Shown here piece after piece: positions 1-64,000 of a stretch of 64,000 bases of DNA (its first letter is position 1; each line of letters opens with the position of its first letter). Location: the NCBI RefSeq assembly GCF_017349315.1, contig NZ_JAFMPP010000006.1, forward strand, positions 124,001-188,000. The letters are read 5' to 3'. Origin of the DNA: Jiella flava. GTDB taxonomy: Bacteria > Pseudomonadota > Alphaproteobacteria > Rhizobiales > Rhizobiaceae. The position numbers and the translations under genes are program-made. The notes beneath the pieces were generated by a model that ran no database searches, had not been told where the DNA came from, and saw nothing but the letters and a program-made list of their open reading frames with translations.

Positions 1-647
1 AGGAGTTTGCGGCCTTTCTGCGCCCCGCCATCGACGACAAGCGCCACGCCCCCGGCGACGATCTCATCTCCGCGCTGATGGCCGCCGAGGTCGAGGACGG
101 CAAGCTTGACCGGGACGAACTGATCTCTCTCGTCGTGCTGCTGCTCAATGCCGGCCATGAAGCGACCGTGCATCAGATCGGCAATGCGGTGAAGCTGATC
201 CTTGAATCGGGCGAGGATCCGGCCGTGCTGTTCGCCGACACGCGTCAGGCCGAGGCGGCGATCGAGGAAACGCTGCGGCTCGATCCGCCGCTGCATCTGT
301 TTGAGCGCTTTGCCCTCGAAACGATCGAACTGCCGGGAGGCGTCACCCTTGAACGCGGCGACAAGGTCGCGTTGCTGCTCGCTGCCGCCAATCGCGATCC
401 GCAAGCCTATGGGCAGCCCGGTCGCTTCATTCCCGATCGATTTTTGGCGCGCGAGACCAAAACCCTGACCTCCTTCGGCGGCGGCATCCATTTCTGCATC
501 GGCGCACCGCTCGCCCGGCTGGAACTGCGGATCGGCTTGGAGCGGCTGTTCCGGCGCTGCCCCAAGCTGACGATCGCCGCGCCGCCGCGCTATCGCGACA
601 ACTGGCACTTCCATGGGCTGGAACGGCTGGAGGTCAGCCGCCTGTAA
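1..647 (+). CDS. Cytochrome P450, C-terminal part (5' end outside window)
   Basis: About 214 residues are present; the reading frame is open from base 3, so the ATG at 78 is internal. Visible P450 landmarks are the I-helix oxygen-binding stretch AGHEAT, the K-helix ExxR motif in EETLRLDPP, and the heme-ligand loop FGGGIHFCIG with the proximal cysteine, followed by APLARLE. The family uses heme, oxygen and electrons from redox partners to hydroxylate small organic substrates. The compact bacterial form suggests a soluble class I enzyme. The substrate cannot be told, and no ferredoxin or reductase gene follows. Confidence 0.93.
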   Translation, partial: EFAAFLRPAIDDKRHAPGDDLISALMAAEVEDGKLDRDELISLVVLLLNAGHEATVHQIGNAVKLILESGEDPAVLFADTRQAEAAIEETLRLDPPLHLFERFALETIELPGGVTLERGDKVALLLAAANRDPQAYGQPGRFIPDRFLARETKTLTSFGGGIHFCIGAPLARLELRIGLERLFRRCPKLTIAAPPRYRDNWHFHGLERLEVSRL

Positions 648-657
648 ATCCTCGACC

Positions 658-1005
658 TCACAGCCGCACGACATAATGCTTCTTGGTCGGCTCGACGACC
701 TTCCAGCGGCCCTTGAAGCCCGGGCGGATGACGAAGCTGTCGCCGGCTTTCAGCTTGATCGGCTCGCCGCCCTCTTCGGTCAGCACCGAGACGCCTTCGA
801 GAATGTGGAAGAACTCCCATTCGGTATAAGCGACGTCCCACTCGCCGACGGTGGACTCCCAGATTCCGGCATAAAGCCCGCCACCGGCATCTTCGACATT
901 CCAGGTCTTGCTGGAGGGCCGGCCGCTGCGGATCTTGTCCTTCTCCGGCGTACCGATCTCGGGTTCGATGGCGTCCTTGTCGAAACGGATGAAATGCCCG
1001 GCCAT
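658..1005 (-). CDS. Cupin-domain protein (ureidoglycine aminohydrolase-like cupin)
   Basis: The protein has 115 residues in a single small cupin barrel. Motifs include WEFFHILEGVSVLTEEGG and KAGDSFVIRPGFKGRW, which correspond to the two conserved cupin blocks. The ATG at 1005 was chosen because AGAGGAG lies about 6 bases upstream; a longer frame runs to 1152 but has no comparable site. It resembles the DUF861/(S)-ureidoglycine aminohydrolase-type cupin family by general pattern, but the metal-binding histidines are sparse, so activity is not assigned. It converges on the upstream P450 with only 10 bases between them. Confidence 0.8.
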   Translation of the reverse strand: MAGHFIRFDKDAIEPEIGTPEKDKIRSGRPSSKTWNVEDAGGGLYAGIWESTVGEWDVAYTEWEFFHILEGVSVLTEEGGEPIKLKAGDSFVIRPGFKGRWKVVEPTKKHYVVRL

Positions 1006-1207
1006 GACTGCTCCTCTTGCCTGCCTCGCCGCCGCGCATCCCGATGGGACGGAGATGCCCGACGCCCTTGTCGCCGGTGGCATCCCGTATCGGCGTGTCG
1101 GCGCGAAGCAGCCGGAATGACTGAGCCCGGCCTTGGTTCCGCGCTGCAGCAAAAACCGACCGGCGCAGCCTGCGCCGGCCCGTCCTTATCGCTCCGCCAG
1201 CGCGAGC

Positions 1208-2485
1208 TCAGGTCTGCGCCAAGGCTTGATCGAGATCGGCGATGATGTCGGAGACGTCCTCAATGCCGATCGACAGCCGCACCACATCAGGCCCGGCGCC
1301 GGACTTGATCTTCTGTGCGTCGTCGAGCTGACGATGGGTGGTCGAGGCGGGATGGATCACCAGCGAGCGCGTATCGCCGATATTGGCGAGATGGGAGAAC
1401 AGCTCCAGCGCCTCGACGAATTTGGCGCCGGCGTCGTAGCCACCCTTGAGGCCGAAGGTGAAGACCGCGCCGGCGCCCTTCGGGCAATATTTCTGCATCC
1501 GCTCATGGGTCGGATCATCGGGCAAACCGGCATAGGAGACCCAGGACACCTTGTCGTGCCCCTTCAGGAATTCGGCGACCGTCAGCGCATTGTCGCAGTG
1601 GCGCTGCATCCGCAGCGGCAACGTTTCGATGCCGGTGAGGATCATGAAGGCGTTGAAGGGCGAGATCGCCGGGCCGAGATCGCGTAGGCCGAGAACCCGG
1701 CAAGCGATCGCGAAGGCGAAATTGCCGAAGGTCTCGTGCAGCACGATGCCGTTATATTCCGGCCGCGGCTCCGACAGCATCGGGTAGCGGTCGTCGGCCG
1801 ACCAGTCGAACCGGCCGCCATCGACGATCACGCCGCCCATGGAATTGCCGTGGCCGCCCATGAACTTCGTCAGCGAATGGACGACGACGTCGGCGCCGTG
1901 CTCCAGCGGCTTGCACAGATACGGCGTCGCCATGGTGTTGTCGACGATCAGCGGCAGCTTGTGCCGCCGAGCGACCTCGGCGATCGCCGCAATGTCCATC
2001 ACCACGCCGCCCGGATTGGCAATCGACTCGATGAAGATCGCTTTGGTCTTCTCGGTGATTTGCGCTTCGAAGCTCGCCGGATCGAACGGATCGGCCCATT
2101 TCACCCGCCAGTCGAAGGACTTGAAGGCGTGGCCGAACTGGTTGATCGAGCCGCCATAGAGTTTGGTCGAGGCGACGAACTCGTCGCCCGGCCGCATCAG
2201 GGCCTGAAACACCAGGAGCTGAGCGGCATGGCCCGACGCGACCGCCACCGCCGCCGTGCCGCCTTCAAGCGCGGCAACCCGTTCCTCCAGAACCGCCTGG
2301 GTCGGGTTCATGATGCGGGTGTAGATATTGCCGAATTGCTGCAGACCGAACAGCGAGGCGGCATGATCGACATCGTCGAAGACGAAGGACGTCGTCTGGT
2401 AGATCGGCGTCGCCCGCGCTCCCGTCGCCGGATCGGGCTGGGCGCCGGCATGGATCGCCAAGGTCTCGAATTTCGGCTCGTTCAT
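1208..2485 (-). CDS. metY: O-acetylhomoserine aminocarboxypropyltransferase / sulfhydrylase
   Basis: This 425-residue PLP enzyme of the Cys/Met metabolism family makes homocysteine from O-acetylhomoserine and sulfide. It opens with the family-typical FETLAIHAGAQPDPATGARATPIYQTTSF, and the PLP lysine sits in HSLTKFMGGHG. The length fits MetY rather than the shorter MetB/MetC group. The ATG at 2485 is preferred over an ATG at 2503, because the GGGAGAG ribosome site for 2485 overlaps the first codons of the longer form. It is a stand-alone gene, divergent from the oxidoreductase at 2664. Confidence 0.93.
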   Translation of the reverse strand: MNEPKFETLAIHAGAQPDPATGARATPIYQTTSFVFDDVDHAASLFGLQQFGNIYTRIMNPTQAVLEERVAALEGGTAAVAVASGHAAQLLVFQALMRPGDEFVASTKLYGGSINQFGHAFKSFDWRVKWADPFDPASFEAQITEKTKAIFIESIANPGGVVMDIAAIAEVARRHKLPLIVDNTMATPYLCKPLEHGADVVVHSLTKFMGGHGNSMGGVIVDGGRFDWSADDRYPMLSEPRPEYNGIVLHETFGNFAFAIACRVLGLRDLGPAISPFNAFMILTGIETLPLRMQRHCDNALTVAEFLKGHDKVSWVSYAGLPDDPTHERMQKYCPKGAGAVFTFGLKGGYDAGAKFVEALELFSHLANIGDTRSLVIHPASTTHRQLDDAQKIKSGAGPDVVRLSIGIEDVSDIIADLDQALAQT

Positions 2486-2663
2486 CGCTGGTCTCTCCCT
2501 CATCCGCCGGCTGTCGATTTCTTTCCGGGCACCGGCTTTTCGCCATTACCTTCCGCCTTATCATGTCTGCCGACGGCCCGACGAGAGCGGGTCAACCCGT
2601 TTTTCGGCCGAATTCGAGCAAATTCGTCCGACCACCCTGACGCGAATCAAGAGGAGCTCCGCC

Positions 2664-3767
2664 ATGCCGGGCATCGAAGGAAAAATCCGTTACGCCGTCG
2701 TCGGGGGTGGCTGGATCTCCCAGGCCGCCTTCATGCCGGGCGTCGGCCAGACCTCCAATTCGCTGATGACAGCAATCGTCACCGGCGACCGGACGAAGGG
2801 CGAGGCGCTCGCGAAGGATTATGGGCTGACGGTCTATGGCTACGACGAATACGACGCCATGCTCATGAGCGGCACGGTCGATGCCGTCTATATCGCAACG
2901 CCGAATTTCCGCCATCGCGAGTTTGCCGAACCGGCGCTGAAGGCCGGCATCCACGTGCTCTTGGAAAAGCCGATGGAGGTCAGCGTCGAAGATGCCGAGG
3001 CGATCGAGGCGGCGGCAAAAGCCTCCGGCGCCAAGCTGATGATTGCCTATCGCCTGCATTGCGAGCCCGGCACGATTGCCATGGTCGAAGCGGTGCGCAA
3101 CGGCGAAATCGGCACACCGCGCTTTTTCACCTCTGCCTTCTGCCAGACCATCAAGGCGACGAACCACCGCGCCACCAGCGGCTATTGGGCCGGACCGGTG
3201 CCGGATATGGGCGCCTATCCGATCAACGCGGTTCGCAATCTGTTCGAAGCCGAGCCGATCGAAGTGATGGCCGTTGCCTCCCGCACCGAGCGCGATCTCG
3301 GCTGTGACGACACGGTGAGCGTGATCCTGAAATTCACCGGAGCCCGGCAGGCAAGCTTCACTCTCAGCTATTCGTCGGGGAGCGTCGACCAGTTCCATCT
3401 CGTCGGTTCGAAAGGCGCGATGGAGGTTTCGCCCGCCTTCGGTTTCGGCGAGGGCACGGCGATCACCTATCGCCTGACCAAGGATGGCGAGACGACCGAG
3501 CACACCGCGCCGGTCGTCGATCAGTTCGGCGGCGAGACCGAATATTTCTCCGACTGCATCCTCAACGACCGCGAGCCCGAGCCAAATGGCGAGGAAGGCG
3601 TGCTCGACATGATCGTCATTGCCGCCATCGAGCGGGCGATCGAAACCGGCACCCCGCAAAAACTCCAGCCGCGCTCGCGTCAGCGCCGCATCGGCCGGGA
3701 TCAGGCGCGGACGCTCGATCTGGCGACAAGCCCTGACTTGGTCGATATCGAAGTGCCCATCGGCTGA
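2664..3767 (+). CDS. Gfo/Idh/MocA family NAD(P)-dependent oxidoreductase
   Basis: The protein has 367 residues. The N-terminal Rossmann fold shows YAVVGGGWISQAAFMPG and the EKPM signature (LLEKPMEVSVEDAEAIE), which carries the catalytic-region lysine. The C-terminal alpha/beta substrate domain follows. The pattern is closest to the glucose-fructose oxidoreductase group of this family, which oxidises or reduces sugars and sugar derivatives. AGAGGAG precedes the ATG by about 8 bases. There is no signal peptide and no sugar-transport neighbour, so the substrate is unknown. Confidence 0.9.
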   Translation: MPGIEGKIRYAVVGGGWISQAAFMPGVGQTSNSLMTAIVTGDRTKGEALAKDYGLTVYGYDEYDAMLMSGTVDAVYIATPNFRHREFAEPALKAGIHVLLEKPMEVSVEDAEAIEAAAKASGAKLMIAYRLHCEPGTIAMVEAVRNGEIGTPRFFTSAFCQTIKATNHRATSGYWAGPVPDMGAYPINAVRNLFEAEPIEVMAVASRTERDLGCDDTVSVILKFTGARQASFTLSYSSGSVDQFHLVGSKGAMEVSPAFGFGEGTAITYRLTKDGETTEHTAPVVDQFGGETEYFSDCILNDREPEPNGEEGVLDMIVIAAIERAIETGTPQKLQPRSRQRRIGRDQARTLDLATSPDLVDIEVPIG

Positions 3768-3830
3768 GCTTCCGCCGATGTCCGCACCGTTCCTTGAAAC
3801 CCGACGCCAATCCTGCGGCGGCGTCAGCGG

Positions 3831-4601
3831 CTACACATCGTGCTTTGTGCGCCCTGTCGGACGCTCGGCGCGCTCGCCCGTCAACCGGTACCGGTGCAAG
3901 GCCGCATAGTCGGCTTGGCAGGCGGCGGCAATGGCCTGATGCTCCGGCGACAACACCGGCATCGTCCTCGGCGGCGGGGCGAAAGTCGTCGAGGCATTGA
4001 CGCTCGCATACCAATGGGCGCCCCAGACGCCATCTTCCGAGTGGGGGCCCTCTTTCCAGGTGAGCATTGCCTCGGTCCAGGCAATCTCGAGCGCCGCGCA
4101 GAGTGAGGCGAGCGTGCCGGCCGGATCGGCGAGGATGTCGTCGGCGTCGACCACCGCCGGCGCCCGGCCCAACCGATCGGCCTCCGCCTCGAAATATCGC
4201 CGCATCTGCGCGTAGCCGAGCACCTCGGGCTCGGTCAGCGCGTTCTTGGCGGCATAGCTTGCCGCCACCCGTTCCGGCGTGCGGATGAGGAAAGCGTGGC
4301 GATGATCGGGCATATCGAGCAGCGACACCTCGCCCACCATGTGATGCGCCATGTGCTTTTGATACCAGATCGGCTGCCCGTCCGGCGCCGAACCGCTCAT
4401 CGCGTCACGCACCGAGGCGAAGTCGCAGTCCATCGAAGCCACGGTTTCCGCCGACATCGGATGTGGGGCGCCCGAGAGCGCCAAATAGGCGCCGAAGAAC
4501 GGCTCGTCGGACACCGCCGTGTCCGGCCGCGCACCGAAGGAGCGCATCATCGCCGTCGAGATGTTGCGCGGTCCGGACCACATGGCGATGCGGATGGTCA
4601 T
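3831..4601 (-). CDS. Sulfotransferase-family protein
   Basis: The 256-residue product begins TIRIAMWSGPRNISTAMMRSF, a 5'-phosphosulfate-binding-type loop (sulfotransferase P-loop variant). It also contains the RTPERVAASYAAKNA block typical of the 3'-phosphate-binding helix. Such proteins would transfer sulfate from PAPS, but the acceptor is unknown and members of this bacterial group are largely uncharacterised. The ATG at 4601 is favoured over a TTG at 4616. It is transcribed toward the oxidoreductase at 2664 and lies downstream of the CoA-binding gene on the same strand. Confidence 0.75.
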   Translation of the reverse strand: MTIRIAMWSGPRNISTAMMRSFGARPDTAVSDEPFFGAYLALSGAPHPMSAETVASMDCDFASVRDAMSGSAPDGQPIWYQKHMAHHMVGEVSLLDMPDHRHAFLIRTPERVAASYAAKNALTEPEVLGYAQMRRYFEAEADRLGRAPAVVDADDILADPAGTLASLCAALEIAWTEAMLTWKEGPHSEDGVWGAHWYASVNASTTFAPPPRTMPVLSPEHQAIAAACQADYAALHRYRLTGERAERPTGRTKHDV

Positions 4602-4646
4602 GAGAGATCGTTCCAAAGTTTGGGGATGCGTGCGGATCAGACGATG

Positions 4647-5231
4647 TCAGTCGCGCCGCGCCGGGTTCAGGCCAAAGCTTTGATAGCCCTTGCCGAGCTT
4701 GGGCTTCTTGGAGGACAAGACGCGGGAATTGACGCCGTTCCAGCCGATTTCCCGTGACAGCCGGCCATATTCGATCTTCGGGCAGCGATCCATGATCACC
4801 GTGATGCCGGCGGCCTGCGCTTTTGCCGCGGCCTCATCCTGGCGCACGGTGAGCTGCATCCAGATGACCTTCGGCAACGGCGCAAGGGCGAGCGCCTCGG
4901 TGACGATCCCCGGAACCGCCTCGGCGCTGCGGAAGATGTCGACCATGTCGATCGGCCCGGGGATGGAGGTCAGATCCGGATAGACGGTCTGGCCGAGGAT
5001 CTCCTTGCCGGCAAGGCCCGGATTGACCGGAATGACGCTAAAACCCTTGGCCAGCAGGTATTTCAGCACGAAATAGGACGGGCGGATTTCCTTGGCGCTC
5101 GCTCCGACCATGGCGATGGTCTTGACCTCGGAAAGGATCCTCAGGATCAGCGCGTCGGAATAGTGGAGCGGCGGCTGGTCCGTTGTCGCCGCACCCGTCT
5201 GACTTGCCGCGCTCGACGTCTGGCCGCTCAT
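4647..5231 (-). CDS. CoA-binding domain protein (YccU/succinyl-CoA-ligase-like fold)
   Basis: The protein has 194 residues. A CoA_binding Rossmann-type domain is clear: TIAMVGASAKEIRPSYFVLKYL, then VIPVNPGLAGKEILGQTVYPDL and VDIFRSAEAVPGIV, ending with an IIMDRCPKIEY-like segment. The family binds CoA through the succinyl-CoA-synthetase alpha-type fold, and its physiological role is poorly known. The start at 5231 overlaps the stop of the enoyl-CoA hydratase gene (ATGA), which indicates translational coupling. The partner gene also acts on CoA thioesters. Confidence 0.87.
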   Translation of the reverse strand: MSGQTSSAASQTGAATTDQPPLHYSDALILRILSEVKTIAMVGASAKEIRPSYFVLKYLLAKGFSVIPVNPGLAGKEILGQTVYPDLTSIPGPIDMVDIFRSAEAVPGIVTEALALAPLPKVIWMQLTVRQDEAAAKAQAAGITVIMDRCPKIEYGRLSREIGWNGVNSRVLSSKKPKLGKGYQSFGLNPARRD

Positions 5232-6049
5232 CGCTCGGTCCATTCCGGTTTGCGCTTGTCGAGAAAGGCACCGATCCCCTCTTCGGCGTCCCGCGCCAGC
5301 ATATTCTCGACCATGACGCTCGCCGCATAGTCATAGGCCTCGGTCAGCCCCATCTCGGCCTGGGCGTAAAACGCCGCCTTGCCGGTCCGCACCGTCATCG
5401 CCGACTTCGAGGCGATGGTCGTTGCATATTTGCCGACGACGGTCCCGAGATATTCAGGCGGCACGACGCGGTTGACAAGGCCGAACTCGCGGGCGGTGCG
5501 CGCGTCGATCCGCTCGCCGGTGAGCAGCATCTCCATGGCATGCTTGCGCGTCAGATTGCGCGACAACGCCACCATCGGCGTCGAGCAGAACAGGCCGATA
5601 TTGACCCCCGGCGTGCAAAACTGCGCTTCCTCCGACGCAATGGCGAGATCGCAGGAGGCGACGAGCTGGCAGCCCGCGGCGGTCGCCAGGCCATTGACCT
5701 CGGCGATCACCGGACAGCGATGGCGCACGATCGCCTGCATCAAGGCCGAGCACTGGCGCATGGTGGTCTCGAAAAAGGCCCGGCCGCGATCGGCATCCGC
5801 GCGATGCGCCGTCAGCTCTTTCAGATCGTGGCCGGCGCAAAACACTTTGCCGTTGGCCGCGAGCACCACTACGCGGCAATCGGGATCGTCGCCGGCGTCG
5901 GCCAGCGCCTGTTCGAGCGCCTCCATCATCGCGATCGACAGGGCGTTGGCCGGTGGATTCGACAACGCGATGCGGGTGATGCCGGGCGCCCTCTGCACTG
6001 CGATCGGATGCGGCACGATCTCGCGGTTCATTTCAACAATCTCAGCCAT
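5228..6049 (-). CDS. Enoyl-CoA hydratase/isomerase family protein
   Basis: The 273-residue crotonase-fold protein has the oxyanion-hole blocks CAGHDLKEL and AEVNGLATAAGCQLVASCD. These hydratases, isomerases or hydrolases handle acyl-CoA thioesters in fatty-acid or aromatic catabolism. Three in-frame ATGs exist (6079, 6049, 6031); 6049 has a weak GGAA upstream and is taken, with moderate certainty. It is the first gene of a two-gene unit with the CoA-binding gene. The exact reaction is not inferable; ECHDC3-like short enzymes are an alternative name. Confidence 0.88.
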   Translation of the reverse strand: MAEIVEMNREIVPHPIAVQRAPGITRIALSNPPANALSIAMMEALEQALADAGDDPDCRVVVLAANGKVFCAGHDLKELTAHRADADRGRAFFETTMRQCSALMQAIVRHRCPVIAEVNGLATAAGCQLVASCDLAIASEEAQFCTPGVNIGLFCSTPMVALSRNLTRKHAMEMLLTGERIDARTAREFGLVNRVVPPEYLGTVVGKYATTIASKSAMTVRTGKAAFYAQAEMGLTEAYDYAASVMVENMLARDAEEGIGAFLDKRKPEWTER

Positions 6050-6262
6050 CGGGTTCCAACAGGTTTCAAGCCATCGCAATCAGGGCGAGAGCTCGGAATC
6101 AGGGCGTTTTCCCCCACAGTGAAACCGTTTGCCGCGCGAGGCAAATGGGGCAGGATCGCCCCTCGCCTTGCAAGAGGCCGTTACGATATGGTCGCAAGGA
6201 GGCAGGCGGATCGCAAGATGCGACATCGTCGCGCGTTCGCGCCGCGCCAGGAGGAAACGACC

Positions 6263-6700
6263 ATGCAGCCGGTGATGAGCGCCGAGGAGATGCGGCGCTT
6301 TCTGCAAGACGAGTTTCCGCAGGTGATGGGGCCGGATGGCGGCTTCTTCGTCGAGGCGGTCGAAGACGGCGCGATCGTCATGAAACTCGCCGCCGCCGAG
6401 CGGCATCTGCGCCCCGGCGGCACGGTGTCTGGGCCGACATTGTTCACGCTCGCCGACGTCTCGGCCTATGTGGCGATCCTTGCCCATATCGGCCCGGTGG
6501 CCTTGGCGGTAACCACCAACATGTCGATCAACTTCCTCCTGAAGCCTCCGCCCGGCACGCTGGTCGCGACGGCGAAGATCCTGAAGCTCGGCAAGCGACT
6601 GGCGGTCGTCGAGGTCGCGATCGCCGGCGACGGCGACGGCACCACGGTCTGCCATGCGGTCGCGACCTATTCGATTCCGCCGTCGTCACCGGGCGCGTAA
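6263..6700 (+). CDS. PaaI-type hotdog-fold thioesterase
   Basis: The protein has 145 residues and a single hotdog domain. The block LRPGGTVSGPTLFTLADVSAYVAI is the PaaI/YdiI-type active-site helix, and NMSINFLLKPPPG is the conserved central strand. It probably hydrolyses an acyl-CoA thioester in the cytoplasm. A near-perfect AGGAGG precedes the ATG by about 8 bases, so this start is preferred to the much longer open frame upstream. It sits 120 bases before purB on the same strand. Confidence 0.87.
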   Translation: MQPVMSAEEMRRFLQDEFPQVMGPDGGFFVEAVEDGAIVMKLAAAERHLRPGGTVSGPTLFTLADVSAYVAILAHIGPVALAVTTNMSINFLLKPPPGTLVATAKILKLGKRLAVVEVAIAGDGDGTTVCHAVATYSIPPSSPGA

Positions 6701-6820
6701 GCGTCGGCCGCTGGTCGGCACAGCCCGGTGGAGAGCGGCCCAGCTTCGATTGAGGCTTTCCGCCGGCTCTGTTAGACGGCAGGCACTTCTTTTTCGCAAT
6801 CGACGCTTGGACCTTTTCCG

Positions 6821-8152
6821 ATGATCCCCCGCTACGCCCGCCCCGACATGGTCGCCATCTGGTCTGCCGAGACCAAGTTCCGGATCTGGTTCGAAATCGA
6901 GGCCCACGCCTGCGACGCGCTGGCCGAACTCGGCGTCATCCCGAAAGACGCCGCCAAGACCATCTGGGAGAAAGGCGGCGCGGCGACGTTCGACATCGAG
7001 CGGATCGACGCGATCGAGCGCGAGACCAAGCACGACGTCATCGCCTTTCTCACCCATCTGTCGGAGATCGTCGGACCAAACGCCCGCTTCGTCCATCAGG
7101 GCATGACCTCGTCGGATGTCCTCGACACCTGCCTCAACGTTCAGCTGACCCGTGCCGCCGACATGCTTTTGGCCGATCTCGACGCGCTGCTCGCGGCCCT
7201 GGAGCGGCGTGCCTTCGAGCATCGCGACACGGTCACCATCGGCCGCTCCCACGGCATTCATGCCGAGCCGACGACCTTCGGCGTCAAGCTGGCGCTCGCC
7301 CATGCCGAGTTCCAGCGCTGCCGTGAGCGCCTGGTCGCGGCGCGGGCGGAAGTCGCGACCTGCGCGATTTCCGGGGCCGTCGGCACCTTCGCCAACATCG
7401 ATCCGCGAATCGAAGAGCATGTCGCCAAGGCCATGGGGCTGGCGCCGGAGCCGGTGTCGACCCAGGTGATCCCGCGCGACCGCCACGCGATGTTCTTCGC
7501 CACCCTCGCCGTCATCGCCTCGTCGGTCGAGCGCCTGGCGACCGAGATCCGCCACCTGCAGCGCACCGAGGTGCTGGAGGCCGAGGAATATTTCTCGCCC
7601 GGCCAGAAGGGCTCGTCGGCGATGCCCCACAAGCGCAACCCGGTGCTGACGGAAAATCTCACCGGCCTTGCCCGCATGGTCCGCTCCTACGCGCTGCCGG
7701 CGATGGAGAATGTGGCGCTCTGGCACGAGCGCGACATCTCCCATTCCTCGGTCGAACGCTACATCGGACCGGACGCGACGATTACCCTCGACTTCGCCCT
7801 CGCCCGCCTCACCAATGTCGTCGACAAGCTGCTCGTCTATCCCGAGCGCATGGCCAACAACATGGATCGGCTCGGCGGCCTCGTGCACTCCCAGCGCATC
7901 CTTCTGGCGCTGACCCAGGCCGGCGTGTCCCGCGAGGACGCCTACCGGCTGGTCCAACGCAACGCGATGAAGGTCTGGGAGAGCTACCACGTCGCCGGCT
8001 CCGCGACGGTCGACTTTCTGGACGAGCTGCTGAAGGACGAAGACGTGCGCAAAGCCCTGTCCGAGGACGACATTCGCCAGCGCTTCGATCTCGGCTATCA
8101 CACCAAGCAGGTCGGCACGATCTTCAAGCGGGTGTTCGGCCGCGAAGCCTGA
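6821..8152 (+). CDS. purB: Adenylosuccinate lyase
   Basis: The 443-residue fumarase/aspartase-superfamily lyase cleaves SAICAR and adenylosuccinate in purine synthesis. The superfamily signature GQKGSSAMPHKRNP is complete, SHGIHAEPTTFG holds the catalytic histidine region, and the N-terminus RYARPDMVAIWS is typical of the short bacterial/archaeal-type PurB. In related genomes it often lies close to purC; here about 39 kb separates them. It ends just before a bidirectional terminator shared with dnaK. Confidence 0.97.
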   Translation: MIPRYARPDMVAIWSAETKFRIWFEIEAHACDALAELGVIPKDAAKTIWEKGGAATFDIERIDAIERETKHDVIAFLTHLSEIVGPNARFVHQGMTSSDVLDTCLNVQLTRAADMLLADLDALLAALERRAFEHRDTVTIGRSHGIHAEPTTFGVKLALAHAEFQRCRERLVAARAEVATCAISGAVGTFANIDPRIEEHVAKAMGLAPEPVSTQVIPRDRHAMFFATLAVIASSVERLATEIRHLQRTEVLEAEEYFSPGQKGSSAMPHKRNPVLTENLTGLARMVRSYALPAMENVALWHERDISHSSVERYIGPDATITLDFALARLTNVVDKLLVYPERMANNMDRLGGLVHSQRILLALTQAGVSREDAYRLVQRNAMKVWESYHVAGSATVDFLDELLKDEDVRKALSEDDIRQRFDLGYHTKQVGTIFKRVFGREA

Positions 8153-8223
8153 TCGAAGGACACCGCAAGAGAGCCGTTGGCAACGGCGTTCAACAAGCCT
8201 CCTGCGGATCGTCCCGATCCAGC

Positions 8224-8259
8224 AAAAAGCCCCGGCGCGGATCCGCGCCGGGGCTTTTT
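8224..8259. terminator. Bidirectional intrinsic terminator, purB/dnaK
   Basis: A 36-base perfect palindrome has a GC-rich core (GCCCCGGCGCGG and its complement) with five A on one flank and five T on the other, so it works on both strands. It lies 71 bases after purB and 22 bases beyond the dnaK stop. Being perfectly symmetrical with no spare loop, it must open four or so central bases in RNA. Confidence 0.9.
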
Positions 8260-8281
8260 CATTTCGTCAGCAATCGCCGGA

Positions 8282-10216
<1,935 letters not shown>

Positions 10217-10359
10217 AGTTGCATTCTCCTTCTTGAAGCGAGCCACCCGGGACCCTCGTCGAGGCGTTCCCGCTGGGCGACCCCCACTTGGCGTCTTTGA
10301 AATACGAGATGGCCGAACCGCATTCGCTGGTCGAACCGGCCGGCCGAACCTTGATGGCG

Positions 10360-10391
10360 GCTATATATGAACGGCTCCAAACAGGCGCAAG
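10360..10391 (-). promoter_or_regulatory. Candidate RpoH (sigma-32) promoter of dnaK
   Basis: Read on the minus strand, CTTG (10391-10388) is followed after 18 bases by CATATATAG (10369-10361). This is close to the alphaproteobacterial heat-shock consensus CTTG-N17/18-CYTATNT. A start of transcription near 10353 would give a leader of about 135 bases before dnaK. Confidence 0.65.
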
Positions 10392-10517
10392 GCGCGCTCT
10401 GACGGTTTCGTGAACTGAATCGTGAGCCGAATGCGACGGCCCGGTCAATCCCACAAGACAGGTCGCTCCCGGCTCGGGTCGACCCGGCCATCGCCCCCCG
10501 CGATCCCTGCCGCAATG

Positions 10518-10550
10518 AAAAACGCGCGCCGATCGAGCGACCGACGCGCG
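10518..10550 (-). terminator. Intrinsic terminator of the class A PBP gene
   Basis: On the minus strand a 12-bp stem (CGCGCGTCGGTC with GATCGGCGCGCG, two wobble pairs, GCTC loop) is followed directly by five U. It begins 37 bases after the PBP stop codon. Confidence 0.8.
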
Positions 10551-10586
10551 CCTCTGATCAGTCGGGACGGTCTCTCGATGGTCCAG

Positions 10587-12830
10587 CTAGCCGCCGAAAA
10601 TGCGACGAAACAGGCTTTCGTCGCTCTCGCGCCGCGGCGGCGGGGACACCCGTCCCTCGACGACGACGCCCGGAGGCGGCGCGCGGTCGTAGACCTGACC
10701 ACCGCCATTGGCACCAACGGGCTGCTGGCCGCCTTCGATCGGCAGCTGGCCATCCTGATAGCCGCCATTGCCGTCCGCGACCAACGGCGCTTCGGGCTGA
10801 CCGATCTGGTAGTCCCCCGGCAGCGGCGCCGCCGGCATGTCCTTGTGGGCGTAAGCCATGAAGGCGTGCCACGCCTCGGCCGGCAGCGAACCACCCGTCA
10901 CGTGCTTCATCTTGGCGCCGTTGTCATTGCCGAACCAGACGCCGGTGATGAGATCGGCGGTGTAGCCGACGAACCAGGCATCCTTGAAGTCCTGGGTGGT
11001 GCCGGTCTTGCCGGCCGCATCGAACCCCTTGAGCGCCGCCTTCCGCCCGGTGCCCGACTCAATGACCCGGCGCAACATGGCATTCATCATGCTGACAATC
11101 TCCGGTGAGACCACCTTGGGCGGCACCTCGGCGCCGCGCTCCCACAACACCTTGCCGTCTTCGGCGGTGATGCGGTTCACCAGATGCGGCGTCGCCTTAT
11201 AGCCGTTATTGGCAAAGGGCGCGAAGGCGCTGGTGAGTTCGAGCAGCGACACCTCGGAAGTGCCGAGCGCGATCGACGGGTTGTTGACGATGTCGGACGT
11301 GATGCCCATCCGATGCGCCGTGTCGATGACGTTCTGGGTTCCGACCGCGTCGATCAGCTTGGCCGCGACCGTGTTCAGCGAGAAGCGCAGCGCGTCGGCA
11401 AGCATCACCGGCCCGCGATAGTTGTTCTCGTAGTTTTGCGGCTTCCAATTGCCGATCTGGACCGGACCGTCGACCATCACGCTCTCGGGCTTCCAGCCAT
11501 GTTCGAGCGCGGTTTCATAGACGAAAGGCTTGAAGGTCGAGCCTGGCTGACGGCGGGCATCCACCGCGCGGTCGTATTGGCTCTGGGCGTAGTCGCGACC
11601 GCCGACAAGGGCGCGGATCGCGCCGGTGCCGTCGATGGAGACGAGCGCCCCCTGGCTGACATTCCGATTGGTGCCGTCAATCGTCTTGCGCACGACTTGT
11701 TCGGCTTCCTTCTCCAGCGGCATGTCGATCGTCGTCTCGACCGTGACGTCCTCTTTGACGTCGCCGATCAGCTTCTTGATGTCGCGCATGACGAGGTCGG
11801 CCGCATAATGCTGCGCGCCGTCCCAATAGCTCTTGGCCTTGGTCGGCTTCTCGGCGATCGCGTCGTCATACTGCTCTTTGTCGATCTTGTGCTCGTCGAG
11901 CATCGCCGCAAGCACCACCTCCGAACGCGCTTTCGCAGCCTTCGGGTCGCGGGCCGGCGACAGGCGTGACGGAGCCTTGAGAAGACCCGCCAGCGTCGCC
12001 GCCTCCGACAGGGTCACATCCTTGGCCGATTTGTTGAAATAGCGTCGCGCCGCAGCCTCGACGCCGGTTGCGCCCGAACCGAAATAGACCCGGTTCAGAT
12101 ACATATCGAGGATCTGATCCTTGGTGAATTTGTGCTCCAACCAGACCGCGAGGATCGCTTCCTGGATCTTGCGCTGCAGGGTCTGTTCGGGATTGAGGAA
12201 AATGTTCTTGGCGAGCTGCTGGGTCAGCGTCGAGCCGCCCTGCACCGTCGTGCCGGCCCGCCAGTTGGTGAATGCCGCGCGCACGATACCGATCGGGTCG
12301 ACACCCCAATGCTCGTAGAACCGCCGATCCTCGATAGCAACCACGGCCTCGGGGATAAAGGGGCTCATCTCTTCCAGCGACACCGCTTTGCCGCCGGTCA
12401 AGCCGCGATTGGCGATGAGATCGCCCTGGACCGAGACGATCTTGACGTTGGGCGGCCGATCGGGGATCTGCCAGGCCTCCTGCGGCAACTTGACGGCGAA
12501 ATAGCCGATGATCGCCGCGACCGCGAGCGTGCCCCACAAAACGCCGGCAATGGCGAGGCGGAACAGATGGCCAATGAAACTGCGCTTCCGGCGCTGGCGA
12601 CCGCCGCCGCCATCGCCGCCGGAGCCGCCGCGCCGCGATCCACCACCGCGAGTCTTCGACGCGCGCGCCGCGCCGGCCTGATTGGCTGCGGTCTTCTTGG
12701 CCGTCTTGCCGCGCTTGTCATTGGCCGCAGTCGGCACGGCCCGATCGTCCGCGCTGACCGAAAACGCGTCCTCACTCGAGCGATCTTCGTGATCGAAACT
12801 GGGTTCGATCCGCTCCTGCCGTCCGGCCAT
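10587..12830 (-). CDS. Class A penicillin-binding protein (PBP1A type)
   Basis: This bifunctional peptidoglycan synthase has about 747 residues. A basic, Gly/Lys-rich cytoplasmic N-terminus leads to one membrane segment (about residues 86-110). The GT51 transglycosylase follows with EDRRFYEHWGVD and QGGSTLTQQLAKN. The transpeptidase has the SxxK serine in GSTFKPF, an SLN motif and KTGTTQDFKDAWFVG. The ATG at 12830 has GGAAGG upstream and gives the common RIEPSF-type start; the open frame extends to 13037. It lacks the large OB insert seen in enterobacterial PBP1A and ends in a Pro-rich tail. It is a monocistronic unit ahead of dnaK. Confidence 0.93.
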   Translation of the reverse strand: MAGRQERIEPSFDHEDRSSEDAFSVSADDRAVPTAANDKRGKTAKKTAANQAGAARASKTRGGGSRRGGSGGDGGGGRQRRKRSFIGHLFRLAIAGVLWGTLAVAAIIGYFAVKLPQEAWQIPDRPPNVKIVSVQGDLIANRGLTGGKAVSLEEMSPFIPEAVVAIEDRRFYEHWGVDPIGIVRAAFTNWRAGTTVQGGSTLTQQLAKNIFLNPEQTLQRKIQEAILAVWLEHKFTKDQILDMYLNRVYFGSGATGVEAAARRYFNKSAKDVTLSEAATLAGLLKAPSRLSPARDPKAAKARSEVVLAAMLDEHKIDKEQYDDAIAEKPTKAKSYWDGAQHYAADLVMRDIKKLIGDVKEDVTVETTIDMPLEKEAEQVVRKTIDGTNRNVSQGALVSIDGTGAIRALVGGRDYAQSQYDRAVDARRQPGSTFKPFVYETALEHGWKPESVMVDGPVQIGNWKPQNYENNYRGPVMLADALRFSLNTVAAKLIDAVGTQNVIDTAHRMGITSDIVNNPSIALGTSEVSLLELTSAFAPFANNGYKATPHLVNRITAEDGKVLWERGAEVPPKVVSPEIVSMMNAMLRRVIESGTGRKAALKGFDAAGKTGTTQDFKDAWFVGYTADLITGVWFGNDNGAKMKHVTGGSLPAEAWHAFMAYAHKDMPAAPLPGDYQIGQPEAPLVADGNGGYQDGQLPIEGGQQPVGANGGGQVYDRAPPPGVVVEGRVSPPPRRESDESLFRRIFGG

Positions 12831-13300
12831 GCGCAGCCTTCCATCCTGATGACGGGCGGCTAGAAGCGACGGATATGGCGCCCCCTCATCCCCCGTATTG
12901 TCCTCATCCATCGTCGAAAGCGACTGCGCCTTCGACCCTGCGCCCGCCTGACTTCGCTGGCGCCGCTGCAACCAGGCGGCCTGTCCCCACAGGCTTTGCG
13001 ACCCGATCCCATTCCGCGACCGCGACAGGCGACGCAAAGTCGTGCCACCGCCGCCATCTGCCCATGACCTCGCCCCGACGCATCGCCTCGTTGCGAAAGT
13101 TCGAAAGCGCTGTGGGCGGGAATCGGCAGCCTCCTAATCAACCGTAAATGCGGCGATTTAACGGGCCTTTAAGCAAGGAACGCGCGCGCCGCCAGCGCTT
13201 TTTGCGACGCGCCGTCACCGATCGGCGCCTCTTTTCCTGATGCCCAGAGCGCTAAATCGGCGCTTGACGACGTTCAACTTCGAGAAAAGGCATCCTATTC
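12831..13300. other. Intergenic region between divergent PBP and SDR genes
   Basis: This 470-base spacer carries the promoters of both divergent genes. If the PBP gene starts further upstream (12911 or 13037), part of it is coding. The stretch 13130-13185 is less GC-rich than its surroundings and is the best place for promoter elements, but no clear -35/-10 pair stands out. Confidence 0.4.
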
Positions 13301-14098
13301 ATGCTGATCGATCTGTCTGGAAAGACCGCGCTGATCACCGGCTCGACGGGGGGCATCGGGCTTGCCGCCGCCACCGGACTGGCCCGGGCCGGCGCACGCG
13401 TGGTCATCAACGGCCGCGACGCCGACCGGGTCGAGACCGCCATTCGCCATGTCCTCGACGCGGTCGCCCGCTCCGACGTCTCCGGCGTCGCCACGGATCT
13501 CGCTTCGGCCGAGGGTTGCGAAAAGCTGATCCAGGCCGTCCCCGACCCGGATATTCTGGTCAACAATGTCGGCATTTTCGGCCCGAAACCGTTCTTCGAC
13601 ATCGACGACGCGACCTGGGACCGGTTCTTCCAATTGAACGTCATGTCCGGCGTTCGGCTGGCGCGCGCCTATATGCAGAGGATGATGGATCGCGGCTGGG
13701 GCCGCGTCGTCTTCCTGTCCTCGGAATCGGCGTTGAATATCCCTGCCGACATGATCCATTACGGCTTTACCAAGACCGCCGTCCTGTCGATCTCACGTGG
13801 TCTCGCCAAAGTGGCGGCCGGGAGTGGCGTGACGGTGAATTCCGTTTTACCGGGCCCGACCATGTCGGAAGGCGTCCAGGAGATGCTGAAGGACATGGCT
13901 GAGGAGCAAGGTGTCTCGATCGAAGAGGCCGGCGAAATGTTCGTCAAGGCCGAACGGCCGAGTTCGGTGCTGCAGCGTCCGGCGACCGTCGAGGAGGTCG
14001 CCAATATGATCGTTTATGCCTGCTCGAAGGAGGCGTCGGCGACCAGCGGCGCCGCGCTGCGCGTCGATGGCGGCGTGGTCGATTCGATCGTGCCCTGA
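13301..14098 (+). CDS. SDR-family NAD(P)-dependent oxidoreductase
   Basis: The 265-residue short-chain dehydrogenase has the cofactor loop TGSTGGIG (TGxxxGxG), the NNVG structural motif, the catalytic serine in FLSSES and the YxxxK pair as YGFTK. The RPSSVLQRPATVEEVANMIVY and SGAALRVDGG blocks are typical of classical SDRs. It reduces or oxidises an unknown alcohol or ketone. An AAAAGG-type ribosome site precedes the ATG. A degenerate copy of the dispersed repeat starts 9 bases after the stop. Confidence 0.92.
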   Translation: MLIDLSGKTALITGSTGGIGLAAATGLARAGARVVINGRDADRVETAIRHVLDAVARSDVSGVATDLASAEGCEKLIQAVPDPDILVNNVGIFGPKPFFDIDDATWDRFFQLNVMSGVRLARAYMQRMMDRGWGRVVFLSSESALNIPADMIHYGFTKTAVLSISRGLAKVAAGSGVTVNSVLPGPTMSEGVQEMLKDMAEEQGVSIEEAGEMFVKAERPSSVLQRPATVEEVANMIVYACSKEASATSGAALRVDGGVVDSIVP

Positions 14099-14107
14099 CG
14101 CCATGCC

Positions 14108-14169
14108 CGATGCGCCGGTTCAAAGAGTTGGAGCGTCCTTTCTGCGTCCGGTAGGATGCAGTGCGCTCG
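14108..14169 (-). repeat. Dispersed double-palindrome repeat, copy E (partial)
   Basis: This degenerate, shortened copy keeps the module around TGCGTCC...GGATGCA and the flanking GCGCTC / TTTGAAC...CGGCGCATCG blocks in reverse orientation. The AT-rich GAAAATCGAT palindrome is missing. It aligns best with copy D (59712-59812). Confidence 0.7.
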
Positions 14170-14184
14170 AAGGGCCAAAAGACA

Positions 14185-14213
14185 AAAAGCCGAGGCTCAT
14201 GACCTCGGCTTTT
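14185..14213. terminator. Bidirectional intrinsic terminator, SDR/MipA
   Basis: An 11-bp perfect stem AAAAGCCGAGG with CCTCGGCTTTT and a 7-base loop, with A and T runs on the two sides, lies between convergent genes. Confidence 0.85.
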
Positions 14214-14267
14214 CGATCTTTCGAATGTTGCCGTCCACGCCGCTCGAAAGAGCGGAGCGGCCGCTGA

Positions 14268-15098
14268 TCACCACAGATCGAGCGAGAAGCGCTTTGAGAT
14301 GCCGAGGGTGAAGGAATATTGGTTCTTGTCGCTGGCCTTGACGATCGGCGAGTCCTTGGCGCTGCCGACCAGCCGATCCCAGGAGGCATCGGCGTTGAGA
14401 AACCAGTCGGGGCGGAACTCGTAGCGCGCCGAGGCCGCGACCCCGACGCTCTTGAAGCCCCCCTTCGCATCATAGGTGGCGAAACGGCCGCCGCTGGCCG
14501 CTGATTCCGATGGGCTGACGGAGAAATAATCCTCCATGTAGCTCTTGGAGGCGAGGCTGGCGGTCGGGCCGAGCTTGAGCGTCAGCGTGTCGGTCGGCCG
14601 GGCGATGAGGTTCGCCCCCAAATCGCCGACAAACCCCTTCGCGCCGCCAAAGGCGTAACGCGCAGAGCCGTACACCTCGGCATATTGCCACGCGTAGGAC
14701 GCCTTGATGCCGGCCTGATAGGTCGGATCGACATCATCGAGGCCGGACAGCTCCGGATGGTCGGACGCCTTGCGGGCGCCGACATAATCGAAGGACGGGC
14801 CGATCGAGAAGCCGAGGCCATCCGGGCCGCCGAAGGAGCCGATGCCCGGCAGGTTGAGATACTCAACCGACAAGATCACCCCAGGACGAATCTTATAGTT
14901 GTCGGACCCAAGATATTCCGGATCGATGATCCCCTTGATGCCGAGCTCGAACACGAAGTCAGCGCCGGCATAGTCCACGGTCGCGGGCTGCGGTGCAGCC
15001 GGCGCCGACTCATAGGGAGCAACGACGTCAGCTGCGTTTGCCAAGGTGGTCGAACCAAGAATCGCGGCAACAACTGCCGAGGCAAAGCGCAAAGCCAT
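14268..15098 (-). CDS. MipA/OmpV-family outer membrane protein
   Basis: The protein has 276 residues with a signal peptide (ALRFASAVVAAILGSTTLANA, cleavage after ANA) and then a beta-barrel pattern. Features are the ELGIKGIIDPEYLGSDNYKIRPG start, repeated alternating strands and the C-terminal KRFSLDLW ending in an aromatic residue. MipA-like proteins are outer-membrane scaffolding or solute-related proteins; the exact role here is unknown. The ATG at 15098 has GGAG upstream, and the longer frame to 15320 would bury the signal peptide. It ends at a terminator shared with the SDR gene. Confidence 0.88.
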   Translation of the reverse strand: MALRFASAVVAAILGSTTLANAADVVAPYESAPAAPQPATVDYAGADFVFELGIKGIIDPEYLGSDNYKIRPGVILSVEYLNLPGIGSFGGPDGLGFSIGPSFDYVGARKASDHPELSGLDDVDPTYQAGIKASYAWQYAEVYGSARYAFGGAKGFVGDLGANLIARPTDTLTLKLGPTASLASKSYMEDYFSVSPSESAASGGRFATYDAKGGFKSVGVAASARYEFRPDWFLNADASWDRLVGSAKDSPIVKASDKNQYSFTLGISKRFSLDLW

Positions 15099-15640
15099 AT
15101 TCTGATACTCCAGCCTTCTTGCACGTCTCGTTCTGAACGCTTCGGGCCATCGTCGGCCGATGAACCCGTCGGGCGTGCTTTCAAAACGAGAGATGCCCCG
15201 ATCGCAAGGTTGAGCGCAATTCACACAGGGCGCAAAAACGCACCTAGCGTAATCTTCGAAATCAAGGCGTTGCAGGCAAAGCACAGATTGGCGGCGGCGG
15301 GCGATCGTAACGGCCCACAACCCTTCCCAAGACTAAAGAAAAACGGAACCAGAATGCCGAAACGGAAGAAGGGCGCGGCGATCCCCCGATTGCCGCACCC
15401 TTCCGCATGTCCCCCGCGCCTCTTTCGAGGCTCGGTCATCCCCACACCGCAGAATCGGCCTATCGCATGATCGTGACCAAAAATCGATCAGTTCTCGCGA
15501 GCTCGTACCTTTTCCCGTGTCCCCTATTTTTTCAAGTTAGAAAGAATGTCTTAAGATGCCGTTAACGACAGGTGGATCTCGAGGCTGTCGATCAGGATCA
15601 ACCCGCCTTTGCGTCAATTGGGTATTGCCCGAAGAAAAAC
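15099..15640. other. Intergenic region upstream of the MipA-type gene
   Basis: In this 542-base spacer I find no gene on either strand with acceptable codon pattern and ribosome site. An AT-rich patch with a run of six T (15525-15555) and an 8-base CTCGCGAG palindrome near 15497 are the only visible features. It must hold the promoter of the porin gene and the 3' end of the peptidase transcript. Confidence 0.4.
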
Positions 15641-17032
15641 TCAGCGCCCCTCGCCGAGTGCCGCCAGCACGCGAGCCCATGATCGCTGACCCTGATGGAA
15701 GGACGTCATTTCGTACTTCTCGTTCGGTGAATGAATCGCGTCGTCGCCGAGGCCAAAGCCAATCAGCAGCGATTCCATGCCGAGACGCCTCTTGAACTCG
15801 CCGACCACCGGGATCGAACCGCCCATGCCGATCATCACCGCCGGCTTCGGCCATTCGTCGGAAAGCGCCTGGCGGGCCTTTTGCAACACCGGCGAATCGA
15901 ACGGCAGCTGGATCGCCCCCGAACCGCCATGGGGATGGAATTCGGCTTCACAGTCCTCCGGCAGACGCGCCTCGACGAACTGGCGGAACGCCGCGCGGAC
16001 CGCCTCCGGGTCCTGCGCGAAGACCAGCCGGAAGGAGACCTTCGCCGTCGCCTCGGCGGCGATCACGGTCTTGAACCCCTTGCCGGTATAACCGCCGGAA
16101 ATGCCATTGACCTCGGCGGTCGGCCGCGACCAGGTCTGCTCCAGAACGGAACGCCCCTTCTCGCCCGCGGGCACCTTCAGCCCCACGCCTCCAAGGAACG
16201 ATTCTTCAGAAAAATCGAGGCCTTGCCAGCTTGCCTTCACCTCATCCGGCAGCTCCGCAACGCCGTCGTAGAAGCCGGGCAGCGTCACCCGTCCATCGTC
16301 GTCATGGAGCTCGGCGAGGATCTGCGCGAGGACATGGATGGGATTGCGCGCCGCGCCGCCATAATAGCCCGAATGCAGATCGCGGTTCGCGGCGCGGATG
16401 ATGACCTCCTCGCCGACGAGGCCGCGCAGGCCGGTCGCGATCGCCGGCGTCTCGCGGTTCCACATATTGGTGTCGCAGACCAGGGCGAGATCGGCCGCAA
16501 GTTCCGCGCGATTGGCGTCGAGGAACGGATTGAGCGAGGGCGAGCCCGACTCCTCCTCGCCTTCCAGGAAAATCGTCACCTTGCAGGGCAAGCCGCCGGT
16601 CTCAGCCTTGAAGGCCCGGCAGGCCTCGATGAAGGTCATCAGCTGGCCCTTGTCGTCGGCCGAGCCGCGCGCAACGATCCGCTGGCTGCCGTCCGGCATG
16701 GTCTGCACCACCGGTTCGAACGGCCCGGACTTCCACTCGTCAAGCGGATCGACGGGCTGCACGTCGTAATGGCCGTAGAACAGGACATGCGGTGCGCCCT
16801 TAGGGCCGTCATGGTGGGCCACGACCATCGGGTGGCCGGGCGTGTCATGCACCGCAGCATCGAAGCCGATCGCCGCCAGGTCCCCGGCGAGGAAATCGGC
16901 CGCTTGCCGGCACGCGTCGGCATAGGCCGGATCGGTCGAGATCGACGGGATTCGCAAGAGCTCCGACAAGCGCTCGACGGATCGGTCGAGGTTGAGATCG
17001 AGGCAGGACAGGACGCTGTCGAGATTGGCCAT
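15641..17032 (-). CDS. M20-family dipeptidase/zinc aminopeptidase
   Basis: The 463-residue metallopeptidase keeps all M20 landmarks: FYGHYDVQPVDP (first zinc histidine and aspartate), GSADDKGQ (bridging aspartate) and EGEEESGSPS (catalytic glutamates). The dimerisation lid domain is in the middle (residues about 200-360). The pattern matches the CNDP/PepV-like dipeptidases that hydrolyse small peptides in the cytoplasm. The ATG at 17032 has AAGGA upstream. It is single and divergent from the aldo/keto reductase. Confidence 0.93.
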   Translation of the reverse strand: MANLDSVLSCLDLNLDRSVERLSELLRIPSISTDPAYADACRQAADFLAGDLAAIGFDAAVHDTPGHPMVVAHHDGPKGAPHVLFYGHYDVQPVDPLDEWKSGPFEPVVQTMPDGSQRIVARGSADDKGQLMTFIEACRAFKAETGGLPCKVTIFLEGEEESGSPSLNPFLDANRAELAADLALVCDTNMWNRETPAIATGLRGLVGEEVIIRAANRDLHSGYYGGAARNPIHVLAQILAELHDDDGRVTLPGFYDGVAELPDEVKASWQGLDFSEESFLGGVGLKVPAGEKGRSVLEQTWSRPTAEVNGISGGYTGKGFKTVIAAEATAKVSFRLVFAQDPEAVRAAFRQFVEARLPEDCEAEFHPHGGSGAIQLPFDSPVLQKARQALSDEWPKPAVMIGMGGSIPVVGEFKRRLGMESLLIGFGLGDDAIHSPNEKYEMTSFHQGQRSWARVLAALGEGR

Positions 17033-17234
17033 GATGAGATCCTTTGCCTGGCAAGATGGCATCTAAGACCGCGTGGTACCGGCAGACGGCCGGTCTTCGC
17101 AAGCGTCATCGGCCGCTCGGATCACAGATGCGTCTTTGCGCGCAGAACCGATCCGGCTATGGTCGCGGCCGTAAGCCCTGCGTCATCGCAAGCGGCTCCT
17201 TCAATCTTCTCAGTATCAATCCGGAACACTCCCC

Positions 17235-18278
17235 ATGAAATACCGTTCGCTCGGCCGCACCGGCCTTTCCATCAGCGAAATCTGCCTCGGCACGATGACC
17301 TGGGGCTCGCAAAATTCCGAGGCCGAGGGCCACGCCCAGATGGATCTCGCGGTCGAGATGGGCGTCAACGTCTTCGACGTCGCCGAGATGTATCCGACCA
17401 CCCCGCTTTTGGCGGAAACCGTCGGCCGCACCGAGGAAATCATCGGCACTTGGTTCGCCAAGACCGGACGGCGTGACGACATCACCCTCGCCTCGAAAAT
17501 CACCGGCGCCGGCAACGAGAAGGTTCGCGGTGGCGAGCCGATCACCGCTGATTCGGTGCGCCGCGCCCTCGACGGCAGCCTCAAGCGACTGCAGACTGAC
17601 CGGATCGACCTGTACCAGTTGCACTGGCCGAACCGCGGCTCTTACCACTTCCGGCAGAACTGGGGCTTTGATCCGAGCGGCCAGCAGCCCGATGCGGTCA
17701 AGGCCAATATCGAAGAGGTGCTGCACGAGCTCGGCGAGCAGGTGAAGGCCGGCAAGATCCGCCATGTCGGCCTTTCCAACGAGTCCGCCTGGGGCGTCAT
17801 GCAGTTCGCGTCGATCGCCGAGCGCGACGGAACACCCCGCATTGCCTCGATCCAGAACGAATATTCGCTGATGCACCGGATCTTCGATCTCGATCTCGCC
17901 GAGACAGCGCTGAACGAACAGGTCGGCCTGCTCGCCTACACGCCGCTCGCGGCCGGACTGTTGACTGGGAAATACACCGCCGGCGCCATTCCGCCCGGCA
18001 CCCGCGGCGCGATCAACAAGGGGCTCGGCGGCCGCCACACCGAATACGCCGTCCGCGTCGCCGACGAATATTGCGAGGTCGCGCGTCGCCATGGGCTTGA
18101 TCCGGCGCAGATGGCGATCGCCTTCTGCCTGACGCGGCCATTCATGACCTCGGTGATCATCGGCGCCACCAATCTCGAGCAGCTGAAGACGGACATCGCC
18201 GCCGCCGAGGTGACGCTGTCCGACGAGGTGATGAGCGCTATCGCCGCCGTCTATCGGCGTCATCCGCTGCCGCTTTGA
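17235..18278 (+). CDS. Aldo/keto reductase (Tas-like)
   Basis: The 347-residue TIM-barrel NADPH oxidoreductase has the catalytic tetrad regions FDVAEMYP (Asp, Tyr), LASKITG (Lys) and YQLHWPNR (His), with KIRHVGLSNESAWG later. The N-terminus MKYRSLGRTGLSISEICLGTMTWG and the overall layout match the Tas/YajO group. The substrate is unknown, and it stands alone between divergent and spaced neighbours. Confidence 0.93.
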   Translation: MKYRSLGRTGLSISEICLGTMTWGSQNSEAEGHAQMDLAVEMGVNVFDVAEMYPTTPLLAETVGRTEEIIGTWFAKTGRRDDITLASKITGAGNEKVRGGEPITADSVRRALDGSLKRLQTDRIDLYQLHWPNRGSYHFRQNWGFDPSGQQPDAVKANIEEVLHELGEQVKAGKIRHVGLSNESAWGVMQFASIAERDGTPRIASIQNEYSLMHRIFDLDLAETALNEQVGLLAYTPLAAGLLTGKYTAGAIPPGTRGAINKGLGGRHTEYAVRVADEYCEVARRHGLDPAQMAIAFCLTRPFMTSVIIGATNLEQLKTDIAAAEVTLSDEVMSAIAAVYRRHPLPL

Positions 18279-18544
18279 CGCGATCTCTCGTTAGGTCACA
18301 AGTCGGCTGGACCGGCGGATCGGCCAATGATCTAATCCGGTCCGGCGTTCTGGCGAGAATCACTCGGGATTGTCGCCAAAACGTTGAAACTTGATCGCGG
18401 GCGGGGCGTCACGTGCCCCGCCAGCACTTCGCCCGCCGGTCCCGACGGATGCGACCGAAACGGCCTCACAGACCCTCTCGCCGCAGCCAGATCCCGCACC
18501 GTTTCACACTCGCTCGGCCGTTCGCCGACCTTCTGGCCCGCTCC

Positions 18545-19831
18545 ATGACCGACGAACCGACTTCGTTACCGTCCGCAACCTCGCCGGCCCCGCAGATGCC
18601 AGAAGAGACAGAGACGGAGGATCGCTTCGCCGCGTTCCGCAACAGGCGGTTCCTGCGCTACTGGCTGTCGCGTTTCGCCGCGACCTTCGCCACGCAAATC
18701 GTCATCGTCTCGGTCGGCTGGCAGATCTACGACATCACCCGCGACCCTTGGGATCTCGGGCTGATCGGTCTATGTCAATTCGCCCCGGCACTTTTCTTGG
18801 TGCTGGTCACCGGGGCTGCAGCCGATCGTTTCTCCCGCCGCCGGATCATGGGGCTTGCGGTCTTCGCCGAGGGTCTCGGAACGCTGGTCCTGCTCCTGCT
18901 CACCCATCGCGGCCTTGCCGCGCCCTGGCCGATTTTTCAGATCCTCATTCTGTTCGGCATTGCGCGCGCCTTTTTTGGGCCGGCGTCGCAGTCGCTGGTG
19001 GTCAATCTCGTCACCAGAGAGGAGCTGCCGAATGCCATCGCCTGGAACTCGTCCTCCTGGCAGATCGCCGCCATCGTCGGCCCGGTAGTCGGTGGTTTGC
19101 TTTACGGCGTGTCGCCGATGGCGGCCTACGGCGTTGGAGCCGTCCTCTTCATGGCGGCCGGCGGCCTCGTCACGGCGATTGAGGCACCAGCCCAACGCCG
19201 CTTCAGCGAGCCGACCAGCGTCGAGACGCTCGTCGCCGGCTTCCGCTTCATCTGGCATGAAAAGATTGTCCTCGGCGCGATCTCGTTGGATCTCTTTGCG
19301 GTGCTGCTCGGCGGCGCGGTGGCGCTGATGCCGGTTTATGCCCGCGATATTCTCGATGCCGGCCCCTTTGCTCTCGGCCTTTTGAGGGCCGCGCCCGGCA
19401 TTGGAGCCCTGCCGATGGCGCTGTTTCTCGCCGCCCATCCGATCCGCAACCATGCCGGGGCGATCATGTTCATCTTCGTCGGGTTGTTCGGGGCGTTCAC
19501 GATGGTGTTCGGCCTGTCCACCTCGATCTGGGTGTCCGTGCCGGCGCTGATGCTGATGGGCGCCTCCGACATGATCAGCGTCTATGTGCGCGAGACCTTG
19601 ATGCAGCTTTGGACGCCGGACGACGTGCGGGGCCGGGTCAATGCGGTCAACATGGTGTTCATCGGCGCGTCAAACGAACTCGGCGAGTTTCGTGCCGGCG
19701 GCATGGCCCGGCTGATCGGCGCGGTGCCGGCCGTGGTGCTTGGCGGTGCGGCGACGATCGGCGTCGCGCTGGCCTGGTCGCGGATGTTCCCCGAACTGCG
19801 CCGGGCCCAGCATCTGCGTGGCCGGCACTAA
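18545..19831 (+). CDS. MFS transporter (EntS-like MFS_3 group)
   Basis: This membrane protein of about 428 residues has a long Pro/Thr-rich cytoplasmic N-terminus, then FAAFRNRRFLRYWLSRFAATFATQIV and roughly 12 hydrophobic segments. AADRFSRRRIMG is the loop 2-3 MFS signature. The MFS_3 group exports small molecules such as siderophores or drugs. The start at 18545 is a judgement: the frame opens earlier (18413) but that extension is Arg/Pro-rich shadow-like sequence, and neither start has a good ribosome site. Confidence 0.87.
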   Translation: MTDEPTSLPSATSPAPQMPEETETEDRFAAFRNRRFLRYWLSRFAATFATQIVIVSVGWQIYDITRDPWDLGLIGLCQFAPALFLVLVTGAAADRFSRRRIMGLAVFAEGLGTLVLLLLTHRGLAAPWPIFQILILFGIARAFFGPASQSLVVNLVTREELPNAIAWNSSSWQIAAIVGPVVGGLLYGVSPMAAYGVGAVLFMAAGGLVTAIEAPAQRRFSEPTSVETLVAGFRFIWHEKIVLGAISLDLFAVLLGGAVALMPVYARDILDAGPFALGLLRAAPGIGALPMALFLAAHPIRNHAGAIMFIFVGLFGAFTMVFGLSTSIWVSVPALMLMGASDMISVYVRETLMQLWTPDDVRGRVNAVNMVFIGASNELGEFRAGGMARLIGAVPAVVLGGAATIGVALAWSRMFPELRRAQHLRGRH

Positions 19832-19913
19832 TCACGGCGAAGGCTCAGCCCCCCTCCTGTTGAAGCGAGCGCAATACCTTCGTCATCCGGCAAGCTCCCG
19901 CCCTTGGCGCGGC

Positions 19914-20525
19914 TCACCCGGGATAGATCCATTGCTCGGGAACGCGCGCTTCGAAGCGCTCATTGGCCGCGATCACGCCGGGTTTTTCCACCCAGGCGAC
20001 GAGGCCGCGGCGGTGCTTGGCCGCCTTGACGAAGCCAAGCTCGACATCGGTGCCGCCGCCGGCCTGATCTGCGATCGCGCGGCCGGCATAACGGCACGGG
20101 TTGTTATGGCCGTCGATCTTCAGCGTCACGCCGTTTTCGAAAAAGAGCAGCGTGCGGGGCGGCAGGAACGACAGCTGCGGAATGCCGTCGACCAGAAGAT
20201 TGCCGCCGATCCATTCGGGGCGGATCTCTGCGATCCCAAGCTCCGCCGCGACCGCCGCCAGCTCATCGGGCGCAAGCAGCGAGAGCTGGCGCTCGTTGCG
20301 CATCTCCGTGTCGCGCTCGTACCAGGGCTCGCGCCCGCCGCTGCGCCGGGTCATCCCGCCGTGGCGATCGCCGGCGATCCCGCCAAAGCCGAGCTCCAGT
20401 GTTTCGACGGCGGTCGTCTCGAAGCCATCCGCAAGGGTGCGGTAAAGGCCGAGCACCCGTCCTTCGATTCGCGTCCCGCGAACAACCTGCGGCGACGAAA
20501 AGATCGGCAGCTCCGTCTGGCGCAT
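19914..20525 (-). CDS. MOSC-domain protein
   Basis: The 203-residue protein matches the MOSC (Mo-cofactor sulfurase C-terminal) domain. Signature elements include GDRHGGMTRRSGGREPWY, WIGGNLLVDGIP and the conserved cysteine in GHNNPCRYAGR, which in the family carries the persulfide/sulfur. MOSC proteins bind molybdenum cofactor and deliver sulfur to it. AAGGGAAG precedes the ATG. It lies 0.9 kb from the XdhC/CoxDE-like cluster on the same strand, separated only by dedA. This suggests, but does not prove, a related job in Mo-hydroxylase maturation. Confidence 0.9.
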   Translation of the reverse strand: MRQTELPIFSSPQVVRGTRIEGRVLGLYRTLADGFETTAVETLELGFGGIAGDRHGGMTRRSGGREPWYERDTEMRNERQLSLLAPDELAAVAAELGIAEIRPEWIGGNLLVDGIPQLSFLPPRTLLFFENGVTLKIDGHNNPCRYAGRAIADQAGGGTDVELGFVKAAKHRRGLVAWVEKPGVIAANERFEARVPEQWIYPG

Positions 20526-20609
20526 GGTCTTCCCTTCGATCGGTTGGTGATTGCAGCTTAAATTGTCGCCGATTTCCGGATTTACGACAAGCGAACTCCC
20601 CTTCGGGCA

Positions 20610-21248
20610 TCAGTGCTCGCCGTCGTTGGCGGCTTGGCGCTCATTCTGAAGCTTGCCGGTGTCGAAGGTGACGATGCGATAGATGTAGAAGACGACGATC
20701 GCGACGATCACCGCATTCGACACGGGGCCGACATAGCCCTCGACCACCTCATATTGCTGGCCGAGCAGAAATCCGAGCATGGCCAGAAATGCGGTCCAGA
20801 TCGCGCCGCCGATCGCCGAATAGACCAGAAACCGCCCCATCGGCATATGGGCGATGCCGGCCGGCACCGAAATCAGCGTGCGCACGGTCGGCACCAGGCG
20901 GCCGATGAGCACGGCAAAGGCGCCCTTATCGCGAAACCACTGATCCGCCTTCGTCACGTCCGACGGCGCCAGCGTCAGCCAGCGTCCGTAGCGCGCGGCC
21001 AGCCGCTTCATCCGCCGTTCGCCGAGATAGCGGCCGGCATAGTACCAGGGGATGACACCGAGCAGCGAGCCGATGGTGCCAGAGGCGATCACCGCGACAA
21101 TCGACATGTCGCCTCGCGTCGACTGATAGCCGGCGAGCGGCATGATCAGCTCCGAGGGGATCGGCGGAAAAATGTTTTCCAAGAACATCAACAGGCCGAT
21201 ACCGAACACGCCGAACGTCTCCATGACCATGCGGACGAATGCGTCCAT
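20610..21248 (-). CDS. DedA-family membrane protein
   Basis: The 212-residue SNARE-associated/VTT-fold membrane protein carries FLENIFPPIPSELIMPLAG near the N-terminus and the GRLVPTVRTLISVPAGIAHMPMGRFL block, both hallmark DedA motifs. It has four to five hydrophobic helices. Members act as phospholipid flippases (undecaprenyl phosphate or others) at the inner membrane. AGAGG lies 4-5 bases before the ATG at 21248. Just upstream of the start are three 15-base tandem repeats. Confidence 0.93.
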   Translation of the reverse strand: MDAFVRMVMETFGVFGIGLLMFLENIFPPIPSELIMPLAGYQSTRGDMSIVAVIASGTIGSLLGVIPWYYAGRYLGERRMKRLAARYGRWLTLAPSDVTKADQWFRDKGAFAVLIGRLVPTVRTLISVPAGIAHMPMGRFLVYSAIGGAIWTAFLAMLGFLLGQQYEVVEGYVGPVSNAVIVAIVVFYIYRIVTFDTGKLQNERQAANDGEH

Positions 21249-21263
21249 GACCTCTGCGCTCCC

Positions 21264-21308
21264 GCTTGCCCGGTGCTCGCTTGCCCGGTGCTTGCCTGCC
21301 TGGTGCTC
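21264..21308. repeat. Three tandem 15-bp repeats upstream of dedA
   Basis: Units at 21264, 21279 and 21294 follow the pattern GCTTGCCCGGTGCTC with one to three mismatches. They occupy the 142-base gap between dedA and the mocA-like fusion gene. The unit length of 15 keeps frame, so the array would also expand as a five-residue repeat if translated. Confidence 0.85.
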
Positions 21309-21390
21309 GCATGCCGAACGAAGCGTGCGAGCCTTCGGCCAAAGGTCGCGGGCGGCCCGATCGTTCCAATGGAACGGGATCACCGCGCGG

Positions 21391-23025
21391 TCACGCGCCC
21401 TTCGTCGACTCGATCTGCAGCCGCCCGCCCGCCGCATGGAGTGCATCGGGCGTGTCGACATCGACGCTCGCGGCCGCGCCGATCTCGACCTCGATCAACG
21501 CCTCGGGATGGGCAGCGATGATCCGCGCCGCACCGACATCACCGGACAATGCGGCGATCGCGGCGGCAAACGCCGTCGAAAGAATCACCGGATTGCGACG
21601 CTCGCCGCGATCGGCTGCGGCGACGATCGCTCCTTTGCCTTCGCCGGTGAAGGCGGCAATCAAGCGATCGAGATCCGGCGCGCTGAGCAAGGGTTGGTCG
21701 GCCAGCATGACGAGCACGCCGTCGGCGTCGTGCGAAGCCAGAAATCCCGCCTTCAGCGACGTCGAAAGACCGGCGGCGAAGTCGGGGTTGTCGACGATCT
21801 CGACGTCGAGCCCCGCCAGCGCCGCGACAATCTCGTCGCGCATATGTCCGACGACGACACGCACGCCCTCGGCGTTCTTCGCCGCCAGCGCGGTTTCGAC
21901 CGAGCGGCGGATCAGCGGCTGTCCGTCAAAGGTCGCCAGCAGCTTGTTCGGCCCGCCCATGCGGCTCGAACGGCCGGCCGCCAGCACGATGATCTCGACG
22001 CTCGGCTCTTCTGGCCGCGCGTCCCCCTCCTCCGCCTCGCGCGGGCGCGGGCGCGAGGCGATCTCCATCAGCAGCCCCCCGACCCCCATCTTGCGGATCG
22101 CCTCGCTCGAGACCTCAAGGCCGGCCAAGAGACGATCGAGCACCCAGTCGAAGCCGTTCTCCTTCGGACTGCGGGCGCAGCCCGGCGCGCCAAGCACCGG
22201 GCGACCGTCAAGCCGACCGATGAGCAGGAGATTGCCGGGATCGACCGGCATTCCCAGATGATCGACCGTACCGCCTGCCTTCCGGATCGCCGCCGGAACG
22301 ACATCGTCCGCATCGATCACGGCAGAGGCGCCGAAGACCAGGACGAGATCAGCCTCGGCGGCCTCGGAAAGGCTCGCCGCCAGCGCTAAGGTGTCATGGG
22401 GACAGCGCATCTCCGAAACGATCCGAGACCCCGCGGACGCCAGGCGCGCGTCGCTGACACGGCGGGTCTTGTCGAGCATTTTCGGCTGGGTGCCGGCAAG
22501 CGTCGTCTGGATCAACGCCACCCGCCGCGCCTGGAACGGCGCGAGCCGCATCGCCACTGTCTCATTGAGGATTGCAATCGCAGCAGCCACCGACGATCCC
22601 GCCACCGCAAGCGGAATGATCTTCACCGTCGCGACCATGCGGCCACGGGCGACGGGCGCAAATTCTGCAAGGGTGGCGAGCGTGATCGCCGGATCGACGG
22701 CATTTACCCGATCGATCGTCTCGCGGTGAGGCAGAAGCAGTCCCGGCGCGTCGGCAAACAGGTTCACGCGTCCTGTCGCCGCCTCGGATGCGGTGAGATG
22801 CGAGGTCTTGAGCGCCGCGCCGATCAGGGCGGCCGCTTCATCCTCGGTCAGGTCTTCGTCATCCAGCCGCGCGGCCACCACCTCTTCGATGCCAGCGCGG
22901 CTCAATGCGGCGACATCGTCTTTCGACAAGCGCGTTCCCTTGGCGATCCGGCCATGCGCAACGGTTTGAGAATGGGCGAGCAGCGCCCCTTCCGCCTCGC
23001 TGGCGGGAACCGGGCCAAACTTCAT
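21391..23025 (-). CDS. Fusion: MoeA-like molybdopterin-binding domain + MocA-like NTP transferase
   Basis: The protein has 544 residues in two parts. Residues about 1-330 resemble the molybdopterin-binding (MoCF/MoeA) fold, with ATVKIIPLAVAG, LVLVFGASAVIDADDVVPAAI and LGAPGCARSPKENGFDW. Residues about 345-530 are a nucleotidyltransferase of the MobA/MocA type: IIVLAAGRSSRMGGPNKLL (NTP loop) and LVMLADQPLLSAPDLDRLI. MocA enzymes add CMP to molybdopterin to form the dinucleotide used by xanthine-dehydrogenase-type enzymes. Its start overlaps the stop of the XdhC gene (ATGA), so the two are coupled. Confidence 0.88.
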   Translation of the reverse strand: MKFGPVPASEAEGALLAHSQTVAHGRIAKGTRLSKDDVAALSRAGIEEVVAARLDDEDLTEDEAAALIGAALKTSHLTASEAATGRVNLFADAPGLLLPHRETIDRVNAVDPAITLATLAEFAPVARGRMVATVKIIPLAVAGSSVAAAIAILNETVAMRLAPFQARRVALIQTTLAGTQPKMLDKTRRVSDARLASAGSRIVSEMRCPHDTLALAASLSEAAEADLVLVFGASAVIDADDVVPAAIRKAGGTVDHLGMPVDPGNLLLIGRLDGRPVLGAPGCARSPKENGFDWVLDRLLAGLEVSSEAIRKMGVGGLLMEIASRPRPREAEEGDARPEEPSVEIIVLAAGRSSRMGGPNKLLATFDGQPLIRRSVETALAAKNAEGVRVVVGHMRDEIVAALAGLDVEIVDNPDFAAGLSTSLKAGFLASHDADGVLVMLADQPLLSAPDLDRLIAAFTGEGKGAIVAAADRGERRNPVILSTAFAAAIAALSGDVGAARIIAAHPEALIEVEIGAAASVDVDTPDALHAAGGRLQIESTKGA

Positions 23026-23738
23026 GCCGCCTCGGTCTCGCCGCGCCGCTCGGCGAACATCTTGCGCTTGCGGAAGGCTTCGATGACGGAGGCGAGAATG
23101 GCAACGGCGATCTCACCCGGATTCGCCGCCCCGATATCGGCCCCGATCGGCGCCTCGATACGCGCGATCGCGGCGGGGGAAAGGCCCGCCTCGGTCAGGC
23201 GCTCGACCCGCTTGGCGTGGGTCTTCCGGCTGCCGAGCGCGCCGACATAGAAGCACCCGGTCTTCAGCGCCGCGATCAGCGGAAAATCGTCGATCTTCGG
23301 ATCGTGGGTGATGACGCAGACCGCCGTGTAGGGATCGAATGGCCGCTCCTTCAGAACGTCCTCAGGCCATGTAGCGTGCAGGGCGACGTTCGGAAAACGC
23401 TCGGCGCTGGCGAAGGCCGTTCGCGGATCGATGATTTCGATGTCGAAGCCGGCGATCTTGGCCATCGGCGCCAGCGCCTGGCTGATATGGACGGCCCCGA
23501 TGGCGACGATCCGCGCCGGCGGCAGGTGCACATTGAGAAACACCTCGCCATCGTCGGTTTCAACGATGCCCGACTTGCCGCTGCGGATGGTCTTTTCGAT
23601 CGCCTCGGACAGCGGGTCGGCCGTGATCTCGGCCTCGCGCACCAAACGCTGCGTTCCCGACGCGATCTTTGTTACCACCACGGCGGCGCGGCGCTGAGCG
23701 CGCTCGCCATTCAAGGCTTCAAGAAGAGCCCGGTCCAT
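23022..23738 (-). CDS. XdhC-family protein, Rossmann-domain part
   Basis: The 238-residue protein has the XdhC C-terminal Rossmann domain: IVAIGAVHISQALAPMAKIAGF, VIDPRTAF-like FDIEIIDPRTAF, VCVITHDPKID and YVGALGSRKTHAKR. XdhC binds molybdenum cofactor, supports its sulfuration and inserts it into Mo-hydroxylases. The expected N-terminal CoxI/XdhC domain is encoded separately by the next gene upstream, whose stop overlaps this ATG by one base (TGATG). The gene is translationally coupled on both sides. Confidence 0.92.
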   Translation of the reverse strand: MDRALLEALNGERAQRRAAVVVTKIASGTQRLVREAEITADPLSEAIEKTIRSGKSGIVETDDGEVFLNVHLPPARIVAIGAVHISQALAPMAKIAGFDIEIIDPRTAFASAERFPNVALHATWPEDVLKERPFDPYTAVCVITHDPKIDDFPLIAALKTGCFYVGALGSRKTHAKRVERLTEAGLSPAAIARIEAPIGADIGAANPGEIAVAILASVIEAFRKRKMFAERRGETEAA

Positions 23739-24070
23739 CAGTTCACCTTCTCGACATAGACCCGGATCCGGCCGCCGCAGGACAGACCCACCCGCCAGGC
23801 CGTTTCGTCGGCGACGCCGAATTCGAGCATCTTGGCCACGCCGGCATCGATGACATCGAGCGCCTCGGAGACGACCGCGCCCTCGACGCAGCCGCCAGAG
23901 ACCGACCCCTCAAAATTGCCATCAGCGTCGATGACGAGATGGCTGCCGGTCGGCCGCGGCGCCGATCCCCAGGTCTCGACCACGGTCGCGAGAGCAATCG
24001 CGCGGCCCTCCCCCGCCCAGCGTTCCGCCGTCGTCAAGACGTCGAGATTTTGCACATTCGGTTCGGCCAT
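23738..24070 (-). CDS. XdhC/CoxF N-terminal-domain protein
   Basis: This 110-residue protein consists only of the XdhC_CoxI N-terminal domain: ATVVETWGSAPRPTGSHLVID, GSVSGGCVEGAVVSEALDVI and LSCGGRIRVYVE, including the conserved Gly-Gly-Cys. It works with the Rossmann-part gene immediately downstream, so the pair equals one full XdhC. The ATG at 24070 has GAGGACAGG upstream. It is separated from the VWA gene by 210 bases. Confidence 0.9.
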   Translation of the reverse strand: MAEPNVQNLDVLTTAERWAGEGRAIALATVVETWGSAPRPTGSHLVIDADGNFEGSVSGGCVEGAVVSEALDVIDAGVAKMLEFGVADETAWRVGLSCGGRIRVYVEKVN

Positions 24071-24280
24071 CGTCCTGTCCTCAAATTGCTGGCGCTCGAA
24101 ATCCGACCTTTCGAAAGGGGCTCGATCAGGCGCTCTCTTGCCGATCCGAACGGATGCTCCGATCACAGTGGGAGGCGCAATCGGCTCGGCCGACGCAGAT
24201 CAAATCGCCAGCGCCCGTCGCCAGCCTCAAATTTCAATCGCCATCGATATGTCGCGCCTCGGCTGGCCCTCGGCAAGGGC

Positions 24281-25570
24281 TCAGGCCGCGACGTCCAGAC
24301 GGTCCTCGCGCAGCCACAGTCTGGGATCGGTCTCGGCTGCCCGCCGGCTGTCCGACAGCGCATCGCAGAGCGCCCGCATCGCGTCGAGCGAATGGACCGA
24401 GCGAAACTCGTCGACATGCGGCAGCATCGCCCGCACGCCGCGCGCCTTGGCGGAAAACCCGTCATAGCGCAGCAGCGGATTGAGCCAGATCAGCCGGCGG
24501 CAGGACTTGTGCAGCCGTTCCATCTGCCGCTCCAGATCCTCGACGCTGTCGCGCTCCAGCCCGTCGGTGATCAGGATGGCGATCGCGCCCTGCCCCAGCA
24601 CCCGCCGCGACCAGTCGCGGTTGAAGCTTTGCAGCGCCTCGGCGATGCGGGTGCCGCCCGACCAGTCCTTGACCGCACCGGCGCATTCCTCCAGCGCCTC
24701 GTCGGGATCCTTGCGGCGCATCTGCCGGGTGACGTTGGTGAGCCGCGTGCCGAAAAGAAAGGTATGAACCCGCCGCCGCTCACCGGTCAGCGCATGCAGG
24801 AAGTGGAGAAAAATCCGCGTATACTGACTCATCGACCCGGAGATGTCGGCGATGACGACGACCGGCGGATGGCGACTGCGCAGCGACGAAAATTTCGGCA
24901 GGACGAGATCCCCGCCGGTGCGCATCGAGGCCCGCATGGTGGCGCGCGCGTCGATCTTCGCCCCGCGTGGATCCGGCCGAAAACGCCGGGTCTTCACCGC
25001 ATCGTCCGGCAGCCGCAGCGCAGCGATGGCACGCTTGGCCTCGGCGAGCTCCGCAACCGACATCTGGGCGAAATCCTTGCGCCGAAGCACCTCATCGCCG
25101 GAAACGGTGAGGCTCGCATCGATCTCGACCACCGGCCGATCCTGCCTGGTCGTACGCTTTTCCGCGCCCTCGAACAGACCTTCGGCAGCGCGATCCTCGC
25201 CGGCACGTTTCTTCTCCGGCTCACTCTCGCGTGGCGGCGCGGTCGGAGAAAACATTGCGATCATCTTTTCGATCAGCTCGCGCGAGCGCCAGAACAGCCG
25301 AAAAGCTTCGGCGAAGACCGCCTCGTCCTCGCGGCGCGACACCAGCGTGGCATGAAGCGTCCAGTAGAAATCGTCGCGCGAGGACAGCCCCGCCGCCTTC
25401 ACCGCCTCGATCGCATCGAGGGTTGCGGCCGGGCCGATCTTCAAGCCCGCCCGGCGCAGCGCCCGCGCGAAATAGGCGATGTTGTCGGCAAGCCGGCCGT
25501 CTGGGTCGGCGCGGGTCGAGCCGGCCCGTTCGCCAGAGACTCTTGGCTCAGCTGGCGGTGTTGAGTTCAC
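24281..25570 (-). CDS. CoxE-like VWA-domain protein
   Basis: The 429-residue protein has an N-terminal helical part with IAYFARALRRAGLKIGP, a charged middle (about residues 110-150), and a C-terminal VWA/CoxE domain. The MIDAS motif is DISGSMS and the distal ITDGLERDS aspartate is present. In CO dehydrogenase clusters CoxE acts with the AAA+ ATPase CoxD to assemble the Cu-S-Mo site. The GTG at 25570 has GAGG upstream and overlaps the ATPase gene by 23 bases. Confidence 0.9.
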   Translation of the reverse strand: MNSTPPAEPRVSGERAGSTRADPDGRLADNIAYFARALRRAGLKIGPAATLDAIEAVKAAGLSSRDDFYWTLHATLVSRREDEAVFAEAFRLFWRSRELIEKMIAMFSPTAPPRESEPEKKRAGEDRAAEGLFEGAEKRTTRQDRPVVEIDASLTVSGDEVLRRKDFAQMSVAELAEAKRAIAALRLPDDAVKTRRFRPDPRGAKIDARATMRASMRTGGDLVLPKFSSLRSRHPPVVVIADISGSMSQYTRIFLHFLHALTGERRRVHTFLFGTRLTNVTRQMRRKDPDEALEECAGAVKDWSGGTRIAEALQSFNRDWSRRVLGQGAIAILITDGLERDSVEDLERQMERLHKSCRRLIWLNPLLRYDGFSAKARGVRAMLPHVDEFRSVHSLDAMRALCDALSDSRRAAETDPRLWLREDRLDVAA

Positions 25571-26462
25571 GCTTGACCTCGTCGAGGATCTTGCGGCTCT
25601 CGCCGGTCTCCAGACGTTGGATGTCGTCCTGATATTTCAGCAAGACGCCGAGCGTGTCGGAGATATGGGCCGGATCGAGCGCGACGGCGTTCAACTCGGT
25701 CAAGGCATTCGCCCAGTCGATGGTCTCGGCGACCCCCGGGGCCTTGAACAGATCAATCTGCCGGAGTTTCTGGACGAAGGCGACGAGTTCGGCGGCAAGA
25801 TCTTCGTTGGCACGCGGTGCCTTGCGCCGGACGATTTTCAATTCGCGCTCGGCCGCCGGATAGTCGACCCAGTGATAGAGGCAGCGGCGCTTCAACGCGT
25901 CGTGGATCTCGCGCGTCCGATTGGTGGTGATAATGACGATCGGCGGCTCCTCGGCACGGATCGTGCCAAGCTCCGGGATCGTCACCTGATTGTCGGAGAG
26001 AATTTCCAGCAGGAACGCCTCGAAGGCCTCGTCGGTGCGGTCGAGTTCGTCGATCAGAAGCACCGGCGCCCGGCCCGGCGCCGCCTCCAGCGCCTGCAGG
26101 ATCGGCCGGCGGATCAAAAAGCGCTCGGAAAAGATTTCCGATCGCATGGCGTCGCGCGCCGTGTCGCCGCTCGCTTCGGCGAGGCGGATCTCGATCATCT
26201 GCGCGGCGTAGTTCCACTCATAGAGCGCTGAAGAAACATCGAGCCCTTCGTAGCACTGCAGGCGGATCAGCGGTCGGTCGAGGGCGGTGGCGAGCACCTT
26301 GGCGATTTCGGTCTTGCCGACCCCGGCCTCGCCTTCGAGAAACAGCGGGCGGCCCATCGTCAAGGCCAGAAACAGCACCGTGGCGAGCGGCCGATCGGCC
26401 AGATAGTCGGCCCGATCCAGCATCGCCGCCGTCTCGTCGATCGAGGCGGGAAAATTCGTCAC
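25548..26462 (-). CDS. MoxR-family AAA+ ATPase (CoxD-like)
   Basis: The 304-residue AAA+ ATPase has Walker A GEAGVGKTE, Walker B VLLIDELDRTD, sensor 1 in IIITTNRTRE (VIITTNRT) and an arginine finger in ALKRRCLYHWVDYP. The MoxR group acts as chaperone with VWA partners, and it is encoded directly before, and overlapping, such a partner. The start was set at GTG 26462 because AAGGA lies 8 bases upstream; the longer frame to 26531 lacks a site. It is the first gene of the maturation cluster. Confidence 0.93.
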   Translation of the reverse strand: MTNFPASIDETAAMLDRADYLADRPLATVLFLALTMGRPLFLEGEAGVGKTEIAKVLATALDRPLIRLQCYEGLDVSSALYEWNYAAQMIEIRLAEASGDTARDAMRSEIFSERFLIRRPILQALEAAPGRAPVLLIDELDRTDEAFEAFLLEILSDNQVTIPELGTIRAEEPPIVIITTNRTREIHDALKRRCLYHWVDYPAAERELKIVRRKAPRANEDLAAELVAFVQKLRQIDLFKAPGVAETIDWANALTELNAVALDPAHISDTLGVLLKYQDDIQRLETGESRKILDEVKRELNTAS

Positions 26463-26505
26463 AATCGTCCTTTCCGTGCTGGGACTTATCCGCAACGTCC
26501 GGTAT

Positions 26506-27024
26506 TTAAGTCTTGAGGCCGCGAAATCCACGATTGGCGTAGAGGAGCGGCTCGGTCGCCGGGCCCATCGTGATTGCCGCGACTTCGCCGATCATCACCT
26601 TGTGAGTGGCGATGACGCGGGCCTCGATCAGCCGACATTCGAAACTGACCAACGCCGTCTCCAGCAGTGGCGCGCCGGTTGCGCCGCGCCTCCAGCGACC
26701 ATGGGCGAACCGCTCATCCTGCGACAGCTTCCCCTCGCCGGCGAAGGCTCGGGCCAGCGGCTGATCAGCCTCGGCCAGAACGTTGATCGCAAAGACGGCG
26801 TTTTCCTCGAACCAGCTGTTGTCGGGGCTCGACAGGTTCAGGCAAACGAGCAGAGTCGCCGGATCATCCGAAACCGAACAGGCCGAAGACACGGTCACGC
26901 CGCGCCGCCCCGATTGGCCATCCGTCGTCACCACGAGAACCGATGCGGCAAAGCGTGTCATGGCTTCGCGAAACGCGCCGGGATCTGTCTGCATCGTAGT
27001 CAGCAACCGTTCATCCTCGTCCAT
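26506..27024 (-). CDS. Flavin reductase-like domain protein
   Basis: The 172-residue flavin-binding split-barrel protein has FREAMTRFAASVLVVTTDG, GVTVSSACSVSDDPATLLVCLN and FAINVLAEADQPLARAFAG, typical of the HpaC/NtaB group. It supplies reduced FMN or FAD to a two-component monooxygenase. No monooxygenase is adjacent. The start at 27024 (MDEDERLL) has only a weak ribosome site, so the N-terminus is less certain. It lies 43 bases upstream of the MoxR gene on the same strand. Confidence 0.88.
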   Translation of the reverse strand: MDEDERLLTTMQTDPGAFREAMTRFAASVLVVTTDGQSGRRGVTVSSACSVSDDPATLLVCLNLSSPDNSWFEENAVFAINVLAEADQPLARAFAGEGKLSQDERFAHGRWRRGATGAPLLETALVSFECRLIEARVIATHKVMIGEVAAITMGPATEPLLYANRGFRGLKT

Positions 27025-27169
27025 TACCCAACGTGATATCAACAAATTCGCGGACCGCGGCCCGAACATCCCCCAAAGTCCCTGGCCAGAATCGCGAAGT
27101 CGCCCGTCGCCAAACTGCCACGGCGCGCCGGCGATTTCCAATCGGCGGTGAACCGGCTATGACGACGCC

Positions 27170-28255
27170 ATGCGCCGTCTCGCTTTCGTTGCCGCCATCA
27201 TTCTCGCCGCCGTCCCCGCCATCGCCCAAAATCGTGGCGGGACGGTGAGAATCGGCGTCATCGCACCGCGAAGTGGAGCGCAAGCCATTCTCGGCAAGCA
27301 GGTGATCGACGGGGCCAAGGCCGCCCTGGCGACAAAGGCGGGCGCGGCGACGATCGTCGAAGCCGACACCCAATGCTCGGCCAAGGGCGGTGAGGCCGCC
27401 GCGCGCGAACTCGTCAAAGCGAAGGCGACGATTGCGCTCGGCTTTCTCTGCACCCCCGCGATCGAAGCCGCGCTGCCGGTGTTGAAGCAAGCCGGTATCG
27501 TCACGCTCGATGTCGGTGTGAGGGCCAACCGGCTGACCGACAAGAAAGTCCGGACCGGCGATCTCATCTATCGCCTTGCGCCGCGCTCGGGCGCGGCGGC
27601 CGCCGCGATTACGCGCTTCATCGAGGCGCGCTGGGCTGATCAGCCCTTCGGCCTCATCGACGACGGGTCGATCGCCTCGCGCGGCCTGTCGGACTCCGTG
27701 CGCCGCCGCCTCGGCGACGACGGGCTGAAGCCGCAGACCGTCGACAATTATCGCCCGGCCGAGGAAAAACAGTTCGGTCTGGCGCGCCGCCTGCAGCGCA
27801 CCGGCGTCACCCGTTTCTTCATCGCCGGCGACCGGCCGGACATCGCGATCATCGCCCGGGACGCCAAGGCGCTCGGCCTCGACCTGACGATTCTCGGCGA
27901 CGAGAATCTCTTCGACGAGGCCAGCGTCGACACGCCGCTCCCGGCCGGGATCATCGCGATCGGCCCGAAGACCAGCTTCCCAGAGCTGGCGCCGAAGGGC
28001 ACCGACCTGTCCGTCCCCGGCTCTCTGCCGCCGCAGGGTTATTTCGGCACCGCCTATGCCGCGATGGAGGTCGCCCTCGAAGCGAGCGCAAAAGCCGGCG
28101 CCAGCAAGCGATCGATCCTCACCATCCTCGCCTCGCAGCCCTTCGACACCGGCCTCGGCGCTATCCGTTTCGACGGCAAAGGGGACAGCGATCTCGACCT
28201 CTTCCGCGTCTTCGAATGGCAGGGCGAAAAATTCGTCGAAGAGACCGGAGGCTGA
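27170..28255 (+). CDS. Periplasmic substrate-binding protein, branched-chain amino-acid type
   Basis: The 361-residue protein has a signal peptide (RRLAFVAAIILAAVPAIAQ) and the type I periplasmic binding fold: VRIGVIAPRSGAQAILGKQVIDGAKAAL, LTILGDENLFDEA and GYFGTAYAAMEVALEA. It should bind a small solute for ABC import, but no permease or ATPase gene is adjacent. It may act with a remote transporter or as a sensor partner. Seven bases separate it from the P1 peptidase gene, suggesting an operon. Confidence 0.85.
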   Translation: MRRLAFVAAIILAAVPAIAQNRGGTVRIGVIAPRSGAQAILGKQVIDGAKAALATKAGAATIVEADTQCSAKGGEAAARELVKAKATIALGFLCTPAIEAALPVLKQAGIVTLDVGVRANRLTDKKVRTGDLIYRLAPRSGAAAAAITRFIEARWADQPFGLIDDGSIASRGLSDSVRRRLGDDGLKPQTVDNYRPAEEKQFGLARRLQRTGVTRFFIAGDRPDIAIIARDAKALGLDLTILGDENLFDEASVDTPLPAGIIAIGPKTSFPELAPKGTDLSVPGSLPPQGYFGTAYAAMEVALEASAKAGASKRSILTILASQPFDTGLGAIRFDGKGDSDLDLFRVFEWQGEKFVEETGG

Positions 28256-28262
28256 GGCGTTG

Positions 28263-29276
28263 ATGGCCTGGCGCCCCGGCCCACGCAATCGGATTACCGA
28301 CGTTGCCGGCGTCACCGTTGGCAATGCCGGCGATTCGAAATTGAAGAGCGGGAGCACCGTGCTCCTGCTCGATGAGGCCGCGCCCGCCTCCGTCGCGGTT
28401 CTCGGCGGCGCCCCCGGGACACGGGAAAGCGATCTTTTATCGCCGGAAAACACCGTCGCCGGCATCGATGCCCTGGTCCTGTCCGGCGGGTCGGCCTTCG
28501 GGCTCGACGCGGCGGCCGGCGTGATGGCCTGGCTTGCCGAGCGTGGCCGCGGCTTTGCCGTCGGCGCCGTGCGGGTGCCGATCGTGCCGGCGGCGATCCT
28601 GTTCGATCTCGCCAATGGCGGCGACAAGAGCTGGGGCCGCTATCCGCCCTATCGCGACTTCGGCTTTGCGGCGGCAAATGCGGCGGCGGCTGATTTCGAC
28701 CTCGGCAGTACCGGTGCCGGCCTCGGCTGCACCACCGCGACGCTGAAAGGCGGGCTCGGCTCCGCCTCGGTCCGCCTGGCGAACGGCGTGACGGTCGGCG
28801 CGCTGGTCGCGGTCAATGCCGTCGGTTCGGTCACGCTTGGCAGCAAGCGGCATTTCCGGGCCGCGGCCTTCGAGATGGAGGGCGAATTCGGCGGCCTGGG
28901 CCTGCCAGCCCCGCTGCCGCCGGATGCCGGCCTGCCACGGACCAAATTCGACGCCAAACCCGGCGCAAACACCACCATCGGCATCATCGCCACCGACGCG
29001 GTTCTCGACAAGGCGGCGGCAAAGCGTCTGGCGATTGCCGGCCACGACGGGTTTGCCCGCGCGATCTGGCCTTGCCACACCGACTTTGACGGTGATCTCG
29101 TCTTCGCCGTCGCGACGGGGCGCTCGGGCGTCCAATTCGACCCACGCGGCGGTGGTTCGCTCGAGCTTGGCGCCGCCGCCGCGGCGGTGATGGCTCGCGC
29201 GATCGCCCGGGGCGTCTTTGCCGCCACCGCCGCCGAGGGCGACCTCGTGCCCGCCTGGCAGAGCCTGCCCGCCTGA
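28263..29276 (+). CDS. P1 (DmpA/S58)-family peptidase
   Basis: The 337-residue protein has the family start GPRNRITDVAGVTVGNA, LVLSGGSAFGLDAAAGVMAWL and the autocleavage-site region GAGLGCTTATLKGG. Members are N-terminal-nucleophile hydrolases that self-cleave and release N-terminal D-amino acids, beta-peptides or similar. The nucleophile is inferred to be one of the threonines in GCTTA. GGAGG from the end of the binding-protein gene serves as ribosome site for the ATG at 28263, so the two are probably co-expressed. Confidence 0.88.
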   Translation: MAWRPGPRNRITDVAGVTVGNAGDSKLKSGSTVLLLDEAAPASVAVLGGAPGTRESDLLSPENTVAGIDALVLSGGSAFGLDAAAGVMAWLAERGRGFAVGAVRVPIVPAAILFDLANGGDKSWGRYPPYRDFGFAAANAAAADFDLGSTGAGLGCTTATLKGGLGSASVRLANGVTVGALVAVNAVGSVTLGSKRHFRAAAFEMEGEFGGLGLPAPLPPDAGLPRTKFDAKPGANTTIGIIATDAVLDKAAAKRLAIAGHDGFARAIWPCHTDFDGDLVFAVATGRSGVQFDPRGGGSLELGAAAAAVMARAIARGVFAATAAEGDLVPAWQSLPA

Positions 29277-29286
29277 TCGCACCCCA

Positions 29287-30186
29287 TCAGGTGCCGCCGA
29301 TCAGCGCGAAGATCGCAAGCACGATGATCCCGGCACCCGCCAGTTCCAGGCGGGTGATCCGCTCGCGAAACCACAGCAGCGACGAGGCCAGGGTGAAGAT
29401 CAGCTCGATCTGGCCGAGCGCACGCACATAGGCGACGTTCTGCAGCGTCATCGCGGTGAACCAGCCAGCGGAAGCGCTCGCTCCCGAAAGCCCGACCAAC
29501 AGACCCGGCCTCCAGCCATTCGCCACTCGCCGCAATTCGGACCGGTCGCGGATCGCCATCCAGAGGAGCATCACGATGGATTGGATCGCCAGTGTCAGCA
29601 CCAGCACCACCGCCGCCCGCAGCGCGGCCTCACCGGAGCCAAGCGCCAGGGCGGCGGCACGAAAGCAGACGGCCGAGATGCCGAACAGCGCGCCCGAGCC
29701 GACGCCGATCAGCGCCGCGCGCGAGGCAAGGCCCCGGACGATGTCGCGCGAACCGGCATTGCCGACCGAAATCAAGATGACGCCGACGACCCCCGCCGCC
29801 ACCGCAAGAAGGCCCAGCGGCGAAACCGTGTCCCCGAGGATCAGGAATCCGAACAACGCGGCTTGGACCGGCTCGGTCTTCGAATAGGCGGTGCCGACCA
29901 TGAAATTGCGCAGGCCGAAGAGATAGACGAGCAGGAATGTCGCCCCGATCTGGGCGAGACCGCCCGACGCAGCGGCCAGAACGACCCAGCCGTTCGGCAG
30001 CGGGACCGGCCCCGTCGACAGCTGAACGACAACGACCAGATAAACCAGCGCGAACGGAAGCCCGAAGCCGAACCGCACGAAGGTCGCCCCGGTCGTTCGC
30101 ATTTGCCGCTTGAGCCGTTTCTGGAGACCCGATCGCAGATTCTGGAAGAACGCTGCGGCGATCGTGATCGGGATCCAGAGCGGCAT
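29287..30186 (-). CDS. DMT-superfamily (EamA) transporter
   Basis: The 299-residue protein has ten predicted hydrophobic helices arranged as two EamA repeats. The first begins PLWIPITIAAAFFQNLRSGLQ and the second ends AGAGIIVLAIFALIGG. Such permeases export amino acids, nucleosides or other metabolites; the substrate is unknown. The gene converges on the P1 peptidase with 10 bases between stops and diverges from the HAD nucleotidase. Confidence 0.88.
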   Translation of the reverse strand: MPLWIPITIAAAFFQNLRSGLQKRLKRQMRTTGATFVRFGFGLPFALVYLVVVVQLSTGPVPLPNGWVVLAAASGGLAQIGATFLLVYLFGLRNFMVGTAYSKTEPVQAALFGFLILGDTVSPLGLLAVAAGVVGVILISVGNAGSRDIVRGLASRAALIGVGSGALFGISAVCFRAAALALGSGEAALRAAVVLVLTLAIQSIVMLLWMAIRDRSELRRVANGWRPGLLVGLSGASASAGWFTAMTLQNVAYVRALGQIELIFTLASSLLWFRERITRLELAGAGIIVLAIFALIGGT

Positions 30187-30281
30187 GAGGCGAATCGTCC
30201 TGTTTTTGGCAAGCCCCGCACTCTAATATGGACAGACACTTCGCCAACAACAGACGTTTCCAAGGACAGGCGCCGCCCCCG

Positions 30282-31004
30282 ATGTCGACAAGTGCTCATC
30301 ATCTTCAGAAGACGTCGGATGTGAATGCCGCCGATTTTGCGCATGTGCGGGACTGGGTCTTCGACCTCGACAACACGCTCTACCCACGCCACTGCAACCT
30401 GTTCGATCAGATCGACCAGCGGATGACGGCCTTCGTCGCCGAGTTCCTGTCATTGCCGAACGACAAAGCGCGGATCGTGCAGAAGGAATTTTATCAGCGC
30501 CACGGGACGACGCTGCGCGGTCTTATGACCGAGCACCAAGTCGACCCGGACGCCTTTCTCGAATATGTGCACGACATCGACTATTCCTGGATCGATCCGG
30601 ATCCGGCTCTCGGCGAGACGATCGCCGCGCTGCCGGGCCGGAAGTTCATCTTCACCAATGGCGACCGCAATCACGCCGAGCGCGCGGCGCGGCAGCTCGG
30701 CATTCTCGATCACTTCGAGGATATTTTCGATCTCGTCGCCGCCGATCTCGTGCCGAAGCCGGCCGCGGAGACCTATGACAAGTTCTTCGGGCTGCACCGC
30801 GTCGACGCCGCCCATGCGGCGATGTTCGAGGATCTGTCACGCAATCTGACGGTGCCGAAACAGCGTGGAATGCGGACTGTTCTGGTGGTACCGCGCAATT
30901 TTGAGCAGACTTTCGGCGATGTGTGGGAACACGAAGATCGTGACGGCGCGCATATCGACTATGTCACCGATGATCTGACGACCTTTTTGCGCGCCATCCG
31001 CTGA
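30282..31004 (+). CDS. HAD-family pyrimidine 5'-nucleotidase
   Basis: The protein has about 240 residues. HAD motif I is DLDNTLYP, motif II lies in FIFTNGDRNHA, and motif III/IV residues follow in LVPKPAAETYDKFF and MFEDLSRNL. The arrangement matches the SDT1/YjjG-like pyrimidine 5'-nucleotidases of rhizobia. The start could be 30228 or 30282. The latter has AAGGACAGG upstream, at a rather long distance, and better fits family length. In many relatives this gene lies beside dapD; here it is about 11 kb away. Confidence 0.85.
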   Translation: MSTSAHHLQKTSDVNAADFAHVRDWVFDLDNTLYPRHCNLFDQIDQRMTAFVAEFLSLPNDKARIVQKEFYQRHGTTLRGLMTEHQVDPDAFLEYVHDIDYSWIDPDPALGETIAALPGRKFIFTNGDRNHAERAARQLGILDHFEDIFDLVAADLVPKPAAETYDKFFGLHRVDAAHAAMFEDLSRNLTVPKQRGMRTVLVVPRNFEQTFGDVWEHEDRDGAHIDYVTDDLTTFLRAIR

Positions 31005-31223
31005 CCACCGCGAGAGCTCCGACCGCCAACCCTTAAGATCGACCATCGCAGCCAATATTCTCAGACATCCGATGTGGTAACACTCGGTCTGCATCAGGCT
31101 TGCAGGTCGGCTGAAGCATGATGCCGAGACGTTGCATGGCGTTTCGGATCCCATCATGCGGCTCAACGAAGACTGGCAGCGCAACGGCGATGCGGTTGAG
31201 CGCAGTCCGTTCTACGCCTCAGC

Positions 31224-31523
31224 TCAGCCGCCGAGAAGCGACCGGCCCGCTCGCACCAGCCCCATCTGTTTGTGACCGGCAACGGCCGGGGCACTGGAGA
31301 TGGTGGTGTCATCCGAAATGCCGGCGCGGTTTTGACGCAGGATCGCCTGCATCTGCCCTTCACCGTCGATACCGCCGGCAAGGGCGCCGCGGCGATCCTC
31401 GCAGCTGCGGGCATCGCTGTCGGTGGCAATTTCGCGCGGCTCTTCGGCCTGCGCCACGGGCTCGGGCATATCGAGGTTCTGCTGCTTGCGCATCATCTCC
31501 GGATCGGGATCGAAATCTGGCAT
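31224..31523 (-). CDS. Hypothetical 99-residue protein
   Basis: No family recognised. The first third is acidic and Pro/Met/Gln-rich (PDFDPDPEMMRKQQ), and the rest is low complexity with many Gly, Ser and Gln. GAGAG lies about 9 bases before the ATG. The codon pattern is more gene-like than the overlapping frames, but the evidence is thin; it could be non-coding. Confidence 0.35.
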   Translation of the reverse strand: MPDFDPDPEMMRKQQNLDMPEPVAQAEEPREIATDSDARSCEDRRGALAGGIDGEGQMQAILRQNRAGISDDTTISSAPAVAGHKQMGLVRAGRSLLGG

Positions 31524-31804
31524 CGCGACGCTCTCTCAGTGGCTTGGCCCCCGGCTGAAGAACGGCCGGTGCATCTGCTGTGTTACGGAACCAACGAGTG
31601 CTCAGTCGAAGAGTTCCGGGAGCGCATCGACGACGCGGCGTGGATCACCATGCGAGAGACGAACAGAGCCCATCTCACCGACGCTTCGGACAGACCGCTT
31701 GTGCCCGCCCCGCCATAAAACATTTACAAAACTGCAATGTCGCCGTCAGGTGGCTGAGATGATTGTCGCTTATGTTCCTGTCCGATTGTGTCGGGGATCA
31801 TGCG

Positions 31805-32425
31805 ATGAAATTGGTCAGAAATCTCGCTGCCATGGCGCTCGGCATCGTTGCCGTCCTGACCGGCCTGGTTCTCGCCAACGCCCTCTACATCCACCTCAGC
31901 GGAAACATTCACACCGTCGAGGCCGGTCGTCTCTACCGCTCGGGCACGCTGTCGCCAGACAGCCTGCAGACCTTGATCCGCGAAAAAGGCATTCGCACGA
32001 TCGTCAATCTGCGGGGTGACGAGGGCCAGGAATGGTGGAATCGGGAGCGCGACGTCGCCGCCAAGAACGGCGTCGACTTCCTGAGCTTCCATCTGTCGGC
32101 CAAGGATATCCCGACAATGCGCCGGATGAACGAAATCGCCTTCGTCCTGCGCAATGCGCCCGAGCCGATTCTTGTCCACTGCAACTCCGGTGCGGATCGA
32201 TCCGGGCTCGTCTCGGCGCTGTTCGAATACGTCGTTTCCGGGAAATCTGCGGCGACCTCCGATCGCCAGCTTTCAATTCTTTACGGCCATTTTCCATGGC
32301 TCGGCAGCCGGACGGTGGCGATGGACGAAGCGTTTGCCGATTATGTCGCGGACCATCAAAAACACGGACGCGAACCAGTCCAGGTTCCGGGAGCGTCGTC
32401 ACGGCGCAAGATCGCTGCAAATTGA
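31805..32425 (+). CDS. Membrane-anchored dual-specificity/tyrosine phosphatase-like protein
   Basis: The 206-residue protein has an N-terminal hydrophobic anchor (LAAMALGIVAVLTGLVLANALYI), so the catalytic part is probably periplasmic. The phosphatase loop HCNSGADRSG fits CX5R, and IVNLRGDEG precedes it as in the DSP/PTP-like group. It would dephosphorylate a protein, inositol or phospholipid. The ATG at 31805 has GGGGA upstream; an earlier TTG start at 31763 is less likely. Confidence 0.85.
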   Translation: MKLVRNLAAMALGIVAVLTGLVLANALYIHLSGNIHTVEAGRLYRSGTLSPDSLQTLIREKGIRTIVNLRGDEGQEWWNRERDVAAKNGVDFLSFHLSAKDIPTMRRMNEIAFVLRNAPEPILVHCNSGADRSGLVSALFEYVVSGKSAATSDRQLSILYGHFPWLGSRTVAMDEAFADYVADHQKHGREPVQVPGASSRRKIAAN

Positions 32426-32462
32426 CTGACATCGGTCAACTGACGGCGCGACTTGCACCTGA

Positions 32463-34043
32463 TCAGTCGACGCAGACCACCGGATAGACTGCGTCCTTCA
32501 CCTTGGCGGTGGCGTCCGGCACGCTTTCAAGCGCAGCCTTCGGGTCGGCGGCTTCGAAGGCGATGTGGTGGTCGCGGAGGAAGGTCGAGACCGTGTCCGG
32601 CCGAATCGCGAAGTTGATCGACTGCGGGATATCCCCCGTCGCATCGGCGACGGCGACGGCGTCGAGCTTGGCCGTCACGACGCCGACCACCCGGCCGGCG
32701 AGATCAACCAACGGCCCGCCGGAATTGCCCGGCTGCACCGGCGCCGAGATCTGCAGATAGCGTGGATCGTTCATCAGCCCGAGCAGCGATGACACGTTGC
32801 CCCGGGTGACGTTCAGCGAGTCGGCCAAGATCGAGCGAAGCGGGAAGCCGAGGGCAAGGACGTCCTCGCCGAGACGCGGCTTGCCCACCGAGATAGTCAG
32901 CGGCTTGCCGAGTTCGGCCGCGACGTGGATCAGCGCCAGATCGTGCGCCTCATCGATCGTGACGTCCGACGCCATCATCTTGTTGCCGACTTCGACCTTC
33001 TTGCAGCCGCGCACCACATGGGCGTTGGTCAACAGCCACCCCTTGGCGATGACGAAGCCGGAGCCTGCCATGTCAAAGGCCGGGGTGCCAGGCTGGGGAG
33101 CAATCGCTTGCATGTTGTCATAGACGGGCGTCTGACCACGGCTGTCCGACGGCAATTCGAACAGGTTCGATGCGCGACCGCCTCGGCCCTTATCCGCCAT
33201 CGCGTAGCGCGCCTCACCATCGGCCGCGTTGCGGCGGCGCGCCAGCATCGACGAGAACGGGTTTGGCCGTGCATCGGCGACCAGCGGCGCGGAAGGCTCG
33301 TTGACGAACGGTTCAAACAGGTTCGACGCAACGGTGACAAACGGCGCGAGCTTATCCTCATAGGCATCGGTGTATGAGACGGAGAAGCCGCGAAGATCGG
33401 CGCCCTGCGCCGAGAACCGCATGAAATAGTGGCGGCCAGCCTCCATGCCGGACACCGTGAACCAATCCTGCGCCTTCTGCGCGCCGAGCACCGAACGCTT
33501 GTTCGTCGCGTCGCTCAACACCGCATAGAGCCCGTCGAAGGTCTGGCCGGTATCGGCGATACGAACGGACTCGATTTCAACGCCGTTATCGTCGGAGCGC
33601 CAGAGATTGCCGACCTCGGTCGGGCCCATGTCGCGGACCGACCCCAGCGGCACCGCCAGCCGCTCGCCGGTGGCGCGATCGTCGACCATGGTCACCTGCA
33701 GGCCGCTCTGAGCGTCATCCGACATAGCGACGAGTTTCTGCAGCATCGGCTCGGTAATCACGCCATCGGCGTGCATGCCGTTGCGAGCCTGAAAGTCACG
33801 GATCGCCCGCAGCGTCGGCGCGGCAATCATTCCGGAAAACGGGCCGGCATAATCACCCGTCCAAGCCAAGCGGATCTGTAGACCGCGGCGGAAGGAGAGA
33901 TCGGTTTCCGTATTGTAAGCAACAGAAAGATCAATGATCGATGTGATCGGCGCGCTTGGGACAGCTTGAAAATCGCGTGCATAAGCGACCGGCGAAACCG
34001 CCAGCACCACTGCCGCCATCAAGCCCCCCAATCTGCCGTGCAT
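32463..34043 (-). CDS. Secreted trypsin-like serine protease with N-terminal extension
   Basis: The 526-residue protein has a signal peptide (HGRLGGLMAAVVLAVSPVAYA). It begins with a peptidoglycan-binding-like repeat (FSGMIAAPTLRAIRDFQARNGMHADG, about residues 60-105), has a long middle of unknown fold, and ends with a C-terminal protease domain (about residues 340-510). The triad is complete: LLTNAHVV (His), HDLALIHV (Asp) and QPGNSGGPLV (Ser). It resembles DegP-type catalytic domains but has no PDZ domain. The ATG at 34043 has AGGGGAC upstream. It is probably periplasmic; substrates are unknown. Confidence 0.88.
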   Translation of the reverse strand: MHGRLGGLMAAVVLAVSPVAYARDFQAVPSAPITSIIDLSVAYNTETDLSFRRGLQIRLAWTGDYAGPFSGMIAAPTLRAIRDFQARNGMHADGVITEPMLQKLVAMSDDAQSGLQVTMVDDRATGERLAVPLGSVRDMGPTEVGNLWRSDDNGVEIESVRIADTGQTFDGLYAVLSDATNKRSVLGAQKAQDWFTVSGMEAGRHYFMRFSAQGADLRGFSVSYTDAYEDKLAPFVTVASNLFEPFVNEPSAPLVADARPNPFSSMLARRRNAADGEARYAMADKGRGGRASNLFELPSDSRGQTPVYDNMQAIAPQPGTPAFDMAGSGFVIAKGWLLTNAHVVRGCKKVEVGNKMMASDVTIDEAHDLALIHVAAELGKPLTISVGKPRLGEDVLALGFPLRSILADSLNVTRGNVSSLLGLMNDPRYLQISAPVQPGNSGGPLVDLAGRVVGVVTAKLDAVAVADATGDIPQSINFAIRPDTVSTFLRDHHIAFEAADPKAALESVPDATAKVKDAVYPVVCVD

Positions 34044-34262
34044 ATCGTCCCCTGCCGTCTTCAACCATTACGCTAATAATGCAGCCGGAACCCATTCGAT
34101 CCGTCCAGTGTAATTTTTTTTTAAGGTTTCTGAATTCATTTGCAACTTACGCAACGTCATCAATAGCCCTATTGATGTACCATTGGCGGAAGCCCGGCAA
34201 GGGCCGTCGACAACGACGGCACGCCACCTTCCACCAAAGATCAGCCTTGCTACCTCTTCTGT

Positions 34263-35432
34263 TTAACCGTGTGCCGTCTTCACTTCCGCGTCATCGGCAA
34301 GGGCGTTGTCGCCGATTTCAATCCCGGTGATTCGGTCCCCGCGGCGCTGCAGCTTGGCGCTGGAGACGGCGATCTGATCGATGTCGCGCGAGGCTTGGGT
34401 AAAGTGGCCTTTCAGCGCTGAAACCCGTTCGTCGAGCCGGCTCAGATCCTCGGCGAACAGGCGCACCTCCGCCTGGATCCGCCCAGCGGACGCTCTCAAT
34501 CGCGCATCCTTCAACACCGCCTGCACGACTTGGATCGACAGGTTGAGAAGCGACGGAGAGACGATCACCACCCCGGTCCGATAGGCCTTTTGAACGATAT
34601 CGTCGAAGTCTTCGTGCAGCACTGCGAAGATGGTCTCGGAGGGCACGAAGAGGAAGGCGGTATCCTGGGTTTCGCCCGGGATGAGATACTTCTCGGCAAT
34701 CGCTTTTACATGCACATCCATGTCGCGCCGCATCCGAACCGCAGCAGCGGCCTTTGCGTCGTCGCTCGTCGACGCCTCCAACGCCGAATAGGCCTCCAGC
34801 GGGAATTTCGCGTCGATCACTAGCCCGGGTGCACCATTCGGCATCCGGATCAGACAGTCAGGGCGCCGACCGTTGGAGAGCGTCGCCTGGAAGGCATAGA
34901 CCGAAGCCGGAAGCGCGTCGGCGACGATCGCCTGCATGCGGCCTTCACCGAACGCGCCGCGGGTCTGCTTGTTGGAAAGAATGTCCTTCAGCCGCACCAC
35001 TTCGCCGGTCAGATTGCGAATCTCGCTTTGCGCCCGATCGATGACAGCGAGGCGTTCGGCGAGCACCGAGAGCGACGCCTTGGTCTCCTTCGTCGTCGCC
35101 AGGATCGATTGTCCGACCCGGCTGGACAGGCCGTCGAGACGATCCGACAACGCGCGGGTCAAATCGGCCTGTCGCGATCCGAGGATCTCCGCCATCGTCT
35201 GCATGCGGCCTGAAATTTCCGCCTGGGTGCGCAAGACCGTGTCGAGGCGCCCCGCCTCCGCCTCGGCGCCAGCCAACGCCTCCTCGGCCTGCCGCGCCCG
35301 CGCTCGTGCCGCCCACCAGAGGGCGGCAAAAACCAGGAGCAGCCCGGCCAGGACGAGCGCCAGGCCGCTGATGCCGACACCGCCGATGACGGCGAGGGTT
35401 CGGTTCAAAACGGTGGTGAGATCGTGACTCAT
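34263..35432 (-). CDS. rmuC: DNA recombination protein RmuC
   Basis: The 389-residue protein has one N-terminal hydrophobic helix (about residues 12-42), a long coiled coil rich in Ala, Glu and Arg, then the nuclease-like RmuC domain: GAFGEGRMQAIVADALP, PGLVIDAKFPLEAYSAL and FLFVPSETIFAVLHED. RmuC limits DNA inversions at short repeats. AGGA lies 8 bases before the ATG at 35432. It is divergent from def, as is common in the group. Confidence 0.93.
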   Translation of the reverse strand: MSHDLTTVLNRTLAVIGGVGISGLALVLAGLLLVFAALWWAARARARQAEEALAGAEAEAGRLDTVLRTQAEISGRMQTMAEILGSRQADLTRALSDRLDGLSSRVGQSILATTKETKASLSVLAERLAVIDRAQSEIRNLTGEVVRLKDILSNKQTRGAFGEGRMQAIVADALPASVYAFQATLSNGRRPDCLIRMPNGAPGLVIDAKFPLEAYSALEASTSDDAKAAAAVRMRRDMDVHVKAIAEKYLIPGETQDTAFLFVPSETIFAVLHEDFDDIVQKAYRTGVVIVSPSLLNLSIQVVQAVLKDARLRASAGRIQAEVRLFAEDLSRLDERVSALKGHFTQASRDIDQIAVSSAKLQRRGDRITGIEIGDNALADDAEVKTAHG

Positions 35433-35568
35433 GAGCACGATCCTAGCAGGTAAAGCTTAACGATCGGATCAAATCGAGAACAAATCCACCGAAACCTCGT
35501 CCTCATCAGCGCAAACCGGCGCAGGAAGCGGATTGACCCCTCGTGTGACAGCGACTACCTCAGCCGCC

Positions 35569-36087
35569 ATGACGATCAAACCCCTCATCATCCTTCCCGA
35601 TCCGCTTCTGCGCGAGGTCTCCAAACCGATCGAGACGGTCGACGATGCCGTCCGCCGGTTCGCCGACGACATGCTGGAAACGATGTATGACGCGCCGGGC
35701 ATCGGCCTGGCCGCCATCCAGGTCGGCGAGCCTTTGCGCATGCTGGTTCTCGACGTGACCAAGGAGGACGAGGAGCGCAAGCCGCAGGTGTTCCTCAACC
35801 CGGAGATCGTCGCCCATTCCGACGAGCGCAGCACCTATGAGGAAGGCTGCCTGTCGATTCCGGATTATTACGCCGAGGTCGAGCGGCCGGCGAGCGTGAC
35901 CGTCCGCTATCTCGGCCTTGACGGCACGATGCACGAAGAGGCGGTCGATGGCCTCTACGCCACCTGTCTGCAGCACGAGATCGACCATCTGAACGGCGTT
36001 CTTTTCATCGATTACATCTCGAAACTGAAGCGCGACATGGTGATCAAGAAGTTCACCAAGCAGGCGGCGCGCCGGCAGCCGGGCTGA
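35569..36087 (+). CDS. def: Peptide deformylase
   Basis: The 172-residue enzyme removes formyl from the initiator methionine. All three motifs are present: [23 protein letters not shown] and the metal site [12 protein letters not shown]. The ATG at 35569 gives the usual length; the frame opens earlier at 35533. It lies 4 bases before fmt, which performs the opposite step on the tRNA, so the two form an operon. Confidence 0.97.
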
Positions 36088-36091
36088 GGTC

Positions 36092-37051
36092 ATGGCGCTG
36101 TCCGTCGTCTTCATGGGAACGCCGGCCTTTTCGGTGCCAACGCTCGAGGCCATCGTTGAAGCCGGGCACCGAGTGCCGGCCGTCTATACCCAGCCGCCGC
36201 GCAAGGCTGGCCGGCGCGGCCTGCAACTGACGCCATCACCGGTTCAAACGGCCGCAAAAGCGCTCGGGCTTGAGGTCCGCTCGCCGGTCAGCTTCAAGGC
36301 GCCCGCCGAGGTTGAGGCGTTCGCCGCGCTTGGGGCCGACGTTGCGGTCGTCGTCGCCTATGGTCTGTTGCTGCGCCAGACGGTTCTCGACGCACCGCGG
36401 TTCGGCTGCCTCAACGGCCATGGCTCGCTGCTGCCGCGCTGGCGCGGCGCCGCGCCCATCCAGCGAGCGATCGAGGCAGGCGACGCGATGACCGGGATGA
36501 TGGTGATGAAGATGGAGGCAGGGCTCGATACCGGCCCGGTCGGCCTGACCGGCGAAATCACAATCGACCCGCGCGAGACTGCCGGCGAGCTGCAGGAGCG
36601 CTTGAGCGCGCTGTCGGCCGAGCTGATGGTGGTAGCGCTCGAGGAGCTCGAAGCCGGCACCTTCACCTTCGAGGACCAGACCATGCTCGGCGCGCGTACC
36701 GGCCGCGAGCCGCTCTATGCGAGAAAGATCGAGAAGACCGAGACGCCCATCGACTGGCACGCCGATGCCGATGCGATTGCCCGCAAGATCAACGCCTTTT
36801 CGCCGATGCCCGGCGCTTGGACGATGATGCCTTTCGGCGGCAAGATGGAGCGGGTCAAGCTGCTGCGGGCCGAAGCGGTGCCCGGCACCGGCGCTGCCGG
36901 CACCGTCATCGGCGACGATCTAACGATCGCCTGTGGCAACGGCGCCGTGCGGCTGCTCAGCCTCCAGCGCGCCGGCGGCAAGCCGATGGCGACGACGACA
37001 CTTCTGCGCGGCACGCCAGTGCCGCCCGGCACGATCTGCAGCGAGAGCTGA
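36092..37051 (+). CDS. fmt: Methionyl-tRNA formyltransferase
   Basis: The 319-residue protein has the family N-terminus [17 protein letters not shown], the folate/catalytic block [20 protein letters not shown] with SLLP, and a C-terminal tRNA-binding OB domain. It adds formyl from formyl-THF to Met-tRNA-fMet. GAGG lies just before the ATG. It is the second gene of def-fmt-truA. Confidence 0.97.
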
Positions 37052-37113
37052 GCGATGACGCCGTCCGTGATCCTTGCTGCCGCCCTCCCCATGCCGTCGG
37101 CGGGTGCCCGCTG

Positions 37114-37893
37114 ATGGCCCGCTACAAGCTCACCGTCGAATATGACGGCACGCCTTATTGCGGCTGGCAGCGGCAGGCAAACGGCCTGTCGGTGCAGGAA
37201 GTCATCGAGACCGGCATTCAGGGCTTTTCCAGCGAAACCGTGACGCTGTTCGGCGCCGGGCGCACCGATGCCGGCGTGCACGCCACCGGCCAGGTCGCCC
37301 ATGTCGATCTCCAACGGGACTGGCCGGAGGACACGGTACGCGACGCGCTTAATGCGCATCTTCGCGACGAACTCGTCTCGATCCTCTCCGCCGAGCGTGT
37401 GTCGGACGGCTTCGACGCGCGATTTTCCGCACGCAAGCGCTGGTATCTCTACCGGATCTTCAATCGCCGGGCGCCGCCGGCCGTCGCGCGCGGCAAGGTC
37501 TGGTGGGTCTGGCGCGATCTCGACATCGCCGCCATGAACGACGCCGCCCAGGCGCTGGTCGGCACCCATGACTTCAACACCTTCCGCTCGACCCATTGCC
37601 AGGCGAAAAACCCGATCCGCACGCTGGAGCAGCTGACGGTCAGCAAAGGGTCCGGCGACGAAGTGCATATCGTCGCAATGGCGCAGTCTTTCCTGCACAA
37701 TCAGATCCGCTCCTTTGCCGGCACGCTGAAGCTCGTCGGCGAGCATCGCTGGACGCGGGCTGACGTGGTCTCGGCTCTCGACGCGCGCGACCGCACCCGT
37801 TGCGGCCCCGTCGCGCCGCCGGATGGTCTCTATCTGACACAGGTGGATTATGGCGACGCCCCAAAGCGGACACTGCCACCCTATCCGGGATAA
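37114..37893 (+). CDS. truA: tRNA pseudouridine(38-40) synthase TruA
   Basis: The 259-residue synthase begins [19 protein letters not shown]. It has the catalytic aspartate in [14 protein letters not shown] and the KRWYLYRI and [13 protein letters not shown] blocks. It isomerises uridines 38-40 in anticodon arms. The ATG at 37114 was chosen for family fit; its ribosome site is weak. It is the last gene of def-fmt-truA and converges on the membrane protein after dapE. Confidence 0.97.
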
Positions 37894-37944
37894 TCGGCGC
37901 GGGGAGCCGCGTCGTTGCTGACGGCTTTCCTCTATGCGCCAGCC

Positions 37945-38535
37945 TCAGACCAGCGGCACGCCGGTGACGTCCATCACCGCGCCATAGGTGATCAGCGAGG
38001 CGACGACCATCAACATGGTGACAGCGACGGCGGTCGGAAAATCCCGACCGAGCGCAAAATAGATCAGGCGCATGGTGAGGGTCACCGCGGCGATGGTGAC
38101 GATGAGGCCGAGCATCGCCATGCCATCGCCGGGGCCGAGCACGATCGCGATCAGCCAATAGGGCGTCATGGTCCAGGCCAGCAGTGCCCCGCCCCAGTTG
38201 GTGGCTACAACCAGCGGCACGATCTTGCGCGAAAAGCCGATCGGCTTGGCGACCAGCATCAAAATCACCACCGGCAACAGCCATGACACGCCATCGGCAA
38301 AGGCGTGCGCGCCGTAAATCGCGATCCCGCTCATATTGGCGACCGCGTCCGGCTTGTCGCCGCTTTCGCTGGCGACCCAGGAAAGCGCCACCGGCGGCAG
38401 GGCGACAACCATCGCCGCAAAGGACTGCCAGAAGCCGTCGGCCGATAGATCCAGTCGCCGCAGCCCCTCCGGCTGCCCCAGCATCAGCTGCAAGGCACCC
38501 GAGAAAAACCGCAGAACGTCTTCAAAACTCGGCAT
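37945..38535 (-). CDS. Conserved membrane protein of unknown function
   Basis: The 196-residue protein begins MPSFEDVLRFFSGALQL and has five or so hydrophobic helices (for example SWLLPVVILMLVAKPIGF and LTMRLIYFALG). No known motif is recognised. It starts 4 bases after the dapE stop on the same strand, so it is probably co-translated with dapE. A position next to dapE and truA recurs in related bacteria as far as I know, which points to a conserved but unassigned role. Confidence 0.78.
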   Translation of the reverse strand: MPSFEDVLRFFSGALQLMLGQPEGLRRLDLSADGFWQSFAAMVVALPPVALSWVASESGDKPDAVANMSGIAIYGAHAFADGVSWLLPVVILMLVAKPIGFSRKIVPLVVATNWGGALLAWTMTPYWLIAIVLGPGDGMAMLGLIVTIAAVTLTMRLIYFALGRDFPTAVAVTMLMVVASLITYGAVMDVTGVPLV

Positions 38536-38539
38536 GAAA

Positions 38540-39772
38540 TCAGGTGTGGGCGGCGAACCAGCGGGCGATGAAGGCTTCATAGATTTCCGTCAGTCCTTCG
38601 AGATCGGCCAACGCAACCCGCTCATTGGACATGTGCATTGTCTGGCCGACAAGCCCGAATTCGATGACCGGGCAATAATCCTTGATGAAGCGCGCGTCGG
38701 AGGTTCCTCCCGACGTGGAAAGATCCGGCCTGCGCCCGACCACAGCCTCAACTGCTGCACGTAAAGAATCGGTCAAGGCGCCGGGCTGCGTCACGAAACA
38801 TTCCGACGGCCGCTCGCGCCAAATCAATTCGTAGCCGGCTGCCGGCCGTCCGGGCCGCAACCTTTCTGCGCCGGCCCCTTTGGCGATGCGATCGCACAGT
38901 TCCTGCTTCAGCCCCTCGACACTCCATGAATCGTTGAAGCGGACATTGAAGAAGATCGAACACCGGGCGGGAATGACGTTAACGGATGGATTGCCGGTTT
39001 CGATGGCGGTGATTTCGAGATGGGACGGCTGAAACGCCGTGGTGCCGGAATCGAGCGGCGTTGCCAGCAGCGCATCGGCGATCGCCGTCGCCGCGCGCAG
39101 CGGATTGTCGGCAAGATGCGGATAGGCGACATGCCCTTGCCGGCCGAGAACGTTGACCTCGCAGGAAAGCGAACCGCGCCGGCCGATCTTGATCATCTCG
39201 CCAAGACGATCGGGATTGGTCGGTTCGCCGACGATACAGGCGTCGAAACGCTCGCCTCGCGCGGCCGCCCATTCGAGCAGCTTCACCGTGCCGTTCACGG
39301 CTGGACCTTCCTCGTCGCCGGTGATCAGGAACGACACTTGGCCGCGGGGAGCCCCGTTGGCTTTGGCAAAACGCGCATAGGCGGCGGCAAAGGCGGCGAT
39401 CCCGCCTTTCATGTCGACCGCGCCGCGGCCAATCATTTCGCCCTCGACGATCGCCGCCGAAAATGGATCCGCCCGCCAGTCCGAGGCAGGGCCCGGCGGC
39501 ACCACATCGGTATGCCCGGCAAAGACCAGATGCGGGCCCCCCTCGCCAATGCGGGCGAAGAGGTTTTCGACCGGCGGCGTGCCGTCTTGCGAAAAGACCG
39601 GCCGGTCGACGGCGAAGCCCAGAGACTGCAGCACCGCTTCGAGCAACGCCAGCGCGCCGCCCTCGTCGGGCGTGACGGACGGACACCGGATCAGCGCCGC
39701 CAGCAGCGCCACCGGATCGGTCGGATCGAGAGTCGCGGCAGCGCCGCCGGCGGAAAGGATCGGGTCACTCAT
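38540..39772 (-). CDS. dapE: Succinyl-diaminopimelate desuccinylase
   Basis: The 410-residue M20-type hydrolase has FAGHTDVVPPG (zinc His and Asp), GRGAVDMKGG (bridging Asp), ITGDEEGPAVNGT (catalytic Glu) and TSGGTSDARFI, which is characteristic of DapE. It releases LL-diaminopimelate for lysine and peptidoglycan. dapD, the enzyme two steps earlier, lies 2 kb upstream on the same strand but separated by other genes. The start at 39772 lacks an obvious ribosome site. Confidence 0.96.
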   Translation of the reverse strand: MSDPILSAGGAAATLDPTDPVALLAALIRCPSVTPDEGGALALLEAVLQSLGFAVDRPVFSQDGTPPVENLFARIGEGGPHLVFAGHTDVVPPGPASDWRADPFSAAIVEGEMIGRGAVDMKGGIAAFAAAYARFAKANGAPRGQVSFLITGDEEGPAVNGTVKLLEWAAARGERFDACIVGEPTNPDRLGEMIKIGRRGSLSCEVNVLGRQGHVAYPHLADNPLRAATAIADALLATPLDSGTTAFQPSHLEITAIETGNPSVNVIPARCSIFFNVRFNDSWSVEGLKQELCDRIAKGAGAERLRPGRPAAGYELIWRERPSECFVTQPGALTDSLRAAVEAVVGRRPDLSTSGGTSDARFIKDYCPVIEFGLVGQTMHMSNERVALADLEGLTEIYEAFIARWFAAHT

Positions 39773-39937
39773 GGTTTCGAGCAGATACCGCAGATGATGC
39801 CGCTTCGCCACAACAACGCGGCCTTGATGACATCCTGGTAAGAATTGATGGCGCGCGACGCCTCGCCGTCACGATTGTGCCGATTTCCCCATCAAGAGGA
39901 TGCCTTTGGGGAATTTGCAGAGCTCGGGGACACGGCG

Positions 39938-40912
39938 ATGGATATGCAATCGGCGCAATCGCGGCTGCCGCGCCTCGCGGCGTCCGTCGTCGCCATGGCG
40001 GGCCTCGTCGCGCTGACCGGCTGCATCGCCGATGGTCCCGGCGGCTCGCCGCTCGGCGTCGCCTTCGCCGGGACGGATGATACAAGCGACGGCTCCGGCA
40101 AGGACAGCGGCACAACCGGCAGCATCGAGGTCTCGACCAAAGACGTCCATGACAGCGACCTGCGCATCGCCAAACGCGAAGCGGCAGAGGCGGCCGAACG
40201 CGGGACGATTTCCGGCAGCGCCGCGATCGATAAGATGATCGCCAGGCACGCCAAAGAGAACGGCATTCCGCCCGCCCTCGCCTTCGCCGTGGTGCGGGTC
40301 GAGAGCCGCTACAATCCCCGCGCTCGGGGCCGCGGCGTCTACGGCCTGTCGCAGATCAAGCCGGCGACGGCGCGCAGCCTCGGCTTTTCCGGCCCGGCGA
40401 GCGGCCTTCTCGATGCCGAGACCAACCTCACCTACGGCATGCGCTATCTGAAGGGTGCCTGGGAACAAGGCGGCCACGACGTGTGCCGTACGGCGATGAA
40501 ATATCAGGGCGGCCACCGGGCGACCCGCATGACCAGAGCCGCGCGCAGCTACTGCTCGAAGCTCAAGGCGCAGATGGCCTTGCTCGATTTCAAGCGCAGC
40601 GCACTCGGCAAAGCCGTACCGGCCACGATGAAGACCGCCGATAAGACCGTTGCCGAGATGGGCGGCAAACGTGTCGAGGCCGTCGCCTTCGCGCCGGATC
40701 AGAGCAAGGTGAAAGACCGCTCGGCGCCAGTCAGCGCCGTTCCGGCGACCATTCGCATGACAGTGGGTCATGCGACCGACGAGCGTGCGACAAAGCGCGG
40801 CGGGCGCGTTTGGATCGCCAGCGAGGACGAGGCCAATCTCGCCGCGCGTCTCGACGAGAACGACGCCACCGAATCCGTGCCGGTGCCGGACCTGCGTCCG
40901 TCGCAAGATTGA
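39938..40912 (+). CDS. Lipoprotein lytic transglycosylase (SLT family)
   Basis: The 324-residue lipoprotein has the signal AASVVAMAGLVALTGC with lipobox cysteine. A Ser/Gly/Thr-rich linker leads to an SLT domain (about residues 100-210) with the catalytic glutamate in VRVESRYNPRARG, GVYGLSQIKP and NLTYGMRYL. It cleaves peptidoglycan to anhydro-muropeptides. The C-terminal 110 residues have no recognised domain and are Lys/Ala-rich. CGGGGAC precedes the ATG at 39938. A repeat copy begins 13 bases after the stop. Confidence 0.9.
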   Translation: MDMQSAQSRLPRLAASVVAMAGLVALTGCIADGPGGSPLGVAFAGTDDTSDGSGKDSGTTGSIEVSTKDVHDSDLRIAKREAAEAAERGTISGSAAIDKMIARHAKENGIPPALAFAVVRVESRYNPRARGRGVYGLSQIKPATARSLGFSGPASGLLDAETNLTYGMRYLKGAWEQGGHDVCRTAMKYQGGHRATRMTRAARSYCSKLKAQMALLDFKRSALGKAVPATMKTADKTVAEMGGKRVEAVAFAPDQSKVKDRSAPVSAVPATIRMTVGHATDERATKRGGRVWIASEDEANLAARLDENDATESVPVPDLRPSQD

Positions 40913-40925
40913 TCGAAGGCCTTCA

Positions 40926-41020
40926 ATCGCCCTGCGTCCAAACAGATGCAGGGCGATCCACCTCTTTGAATCGGCACCTCGTGCTTTGCCGAAAATCGAT
41001 TTCGATTTTCGCGCCGATGC
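40926..41020 (+). repeat. Dispersed double-palindrome repeat, copy A
   Basis: The left module is an inverted repeat around CGCCCTGC...GCAGGGCG. The right module is GAAAATCGATTTCGATTTTC inside GCC...GCCGATGC, after a CTCGTGCTTT spacer. It is more divergent than copies B-D in the left palindrome, where compensating changes keep the stem. It lies between convergent genes and may act as their terminator. Confidence 0.85.
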
Positions 41021-41030
41021 CGGAGACCGC

Positions 41031-41834
41031 TCAGCGTCGACGGTCGGTGACCACCAGCATTGGCCCCAACCGATCGCGGCGATAGTCGATGCCGCCCGCC
41101 GGATAATAGAGGCTGGAGATGGTGCCGTCGAAAAACAGCGCGTCGCGGCAGCCGAGCCGGTCTTTGAAGACACTTGCGAAATCGTAGAAATTCACCGGCG
41201 CCCGGGAGAGGACGAGGGTAACCAGCCGCCCGTCCTCGCGGGCGCAGACGCCGTTGCGGATGTTGCGGCTGTCGGAAGTTTCGATGAAGCGCGGATGCAG
41301 CTTGCCGTCGATCAGCAGCATCGGCCCGGATTGGGTCGCCAGCTCGGGATGGTGCTTGCCAGCGAGATAGCGGGTGCTTTCCATCACATGCGCCCGGCCG
41401 TTTTCAACGAAGAACACACCGTTTGGCCGCAGCGAGTAATTGCCGGATCCGGTCCCGAGCACCGCGCCATGGAGGGTTTTGCCGTCCTGCACCGCAAGGC
41501 CAACCGGCTGGCGGCTTTCGTGATACATGCCCGCATTCATGATGAGATCGACCCGGCGGCCGCCCATCGAGGCCTTGGCGGCCTCGAAGGTCTCATATGG
41601 CCTGCCGGCCGCATCCAGCGCTCGAAGCGACAGCTGGTGGCGATCAAGCGGCACGTCGCAGACGATGTAGTCGATCCCGCCGACGCTCTCGGTTCGGCAG
41701 AGTCCGTCATGGCCGGCCGGCAGCGCCGGGACAGTTTGCAGCCAGGACAACAGGCTGCCGACCGCCACAAGGGTCGCCGGCCAAGCACTGGCAAGCCGGC
41801 TTGCCAGGCGCCGGTTTCGAAACAGGCCGATCAT
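41031..41834 (-). CDS. Phosphodiester glycosidase (DUF2233/NAGPA-like) protein
   Basis: The 267-residue exported protein has an N-terminal signal/anchor (SAWPATLVAVGSLLSWLQT) and the DUF2233 core: LIMNAGMYHESRQPVGLAVQDGK, VLGTGSGNYSLRPNGVFF and CRDALFFDGTISSLYYP. The family includes the enzyme that uncovers mannose-6-phosphate; bacterial members act on envelope glycans, with unknown substrates. It follows dapD on the same strand, with 44 bases between. Confidence 0.9.
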   Translation of the reverse strand: MIGLFRNRRLASRLASAWPATLVAVGSLLSWLQTVPALPAGHDGLCRTESVGGIDYIVCDVPLDRHQLSLRALDAAGRPYETFEAAKASMGGRRVDLIMNAGMYHESRQPVGLAVQDGKTLHGAVLGTGSGNYSLRPNGVFFVENGRAHVMESTRYLAGKHHPELATQSGPMLLIDGKLHPRFIETSDSRNIRNGVCAREDGRLVTLVLSRAPVNFYDFASVFKDRLGCRDALFFDGTISSLYYPAGGIDYRRDRLGPMLVVTDRRR

Positions 41835-41878
41835 CCGCCGATCCGTTGGTGAAAGCCGTCTGCGCTCGCGCCGCCCCC

Positions 41879-42733
41879 TCAGCTGCGCAGGAGCTCGTTG
41901 ATCGAAGTCTTCGAGCGCGTCTTTTCATCGACTCGCTTGACGATCACCGCGCAGTAGAGGTTCGGGCCGGGCTCGCCATTCGGCAGCGCCTTGCCGGGCA
42001 TCGTGCCGGCGACGACCACAGAATAGGGCGGCACTTCGCCATAGCTGATCTCACCGGTGGTGCGATCGACGATCTTGGTCGACTTGCCGATGAAAACGCC
42101 CATGCCGAGCACCGAGCCCTCGCGCACGATGCAGCCCTCGACGACTTCCGAGCGCGCACCGATGAAGCAATTGTCCTCGATGATCGTCGGCCCGGCCTGC
42201 ATCGGCTCCAGCACGCCACCGATGCCGACACCGCCCGACAGATGCACGTTCTTGCCGATTTGCGCGCAGGAGCCGACCGTCGCCCAGGTGTCGACCATGG
42301 TGCCGTCGTCGACATAAGCGCCGAGATTGACAAAGGACGGCATCAGGACGACGCCCTTGCCGATATGGGCCGAGCGGCGCACGACCGTATTCGGCACGGC
42401 CCGCAGGCCGGCTTCGCGGAACCGGTTCTCGCCCCAGCCCTCGAATTTCGACGGCACCTTGTCCCACCAGGTCGCCCCGCCCGGGCCGCCCTCGATCACC
42501 GTCATATCGTTGAGGCGGAAGGACAAAAGCACCGCCTTTTTCAGCCACTGATGCACAACCCAGGCCCCGTCGGGCCCGCGGGTCGCAACCCGCGCTTCAC
42601 CGCGATCCATGAGATCCAGCGCCGTATCGACGGCCTTGCGAACCGCGCCTGTCGTCGTGGGCGAAATGCCATCGCGCTCGTCGAAGGCGCGTTCGATCGT
42701 GGCTTCCAGGGCGGCGCGGTCCGGCGCGGTCAT
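41879..42733 (-). CDS. dapD: 2,3,4,5-tetrahydropyridine-2,6-dicarboxylate N-succinyltransferase
   Basis: The 284-residue left-handed beta-helix transferase carries hexapeptide repeats, including [27 protein letters not shown] and [27 protein letters not shown], with the DapD-specific N-terminal helical part. It commits lysine synthesis to the succinylase branch. GGAG precedes the ATG. It is divergent from the LOG gene. Confidence 0.97.
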
Positions 42734-42849
42734 CGGCGTGGCTCCATATGTTATGAAAAACAGGCCGGGTCACCCCTGCCCAAATCGGGCCGGACCCTAG
42801 TTCCCCCCCTCCGGAAGGTCAATCGAAGCCAGCAGGACAACCCCTCATC

Positions 42850-43704
42850 ATGTCAGACGAAATTCCGCGCAATCGCGATGGCTGGGATCCCTTTCCAAGC
42901 TCCGATCAAGATCGGCGCGAGGCGGCGGCAAAATCACGCGGCACATCGCAAAGCCGCTCGCCCACCTATCGGCTGGCCTTTGACGACCCGGACTTTCTCA
43001 CCCGCGAAGAGACCCGCGGCGTGCGCCTGCAGCTCGAATTGATGAAGCCCGAGATCGCCTTCCTTGAGGCGGGAATTTTGTCCACTGTCGTCCTGTTTGG
43101 CGGCGCCCGAATTCCGGCGCCCGGGCAAGCCGCCTGGGCAGCGCGCAACGAGACGCAGAAGGCCAATCTCGAAGCCCATTCGGCGTTTTATGACGAAGCA
43201 CGCCGCTTCGCCCAGATCGCCTCGAACCATTCGGCGGCGTCATCTGGCAGCAAGGAATTCGTCATCGTCACCGGCGGTGGGCCAGGCGTGATGGAGGCCG
43301 GCAACCGCGGCGCCGCCGATGTTGGTGCGCCGTCGATCGCCCTTAACGTCACCCTGCCCCACGAGCAGGAGCCGAACCACTATGCGACGCCGGGTCTCTG
43401 CTTCAACTTCCACTATTTCGCCGTGCGCAAAATGCATTTTCTCTTGCGGGCAAAGGCAATGGCGATCTTCCCTGGCGGCTTCGGCACCATGGACGAATTG
43501 TTCGAGGCGCTGACGCTCATCCAGACACGGCGGATGCAGAAGATTCCGGTGTTGCTCTTCGGCAAGGCATTCTGGAACAAAGTGATCGACTTCGAAGCTC
43601 TGGCCGAGGAAGGCACGATCGCGCCGGACGATCTCAAACTCATCACCTTCGTCGAAACCGCCGACGAAGGCTGGCAAAGTATCCGTGACTTTTACGGGTT
43701 CTGA
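42850..43704 (+). CDS. LOG-family protein (TIGR00730-type Rossmann hydrolase)
   Basis: The 284-residue protein has the two hallmark motifs GGGPGVMEAGNRGA and PGGFGTMDELFE, the latter matching PGGxGTxxE. It belongs to the lysine-decarboxylase-like/LOG group that hydrolyses nucleotide 5'-monophosphates such as cytokinin ribotides or AMP. The N-terminal 60 residues are an extra charged region typical of the longer bacterial form. Confidence 0.9.
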   Translation: MSDEIPRNRDGWDPFPSSDQDRREAAAKSRGTSQSRSPTYRLAFDDPDFLTREETRGVRLQLELMKPEIAFLEAGILSTVVLFGGARIPAPGQAAWAARNETQKANLEAHSAFYDEARRFAQIASNHSAASSGSKEFVIVTGGGPGVMEAGNRGAADVGAPSIALNVTLPHEQEPNHYATPGLCFNFHYFAVRKMHFLLRAKAMAIFPGGFGTMDELFEALTLIQTRRMQKIPVLLFGKAFWNKVIDFEALAEEGTIAPDDLKLITFVETADEGWQSIRDFYGF

Positions 43705-43780
43705 GAGCCGCCCCCGTTCAAGATCGCCGAGATCCGCATGCCGCCGCTATGTCGTTTGAATGATTGCCTCTGCGATATTC

Positions 43781-43881
43781 GAGCGCCCTGCGTCCGATCG
43801 GACGCAGAATGAGCGCTCTCACTCGTTGATTCTACGCGTCGTGCTTTGCCGAAAATCGATTCCGATTTTCGGGGCCGATGC
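43781..43881 (+). repeat. Dispersed double-palindrome repeat, copy B
   Basis: This is a full copy. It starts GAGCGCCCTGC, has the perfect palindrome TGCGTCCGATCGGACGCA, a spacer with CGTCGTGCTTTGCC, then the second palindrome CGAAAATCGATTCCGATTTTCG, ending GGCCGATGC. It lies between convergent genes. Confidence 0.9.
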
Positions 43882-43947
43882 TGCAGGCCTGCCGGCCGCG
43901 CTGTCTGATGGTGGTCCGCAGGGTTGCCCGGTGTCGATCTTTGAACG

Positions 43948-43982
43948 AAAGCGGCGGGTGCATCTCTGCAGCCCGCCGCTTT
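43948..43982. terminator. Intrinsic terminator after the two-barrel porin gene
   Basis: An 11-bp stem AAAGCGGCGGG with CCCGCCGCTTT encloses a 13-base loop holding a TGCA pair. It begins 20 bases beyond the porin stop codon, downstream on the minus strand, and may work in both directions. Confidence 0.8.
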
Positions 43983-44001
43983 CGAAATCGGCTTGTAGAC
44001 C

Positions 44002-45660
44002 TTAGAACTTGTAGGCCGTCTGCAGCAGCAGACCGTAGCGCTGGTATCGGAAGGTGTCGTCACGATTGGTCGGTGTTCCATTGAACTTGTCCGACCCGCT
44101 CGTCGTCCGCATCGTCCAGTAGCGCCCACCGACGCCAATGCTCCAGTTTGGCGTCACGTAATAGGACATCATCGCTTCCAGCTGCGCGCCACGGCCATGG
44201 CCCGACTCGTCGATCACGAGATTGCGCAGCCAGTGATTGTCGACGCCCTTGAAGTGCACATAGGGAAGATAGGCCGCGTCGCCGGTCAGCCGGATGCGAT
44301 CCGACAGCCAGACATCGGTCGAAACACCGAGGCGCAACGAATTCCAGGTATCGGTTTCCGTGATCACGCGGGTGCCGGAGATCGACGGCGAACAGATGCC
44401 GGAACTTGGCGAGGCGATCTGCGCGCAGTCGTCCGCTTCATATTTTTCGTGGACGCGGTTGTAGCCGACGAAGGCACCGACCTTGTAATCGCCGCCATGC
44501 AGGAAGTCGTAGCCGAGATCGACGGTGGCGTAATTCAGATGGGTGTTGGTGAGACTGGAATCGGTGTTCGAATAAGAGGTGAATGGCGCCGCCGTAAACA
44601 GGCCCCAATCCTCGTCGTTCATATGACCACCGACGATCTTGCCGAGACCGACATTGCCCTTCAAGAACACGTCCCAGGGCGAGTCGACGCGGCCGTAGAG
44701 TTCGCCGGAATGGGCCGTCAGCTTGTCATAGGTCAGCCGTGAGATCAGGCTGGTCGACGAACTGGACGTCGCCGCCAGATCCTTGCGGAACCGTCCGGAG
44801 CTGTACCAGTAGCGAATGCCGCCCTCGAAGCTCCAATCGGATGGCGCCATGGCGGGCGCCGGCGCGGCGTCGGCGAACTGGGCGCCAGCATCGGCACCGA
44901 AGCGGTAGTTCAGCCCGATCTTGAACAGATTCATGCTCTGATCGACGCTCGCCGTGCGCCCGGGGACGAAACCGACCACTGACCCCGTCGGCGAGACGAA
45001 CAAACTCGTCGGGCTATCGATGTCGGTGTGGCCGAAGCCGAGATAGTCGTATTCCGCCTTGACCGACCAGGCCGGCGTGATCGCCTGCTCGATGCCGACA
45101 CCGGCCGTCCATCCCCAGCTCGTGTTGCTCTCGCTGGTCGAAGACGGCGCGAAAGCGCCGTAAAGATTGTTCGTCGTCGCGTCGATGCGGTTGTGCATGA
45201 CGGCCGCGCCGCCCTTGACATAGAGCAGCGTATGACCGGCCGGACCGGCGGCATAGCCAACCCGCCCGGTCAACGTCCCGACGAAGTCGGGGCGCGCCCG
45301 GCAGTTGGACGAAACATAGGATCCCGAGAAGGCAAAGCAGGTGTTGGTGCCCTCGGCGTCCAGCCAATCGGCATCGCCCTCGAGACCGAAGACCCACCGG
45401 GTATTCGGCATCTGCCAGTTATAGCCGAGCTGGCCACCGACCAAAAAGCCGGGTGTGCGGATGTCGTCGCCATAGATCGACGATCCGAAGGGATCCGAAA
45501 CGTCCGTCGAGCCGACGCCGAGCCCGAGATTGACGCCGGCGTAACCGCCGGTCCAGCTCCAGACGACTGGTGGCGTTTCTAAAATGTCCGCGGCATTGGC
45601 CACACCGGCCCATCCAAGCCCCAACAGCGCGGCAATGCCGCCAATGACGCAGGTCTTCAT
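44002..45660 (-). CDS. Outer membrane protein with two tandem beta-barrel domains
   Basis: The 552-residue protein has a signal peptide (KTCVIGGIAALLGLGWAGVANA). Residues about 30-265 form an Omp25/Omp31-like porin domain (WSWTGGYAGVNLGLGVG, GWTAGVGIEQAITPAWSVKAEYDYLGFG, FKIGLNYRFG). After an Ala/Pro linker, residues about 285-552 form a second barrel with omptin/protochlamydial-OMP-like pattern (WSFEGGIRYWYSSGRF, LGYDFLHGGDYKVGAFVGYNRV, terminal YGLLLQTAYKF). Either half alone would normally be a whole protein. GGAG precedes the ATG at 45660. The role is unknown; adhesion or structural stability is a guess. Confidence 0.85.
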   Translation of the reverse strand: MKTCVIGGIAALLGLGWAGVANAADILETPPVVWSWTGGYAGVNLGLGVGSTDVSDPFGSSIYGDDIRTPGFLVGGQLGYNWQMPNTRWVFGLEGDADWLDAEGTNTCFAFSGSYVSSNCRARPDFVGTLTGRVGYAAGPAGHTLLYVKGGAAVMHNRIDATTNNLYGAFAPSSTSESNTSWGWTAGVGIEQAITPAWSVKAEYDYLGFGHTDIDSPTSLFVSPTGSVVGFVPGRTASVDQSMNLFKIGLNYRFGADAGAQFADAAPAPAMAPSDWSFEGGIRYWYSSGRFRKDLAATSSSSTSLISRLTYDKLTAHSGELYGRVDSPWDVFLKGNVGLGKIVGGHMNDEDWGLFTAAPFTSYSNTDSSLTNTHLNYATVDLGYDFLHGGDYKVGAFVGYNRVHEKYEADDCAQIASPSSGICSPSISGTRVITETDTWNSLRLGVSTDVWLSDRIRLTGDAAYLPYVHFKGVDNHWLRNLVIDESGHGRGAQLEAMMSYYVTPNWSIGVGGRYWTMRTTSGSDKFNGTPTNRDDTFRYQRYGLLLQTAYKF

Positions 45661-45927
45661 GACAAATCTCCAGCCGCATCTCACCGAAGCACGTGGCGCC
45701 ATCTTGTGAGCGCTTTGCCGCGTCATCGGCCAATACTCATCGAGTATGCCGGAACTTACCTGCGGGTCAAGAAATAAGGCAAACAAATGGTGCTATTCGA
45801 ATTTACTGACACCAAAATGACACAATTCGAAATGTATATTTAATATCAAAGCGTTATCGACATCTCTCCGTATTTCCCGACCTAACGCCGTGCATGCAAT
45901 TGCAAAGATGGGCTTTTATCCCCACGC

Positions 45928-46206
45928 TTAATTTTCCGGACAGACCAACACAGCCGAAATGCCGCATCGATCCAGTCCGGGCCGTTGCGGCTTGGCATTG
46001 CCCGCGTCGATCCGAAGGCGCAGGCGGGACTTCTGCGACTGATCCCGCCCATGCTCAGACCGCATTCGTTGCACATTCGTGCCTTCGTGCCGGCTGAGGT
46101 GCTTGGCAATCGGCAAACGCTTTAGGGGCATGGCCTCATCCGAGGGCGCGGCATCGGCGCACGCGGCAAGGCCAACGCAGATGGATATCAGGATCGCCAG
46201 TCGCAT
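45928..46206 (-). CDS. Small lipoprotein, hypothetical
   Basis: The 92-residue protein starts MRLAILISICVGLAACADAAPS, a clear lipoprotein signal with lipobox LAAC. A strong AAAGGAGA ribosome site precedes it. The mature part is short, basic and without known domain, and its last third is compositionally odd, so the true C-terminus could be shorter or frame-shifted. The gene is AT-flanked upstream of the porin gene. Confidence 0.5.
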   Translation of the reverse strand: MRLAILISICVGLAACADAAPSDEAMPLKRLPIAKHLSRHEGTNVQRMRSEHGRDQSQKSRLRLRIDAGNAKPQRPGLDRCGISAVLVCPEN

Positions 46207-46558
46207 GGCACAGTCTCCTTTGCGTCGTGTTCGGCATATCCAACAGATGAACCACCCGTCTCTTCGTCGTTTGAGGGCTTCGAAAGACCACCGGTCATCA
46301 ATCCCGCGAAACGATTGTCGCGCCGATGGCGGCAAACGTCCATGGCGCAAAACGCATCGCCGGGTCGGCTCCTTCGCCCAGGGGATCAGTCCGATTGTGC
46401 CACGCTCACATGAACCGCCGCTGAAGGGCGTGTCCGTCGCGCCATACCGACGAAGCGGCGAATGGATTTCGCAGACAAGGCCACGGGACGGTTTTTCAAA
46501 ATGGCCGGGCTCGCCCCTTGCAAACCCCCAGCCATCTCAGTAGGTAGAGCGCCGTTGA
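46207..46558. other. Intergenic region before tRNA-Cys
   Basis: No protein gene is supported in this 352-base region. At 46529-46554 it holds a stretch (CCATCTCAGTAGGTAGAGCGCCG) that looks like the D-arm segment of another tRNA, without matching anticodon and T arms. Confidence 0.4.
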
Positions 46559-46632
46559 GGCCTCGTGGCGGAGTGGTTACGCAGAGGACTGCAAATCCTT
46601 GCACGCCGGTTCGATTCCGGCCGAGGCCTCCA
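46559..46632 (+). tRNA. tRNA-Cys (anticodon GCA)
   Basis: The 74-base tRNA includes the encoded CCA. The acceptor stem GGCCTCG pairs with CGAGGCC, the anticodon stem GAGGA/TCCTT encloses loop CTGCAAA with anticodon GCA, and the T-arm is GCCGGTTCGATTCCGGC. Confidence 0.95.
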
Positions 46633-46958
46633 AGACGCTTCCCGTCATCTGCAGCGAAAACCGCGGTCACGCAGATGCCAGCGGTCGCTTTGGTTCCGCT
46701 TTATCGCTTCCGCGTGTGCCGGCGTCTCGGCGCAAGGCACTGACGAGACGGTGCTGTGACCCGAGCGCGGAGGCCGCCAATCAGCCGGCGGGACAGCGTC
46801 GAGAGTCGCGGCTCGCCAGACCGGTGATAACCTTTGTGATCACCGTCGCCGTGCCGATTGTGATGACGGGCCTTTTGGTCTATTGACCCGCTCCAGACGC
46901 GCGCGTTCCCACGCGATTCCCGCCGAACGTCGCGTGGCTTCACAATGATAGAGTTTTG
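46633..46958. other. Intergenic region between tRNA-Cys and purC
   Basis: No well-supported gene is seen in this 326-base region. A short plus-strand frame ending at 46886 encodes a single hydrophobic stretch (VITFVITVAVPIVMTGLLVY from a GTG at 46824), but it has no ribosome site; a tiny membrane peptide cannot be excluded. The purC promoter should lie near 46890-46950. Confidence 0.35.
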
Positions 46959-47726
46959 ATGATGACACGTCGCCGCCGCATCTACGAAGGCAAGGGCAAG
47001 ATCCTGTACGAAGGCCCCGAACCTGGCACTCTCGTGCAGTTCTTCAAAGACGATGCCACTGCCTTCAACAAAAAGAAGCACGAGATCGTCGACGGCAAGG
47101 GCGTCCTCAACAACCGCATCTCGGAATACATCTTTTCGCATCTGAACAAGATGGGGATCCCGACGCACTTCATCCGCCGGCTCAACATGCGCGAGCAGCT
47201 GATCAAGGAAGTCGAGATCATCCCGCTCGAGGTCGTGGTGCGTAACGTCGCCGCCGGATCGCTCGCCAAGCGCCTCGGGATCGACGAAGGCACGGTGCTG
47301 CCGCGCTCGATCATCGAGTTCTATTACAAGGCCGACGCGCTCGACGATCCGCTCGTTTCCGAGGAGCACATCACCGCCTTTGGCTGGGCGAGCCCGCAGG
47401 AAATCGACGACATCATGGCGCTCGCCATCCGGGTCAACGACTTCCTCTCCGGCCTCTTCCTCGGCGTCGGCATCCAGCTTGTCGACTTCAAGATCGAGAC
47501 CGGCCGGCTGTTCGAAGGCGACATGATGCGTATCGTCGTCGCCGACGAAATCTCGCCCGATTCCTGCCGGCTGTGGGACGTCCAGACCAACGACAAGCTG
47601 GACAAGGACCGCTTCCGCCGCGACATGGGCGGCCTCGTCGAGGCCTATCAGGAGGTGGCGCGACGCCTCGGGATCATGAACGAGAACGAGCCGCCGCGCC
47701 CTTCCGGGCCGGTGCTGGTCAAGTGA
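46959..47726 (+). CDS. purC: SAICAR synthetase
   Basis: The 255-residue ATP-dependent ligase joins aspartate to CAIR in purine synthesis. [16 protein letters not shown], the SAICAR signature [18 protein letters not shown], and [15 protein letters not shown] and [12 protein letters not shown] are all present. Two adjacent ATGs (46959, 46962) and a TTG (46956) are possible starts. It is followed by purS after 85 bases on the same strand. Confidence 0.97.
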
Positions 47727-47811
47727 CGCGGCGCAGACCCGCGAAACAGCCGGCATCGGCGCTGAGACTGGTCTATTCGAGAGACAGACGCACACCCGTG
47801 CGAGGGGACAC

Positions 47812-48060
47812 ATGATCAAGGCCCGCATCATCGTCACGCTGAAGACCGGCGTTCTCGATCCGCAAGGCAAGGCGATCGAATCCGCCCTGGGCAATCTCGG
47901 CATCGACGGCGTCGGCTCGGTCCGCCAGGGCAAAGTCTTCGACGTCGAAATCGAGGGCGAGGACGCGGCCGGTGCCAAAGCCACGCTCGACGCGATGTGC
48001 GAGCAGCTCCTCGCCAACACGGTGATCGAGAACTATGCTGTGGAGATCGACAACCGGTAA
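47812..48060 (+). CDS. purS: FGAM synthase subunit PurS
   Basis: The 82-residue protein (IKARIIVTLKTGVLDPQGKAIESAL, IDGVGSVRQGKVFDVEIEG) is the small subunit that bridges PurQ and small-type PurL. GAGGGGAC precedes the ATG. In the same run as purC and purQ; a small coiled-coil gene sits between purS and purQ. Confidence 0.97.
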   Translation: MIKARIIVTLKTGVLDPQGKAIESALGNLGIDGVGSVRQGKVFDVEIEGEDAAGAKATLDAMCEQLLANTVIENYAVEIDNR

Positions 48061-48075
48061 TCCCGGAGCGCTCTG

Positions 48076-48291
48076 ATGGCGGACGCGACGAATGAGTTGA
48101 TCTCCGAACTGATAAAACGTTTTCACGAACGCTTCGACAAGCTGGATCATGGTCTGTCGCAGGTGAAGCAGGAGCGAATCGCCCTGCCCGGACATATGCT
48201 GTCGACTCAAAATGATATTCACACCATCGACATGAAACTGGATCGTGTGGATGAGCGGTTCGATCGCGTCGAGCGCCGCTTGGATTGGTGA
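48076..48291 (+). CDS. Small coiled-coil protein, unknown function
   Basis: The 71-residue, highly charged protein has heptad-like patterns (LISELIKRFHERFDKLDHGLSQVKQ; TIDMKLDRVDERFDRVERRL). This is the style of many small bacterial coiled-coil proteins of unknown role. It begins 16 bases after purS, with GGAG about 9 bases before the ATG, so it is likely co-transcribed with the purine genes. No catalytic motif is seen. Confidence 0.7.
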   Translation: MADATNELISELIKRFHERFDKLDHGLSQVKQERIALPGHMLSTQNDIHTIDMKLDRVDERFDRVERRLDW

Positions 48292-48516
48292 GAATTGGCC
48301 GAACCGAGCAGTCCGTACGCTCCAGAATGAGAGACGTCGCTGTCAGACTTCGGGCGGCCGGTCGCAGCATCGCGTCGTCCAACAACGCGACTGGGATCCG
48401 GCGCGCCGAGTGCGCTGCTCCGCCCCCTCTTTTTCTTGCCGATAATTCGGCTTATCAAGCCGTCGTCGCATCGGGCCATCCTTCCATCCAGTGGCCGCAA
48501 GTCCAGGATTCTCCGT

Positions 48517-49197
48517 ATGAAGACCGCCGTCGTCCTTCTTCCAGGCCTCAACCGCGACCGCGACATGATCGCCGCGCTGACCACGATTACCGGCCAGGTG
48601 CCGGAGACGGTCTGGCAGACCGAGACCGTGATCCCCAAGGTCGATCTCGTCGTCGTGCCGGGCGGCTTCTCCTTCGGCGACTATCTGCGCTGCGGCGCGA
48701 TCGCCGCGCGGTCGCCGGTGATGCGCGCGGTCGCCGAGGCTGCCGCCAAAGGCGTTCCGGTGCTTGGCGTCTGCAACGGGTTTCAGATTCTGTGCGAGGC
48801 CGGGCTTCTTCCGGGCGCCCTGATGCGTAACGCCGCGCTGCGCTTTGTCTGCCGTGAGGTCAAGCTGAAAGTCGCCAATGCCACGACGCGCTTTTCCTCG
48901 GCCTATGCGCAGGGGCAGGTGATCCGTTGCCCCGTCGCTCACCACGAAGGCAATTATTTCGCCGACGATGCGACACTGAAAACGCTGCAGGACGGTGAGC
49001 GGATCGTCTTCCGCTACGCCGAGGGGACCAATCCGAACGGCGCGATCGATGACATCGCCGGCATCGTCAATGCCGCCGGGACCGTCCTCGGCATGATGCC
49101 CCATCCGGAAAATCTCATCGAACCCGAACATGGCGGCACCGACGGACGCGGGATCTTCGAGAGCGTGCTTGGCATCTCAGCGAGCCTTGCGGCGTAA
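48517..49197 (+). CDS. purQ: FGAM synthase, glutaminase subunit PurQ
   Basis: The 226-residue class I amidotransferase has the nucleophile elbow in [10 protein letters not shown] and the His/Glu of MMPHPENL, and begins [16 protein letters not shown]. It makes ammonia for PurL from glutamine. AGGA lies about 10 bases before the ATG. The PurL partner is 3 kb further on, beyond two lipoproteins and an inverted kinase pair. Confidence 0.97.
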
Positions 49198-49207
49198 GGT
49201 ACCGGTG

Positions 49208-49603
49208 ATGGACATCCGCATCGCCTTTGCGATCCCGACAATCGTCGCTCTCACCGCGCTTTCGGCCTGCGCGACCCGGCCGGCCGCGACCCAAGCCGCC
49301 GATACCGGCCTTGACCGGATGGAACGGCTGACGCTCAACGCCCATCGCTGCTGGTTCAAGTCCAAGGACCCGGCCTTTGCCCGCTACACCCTCGCCCCGG
49401 AACTCTCCTCCTTTTCGGGCCGGCCGCGCTTCCTGCTGGTGCCGAAGGGAAAACCCGAGGAGCGCCCGCTGGTCGTCATCGAAGGACGCAGCGGCTCGTC
49501 CGAGATCGAGACGTATGGCCCGTTGATGAGCGATACCATCGGCCATCGCATCGGCGCCGACATCAAGCGCTGGTCGGCGGGCGACAATGGTTGTGCGTCC
49601 TGA
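49208..49603 (+). CDS. Hypothetical lipoprotein
   Basis: The 131-residue protein has signal FAIPTIVALTALSAC with lipobox LSAC, then a short compact mature part with HRCWFKSKDPAFARYTLAPELSSFSGRPRFLLVPKG and a C-terminal WSAGDNGC. The family is not recognised; two cysteines could form a disulfide. AAGGTACC precedes the ATG at 49208. It begins 10 bases after purQ, so it reads as the next gene of the unit. Confidence 0.75.
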   Translation: MDIRIAFAIPTIVALTALSACATRPAATQAADTGLDRMERLTLNAHRCWFKSKDPAFARYTLAPELSSFSGRPRFLLVPKGKPEERPLVVIEGRSGSSEIETYGPLMSDTIGHRIGADIKRWSAGDNGCAS

Positions 49604-49607
49604 CGCC

Positions 49608-50147
49608 ATGCGGCTTGGCGGTCAAATTTTGGGCGTCGTGCTCGCCGCGCAGGCTGTCGCGGGATGCAGCAGCGCCAGCGGTACGGCGAACGCTCTCGAT
49701 CTCGCCGCCCGGCCACAAGCCGCCGAAGCACGACCTGTGGCAGCGACCGGCACGCGCGAGCAACTCGTGTCGTCGGGCATCGACATGTCATCGGACATGG
49801 CGGGAGACGACGCTGCGTTCCGAACCGCCGGCATCGGCGTGTCCGGCCGATCGCCCTCCCCGGCCGAGATCGACTATGCCAGGGCCACGGCAGCAAGCCT
49901 GTTCCGCCGCCGCAAGGCCGAGCGAGCAAAAACCTTTCTCCCTGCCGGCCTGGTCACGGGCTATGGCTTGTGTTTGCGCGCGCCCGACCGCAAGGGCTCA
50001 GGCTACGACTATATCCTGATCCTGATGCCCCATCGCCTTCGCGGCGGCGCGATTTCCCAGGTCGACGACGACACTTTGGTCATGCGGCGACCGGCGGACA
50101 CGGAGCCGTGCCGCGGCGCCCCGCTCGCCTGGGTCATCGCAAGCTGA
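49608..50147 (+). CDS. Hypothetical lipoprotein/exported protein
   Basis: The 179-residue protein has signal GGQILGVVLAAQAVAGC (lipobox VAGC). The mature region has a Ser/Ala/Thr-rich linker and a C-terminal part with GYGLCLRAPDRKGSGYDYILILMP. No family is recognised. The start could be 49587 (overlapping the preceding gene) or 49608. It follows the previous lipoprotein gene with 4 bases between, and the two similar Cys-containing mature parts suggest related envelope roles. Confidence 0.72.
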   Translation: MRLGGQILGVVLAAQAVAGCSSASGTANALDLAARPQAAEARPVAATGTREQLVSSGIDMSSDMAGDDAAFRTAGIGVSGRSPSPAEIDYARATAASLFRRRKAERAKTFLPAGLVTGYGLCLRAPDRKGSGYDYILILMPHRLRGGAISQVDDDTLVMRRPADTEPCRGAPLAWVIAS

Positions 50148-50262
50148 CCCCGACGCAGCGAAAGCAGGCGCACGCAGCATCAGGCCAGGTCGGCTCACGA
50201 AACCGACGCAGCGGAAGACAGGCAGGCGGCAAATCCAAATCTCGACCGGGATAGGCGGCCTG

Positions 50263-51390
50263 TCAGTGTCGTGTGTCGCTTGCGGGTAAGAGGACGGGAT
50301 CCGGACAATCGAAAAACCGCGGAGGAAAAATCAGCAGCCACTTGGTTCCCCCCTCGATTGATCGCGTCAACTCGCCATTCAGCTGCTCGGCAAGTGCCGC
50401 GATGATGCGCGTTCCCGTCCCCTTGCTTTGCCGCGGCCCCTCGATCAGACCGACGCCATCATCGTGAATCGTCGCCTCAAGCTTGTCGACGCCGTTGCGC
50501 TTGAGACTGATCGTCACGCGGCCATCGCCTCTGCCAGGCGGAAACGCGTGTTTGAGGGCGTTCGTCACCAATTCGTTGACGATCAGTGCAAGCGGAGTGG
50601 CGTCTTCGATATGCAGCCGCACCGGAGTCAATTCCCAGTCAATGACGATCGAGTCCTTGGCGAGTGCCTGCCGCAGTCCGGTGCAGATTCGCGCAATGAG
50701 TTCGTCCGCCTGGACAAAATCGGTCTGGTCGGTGTTGTCGAGAAGATCATGAACCGCCGCCACCGAGATGATCCGCCGCTGCATGTCGCGGATCAGATCG
50801 GCGCAGTCGAGATTGCGCGTCTGCCGCTTTCCGGCGTCGAGCAGCCGCAGAAGCAAATTGAGATTATTCTTAACCCGATGAACAAGTTCACGGTGCAAGC
50901 GGTGCTGCTTGGCAAGCAGCTCGGTCAGTGTCTTTTCCGCCCGCTGCCCTTGTGCCAACGCCTGATTCAAGCTGGCAATGAGCCGACGATGCTCAGCGAA
51001 CTGAACCTTCTGCGTCGGCTCCGACGTGATCATCACCAAACTCGCGTCGCATTCAGCGTCTGACATGTGAATGCGGCAGCCGCGGAACAGTGCGCGCAAT
51101 CCTTTCTGATCACCCCGGGCGCGGATCAGCGAAAAGGGTTGCCACTGCGACCTTCCGGCGAGATGACGCATTATCTGAACGACCTTGTCGGGTGCATCCA
51201 GCCAGAACGCGCCGAACCGCAGGGGACTCTCGATCGATCCGTTGGCCGCCCCATTGGCGATCTCGTTCAGTTCCCGTGCTTTTGCATTGGCGAAAACAAT
51301 TTTTCCGCTGTCGTCGAGAAGCATGAGTTCCATCTCAAGGCGATCCAGGACGGATCGATCTAAAGCCGAGATCGACGAACTCCGCTTCAT
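50263..51390 (-). CDS. Sensor histidine kinase, HisKA_2/HWE type
   Basis: The 375-residue protein has no membrane segment. The N-terminal 130 residues resemble a PAS-like sensor (MLLDDSGKIVFANAKARELNE). A helical linker leads to the HisKA_2 phosphoacceptor HRELVHRVKNNLNLLLRLL (His in HRVKNN) and the ATP-binding N-box NELVTNALKHAFP, with HDDGVGL and GTGTRIIAALAEQLNG. This kinase type often feeds the alphaproteobacterial general stress or light/stress pathways. It forms a two-gene unit with the upstream gene (8 bases apart), oriented against purL. Confidence 0.92.
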   Translation of the reverse strand: MKRSSSISALDRSVLDRLEMELMLLDDSGKIVFANAKARELNEIANGAANGSIESPLRFGAFWLDAPDKVVQIMRHLAGRSQWQPFSLIRARGDQKGLRALFRGCRIHMSDAECDASLVMITSEPTQKVQFAEHRRLIASLNQALAQGQRAEKTLTELLAKQHRLHRELVHRVKNNLNLLLRLLDAGKRQTRNLDCADLIRDMQRRIISVAAVHDLLDNTDQTDFVQADELIARICTGLRQALAKDSIVIDWELTPVRLHIEDATPLALIVNELVTNALKHAFPPGRGDGRVTISLKRNGVDKLEATIHDDGVGLIEGPRQSKGTGTRIIAALAEQLNGELTRSIEGGTKWLLIFPPRFFDCPDPVLLPASDTRH

Positions 51391-51398
51391 GACGGCCT

Positions 51399-51956
51399 CT
51401 AAATCAGATCATCGAAACGAGGCGACCGATAATATTCCCTTTCATCCGCAAGCCGGTCGTCGTGCGGCTTGAGACTCACAATGACTTCGCATTCCCGATC
51501 GCCCTGGGCGATCGTGTGAGACAACCGGACCCGCGCATAACCATGGTTATCCGCGCAGATCCGGCCAAACACATTCGACGTCATCATGCAAAACATCGGG
51601 CGATTCATCACGTCCCTCCCGAACGGACAGCGGGTATTGCCAAGAACGATTCGATCGGCCGCGACCTGCTTGATGTAGAACCCGCCATCGATCCGGCGCT
51701 TCAGATCGACGAAGATGCGCGCCAAAGTGTCGAGGTCGAAATCCTCCGGCCCTAATTTTGCGTGATAGAGTTGATTAATCCACTCTCCGATCGCGCCCCC
51801 GACCGTCGCAACATAACCGGCTGCATCGTCGGTGCCGACAACCTCTTCAATTGTATTGCTGAGTTCACGCAGCATTCGGCAGAAAAACTGGTCGCGACCA
51901 AAATCGAGCGGTAGCTGTTTAATCGTTCGTCGGTCCGCCTTGCCATTGCGATGCAT
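51399..51956 (-). CDS. Probable MetOD1-type sensor/output-domain protein
   Basis: The 185-residue soluble protein has a helical N-terminus and a C-terminal domain with IVLGNTRCPFGRDVMNRPMFCMM and NVFGRICADNHGYARVRL, the CPF-centred motif I associate with methanogen output domain 1. That domain is found in some bacterial signalling proteins; the cysteines might bind a ligand or cofactor. It is the first gene of a pair with the histidine kinase, with GAGGGGG before the ATG, and presumably modulates it. Assignment to the family is from memory of the motif. Confidence 0.65.
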   Translation of the reverse strand: MHRNGKADRRTIKQLPLDFGRDQFFCRMLRELSNTIEEVVGTDDAAGYVATVGGAIGEWINQLYHAKLGPEDFDLDTLARIFVDLKRRIDGGFYIKQVAADRIVLGNTRCPFGRDVMNRPMFCMMTSNVFGRICADNHGYARVRLSHTIAQGDRECEVIVSLKPHDDRLADEREYYRSPRFDDLI

Positions 51957-52266
51957 CTGAAGACCCCCTCTTGGCTTGAGTGTGAGTCTGACGGATTAAC
52001 GAGACTAAAAATCGCCTTCATTCGTGCGTTGCTGAATTCGTCAGCCATCCGAGGATGCTCAAATCTCGGCGCGCCGAAATACAACCCTTGCGAGATTTAT
52101 GCCCTTTTAACGGGAAAAAAAGTCAATTGAGTCGCAGCCTTGCGCCCTTGGTCAGACAAGCAGCGCGGAACAGAACGGAAGGGTGGGTTATGGCGTGCAA
52201 TCTCTTTTGCCCCGGGCTCGCTGATGGTAACACCGCGCCAACGCAGACTTGCTCCTGGAACCCGCC
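51957..52266. other. Divergent promoter region, kinase pair / purL
   Basis: This 310-base spacer contains a perfect 12-base palindrome TCGGCGCGCCGA at 52066-52077 and an AT-rich stretch with a run of seven A near 52115-52121. No gene is supported. The palindrome is a candidate regulator site for either neighbour. Confidence 0.4.
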
Positions 52267-54492
52267 ATGACCGCCCATATCGACATCACGCCCGAACTCG
52301 TTGCCGCCCATGGCCTCAAGCCCAACGAGTACGAGCGGGTGCTGGCGCTGATCGGCCGCACACCGACCCTGACCGAGCTCGGCATCTTTTCGGCCATGTG
52401 GAACGAGCACTGCTCCTACAAGTCCTCAAAGCGCTGGCTCCGCACGTTGCCGACCAAGGGTGAACTGGTGATCCAGGGCCCGGGCGAAAATGCCGGCGTG
52501 GTCGACATCGGCGACGGATTGTGCGTGGTCTTCAAGATGGAGAGCCACAACCATCCCTCCTATATCGAGCCCTATCAGGGCGCGGCGACAGGCGTCGGCG
52601 GAATCTTGCGTGACGTCTTCACCATGGGCGCCCGACCGATTGCCGCGATGAATGCTCTCCGCTTCGGCGCGCCGGATCACCCAAAGACGAAGCATCTCGT
52701 CGCCGGCATTGTCGCGGGGGTTGGCGGGTACGGCAATTCCTTCGGCGTGCCGACGGTGGGCGGCGAAGTCAATTTCCACGCCCGCTACAACGGCAACTGT
52801 CTGGTCAACGCCTTTGCCGCCGGCCTCGCCCGCACCGATGCGATTTTCTATTCGAAGGCCGAGGGCGTCGGTCTGCCGGTGGTCTATCTCGGCGCCAAGA
52901 CCGGCCGCGACGGCGTTGGCGGCGCCACCATGGCATCGGCCGAATTCGACGAATCGATCGAGGAGAAGCGCCCGACCGTGCAGGTCGGCGATCCCTTCAC
53001 CGAAAAATGCCTGCTGGAGGCCTGCCTGGAACTCATGCAGACGGGTGCGGTGATCGCGATCCAGGACATGGGTGCGGCGGGCCTCACCTGCTCGGCGGTC
53101 GAAATGGGCGCCAAGGGTGATCTCGGCATCGAACTCGATCTCGACACCGTCCCGGTGCGCGAGGCGAAGATGACCCCTTACGAGATGATGCTGTCGGAGA
53201 GCCAGGAGCGCATGCTCATGGTGCTGCGGCCGGAGAAGCGTGAGGAAGCCGAGGCGATCTTCGTCAAATGGGGGCTCGACTTTGCCGTCGTCGGTCGCAC
53301 CACCGACGACCTGCGCTTCCGCATCCTGTTCGAGGGCAAGGAAGTGGCGAACCTGCCGATCAAGGAGCTGGGCGACGAGGCGCCGGAATACGACCGGCCC
53401 TGGGTCGATCCGAAGGCCCGGCCTGATCTTACCGCCGAGAGCATCCCGCACCCCAAGGACTGCGGCGCCGCGCTCTTATCGCTGCTCGGCTCGCCCGACC
53501 TCTCCTCCCGCCGCTGGGTGTTCGAGCAATATGACACGCTGATCCAAGGCAATTCGCTGCAGCGACCGGGCGGTGACGCAGGCGTGGTGCGGGTTGACGG
53601 CCACGCGACCAAGGCGCTCGCTTTCTCCTCCGACGTCACGCCCCGCTATTGCGAGGCCGATCCCTATCAGGGTGGCGCACAGGCCGTCGCCGAATGTTGG
53701 CGCAACCTGACGGCGGTCGGCGCCGAGCCGCTGGCGGCGACCGACAATCTCAACTTCGGCAATCCGGAAAAGCCGGAGCTGATGGGCCAGTTCGTCAAGG
53801 CGATCGAGGGCATCGGCGCCGCCTGCACGGCACTGGCGTTCCCGATCGTCTCCGGCAATGTCTCGCTCTATAACGAGACCCAGGGTCAGGCGATCCTGCC
53901 GACCCCGACGATCGGCGGTGTCGGACTGATCGAGGATCGCGCGCGCACGGCCCGAGTCGATACGTTGAGCGAGGGCGATGTCCTGTTCCTCGTCGGCCGA
54001 GACGGCAGCCATCTCGGCGCCTCGGCCTATCTGTCGACCATCGAGGGCCGCGAGGAAGGCGCGCCGCCTCCAGTGGATCTTGCCGAGGAAAAGCGCCACG
54101 GCGATTTTGTCCGTGCGTTCATCCATGCCGGCGTCGTCGCCACCTGTCACGACCTGTCCGATGGCGGCCTTGCGGTCGCGCTCGCCGAGATCTGCATGGC
54201 GTCGCGATGCGGCGCCAATGCCGAGGCTGGCGACGGCCCGGATCACGCGGTTCTGTTCGGCGAAGACCAGGCCCGCTACGTCGTCGCGCTGAAGGCCGAT
54301 GAGGCCGAGCGTTTCGTCGCCGCCGCACGTGAAAGCAACGTGCCGCTGCGCCGTCTCGGCACGGCCGGCGGCGACCGGCTTACGATCGCCGGCCGGCTTG
54401 ACCTCGCGCTCGAGGCGATGACACGCGCCCATGAAAGCTGGTTCCCGAGTTTTATGTCGGGGACGCTGGTCGAGCCATCGGCCGCAGCCTGA
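52267..54492 (+). CDS. purL: FGAM synthase, catalytic subunit PurL (small type)
   Basis: The 741-residue enzyme has duplicated AIRS-like domains: [46 protein letters not shown], and the second-half [10 protein letters not shown] and GNVSLYNE blocks. It converts FGAR to FGAM with ammonia from PurQ, using PurS as a bridge. The length and separate PurS/PurQ identify the three-subunit form. It is followed by bolA after 83 bases on the same strand. Confidence 0.98.
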
Positions 54493-54575
54493 CGCGCAAA
54501 CGGCCGGCTCGCATTGCGGCGGGCCGAGACGCCGTCTATCTTGCCAAGTGAAGCAAGAGAATCCGGAGACCAATC

Positions 54576-54809
54576 ATGCCGATGAATGCCCAGGACATCG
54601 AACGGATGATCAAGGAAGAGATTCCCGACGCTGTCGTAAGCATTCGCGATCTTGCGGGAGACGGCGACCATTACGCCGCCGACATCATCTCCGAGAGTTT
54701 TCGCGGCAAGTCGCGGGTGCAGCAGCATCAGATGGTCTATAAGGCGCTGCGCGGCAATATGGGCGGTGAACTGCACGCGCTCGCCCTGCAAACCAGCGCA
54801 CCGAAATGA
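54576..54809 (+). CDS. BolA-family protein
   Basis: The 77-residue BolA/IbaG-like protein has IKEEIPDAVVSIRDLAGDGDHYAADIISESFRGKSRVQQHQMVYKAL, including the conserved histidine. It pairs with CGFS glutaredoxins to handle [2Fe-2S] clusters and iron signalling. GGAGA precedes the ATG. In relatives grxD follows directly; here a 1-kb stretch with a broken acyltransferase gene lies between. Confidence 0.95.
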   Translation: MPMNAQDIERMIKEEIPDAVVSIRDLAGDGDHYAADIISESFRGKSRVQQHQMVYKALRGNMGGELHALALQTSAPK

Positions 54810-55069
54810 TGTCGCGCAACGAGGTCGTCAACAGTCTCATAACCCGTTGTCGGAGCACGCCATGCTTGGCGAGTGCGGGCTGTCCTTGATTTTGCCGTAT
54901 CGTCGGCGTTTGTGAACCTCCATGGGCCGTCTCCGGCCCGTCCATCGCCGCTTCCATCGTCAAATCTCTGCAGTCAGGCTTTGATCCGCGCTCGCCGCGC
55001 CGCCATTTCGAACCAGCGCGGCGTCGATGCAGCGGACTCAGCCCGGCCCCACTCCCAGGCTTCACGCAA

Positions 55070-55483
55070 TACCGTCCCGAAATTGATGGCCTGCGCGCGA
55101 TGGCGGTTGTGCCCGTCGTCCTCTTTCATGCAGGCGTCGGCGGCTTTGCAGGTGGTTTCGTCGGGGTCGACGTTTTTTTTCGTCATCAGCGGCGATCTGA
55201 TCACCACCATCCTGATCGGCGAGCTCGACGCCGGACGGTTCAGCCTGCTCGGATTCTGGGAGCGGCGGGCGCGGCGGATCCTGCCGGCTCTGTTCGTCGT
55301 CCTGGCGACGTCGACTATCGCCGCTTTGGCGGTGATGAGCCCTCTCGATCTGAAGCATTATTTGCAGAGCCTTTCTGCGGTCGCGACCTTCTGGTCGAAC
55401 ATCCAGTCCTGGAGCGAGAGCGGCTATTTTGACACGGCGGCTGACTTGAAGCCGCTTCTCCATACCTGGAGCCTCGCCGTCCT
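55070..55483 (+). pseudogene. Acyltransferase-3 (OafA/YrhL-like) remnant, frameshifted and truncated
   Basis: Recognisable family N-terminus: [20 protein letters not shown], then [11 protein letters not shown] run of eight T at 55173-55180 throws the frame by one. In the next frame the sequence continues normally as [35 protein letters not shown] and LLHTWSLAV, then stops resembling the family at about 55483. Roughly 150 of the usual 600 or more residues remain. No start codon with ribosome site is visible upstream of YRPE. The gene is not functional as read. Confidence 0.82.
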
Positions 55484-55793
55484 TTTTGAACGCGCTGCAG
55501 ACCGCCAACGCGCCGTGACCTGCGAGCGCCGCCGGGACCCTGGCGTCAGATGCCATCAATTGATGCGAGCAGCCCCGTGGCGGCCGACACACGCCGTCAC
55601 GCCGGCGATCCTTCAATTCCCGATGCAGGAATGCTATCTACCGGCAGATCGAACATCTGCTCCTGCCGTCGCCGGATCGCCGCTGGCACGACGGCGGATG
55701 TGGATCAGACGACCCGGGTATTCGAGCGTTTCCGCACTTTCGCGACGAGGCGCCAGCGGCGACTTGACGACGACAAACGAAAAGGACCGAGCT
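55484..55793. other. Region after the acyltransferase remnant, before grxD
   Basis: No supported gene is found in this 310-base region; it is probably degraded sequence plus the grxD promoter. Confidence 0.35.
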
Positions 55794-56141
55794 ATGAGCG
55801 GTATCAACGACTGGATCGACAACGAGGTGAAGTCGAACGACGTCGTCCTCTTCATGAAGGGCACGCCCTCTTTTCCGCAATGCGGCTTCTCCGGCCAGGT
55901 CGTGCAGATCCTCGACTATCTCGGCGTCGAGTATAAGGGCGTCAATGTCTTGACGTCCGACGACCTGCGCCAGGGTATCAAGGACTATTCCGCGTGGCCG
56001 ACGATCCCGCAGCTCTACGTCAAGGGCGAGTTCGTCGGCGGCTGCGACATCATTCGTGAGATGTTCCAAGCCAGCGAGTTGAAGGGCTTTTTCGCCGAAA
56101 ACGGCGTGGCGACGAGCGAGACCGCCGCCGCCAACGGCTAA
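55794..56141 (+). CDS. grxD: Monothiol glutaredoxin, Grx4 family
   Basis: The 115-residue CGFS-type glutaredoxin has the active-site motif in [15 protein letters not shown], then [19 protein letters not shown] with the conserved TIPQ cis-proline and glutathione-binding GGCD. It binds and transfers [2Fe-2S] clusters with BolA. AAGGA precedes the ATG. It is followed by a terminator. Confidence 0.97.
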
Positions 56142-56192
56142 TTTATCGGCGGCCATAAACGTCTGCGGCCGGCCGCGGGCGATCGCTTCGAC

Positions 56193-56228
56193 AAAGGGCA
56201 GGCGCTGAGCTACGCTCCTGCCCTTTTT
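56193..56228 (+). terminator. Intrinsic terminator of grxD
   Basis: A stem of about 10 bp, AAAGGGCAGG with CCTGCCCTTT, encloses a loop of 14-16 bases and is followed by T residues, 51 bases after the grxD stop. Confidence 0.82.
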
Positions 56229-56424
56229 ATCGTTACGGCATCACACGATCGAATTGCTGCCATGCGGGATCGGCGATGGCAGTCTAAGATCCGTGCGCTA
56301 TTTGCTAATCGTGCTTACGGTCGGCCGATTCCCGCGTTGATCCGGGAGGCCCCGCCCCCATTCGTCTTGGCCAATTCGACAGCGGCTCTGGCTGCGGCGA
56401 AGGCTTGGCGCTTCGCATTGCCTA

Positions 56425-56524
56425 GAGCGCCCTGCGTCCTATCGGACGCAGAACGGTCGCTCTAAGCCTTTGAATTGACGCATCGTGCTTGCCGAAAATC
56501 GATTCCGATTTTCGGGCCGATGCT
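56425..56524 (+). repeat. Dispersed double-palindrome repeat, copy C
   Basis: Full copy: AGAGCGCCCTGC, the palindrome TGCGTCCTATCGGACGCA (one mismatch), a GCGCTCTAAG-like turn, GAATTGACGCATCGTGCTTGCC, then CGAAAATCGATTCCGATTTTCG and GGCCGATGC. It ends 13 bases before the start codon of the Bcr/CflA transporter, so it forms most of that gene's upstream region. Confidence 0.9.
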
Positions 56525-56537
56525 GTAGAGGATCCGC

Positions 56538-57818
56538 ATGGCTCAGCCAGCACAGAAAAACGATACCCACGGCCTGCCCTATTGGGAACTGGTGACCTTG
56601 GTCGCTTGCCTGATGGCGATGAATGCTGCGGCCATCGATATTTTCATCCCGGCGCTTCAGGACATCGGATCCGCTCTCGGTGTAACGGATGCCAACCAAC
56701 GCCAGCTCGTCATCACTGCTTATCTTCTCGGTTTCGGGGGCGGTCAGATCGTCTACGGCCCCGTCTCCGATCGCTTCGGCCGGCGCCGCGTGCTGCTGTT
56801 CGGCATCGCCGTCTACGTCCTCGCGGTCGGCTGGGCGACGGTCTCGACCTCCTTCGCCATGCTTCTCGCGCTGCGCGCGATCCAGGGCATCGGTGCGGCG
56901 GCGACCCGCGTGATCGCGGTGTCGGTTGTCCGGGACTGCTTCGGCGGCCGGCGCATGGCCAGCGTGATGTCCTTGGTGATGATGGTGTTCATGGCGATCC
57001 CGGTGATCGCTCCGAATATCGGCCAGGGCATCATGCTGTTCGGAACCTGGCGCGAGATCTTCATCGTCGTCGCGCTCTTCGGCGCCGCCGTCGCCCTGTG
57101 GACGGCCATCCGCCTGCCGGAAACCCTAGCCCCGGAAAACCGCCGGGAGCTGACCGGCAAGCGGATCGCCGAAGCCTTCCGTATCGTCCTCACCAATCGC
57201 ATCGCCTTCGGCTATACGATCGCCACCGCAATGATCTTCGGCGTGCTCTTCGGCTTCATCAATCAGGCCGAGCAGCTCTATACCCAAGTGTACCAGCTCG
57301 GCCCCTACTTCACCCTCGCCTTTTCGGCGACGGCGATCTGCATGGCGCTGGCCTCCTTCATGAATTCGCGGCTGGTCGAAACCTTCGGGATGCGCCGCCT
57401 GTCGCATGGCGCGCTGATCGCCTTCACCGCCATCGCGGTGCTGCATCTTGCGGTCGCCTGGGCCTGCGGCGGTCAAGCGCCGATCTGGTTCTTCATTCCG
57501 ATCATGACGCTGAATTTCTGCATCTTCGGCTTCATCGGCACGAACTTCAACGCCCTCGCCATGGACCCGCTCGGCCATGTCGCGGGCACCGCCTCGGCGG
57601 TTCTCGGCTTCATGCAGACCTTCGGCGGTGGCATCTTCGGCGCGATCATCGGCTATTTCTACAACGGCACGGTAATCCCGCTGCTCGTCGGCTTCATCTT
57701 GCTGTCAACGATTTCGACCTTGTGCGTCTACCTCGCCGAAGGCCGGCTGTTCGATCCGAAATATGACGACGTGACGCTGTCGCCGCAGCAGCAGGCCGAA
57801 CAAAGCGCCGCAGAGTAA
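56538..57818 (+). CDS. Bcr/CflA-family MFS efflux transporter
   Basis: The 426-residue 12-helix protein has PALQDIGSALGVTDANQRQLVITAYLLGFGGGQIVYGPVSDRFGRRR, the Bcr/CflA/TCR start with the MFS loop motif, and the later ALRAIQGIGAAATRVIAVSVVRD block. It probably exports drugs or small metabolites with protons. AGAGGATCC precedes the ATG and directly follows repeat copy C. Confidence 0.92.
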   Translation: MAQPAQKNDTHGLPYWELVTLVACLMAMNAAAIDIFIPALQDIGSALGVTDANQRQLVITAYLLGFGGGQIVYGPVSDRFGRRRVLLFGIAVYVLAVGWATVSTSFAMLLALRAIQGIGAAATRVIAVSVVRDCFGGRRMASVMSLVMMVFMAIPVIAPNIGQGIMLFGTWREIFIVVALFGAAVALWTAIRLPETLAPENRRELTGKRIAEAFRIVLTNRIAFGYTIATAMIFGVLFGFINQAEQLYTQVYQLGPYFTLAFSATAICMALASFMNSRLVETFGMRRLSHGALIAFTAIAVLHLAVAWACGGQAPIWFFIPIMTLNFCIFGFIGTNFNALAMDPLGHVAGTASAVLGFMQTFGGGIFGAIIGYFYNGTVIPLLVGFILLSTISTLCVYLAEGRLFDPKYDDVTLSPQQQAEQSAAE

Positions 57819-57844
57819 GGATCGGCGGCGATCGAAGATCGAAT

Positions 57845-57880
57845 AAAGCGGCGGCGAGCCTCTCAGCTCGCCGCCGCTTT
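57845..57880. terminator. Bidirectional intrinsic terminator, MFS/inositol phosphatase
   Basis: A 15-bp perfect stem AAAGCGGCGGCGAGC with its complement encloses a 6-base loop, between convergent genes. Confidence 0.88.
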
Positions 57881-57906
57881 CGTTTGACTGAGCCGAAAGT
57901 GGCGTC

Positions 57907-58737
57907 TCAGGCGCGATCCGGGAACAACGCCTCTTTCGCCGCCTGCCAGCTGTCTTCGCTCGACGCTGCAATCAGGATGCCCTCGCGATCGCGAGGCGTG
58001 TAAGGCGTGCCGTCAGCCTTGCGCACGCAGCCGCCGGCTTCGGCGACAATCAGGGTGCCCGGCAGATGGTCCCAGGGCATCAGCTTGGCATAAACGGCGC
58101 AATCCGCGCCCCCCGAGGCGAGTAGGCGGTATTCGTGGCCGGCGCAGCGGTAATTGGCGGTGATCTTCACCCCGGCGAGACGCGGCAGCACGGCCGTCTT
58201 CAGCGCATCCGGGAAATAGGTGTAGCTGATGCAGCCAACCGCCTCGCTCATCGGGCGAAAGGCCGCCGTCTTCAGCGCGGTCTCGACGCCCGTCGCCGTC
58301 CGCCGCCGGGCCCCCGCACCCTTCTCGGCGAGCATGAAGTCGTCCCCGAGTGGATCGTAGATCAGGCCGGCCACCGTTTCACCACCACGAACGATCGCCA
58401 TCATCACCGCAAACAGCGGCACGCCGGCAGCAAAATTGGCCGTGCCATCGACCGGATCGACGATGATCGCAAGGTCCGCGTCGTTCAAACGATCAAGCAG
58501 CGCGGGATCGGCGGCAACCGACTCCTCGCCGACGAACAGCGCATCCGGCAAGATGCTCCGGCACTCGCGGGCGATGAAGCGCTCCGCCGCTTCGTCGGCT
58601 TCTGTCACCAGATCGGTCGCCGAGGTCTTTTCGCGGATGTCGGCTTCCGAGAGATTGCGAAAGCGCGGCATGATCTCCCCACGCGCCGCCTCGCGCAGAA
58701 GATCGGCCAGGCGGGCGATATCGATAGTCGAGGTCAA
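57907..58737 (-). CDS. Inositol monophosphatase-family protein
   Basis: The 276-residue enzyme has the metal-site motifs [13 protein letters not shown] (DPxDGT) and, later, the [15 protein letters not shown] block. It removes phosphate from inositol-, histidinol- or nucleotide-type substrates; the exact one is unknown. The start is TTG at 58737 with GAAGGAAC upstream. The ttcA stop overlaps it (TTGA), indicating translational coupling. Confidence 0.92.
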
Positions 58738-59636
58738 GTGTCAGTTCCTTCGGTGTTGAGTGACAGGCCGGTAAAGTCGAAGACACTCGGATCGACGAGA
58801 TGACCGGGCCGAACATTCGATAGCGCGCGCATCATGACGGTCTTGCGTCCGGGATAGCGGCTTTCGATGTCGTCGAGCATTGCTTTGGTGAGATTGCGCT
58901 GCAGGCCGTCCTGGCTGCCGCAGAGATCGCAGGGGATGATCGGAAATTGCATCGCCTGGGCGAACCGTTCCAGATCGCTTTCGGCGGAATGGATGAGCGG
59001 CCGCAGCACGAAGAGATCGCCCTCGTCATTGACGAGCTTGGCGGGCATCGCCGACAGCCGGCCGCCATGCAAGAGATTCATGAAGAAGGTTTCGAGGCAG
59101 TCGTCCCGGTGATGCCCGAGCACCAGCGCCTCGCACCCCTCCTCCCGCGCGATTCGATAGAGATGGCCGCGGCGCAGGCGTGAGCACAGCGAGCAATAGG
59201 TCGCGCCCTCAGGCAACTTGTCGGTGACGACCGAATAGGTGTCCTGATATTCGATCCGATGGGCCATGCCGTTCGCCGACAGCCATTCCGGCAGAATGTG
59301 CTTGGGAAAATTCGGCTGGCCCTGGTCGAGATTGCAGGCCAAGAGATCCACCGGCAGCAGCCCCCGCCACTTCAGATCATGCAGCAGCGCCAACAGGGCG
59401 TAGGAATCCTTGCCACCGGAAATCGCCACCAACCACCGCGCGCCCGGGCGGACCATGGCGAACCGTTCGATCGTTTCGCGCATCTCGCGCAGGAGACGCT
59501 TGCGGAGCTTCTTGAAGCCGACGCTCGACGGCGTGTCGCGAAACAGCGGATGGGCACCTTCGCCCGCCACCTCCGCGATGGGGTCATCGCCTCGGCCATC
59601 ATCGGTTACGGCTCTCGCCTCTGCCCTGTCGAGCAT
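58734..59636 (-). CDS. ttcA: tRNA 2-thiocytidine(32) synthetase TtcA
   Basis: The 300-residue PP-loop enzyme has [10 protein letters not shown] (ATP-binding) and two cysteine pairs, CSLC and CDLC, which hold the iron-sulfur cluster. DQGQPNF and [20 protein letters not shown] are diagnostic. It thiolates cytidine 32 of some tRNAs. GAGGTG precedes the ATG. It is the first gene of a unit with the inositol phosphatase gene. Confidence 0.96.
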
Positions 59637-59706
59637 GGTTCACCTCGCAAGCTTACGAGGCTCGTTTATCGGCTCGAGTGCGAAAGCGAAAGGGTTTGGC
59701 GGCGCG

Positions 59707-59970
59707 GCTACCGCATCGGCGAGACAATCGGAATCGATTTTCGGCAAAGCACGATGCGTCGATTCAAAGGGTGAGAGCGACCTTTCTGCGTCCGATCGGA
59801 CGCAGGGCGCTCTAATCTAGATCCTTCGCCGAGCGACCCTGTCCCGTCCGTAAGGATGCCGCAGGCTGGCGTGCAAGCGGGTGGCGTTTATCGTGCCACC
59901 TGGCAGCCGCCGCCAGTGACAATGCACCCAGCGGAATGATCGACAAAACAAGGATCTGATAGATCGTCAT
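59707..59970 (-). CDS. Small membrane protein whose 3' end lies in a repeat copy
   Basis: The 87-residue frame begins MTIYQILVLSIIPLGALSL, a single clear membrane segment. It then runs through a basic tail of about 30 residues and into repeat copy D, so the last 35 or so residues (ERPASDRTQKG...RKSIPIVSPMR) are repeat-encoded. Its ATG overlaps the stop of the upstream 99-residue membrane-protein gene (ATGA), which supports it being translated. Function unknown. Confidence 0.6.
59712..59812 (-). repeat. Dispersed double-palindrome repeat, copy D
   Basis: Full copy in reverse orientation, with the palindrome TGCGTCCGATCGGACGCA complete. The second module is changed from CGATTTTCGGGCCG to CGATTGTCTCGCCG, so that stem is weakened. 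It lies 75 bases upstream of the ttcA start and inside the 87-residue small membrane-protein frame. Confidence 0.9.
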
Positions 59971-60266
59971 GGGTCGAGTGATTTCAGCGCGTTATACGCG
60001 AGCAAATGTATGCGCCAAGCGATGAAAAGACAAATCAGAGCAACCGAACTCGACGTCAAGACATCACTCGTTTGGAGACGCGGCTCAAACAGCGCGCGCG
60101 AGGTCGACGCAAGCGTTCCCACGGCGAAGGTCGCGACCGACAGACCGTTCAGCCAGTTGGCGCGCAGCTTCACCTGCTCCTTTGCCGCCTCGGTCAAGGG
60201 CGGGCGCGGACGGCTGGAACCACTCGTCGTCACATCTCGAGCCCCTCGACCGCCCACCAAACGCAC
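59967..60266 (-). CDS. Small membrane protein, unknown
   Basis: The 99-residue protein has a basic N-terminus and two hydrophobic segments (LSVATFAVGTLASTSRALF and SSVALICLFIAWRIHLLAYNALKSL). No family recognised. It overlaps the next small membrane-protein gene by ATGA, so the pair is likely a bicistronic unit. Upstream is the terminator of rpsD. Confidence 0.62.
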   Translation of the reverse strand: MRLVGGRGARDVTTSGSSRPRPPLTEAAKEQVKLRANWLNGLSVATFAVGTLASTSRALFEPRLQTSDVLTSSSVALICLFIAWRIHLLAYNALKSLDP

Positions 60267-60323
60267 CGGTTGAGACTACATCAAATTCGCGCAGTGACGA
60301 GGGCGAGACCAACCCGGGAAACG

Positions 60324-60350
60324 AAAAAGGCCGCCCGGAGGCGGCCCTTT
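60324..60350 (-). terminator. Intrinsic terminator of rpsD
   Basis: On the minus strand the stem GGGCCGCC/GGGCGGCC-type hairpin with a short loop is followed by five U. It starts 27 bases beyond the rpsD stop. Confidence 0.85.
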
Positions 60351-60376
60351 GAAACGCTGGCGCATGATCGAAACGA

Positions 60377-60994
60377 TCAGCGCGAATAGAACTCGACCAC
60401 CAGGTTCGGTTCCATCTGTACCGCGTAGGGCACGTCATGCAGGCCCGGAATGCGGGTGTAGGTCGCGACCATCTTGTTGTGATCGGCGTCGATATAGTCC
60501 GGCACGTCGCGTTCGGCGAGCTGGGTCGCCTCGATCACCGCGACGTTCTGCTTGGACTTCTCGCGGACCTCGATCACATCGCCCGGCTTGCAGACGTAGG
60601 ACTGAATGTTCGTCCGGCGACCGTTCACATTGACGTGGCCGTGATTGATGAACTGGCGTGCCGCAAACACCGTCGCCACAAACTTGGCGCGGTAGACGAC
60701 GGCGTCGAGACGGCTCTCGAGCAGACCGATCAGGTTCTCCGAGGTGTCGCCCTTGCGGCGCGCGGCCTCTTCGTAGATCTTACGGAACTGCTTCTCACGG
60801 ATGTCGCCATAATAGCCCTTCAGCTTCTGCTTGGCGCGCAGCTGCAGGCCGAAATCGCTCGTCTTGCCCTTGCGGCGCTGGCCATGCTGGCCGGGACCGT
60901 ATTGGCGGCGATTCACCGGGGACTTCGGACGCCCCCAGATGTTCTCGCCCATGCGGCGATCGATTTTATACTTGGCGGATGTGCGCTTGGTCAT
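60377..60994 (-). CDS. rpsD: 30S ribosomal protein S4
   Basis: The 205-residue S4 begins [27 protein letters not shown], and the S4 RNA-binding domain [31 protein letters not shown] is complete. It nucleates 30S assembly on 16S rRNA. AAAGGGAAA precedes the ATG at 60994; the longer frame to 61012 contains this site. It is not in a large ribosomal operon here. Confidence 0.98.
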
Positions 60995-61020
60995 CGCATT
61001 TCCCTTTGGCAAAATTCAAA

Positions 61021-61042
61021 GGCCCACGGTTGCCCGCGGGCC
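61021..61042 (-). promoter_or_regulatory. Hairpin in the rpsD leader
   Basis: On the minus strand GGCCCGCGG and CCGTGGGCC pair (9 bp, one G-U) around a GCAA tetraloop, about 27 bases before the rpsD start, followed by UUUGAAUUUU. It could be a weak terminator or a protein-binding leader structure. Confidence 0.5.
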
Positions 61043-61126
61043 GGTCCAGGAAACGCGCCCTCCTCTGTCCATTTCGGACTGACAGAACAGCGTGGGCACA
61101 AACCGACGCCGTTCACGGGACACGTT

Positions 61127-61158
61127 AAAAACCGGCCGAAGCGACGCTCCAGCCGGTT
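61127..61158 (-). terminator. Intrinsic terminator of the yqaE gene
   Basis: On the minus strand stem AACCGGC/GCCGGTT with a 15-base loop, followed by UUU, separates YqaE from rpsD. Confidence 0.65.
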
Positions 61159-61222
61159 GTCGGGGTGTTAATATGACAGTTTGACGCTGTCAACCGGCCC
61201 TGTGCCGGAAACGGCGTCGATC

Positions 61223-61381
61223 TTAGTATTTCGCAATCACCCAGACCGCGTGAATGATGCCGGGAATATAGCCGAGCAGGGTCAACAGGATGTTGATCCA
61301 GAAATGCTTACCGAGGCCGACCTGCATGAAGACGCCGAGCGGCGGCAGGATGATGGCGAGGATGATACGAACGAGATCCAT
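61223..61381 (-). CDS. YqaE/Pmp3-family stress membrane protein
   Basis: The 52-residue protein has two membrane helices: VRIILAIILPPLGVFMQVG and WINILLTLLGYIPGIIHAVWVI, an almost textbook Pmp3/YqaE pattern with the conserved PPLGVF and GYIPGIIHA. Pmp3 proteins stabilise membrane potential under salt or cold stress. The start ATG at 61381 has a distant GGAG. Too short for a simple long-ORF search. Confidence 0.92.
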   Translation of the reverse strand: MDLVRIILAIILPPLGVFMQVGLGKHFWINILLTLLGYIPGIIHAVWVIAKY

Positions 61382-61722
61382 GGGCGATGGGACTCCACTG
61401 ACAAAGCTTTAAACCTTAACGCTACGCGAGATTGTCTGTTCCGCAGTCGTTGATCGTCCTCAGCCGCGACAATGCCGCCCGTTTGACCCTTGATCCGCGC
61501 AGCGGCTTTACGCGGCACCTATCTCGGATCGACAAGCGGCCCGGCGGCGTTTGAAGGTTTGAAGACAAACGGCGCGGCGACACGCTGGACCTGAAGTCAA
61601 ATGGGCCAAGCCAGCCCACGGCACGGACCGCGCGCATGGTGATCCGCAATCGCAGCCGCGGCGGTTTCACCATGCAGGTCATCGAACAGGTCGACGGCAG
61701 AACCGTCATCATCTCGGATCTT
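61382..61722. other. Region between yqaE and murI
   Basis: No supported gene is found in this 341-base region. A plus-strand frame (61636-61740) encodes a 34-residue peptide VIRNRSRGGFTMQVIEQVDGRTVIISD with a gene-like pattern, but no ribosome site or homologue that I can name. Confidence 0.35.
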
Positions 61723-62544
61723 TCATTTCGCGGCGACTGAACCGGCAGCGAACGTCAGACCAAATCCCTGCAGCAGCCTGCGGGTGACGGGATCGGCGAT
61801 GCCGGACGTAAAGACGGCGACGTCGTCATGCCGCTCAATCGCCGCCTCTTCGGAAATCCTGGGCACGATCGCCAGGGCTCGGCGCGCGATCGCCTCGGAG
61901 GTGTCGAGCCAATCCACCGGCCACGGCGCCATCTTGCGCATGCGATTGACGACGAAGGGATAGTGCGTGCAGGCGAGCACCACAATATCCGTCCGCCGAC
62001 CGTCGGCCTCGACGAAACACGGCATGATCTCGGCCCTGACGGCCGCCTCATCGACAAAGCCGTGGCGCATGTAGCGCTCGGCGAGCGCGGCGAGTGTGAC
62101 GCTTCCGACCAGCCGCACCTCGCATTTCGTCGCCCATTGGTCGATGAGATCGCGGGTATATTGCCGCTTGACGGTGCCGGGTGTGGCCAGAACTGAAACC
62201 AGACCGGAGCGGGTGCGTTCGGCCGCCGGCTTAATGGCAGGAACCGTGCCGACGAAGGTCATCGCCGGATATGCCGTGCGCAGCGCGTCGAGGGCCAGTG
62301 TCGACGCGGTGTTGCACGCGATCACACAGGCGATCGGGTCATGCGCGGCGATCAGGGCGCCAAACAGCGAGACCAGCCGTTCGCGCAGCGGCGGCTCGTC
62401 CCAGTCTCCATAAGGAAAACCGGCATCGTCGGCGACATAGACGAACCGCCGGTCCGGCAGCAGCACCCGCGCCTCGCGCAAAACCGTCAGCCCACCGATT
62501 CCGCTGTCGAAGATCAAGAGCGGCTTTTCGCTTCGCTCATCCAT
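61723..62544 (-). CDS. murI: Glutamate racemase
   Basis: The 273-residue enzyme makes D-glutamate for peptidoglycan. [11 protein letters not shown] (general base region), the first catalytic cysteine in ACNTAST and the second in ACTHYPF are all present. The ATG at 62544 overlaps the upstream trmJ stop by one base; GTG at 62547 is a less likely start. murI and trmJ are therefore coupled. Confidence 0.96.
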
Positions 62545-63350
62545 CACTCTTCGCCGTCCCGAGCTGCGTTCGGCGAGCCGCCGGCCAGCCGCCCGGCTTC
62601 GTGATCAAAGGCTTTGATGACACCGCGCAATGTGCGCACTTCGGGCTCGGAAAAATTCGCCTTGGTCAGCATGGTGCGCAGATTTTGAGTCAGCACCTCA
62701 CGCTTCGGCTCGGGGAAGAAATAGCCGGCCCGTTCGAGCGAGGCTTCCAGATGGTCGAAGAGACGGAACAGATCCTCTTTTGCGGCCGACGGCGGCGCCT
62801 TGGCCGAAAAGCGCGGGCTGAGATCGCCGTCCTTGCCGGCCACCTGCCACGCATAGCTCATCAACAGCACCGCCTGGGCGATGTTGAGCGAGGCGAAATT
62901 CGGATCGACCGGAAAGGTCACGATCTCGTCGGCGAGCCCGACCTCGTGATTGTTGAGGCCCCAGCGTTCGCGCCCGAACAGGATCCCGGTGCCCTGTCCT
63001 TCCGCCACTCGGCGACGTAAATCGAGCGACGCCTCTTCCGGCCCCCGCACCGGCTTGAAACTGTCGCGCGGCCGCGCCGTTGTCGCCAGCACGAAATTGA
63101 GGTCGGCCGTTGCCGCTTCCACCGTGTCGAACAAGCGCACCGCATCAATCACGTGATCGGCCCGCGAGGCCGCCGCGCGCGCCTTTTCGCTTGGCCAGCC
63201 GTCGCGCGGCTTGACGAGACGCAGATCGGTCAGACTGAAATTCGCCATGGCCCGGGCCACCATGCCGATATTTTCGCCCAACTGCGGCTCGACCAGAACG
63301 ATGGCCGGCCCGGCGCCCGGCGCGCGTTCCTCGCCCAAGGCTTCGCTCAC
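62544..63350 (-). CDS. TrmJ-like tRNA/rRNA 2'-O-methyltransferase
   Basis: The 268-residue SPOUT methyltransferase has [37 protein letters not shown] and [16 protein letters not shown], the three motifs of the TrmJ/SpoU group. The C-terminal helical part is typical of TrmJ. It methylates ribose 32 in tRNA in the best-studied members. The start is GTG at 63350 with a GGAGG site 9 bases upstream, despite a longer open frame to 63782. It overlaps murI. Confidence 0.9.
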
Positions 63351-63848
63351 GACTCCACTCCTCCTTGCAACGGACAAGGCGGCAGAAGACAATCGCCAGG
63401 AGACAATCGTGGTGCCGCATCGATCGCCCCGCCATCGATCGTGGCAACGGGGCGCGTTTAGTCGGCTGGATAACGCTTCCGCGGCGATCCGCCAAGCCGG
63501 CTCGGCCACGGCCCGGTGGATCGCCCGATCAGATGGTCGGGCGATCCACGCCCGCATAGACGGGCCACGCCGCGCCCGGCCGGCCTGTGCGCAGGAAGGA
63601 ACAACCAATGGTCGCGCATGCGCCCGGCCAGTTCGCAGCACCGCGCATCCGACACGACGCTGAGATAGGCCGCGCTCAGGACGCTTTGGCCTTCGGCGCG
63701 ACAAGGCGGCGATGGCCGATCGGTGCCGTGGCGCCGGTCGCTTTGCGTCTGTCACGCTGGGTGTTATAGGGCCGACACACACTCACCCATCGGTTCGACG
63801 CACGGGCACCGTTCGCGCTTGGACCTCTGAATTTCAAGGAAGGCCCCC
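63351..63848. other. Intergenic region between trmJ and icd
   Basis: No gene is supported in this 498-base region. It contains a perfect 13-bp inverted repeat (63516-63549) described separately. It carries the divergent promoters. Confidence 0.4.
63516..63549. repeat. Perfect 13-bp inverted repeat with 8-base loop
   Basis: Arms GTGGATCGCCCGA and TCGGGCGATCCAC enclose TCAGATGG. There is no T run on either side, so a standard intrinsic terminator is unlikely. It could be an operator or a DNA cruciform. Confidence 0.75.
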
Positions 63849-64000
63849 ATGGCGAAGATCAAGGTCGCAAACCCGGTCGTGGAACTCGACGGCGACGAGA
63901 TGACCCGGATCATCTGGCAGTTCATCAAGGACAAGCTGATCCATCCCTATCTCGACATCGACCTTGAATATTACGACCTCGGTGTCGAGCATCGTGACGA
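63849..64000 (+). CDS. icd: NADP-dependent isocitrate dehydrogenase, N-terminal part
   Basis: The gene continues beyond the window. The first 50 residues ([19 protein letters not shown], then [21 protein letters not shown]) match the monomer-type/NADP-ICD of the eukaryote-like family that is common in alphaproteobacteria. It oxidises isocitrate to 2-oxoglutarate in the TCA cycle. AAGGAAGG lies 8 bases before the ATG. Confidence 0.95.

Follow-up and report, generated by a model that had tools for sequence, protein, structure and literature searches.

The window, the whole stretch of 64,000 nucleotides analysed here, belongs to contig C46 of the Jiella flava genome and carries on its minus strand five genes encoding a MoxR ATPase, a VWA protein of the CoxE type, two halves of XdhC and a MoeA-like/MocA-like fusion. 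The initial annotation had named these products together, and domain searches found every one of them. The five genes and three neighbours are:

21391 to 23025, minus strand: MoeA-like/MocA-like fusion (NTP_transf_3 132 bits, TIGR03310 135.6 bits, MoCF_biosynth 26.5 bits)
23022 to 23738, minus strand: xdhC C half, XdhC Rossmann domain, XdhC_C (PF13478, 132 bits)
23738 to 24070, minus strand: xdhC N half, XdhC_CoxI domain (PF02625, 89 bits; open frame reaches 24166)
24281 to 25570, minus strand: coxE-like gene for a VWA protein (VWA_CoxE, 249 bits)
25548 to 26462, minus strand: coxD-like gene for a MoxR-type AAA+ ATPase (AAA_5, E 5.5e-13)
26506 to 27060, minus strand: flavin reductase gene preceding coxD (Flavin_Reduct, 125.6 bits; frame extends to 27141)
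27170 to 28255, plus strand: divergent periplasmic binding protein gene (Peripla_BP_6, 89.9 bits)
28275 (putative start) to 29276, plus strand: divergent S58 peptidase-family gene (Peptidase_S58, 184.9 bits)

The gene ends had also been described as overlapping, which holds for most junctions: the two xdhC halves overlap in TGATG, the C half and the fusion in ATGA, and the coxD and coxE frames overlap provided that coxE starts at 25570. Between coxE and the N half of xdhC, whose likely start within its open frame is the ATG at 24070, there is instead a gap of about 210 bases.

The CoxE protein far exceeds the VWA_CoxE cut-off of 26.4 bits and has its MIDAS as DISGS, placing it in the CoxE (VWA) family, and the XdhC_CoxI and XdhC_C domains are both present, on two genes, as expected of the XdhC family. 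Scores for the NCBIfam families MadB and MadC stay below the cut-offs (278.3 and 40.2 bits; cut-offs 475 and 600), as do those of the XdhC halves for the xanthine-dehydrogenase XdhC model TIGR02964 (32.1 and 59.6 bits; cut-off 161.6). The best NCBIfam model for the fusion is that of the MocA cytidylyltransferase, TIGR03310; as its score lies below the cut-off of 186.45 bits, we class the protein, provisionally, as MocA-like only. MoCF_biosynth falls just short of its cut-off (26.6 bits). In structure comparisons, the solved structures nearest to the C-terminal part of the fusion were MobA/MocA-related and CoxD had weak or general relatives only, a description that also applies to those of the fusion. 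The Walker A pattern was present in 156 of 156 MoxR homologues from the fetched loci, the MIDAS pattern, as D-x-S-G-S, in 79 of 79 CoxE rows, and the xdhC halves were separate frames in all 134 loci tested. Inspected by eye, the XdhC halves of the window contain none of the RGD, copper-binding and phytase strings named for CoxF in the passages of PMC4240915 cited here; RGD occurs at 6 of the 134 loci.

No molybdenum hydroxylase had been noticed near the cluster, and a genome-wide search for large subunits (PF02738) extended this to the whole of C46, which has none. The case named as refuting in the initial annotation, structural genes lying just beyond the window beside another complete maturation set, was thus not found. 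The genome (49 contigs totalling 4.16 Mb, completeness 99.99%) encodes six large subunits, all on other contigs:

contig C12: xanthine dehydrogenase with its own XdhC
contig C23, about 372-376 kb: coxS-L-M, large subunit with AYRGAGR
contig C23, 437 kb: lone coxL-like gene, AYRGAGR
contig C48: large subunit with medium and small subunit genes
contig C5: PaoC-like large subunit (864 bits; cut-off 1180)
contig C44: IorB-like large subunit

Labels given by eye in this genome (IorB-like, ribose-type ABC transporter, H4MPT C1 genes) are what we take these genes to be. The genome has two XdhC proteins, that of the window and that of the xanthine dehydrogenase on C12, and a single CoxE, in the window. 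Among 11 NTP_transf_3 matches, the fusion is the best by 40 bits and the second best is MobA-like. With these first two scanned against NCBIfam and two more judged by eye (KdsB-like and MurU-like), the genome has one clearly MocA-like protein, that of the window.

The coxSLM genes on C23 have the form II structural order S-L-M and the form II CoxL motif AYRGAGR. The form I motif AYXCSFR is found in neither of the two CoxL-like proteins of C23, and the form I model TIGR02416 gives 673 bits against a cut-off of 991; among solved structures, the best match of the form II CoxL is to form I CODH structures. Adjoining coxD and coxE genes, another mark of form II, are missing here, and none of the accessory genes occurs in the 16-kb stretch around coxSLM. 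Since such adjacency varies within the form II group, the detachment marks a variant. The cluster lies more than 100 kb from both ends of C46, and almost 90 kb of sequence lie between coxSLM and the closer end of C23; the separation is therefore not a contig break. The five helper genes stand alone in the window because the genes of their enzyme sit elsewhere in the genome. The suggestion that the set serves an enzyme encoded at another place is thus supported, with the form II coxSLM on C23 as its main client. We consider it highly probable that a form II coxSLM operon has become divided and that the five genes are its maturation half, in which CoxDE is dedicated to this enzyme and the XdhC/MocA part also serves other Mo-hydroxylases.

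The detached set recurs in named relatives, of which the best 80 of 582 candidate loci, hence near relatives, were compared (Jiella, Aurantimonas, Fulvimarina, Mesorhizobium, Aminobacter, Hoeflea and other genera). All five genes are present in 79 of these best 80 loci, the exception (L035) being a short contig, so the grouping is not due to chance; a decayed remnant is likewise rejected, as the five open frames are kept in the same 79. No match to the structural subunits searched was found in any of these 80 loci, 71 of which extend at least 9 kb to either side of coxE. In Aminobacter carboxidus DSM 1086, the five-gene set lies on 'Contig_1' (locus L071), and the genome paper places the form II coxSLM on contig 7 (PMC7645674). 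The flavin reductase, periplasmic binding protein and S58 peptidase genes accompany the set in 78, 75 and 74 of the best 80 of 582 loci, which would favour recruitment of the set by its present neighbours for a different pathway. Many other detached sets and most joined operons, however, lack these neighbours, and CoxM is present in 77 of the 78 genomes with a window-type CoxE (see below), making such a takeover extremely improbable.

Co-occurrence was profiled in 140 genomes of the order. A window-type CoxE was found in 78 and a form II-type CoxM in 85, with both in 77 and neither in 54 (Fisher p 7e-29, not corrected for kinship); with few exceptions, related bacteria carry both halves or lack both, also when the halves are far apart. 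The E-value limits behind these counts were chosen after inspection of the rows. For CoxE the limit was 1e-90, and 36 rows at 1e-51 to 1e-30 were dropped before counting, so that G038, G042 and G069 count as lacking a window-type CoxE; a fragment in G149 (1e-45) was retained because it adjoins a form II CoxM. For CoxM, eight rows weaker than 1e-66 were dropped and a fragment in G062 was retained. CoxM without a window-type CoxE remained in 8 of the 140 genomes. One of these, G150, has coxD cut by the end of the contig. Only S and M were found in the stretch from G099 and in those from four small genomes of family f4, and the large subunit is 42% identical in G038 and cut, at 46% identity, in G068. 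The stretches examined in these seven exceptions other than G150 contain neither AYRGAGR nor a canonical large subunit. The converse case, CoxE without CoxM, is a genome (G085) that is 84% complete. Of the 85 genomes of the order with a form II-type CoxM, 77 have accessory genes, many of them at a distance from coxL that would put them beyond the reach of a search in its neighbourhood.

We examined 80 CoxE-centred loci, namely those of the 78 genomes of the 140-genome sample plus G019 and G021. A first linkage count over 77 genomes had given 39 within 15 kb and 38 apart; since some of the latter were contig ends, five such loci were set aside in the final sorting, which gave 40 joined to CoxM, 35 apart and 5 at contig ends. 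The order coxS-L-M-D-E-xdhC(N)-xdhC(C)-mocA was read in 27 of the 80 loci, from 12 families; the reading covers the genes searched, and other genes may lie in between. AYRGAGR is present in 36 of the 40 joined loci, the remaining four having no large-subunit gene, or a cut one, in the stretch. Eighteen of the 35 apart loci retain D-E-xdhC-xdhC-mocA as in the window, and 17 have D-E or E without xdhC and mocA.

In an unrooted CoxE tree of 79 of the 80 loci (the G149 fragment was omitted; 74 are labelled), the joined and apart states are explained by three changes. The window falls in a clade of 36 rows (support 99/94) with 33 apart, 3 contig-end and no joined rows, and outside it nearly all rows are joined. 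This strong clustering, like the absence of a kinship correction in the counts, speaks for a reading in which CoxE and form II coxSLM co-occur only through the kinship of the genomes, the halves no longer cooperating. We give that reading hardly any credence, as the halves are retained together despite physical separation (35 of the 80 CoxE-centred loci) and five or more relatives from the family of J. flava lack both while retaining other Mo-hydroxylases. As to how the operon came apart, family f29 holds both arrangements: flavin reductase-SLM-DE-xdhC-xdhC-mocA in G108 and flavin reductase-DE-xdhC-xdhC-mocA in G065, the latter matching the gene order of the window. Loss of coxSLM from between the flavin reductase gene and coxD is the simplest history, though not a proven one.

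Within the family of J. flava, 28 of 36 relatives have a form II CoxM, and all 28 also have a CoxE scoring 191 bits or more. For 27 of them, CoxE and CoxM lie on different contigs or more than 30 kb apart, a few of these separations possibly being contig ends as some contigs are short; in G021 they are joined. Seven of the eight relatives without CoxM have no CoxE above 33 bits, and the eighth, G034, encodes a pair of proteins of the CoxE family (180 and 162 bits) and neither a Mo-hydroxylase nor XdhC. Five of these genomes, G012, G018, G025, G026 and G027, encode 1, 3, 7, 4 and 1 large subunits (per-genome totals) and have neither CoxM nor CoxDE. In the stretches examined, xdhC-xdhC-mocA is retained in G025 and G026, next to IorB-like and Pao-like genes, whereas in G018 the two xdhC halves are present and the fusion is absent. 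Among genomes of other families, G070, G112, G147 and G153 encode 8, 4, 7 and 6 large subunits and a match to the MocA fusion, which in G153 is in two pieces; CoxE (at E 1e-30) and form II CoxM were not found in these four. In G046, G048, G053 and G077, coxSLM, coxDE and xdhC-xdhC-mocA occupy three separate places. CoxDE is thus absent from relatives that have Mo-hydroxylases and no form II CoxM, some of which do retain xdhC-xdhC(-mocA). This pattern points to CoxDE as specific to form II CoxSLM and to XdhC/MocA as common to several enzymes.

These distributions also bear on the possibility that the five genes, CoxDE included, act as a single unit in the maturation of all Mo-hydroxylases of the cell. 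The J. flava genome would agree with this, having only one CoxE and an XdhC gene beside only one of its six large subunits. The five family genomes and the four from outside just described nevertheless maintain their large subunits without CoxE (in the former, nothing above 33 bits), and CoxDE stands apart from xdhC-xdhC-mocA in 17 of the 80 CoxE-centred loci; a single general set is accordingly very unlikely. The initial annotation had allowed for service to several enzymes, and with five of the six large subunits lacking an adjoining XdhC, this fits the xdhC-xdhC-mocA part, which probably serves several J. flava enzymes, as judged from gene counts. Beyond that annotation, the five genes correspond to the 3' part of an operon that has been split, and its CoxDE and XdhC/MocA parts behave as two modules. 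The genes, their order, separation and co-occurrence, and the two modules are direct observations.

The biochemistry, and the action of the two halves upon each other, can be proposed by analogy with known families. The MocA-like part would make the cytosine-dinucleotide form of the molybdenum cofactor, and the two XdhC halves would jointly carry and protect the cofactor and aid its sulfuration. CoxD, as an AAA+ ATPase, and CoxE, as its VWA adaptor, may remodel apo-CoxSLM in trans so that the molybdenum site can be completed. CoxDE would act on the form II enzyme alone, and the XdhC/MocA part also on other Mo-hydroxylases of the cell.

The copper-binding cysteine of form I CoxL is the one in AYXCSFR. 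The MIDAS of CoxE and the Walker A of CoxD are kept although the form II CoxL motif lacks that cysteine, and the near-strict tie of CoxDE to such an enzyme suggests a job that does not need copper. We infer from the motifs that this job on form II may be copper-independent, most simply an ATP-driven opening of the apoenzyme or its sulfuration. As CoxD and CoxE are tied to form II enzymes without the cysteine, one may go further and suppose that they are not copper-loading factors as such and either perform a copper-independent step or equip form II enzymes with an additional ligand or metal. We regard this reading as rather unlikely; if a second ligand or metal were there, form II would represent a new kind of Mo-hydroxylase active site.

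The closest characterized counterpart is found in Oligotropha carboxidovorans, whose form I cox cluster (coxMSL with coxDEFG) has genes for CoxD-like, CoxE-like and XdhC-type proteins following the structural genes in the order seen here. The form I active site contains a Cu-S-Cys link, and mutants indicate a role for these accessory genes in completing the molybdenum site, with sulfuration depending on coxD, and copper on coxE and coxF (PMC4240915). O. carboxidovorans differs in its CoxL motif AYXCSFR with the copper-binding cysteine, in the order M-S-L and in CoxF being one protein of 280 amino acids, whereas J. flava has AYRGAGR, S-L-M, XdhC on two genes, a MocA fusion and a detached set. 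Stand-alone xdhC-mocA pairs, such as that of Arthrobacter nicotinovorans pAO1, are similar in being possibly common to several hydroxylases, which PMC2997495 offers as speculation; J. flava differs in its two-gene XdhC, in the MoeA-like region joined to MocA and in having CoxDE next to these genes.

For form II itself, the function is called unresolved, CO oxidation included, in the relevant passages of PMC13240472 and PMC6794299, and CO oxidation has been disputed partly on account of missing accessory genes (PMC11411561, citing Cunliffe 2011). The sections of the Aminobacter and Foliimonas papers concerned with form II describe it as coxSLM with no mention of accessory genes (PMC7645674, PMC8235418, PMC12582533), and coxD, E and F are named among form II accessory genes in PMC5747140. 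The J. flava system is of a known kind in a detached variant. SAR202 belongs to another phylum than J. flava. In its 'Carboxydicoccus', form II structural genes likewise occur with coxD, coxE and coxF elsewhere in the genome, as reported in PMC11411561, the only source stating this among the portions of the literature compared. According to the same account, form II accessory genes are without consensus order, in contrast to the order prevailing here (27 of the 80 CoxE-centred loci). Detached form II accessory genes had thus already been reported for SAR202, and the present analysis contributes the gene order that prevails in this bacterial order, the near-strict tie of CoxDE to the enzyme even where their loci are separated, the division into two modules and the encoding of XdhC on two genes.

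The maturation set of the window (coxD, coxE, the two xdhC halves and the MoeA-like/MocA-like fusion) has periplasmic binding protein and S58 genes divergent to it at 27170-29276, an arrangement kept in most of 80 loci; the same genes stand upstream of the joined operon, coxSLM-coxDE-xdhC(N)-xdhC(C)-mocA, at locus L179. DedA-like and MOSC genes (19914-21239) come next after the set on the same strand; of 80 loci, 5 have them adjoining the set, as do L214 and L215.

Elsewhere in the Jiella flava genome, a solitary coxL-like gene with AYRGAGR, the form II CoxL motif, was located on contig C23 at 437 kb (L022:8695-11028), and no gene for a small or a medium subunit was recognised next to it; its neighbours we take by eye to be pepN-like and histidine-kinase-like. 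A PaoC-like hydroxylase locus lies on C5 (L024:1475-10668), presumably among H4MPT-linked C1 genes, judging by eye from their resemblance.

Two clusters, L111 (genome G071) and L198 (G148), have the operon order coxS-coxM-coxD-coxE-xdhC-xdhC-mocA, and no large subunit gene was found in their coxS-coxM interval. In family f4 (L210-L213; genome size 1.3-1.4 Mb), the clusters consist of coxS-coxM-xdhC-xdhC-mocA, with coxDE missing and no large subunit within the stretch read.

Within the family of Jiella flava, G034 encodes two CoxE-family proteins (C1:3209580 and C1:3000651), and searches of this genome for Mo-hydroxylases and XdhC gave no match; VWA_CoxE by itself is therefore not diagnostic. 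Another member, G021, carries a joined coxSLM-coxDE locus (L142) with a divergent CoxE, which clusters with family f22 in the CoxE tree, and this locus perhaps represents a horizontal replacement.
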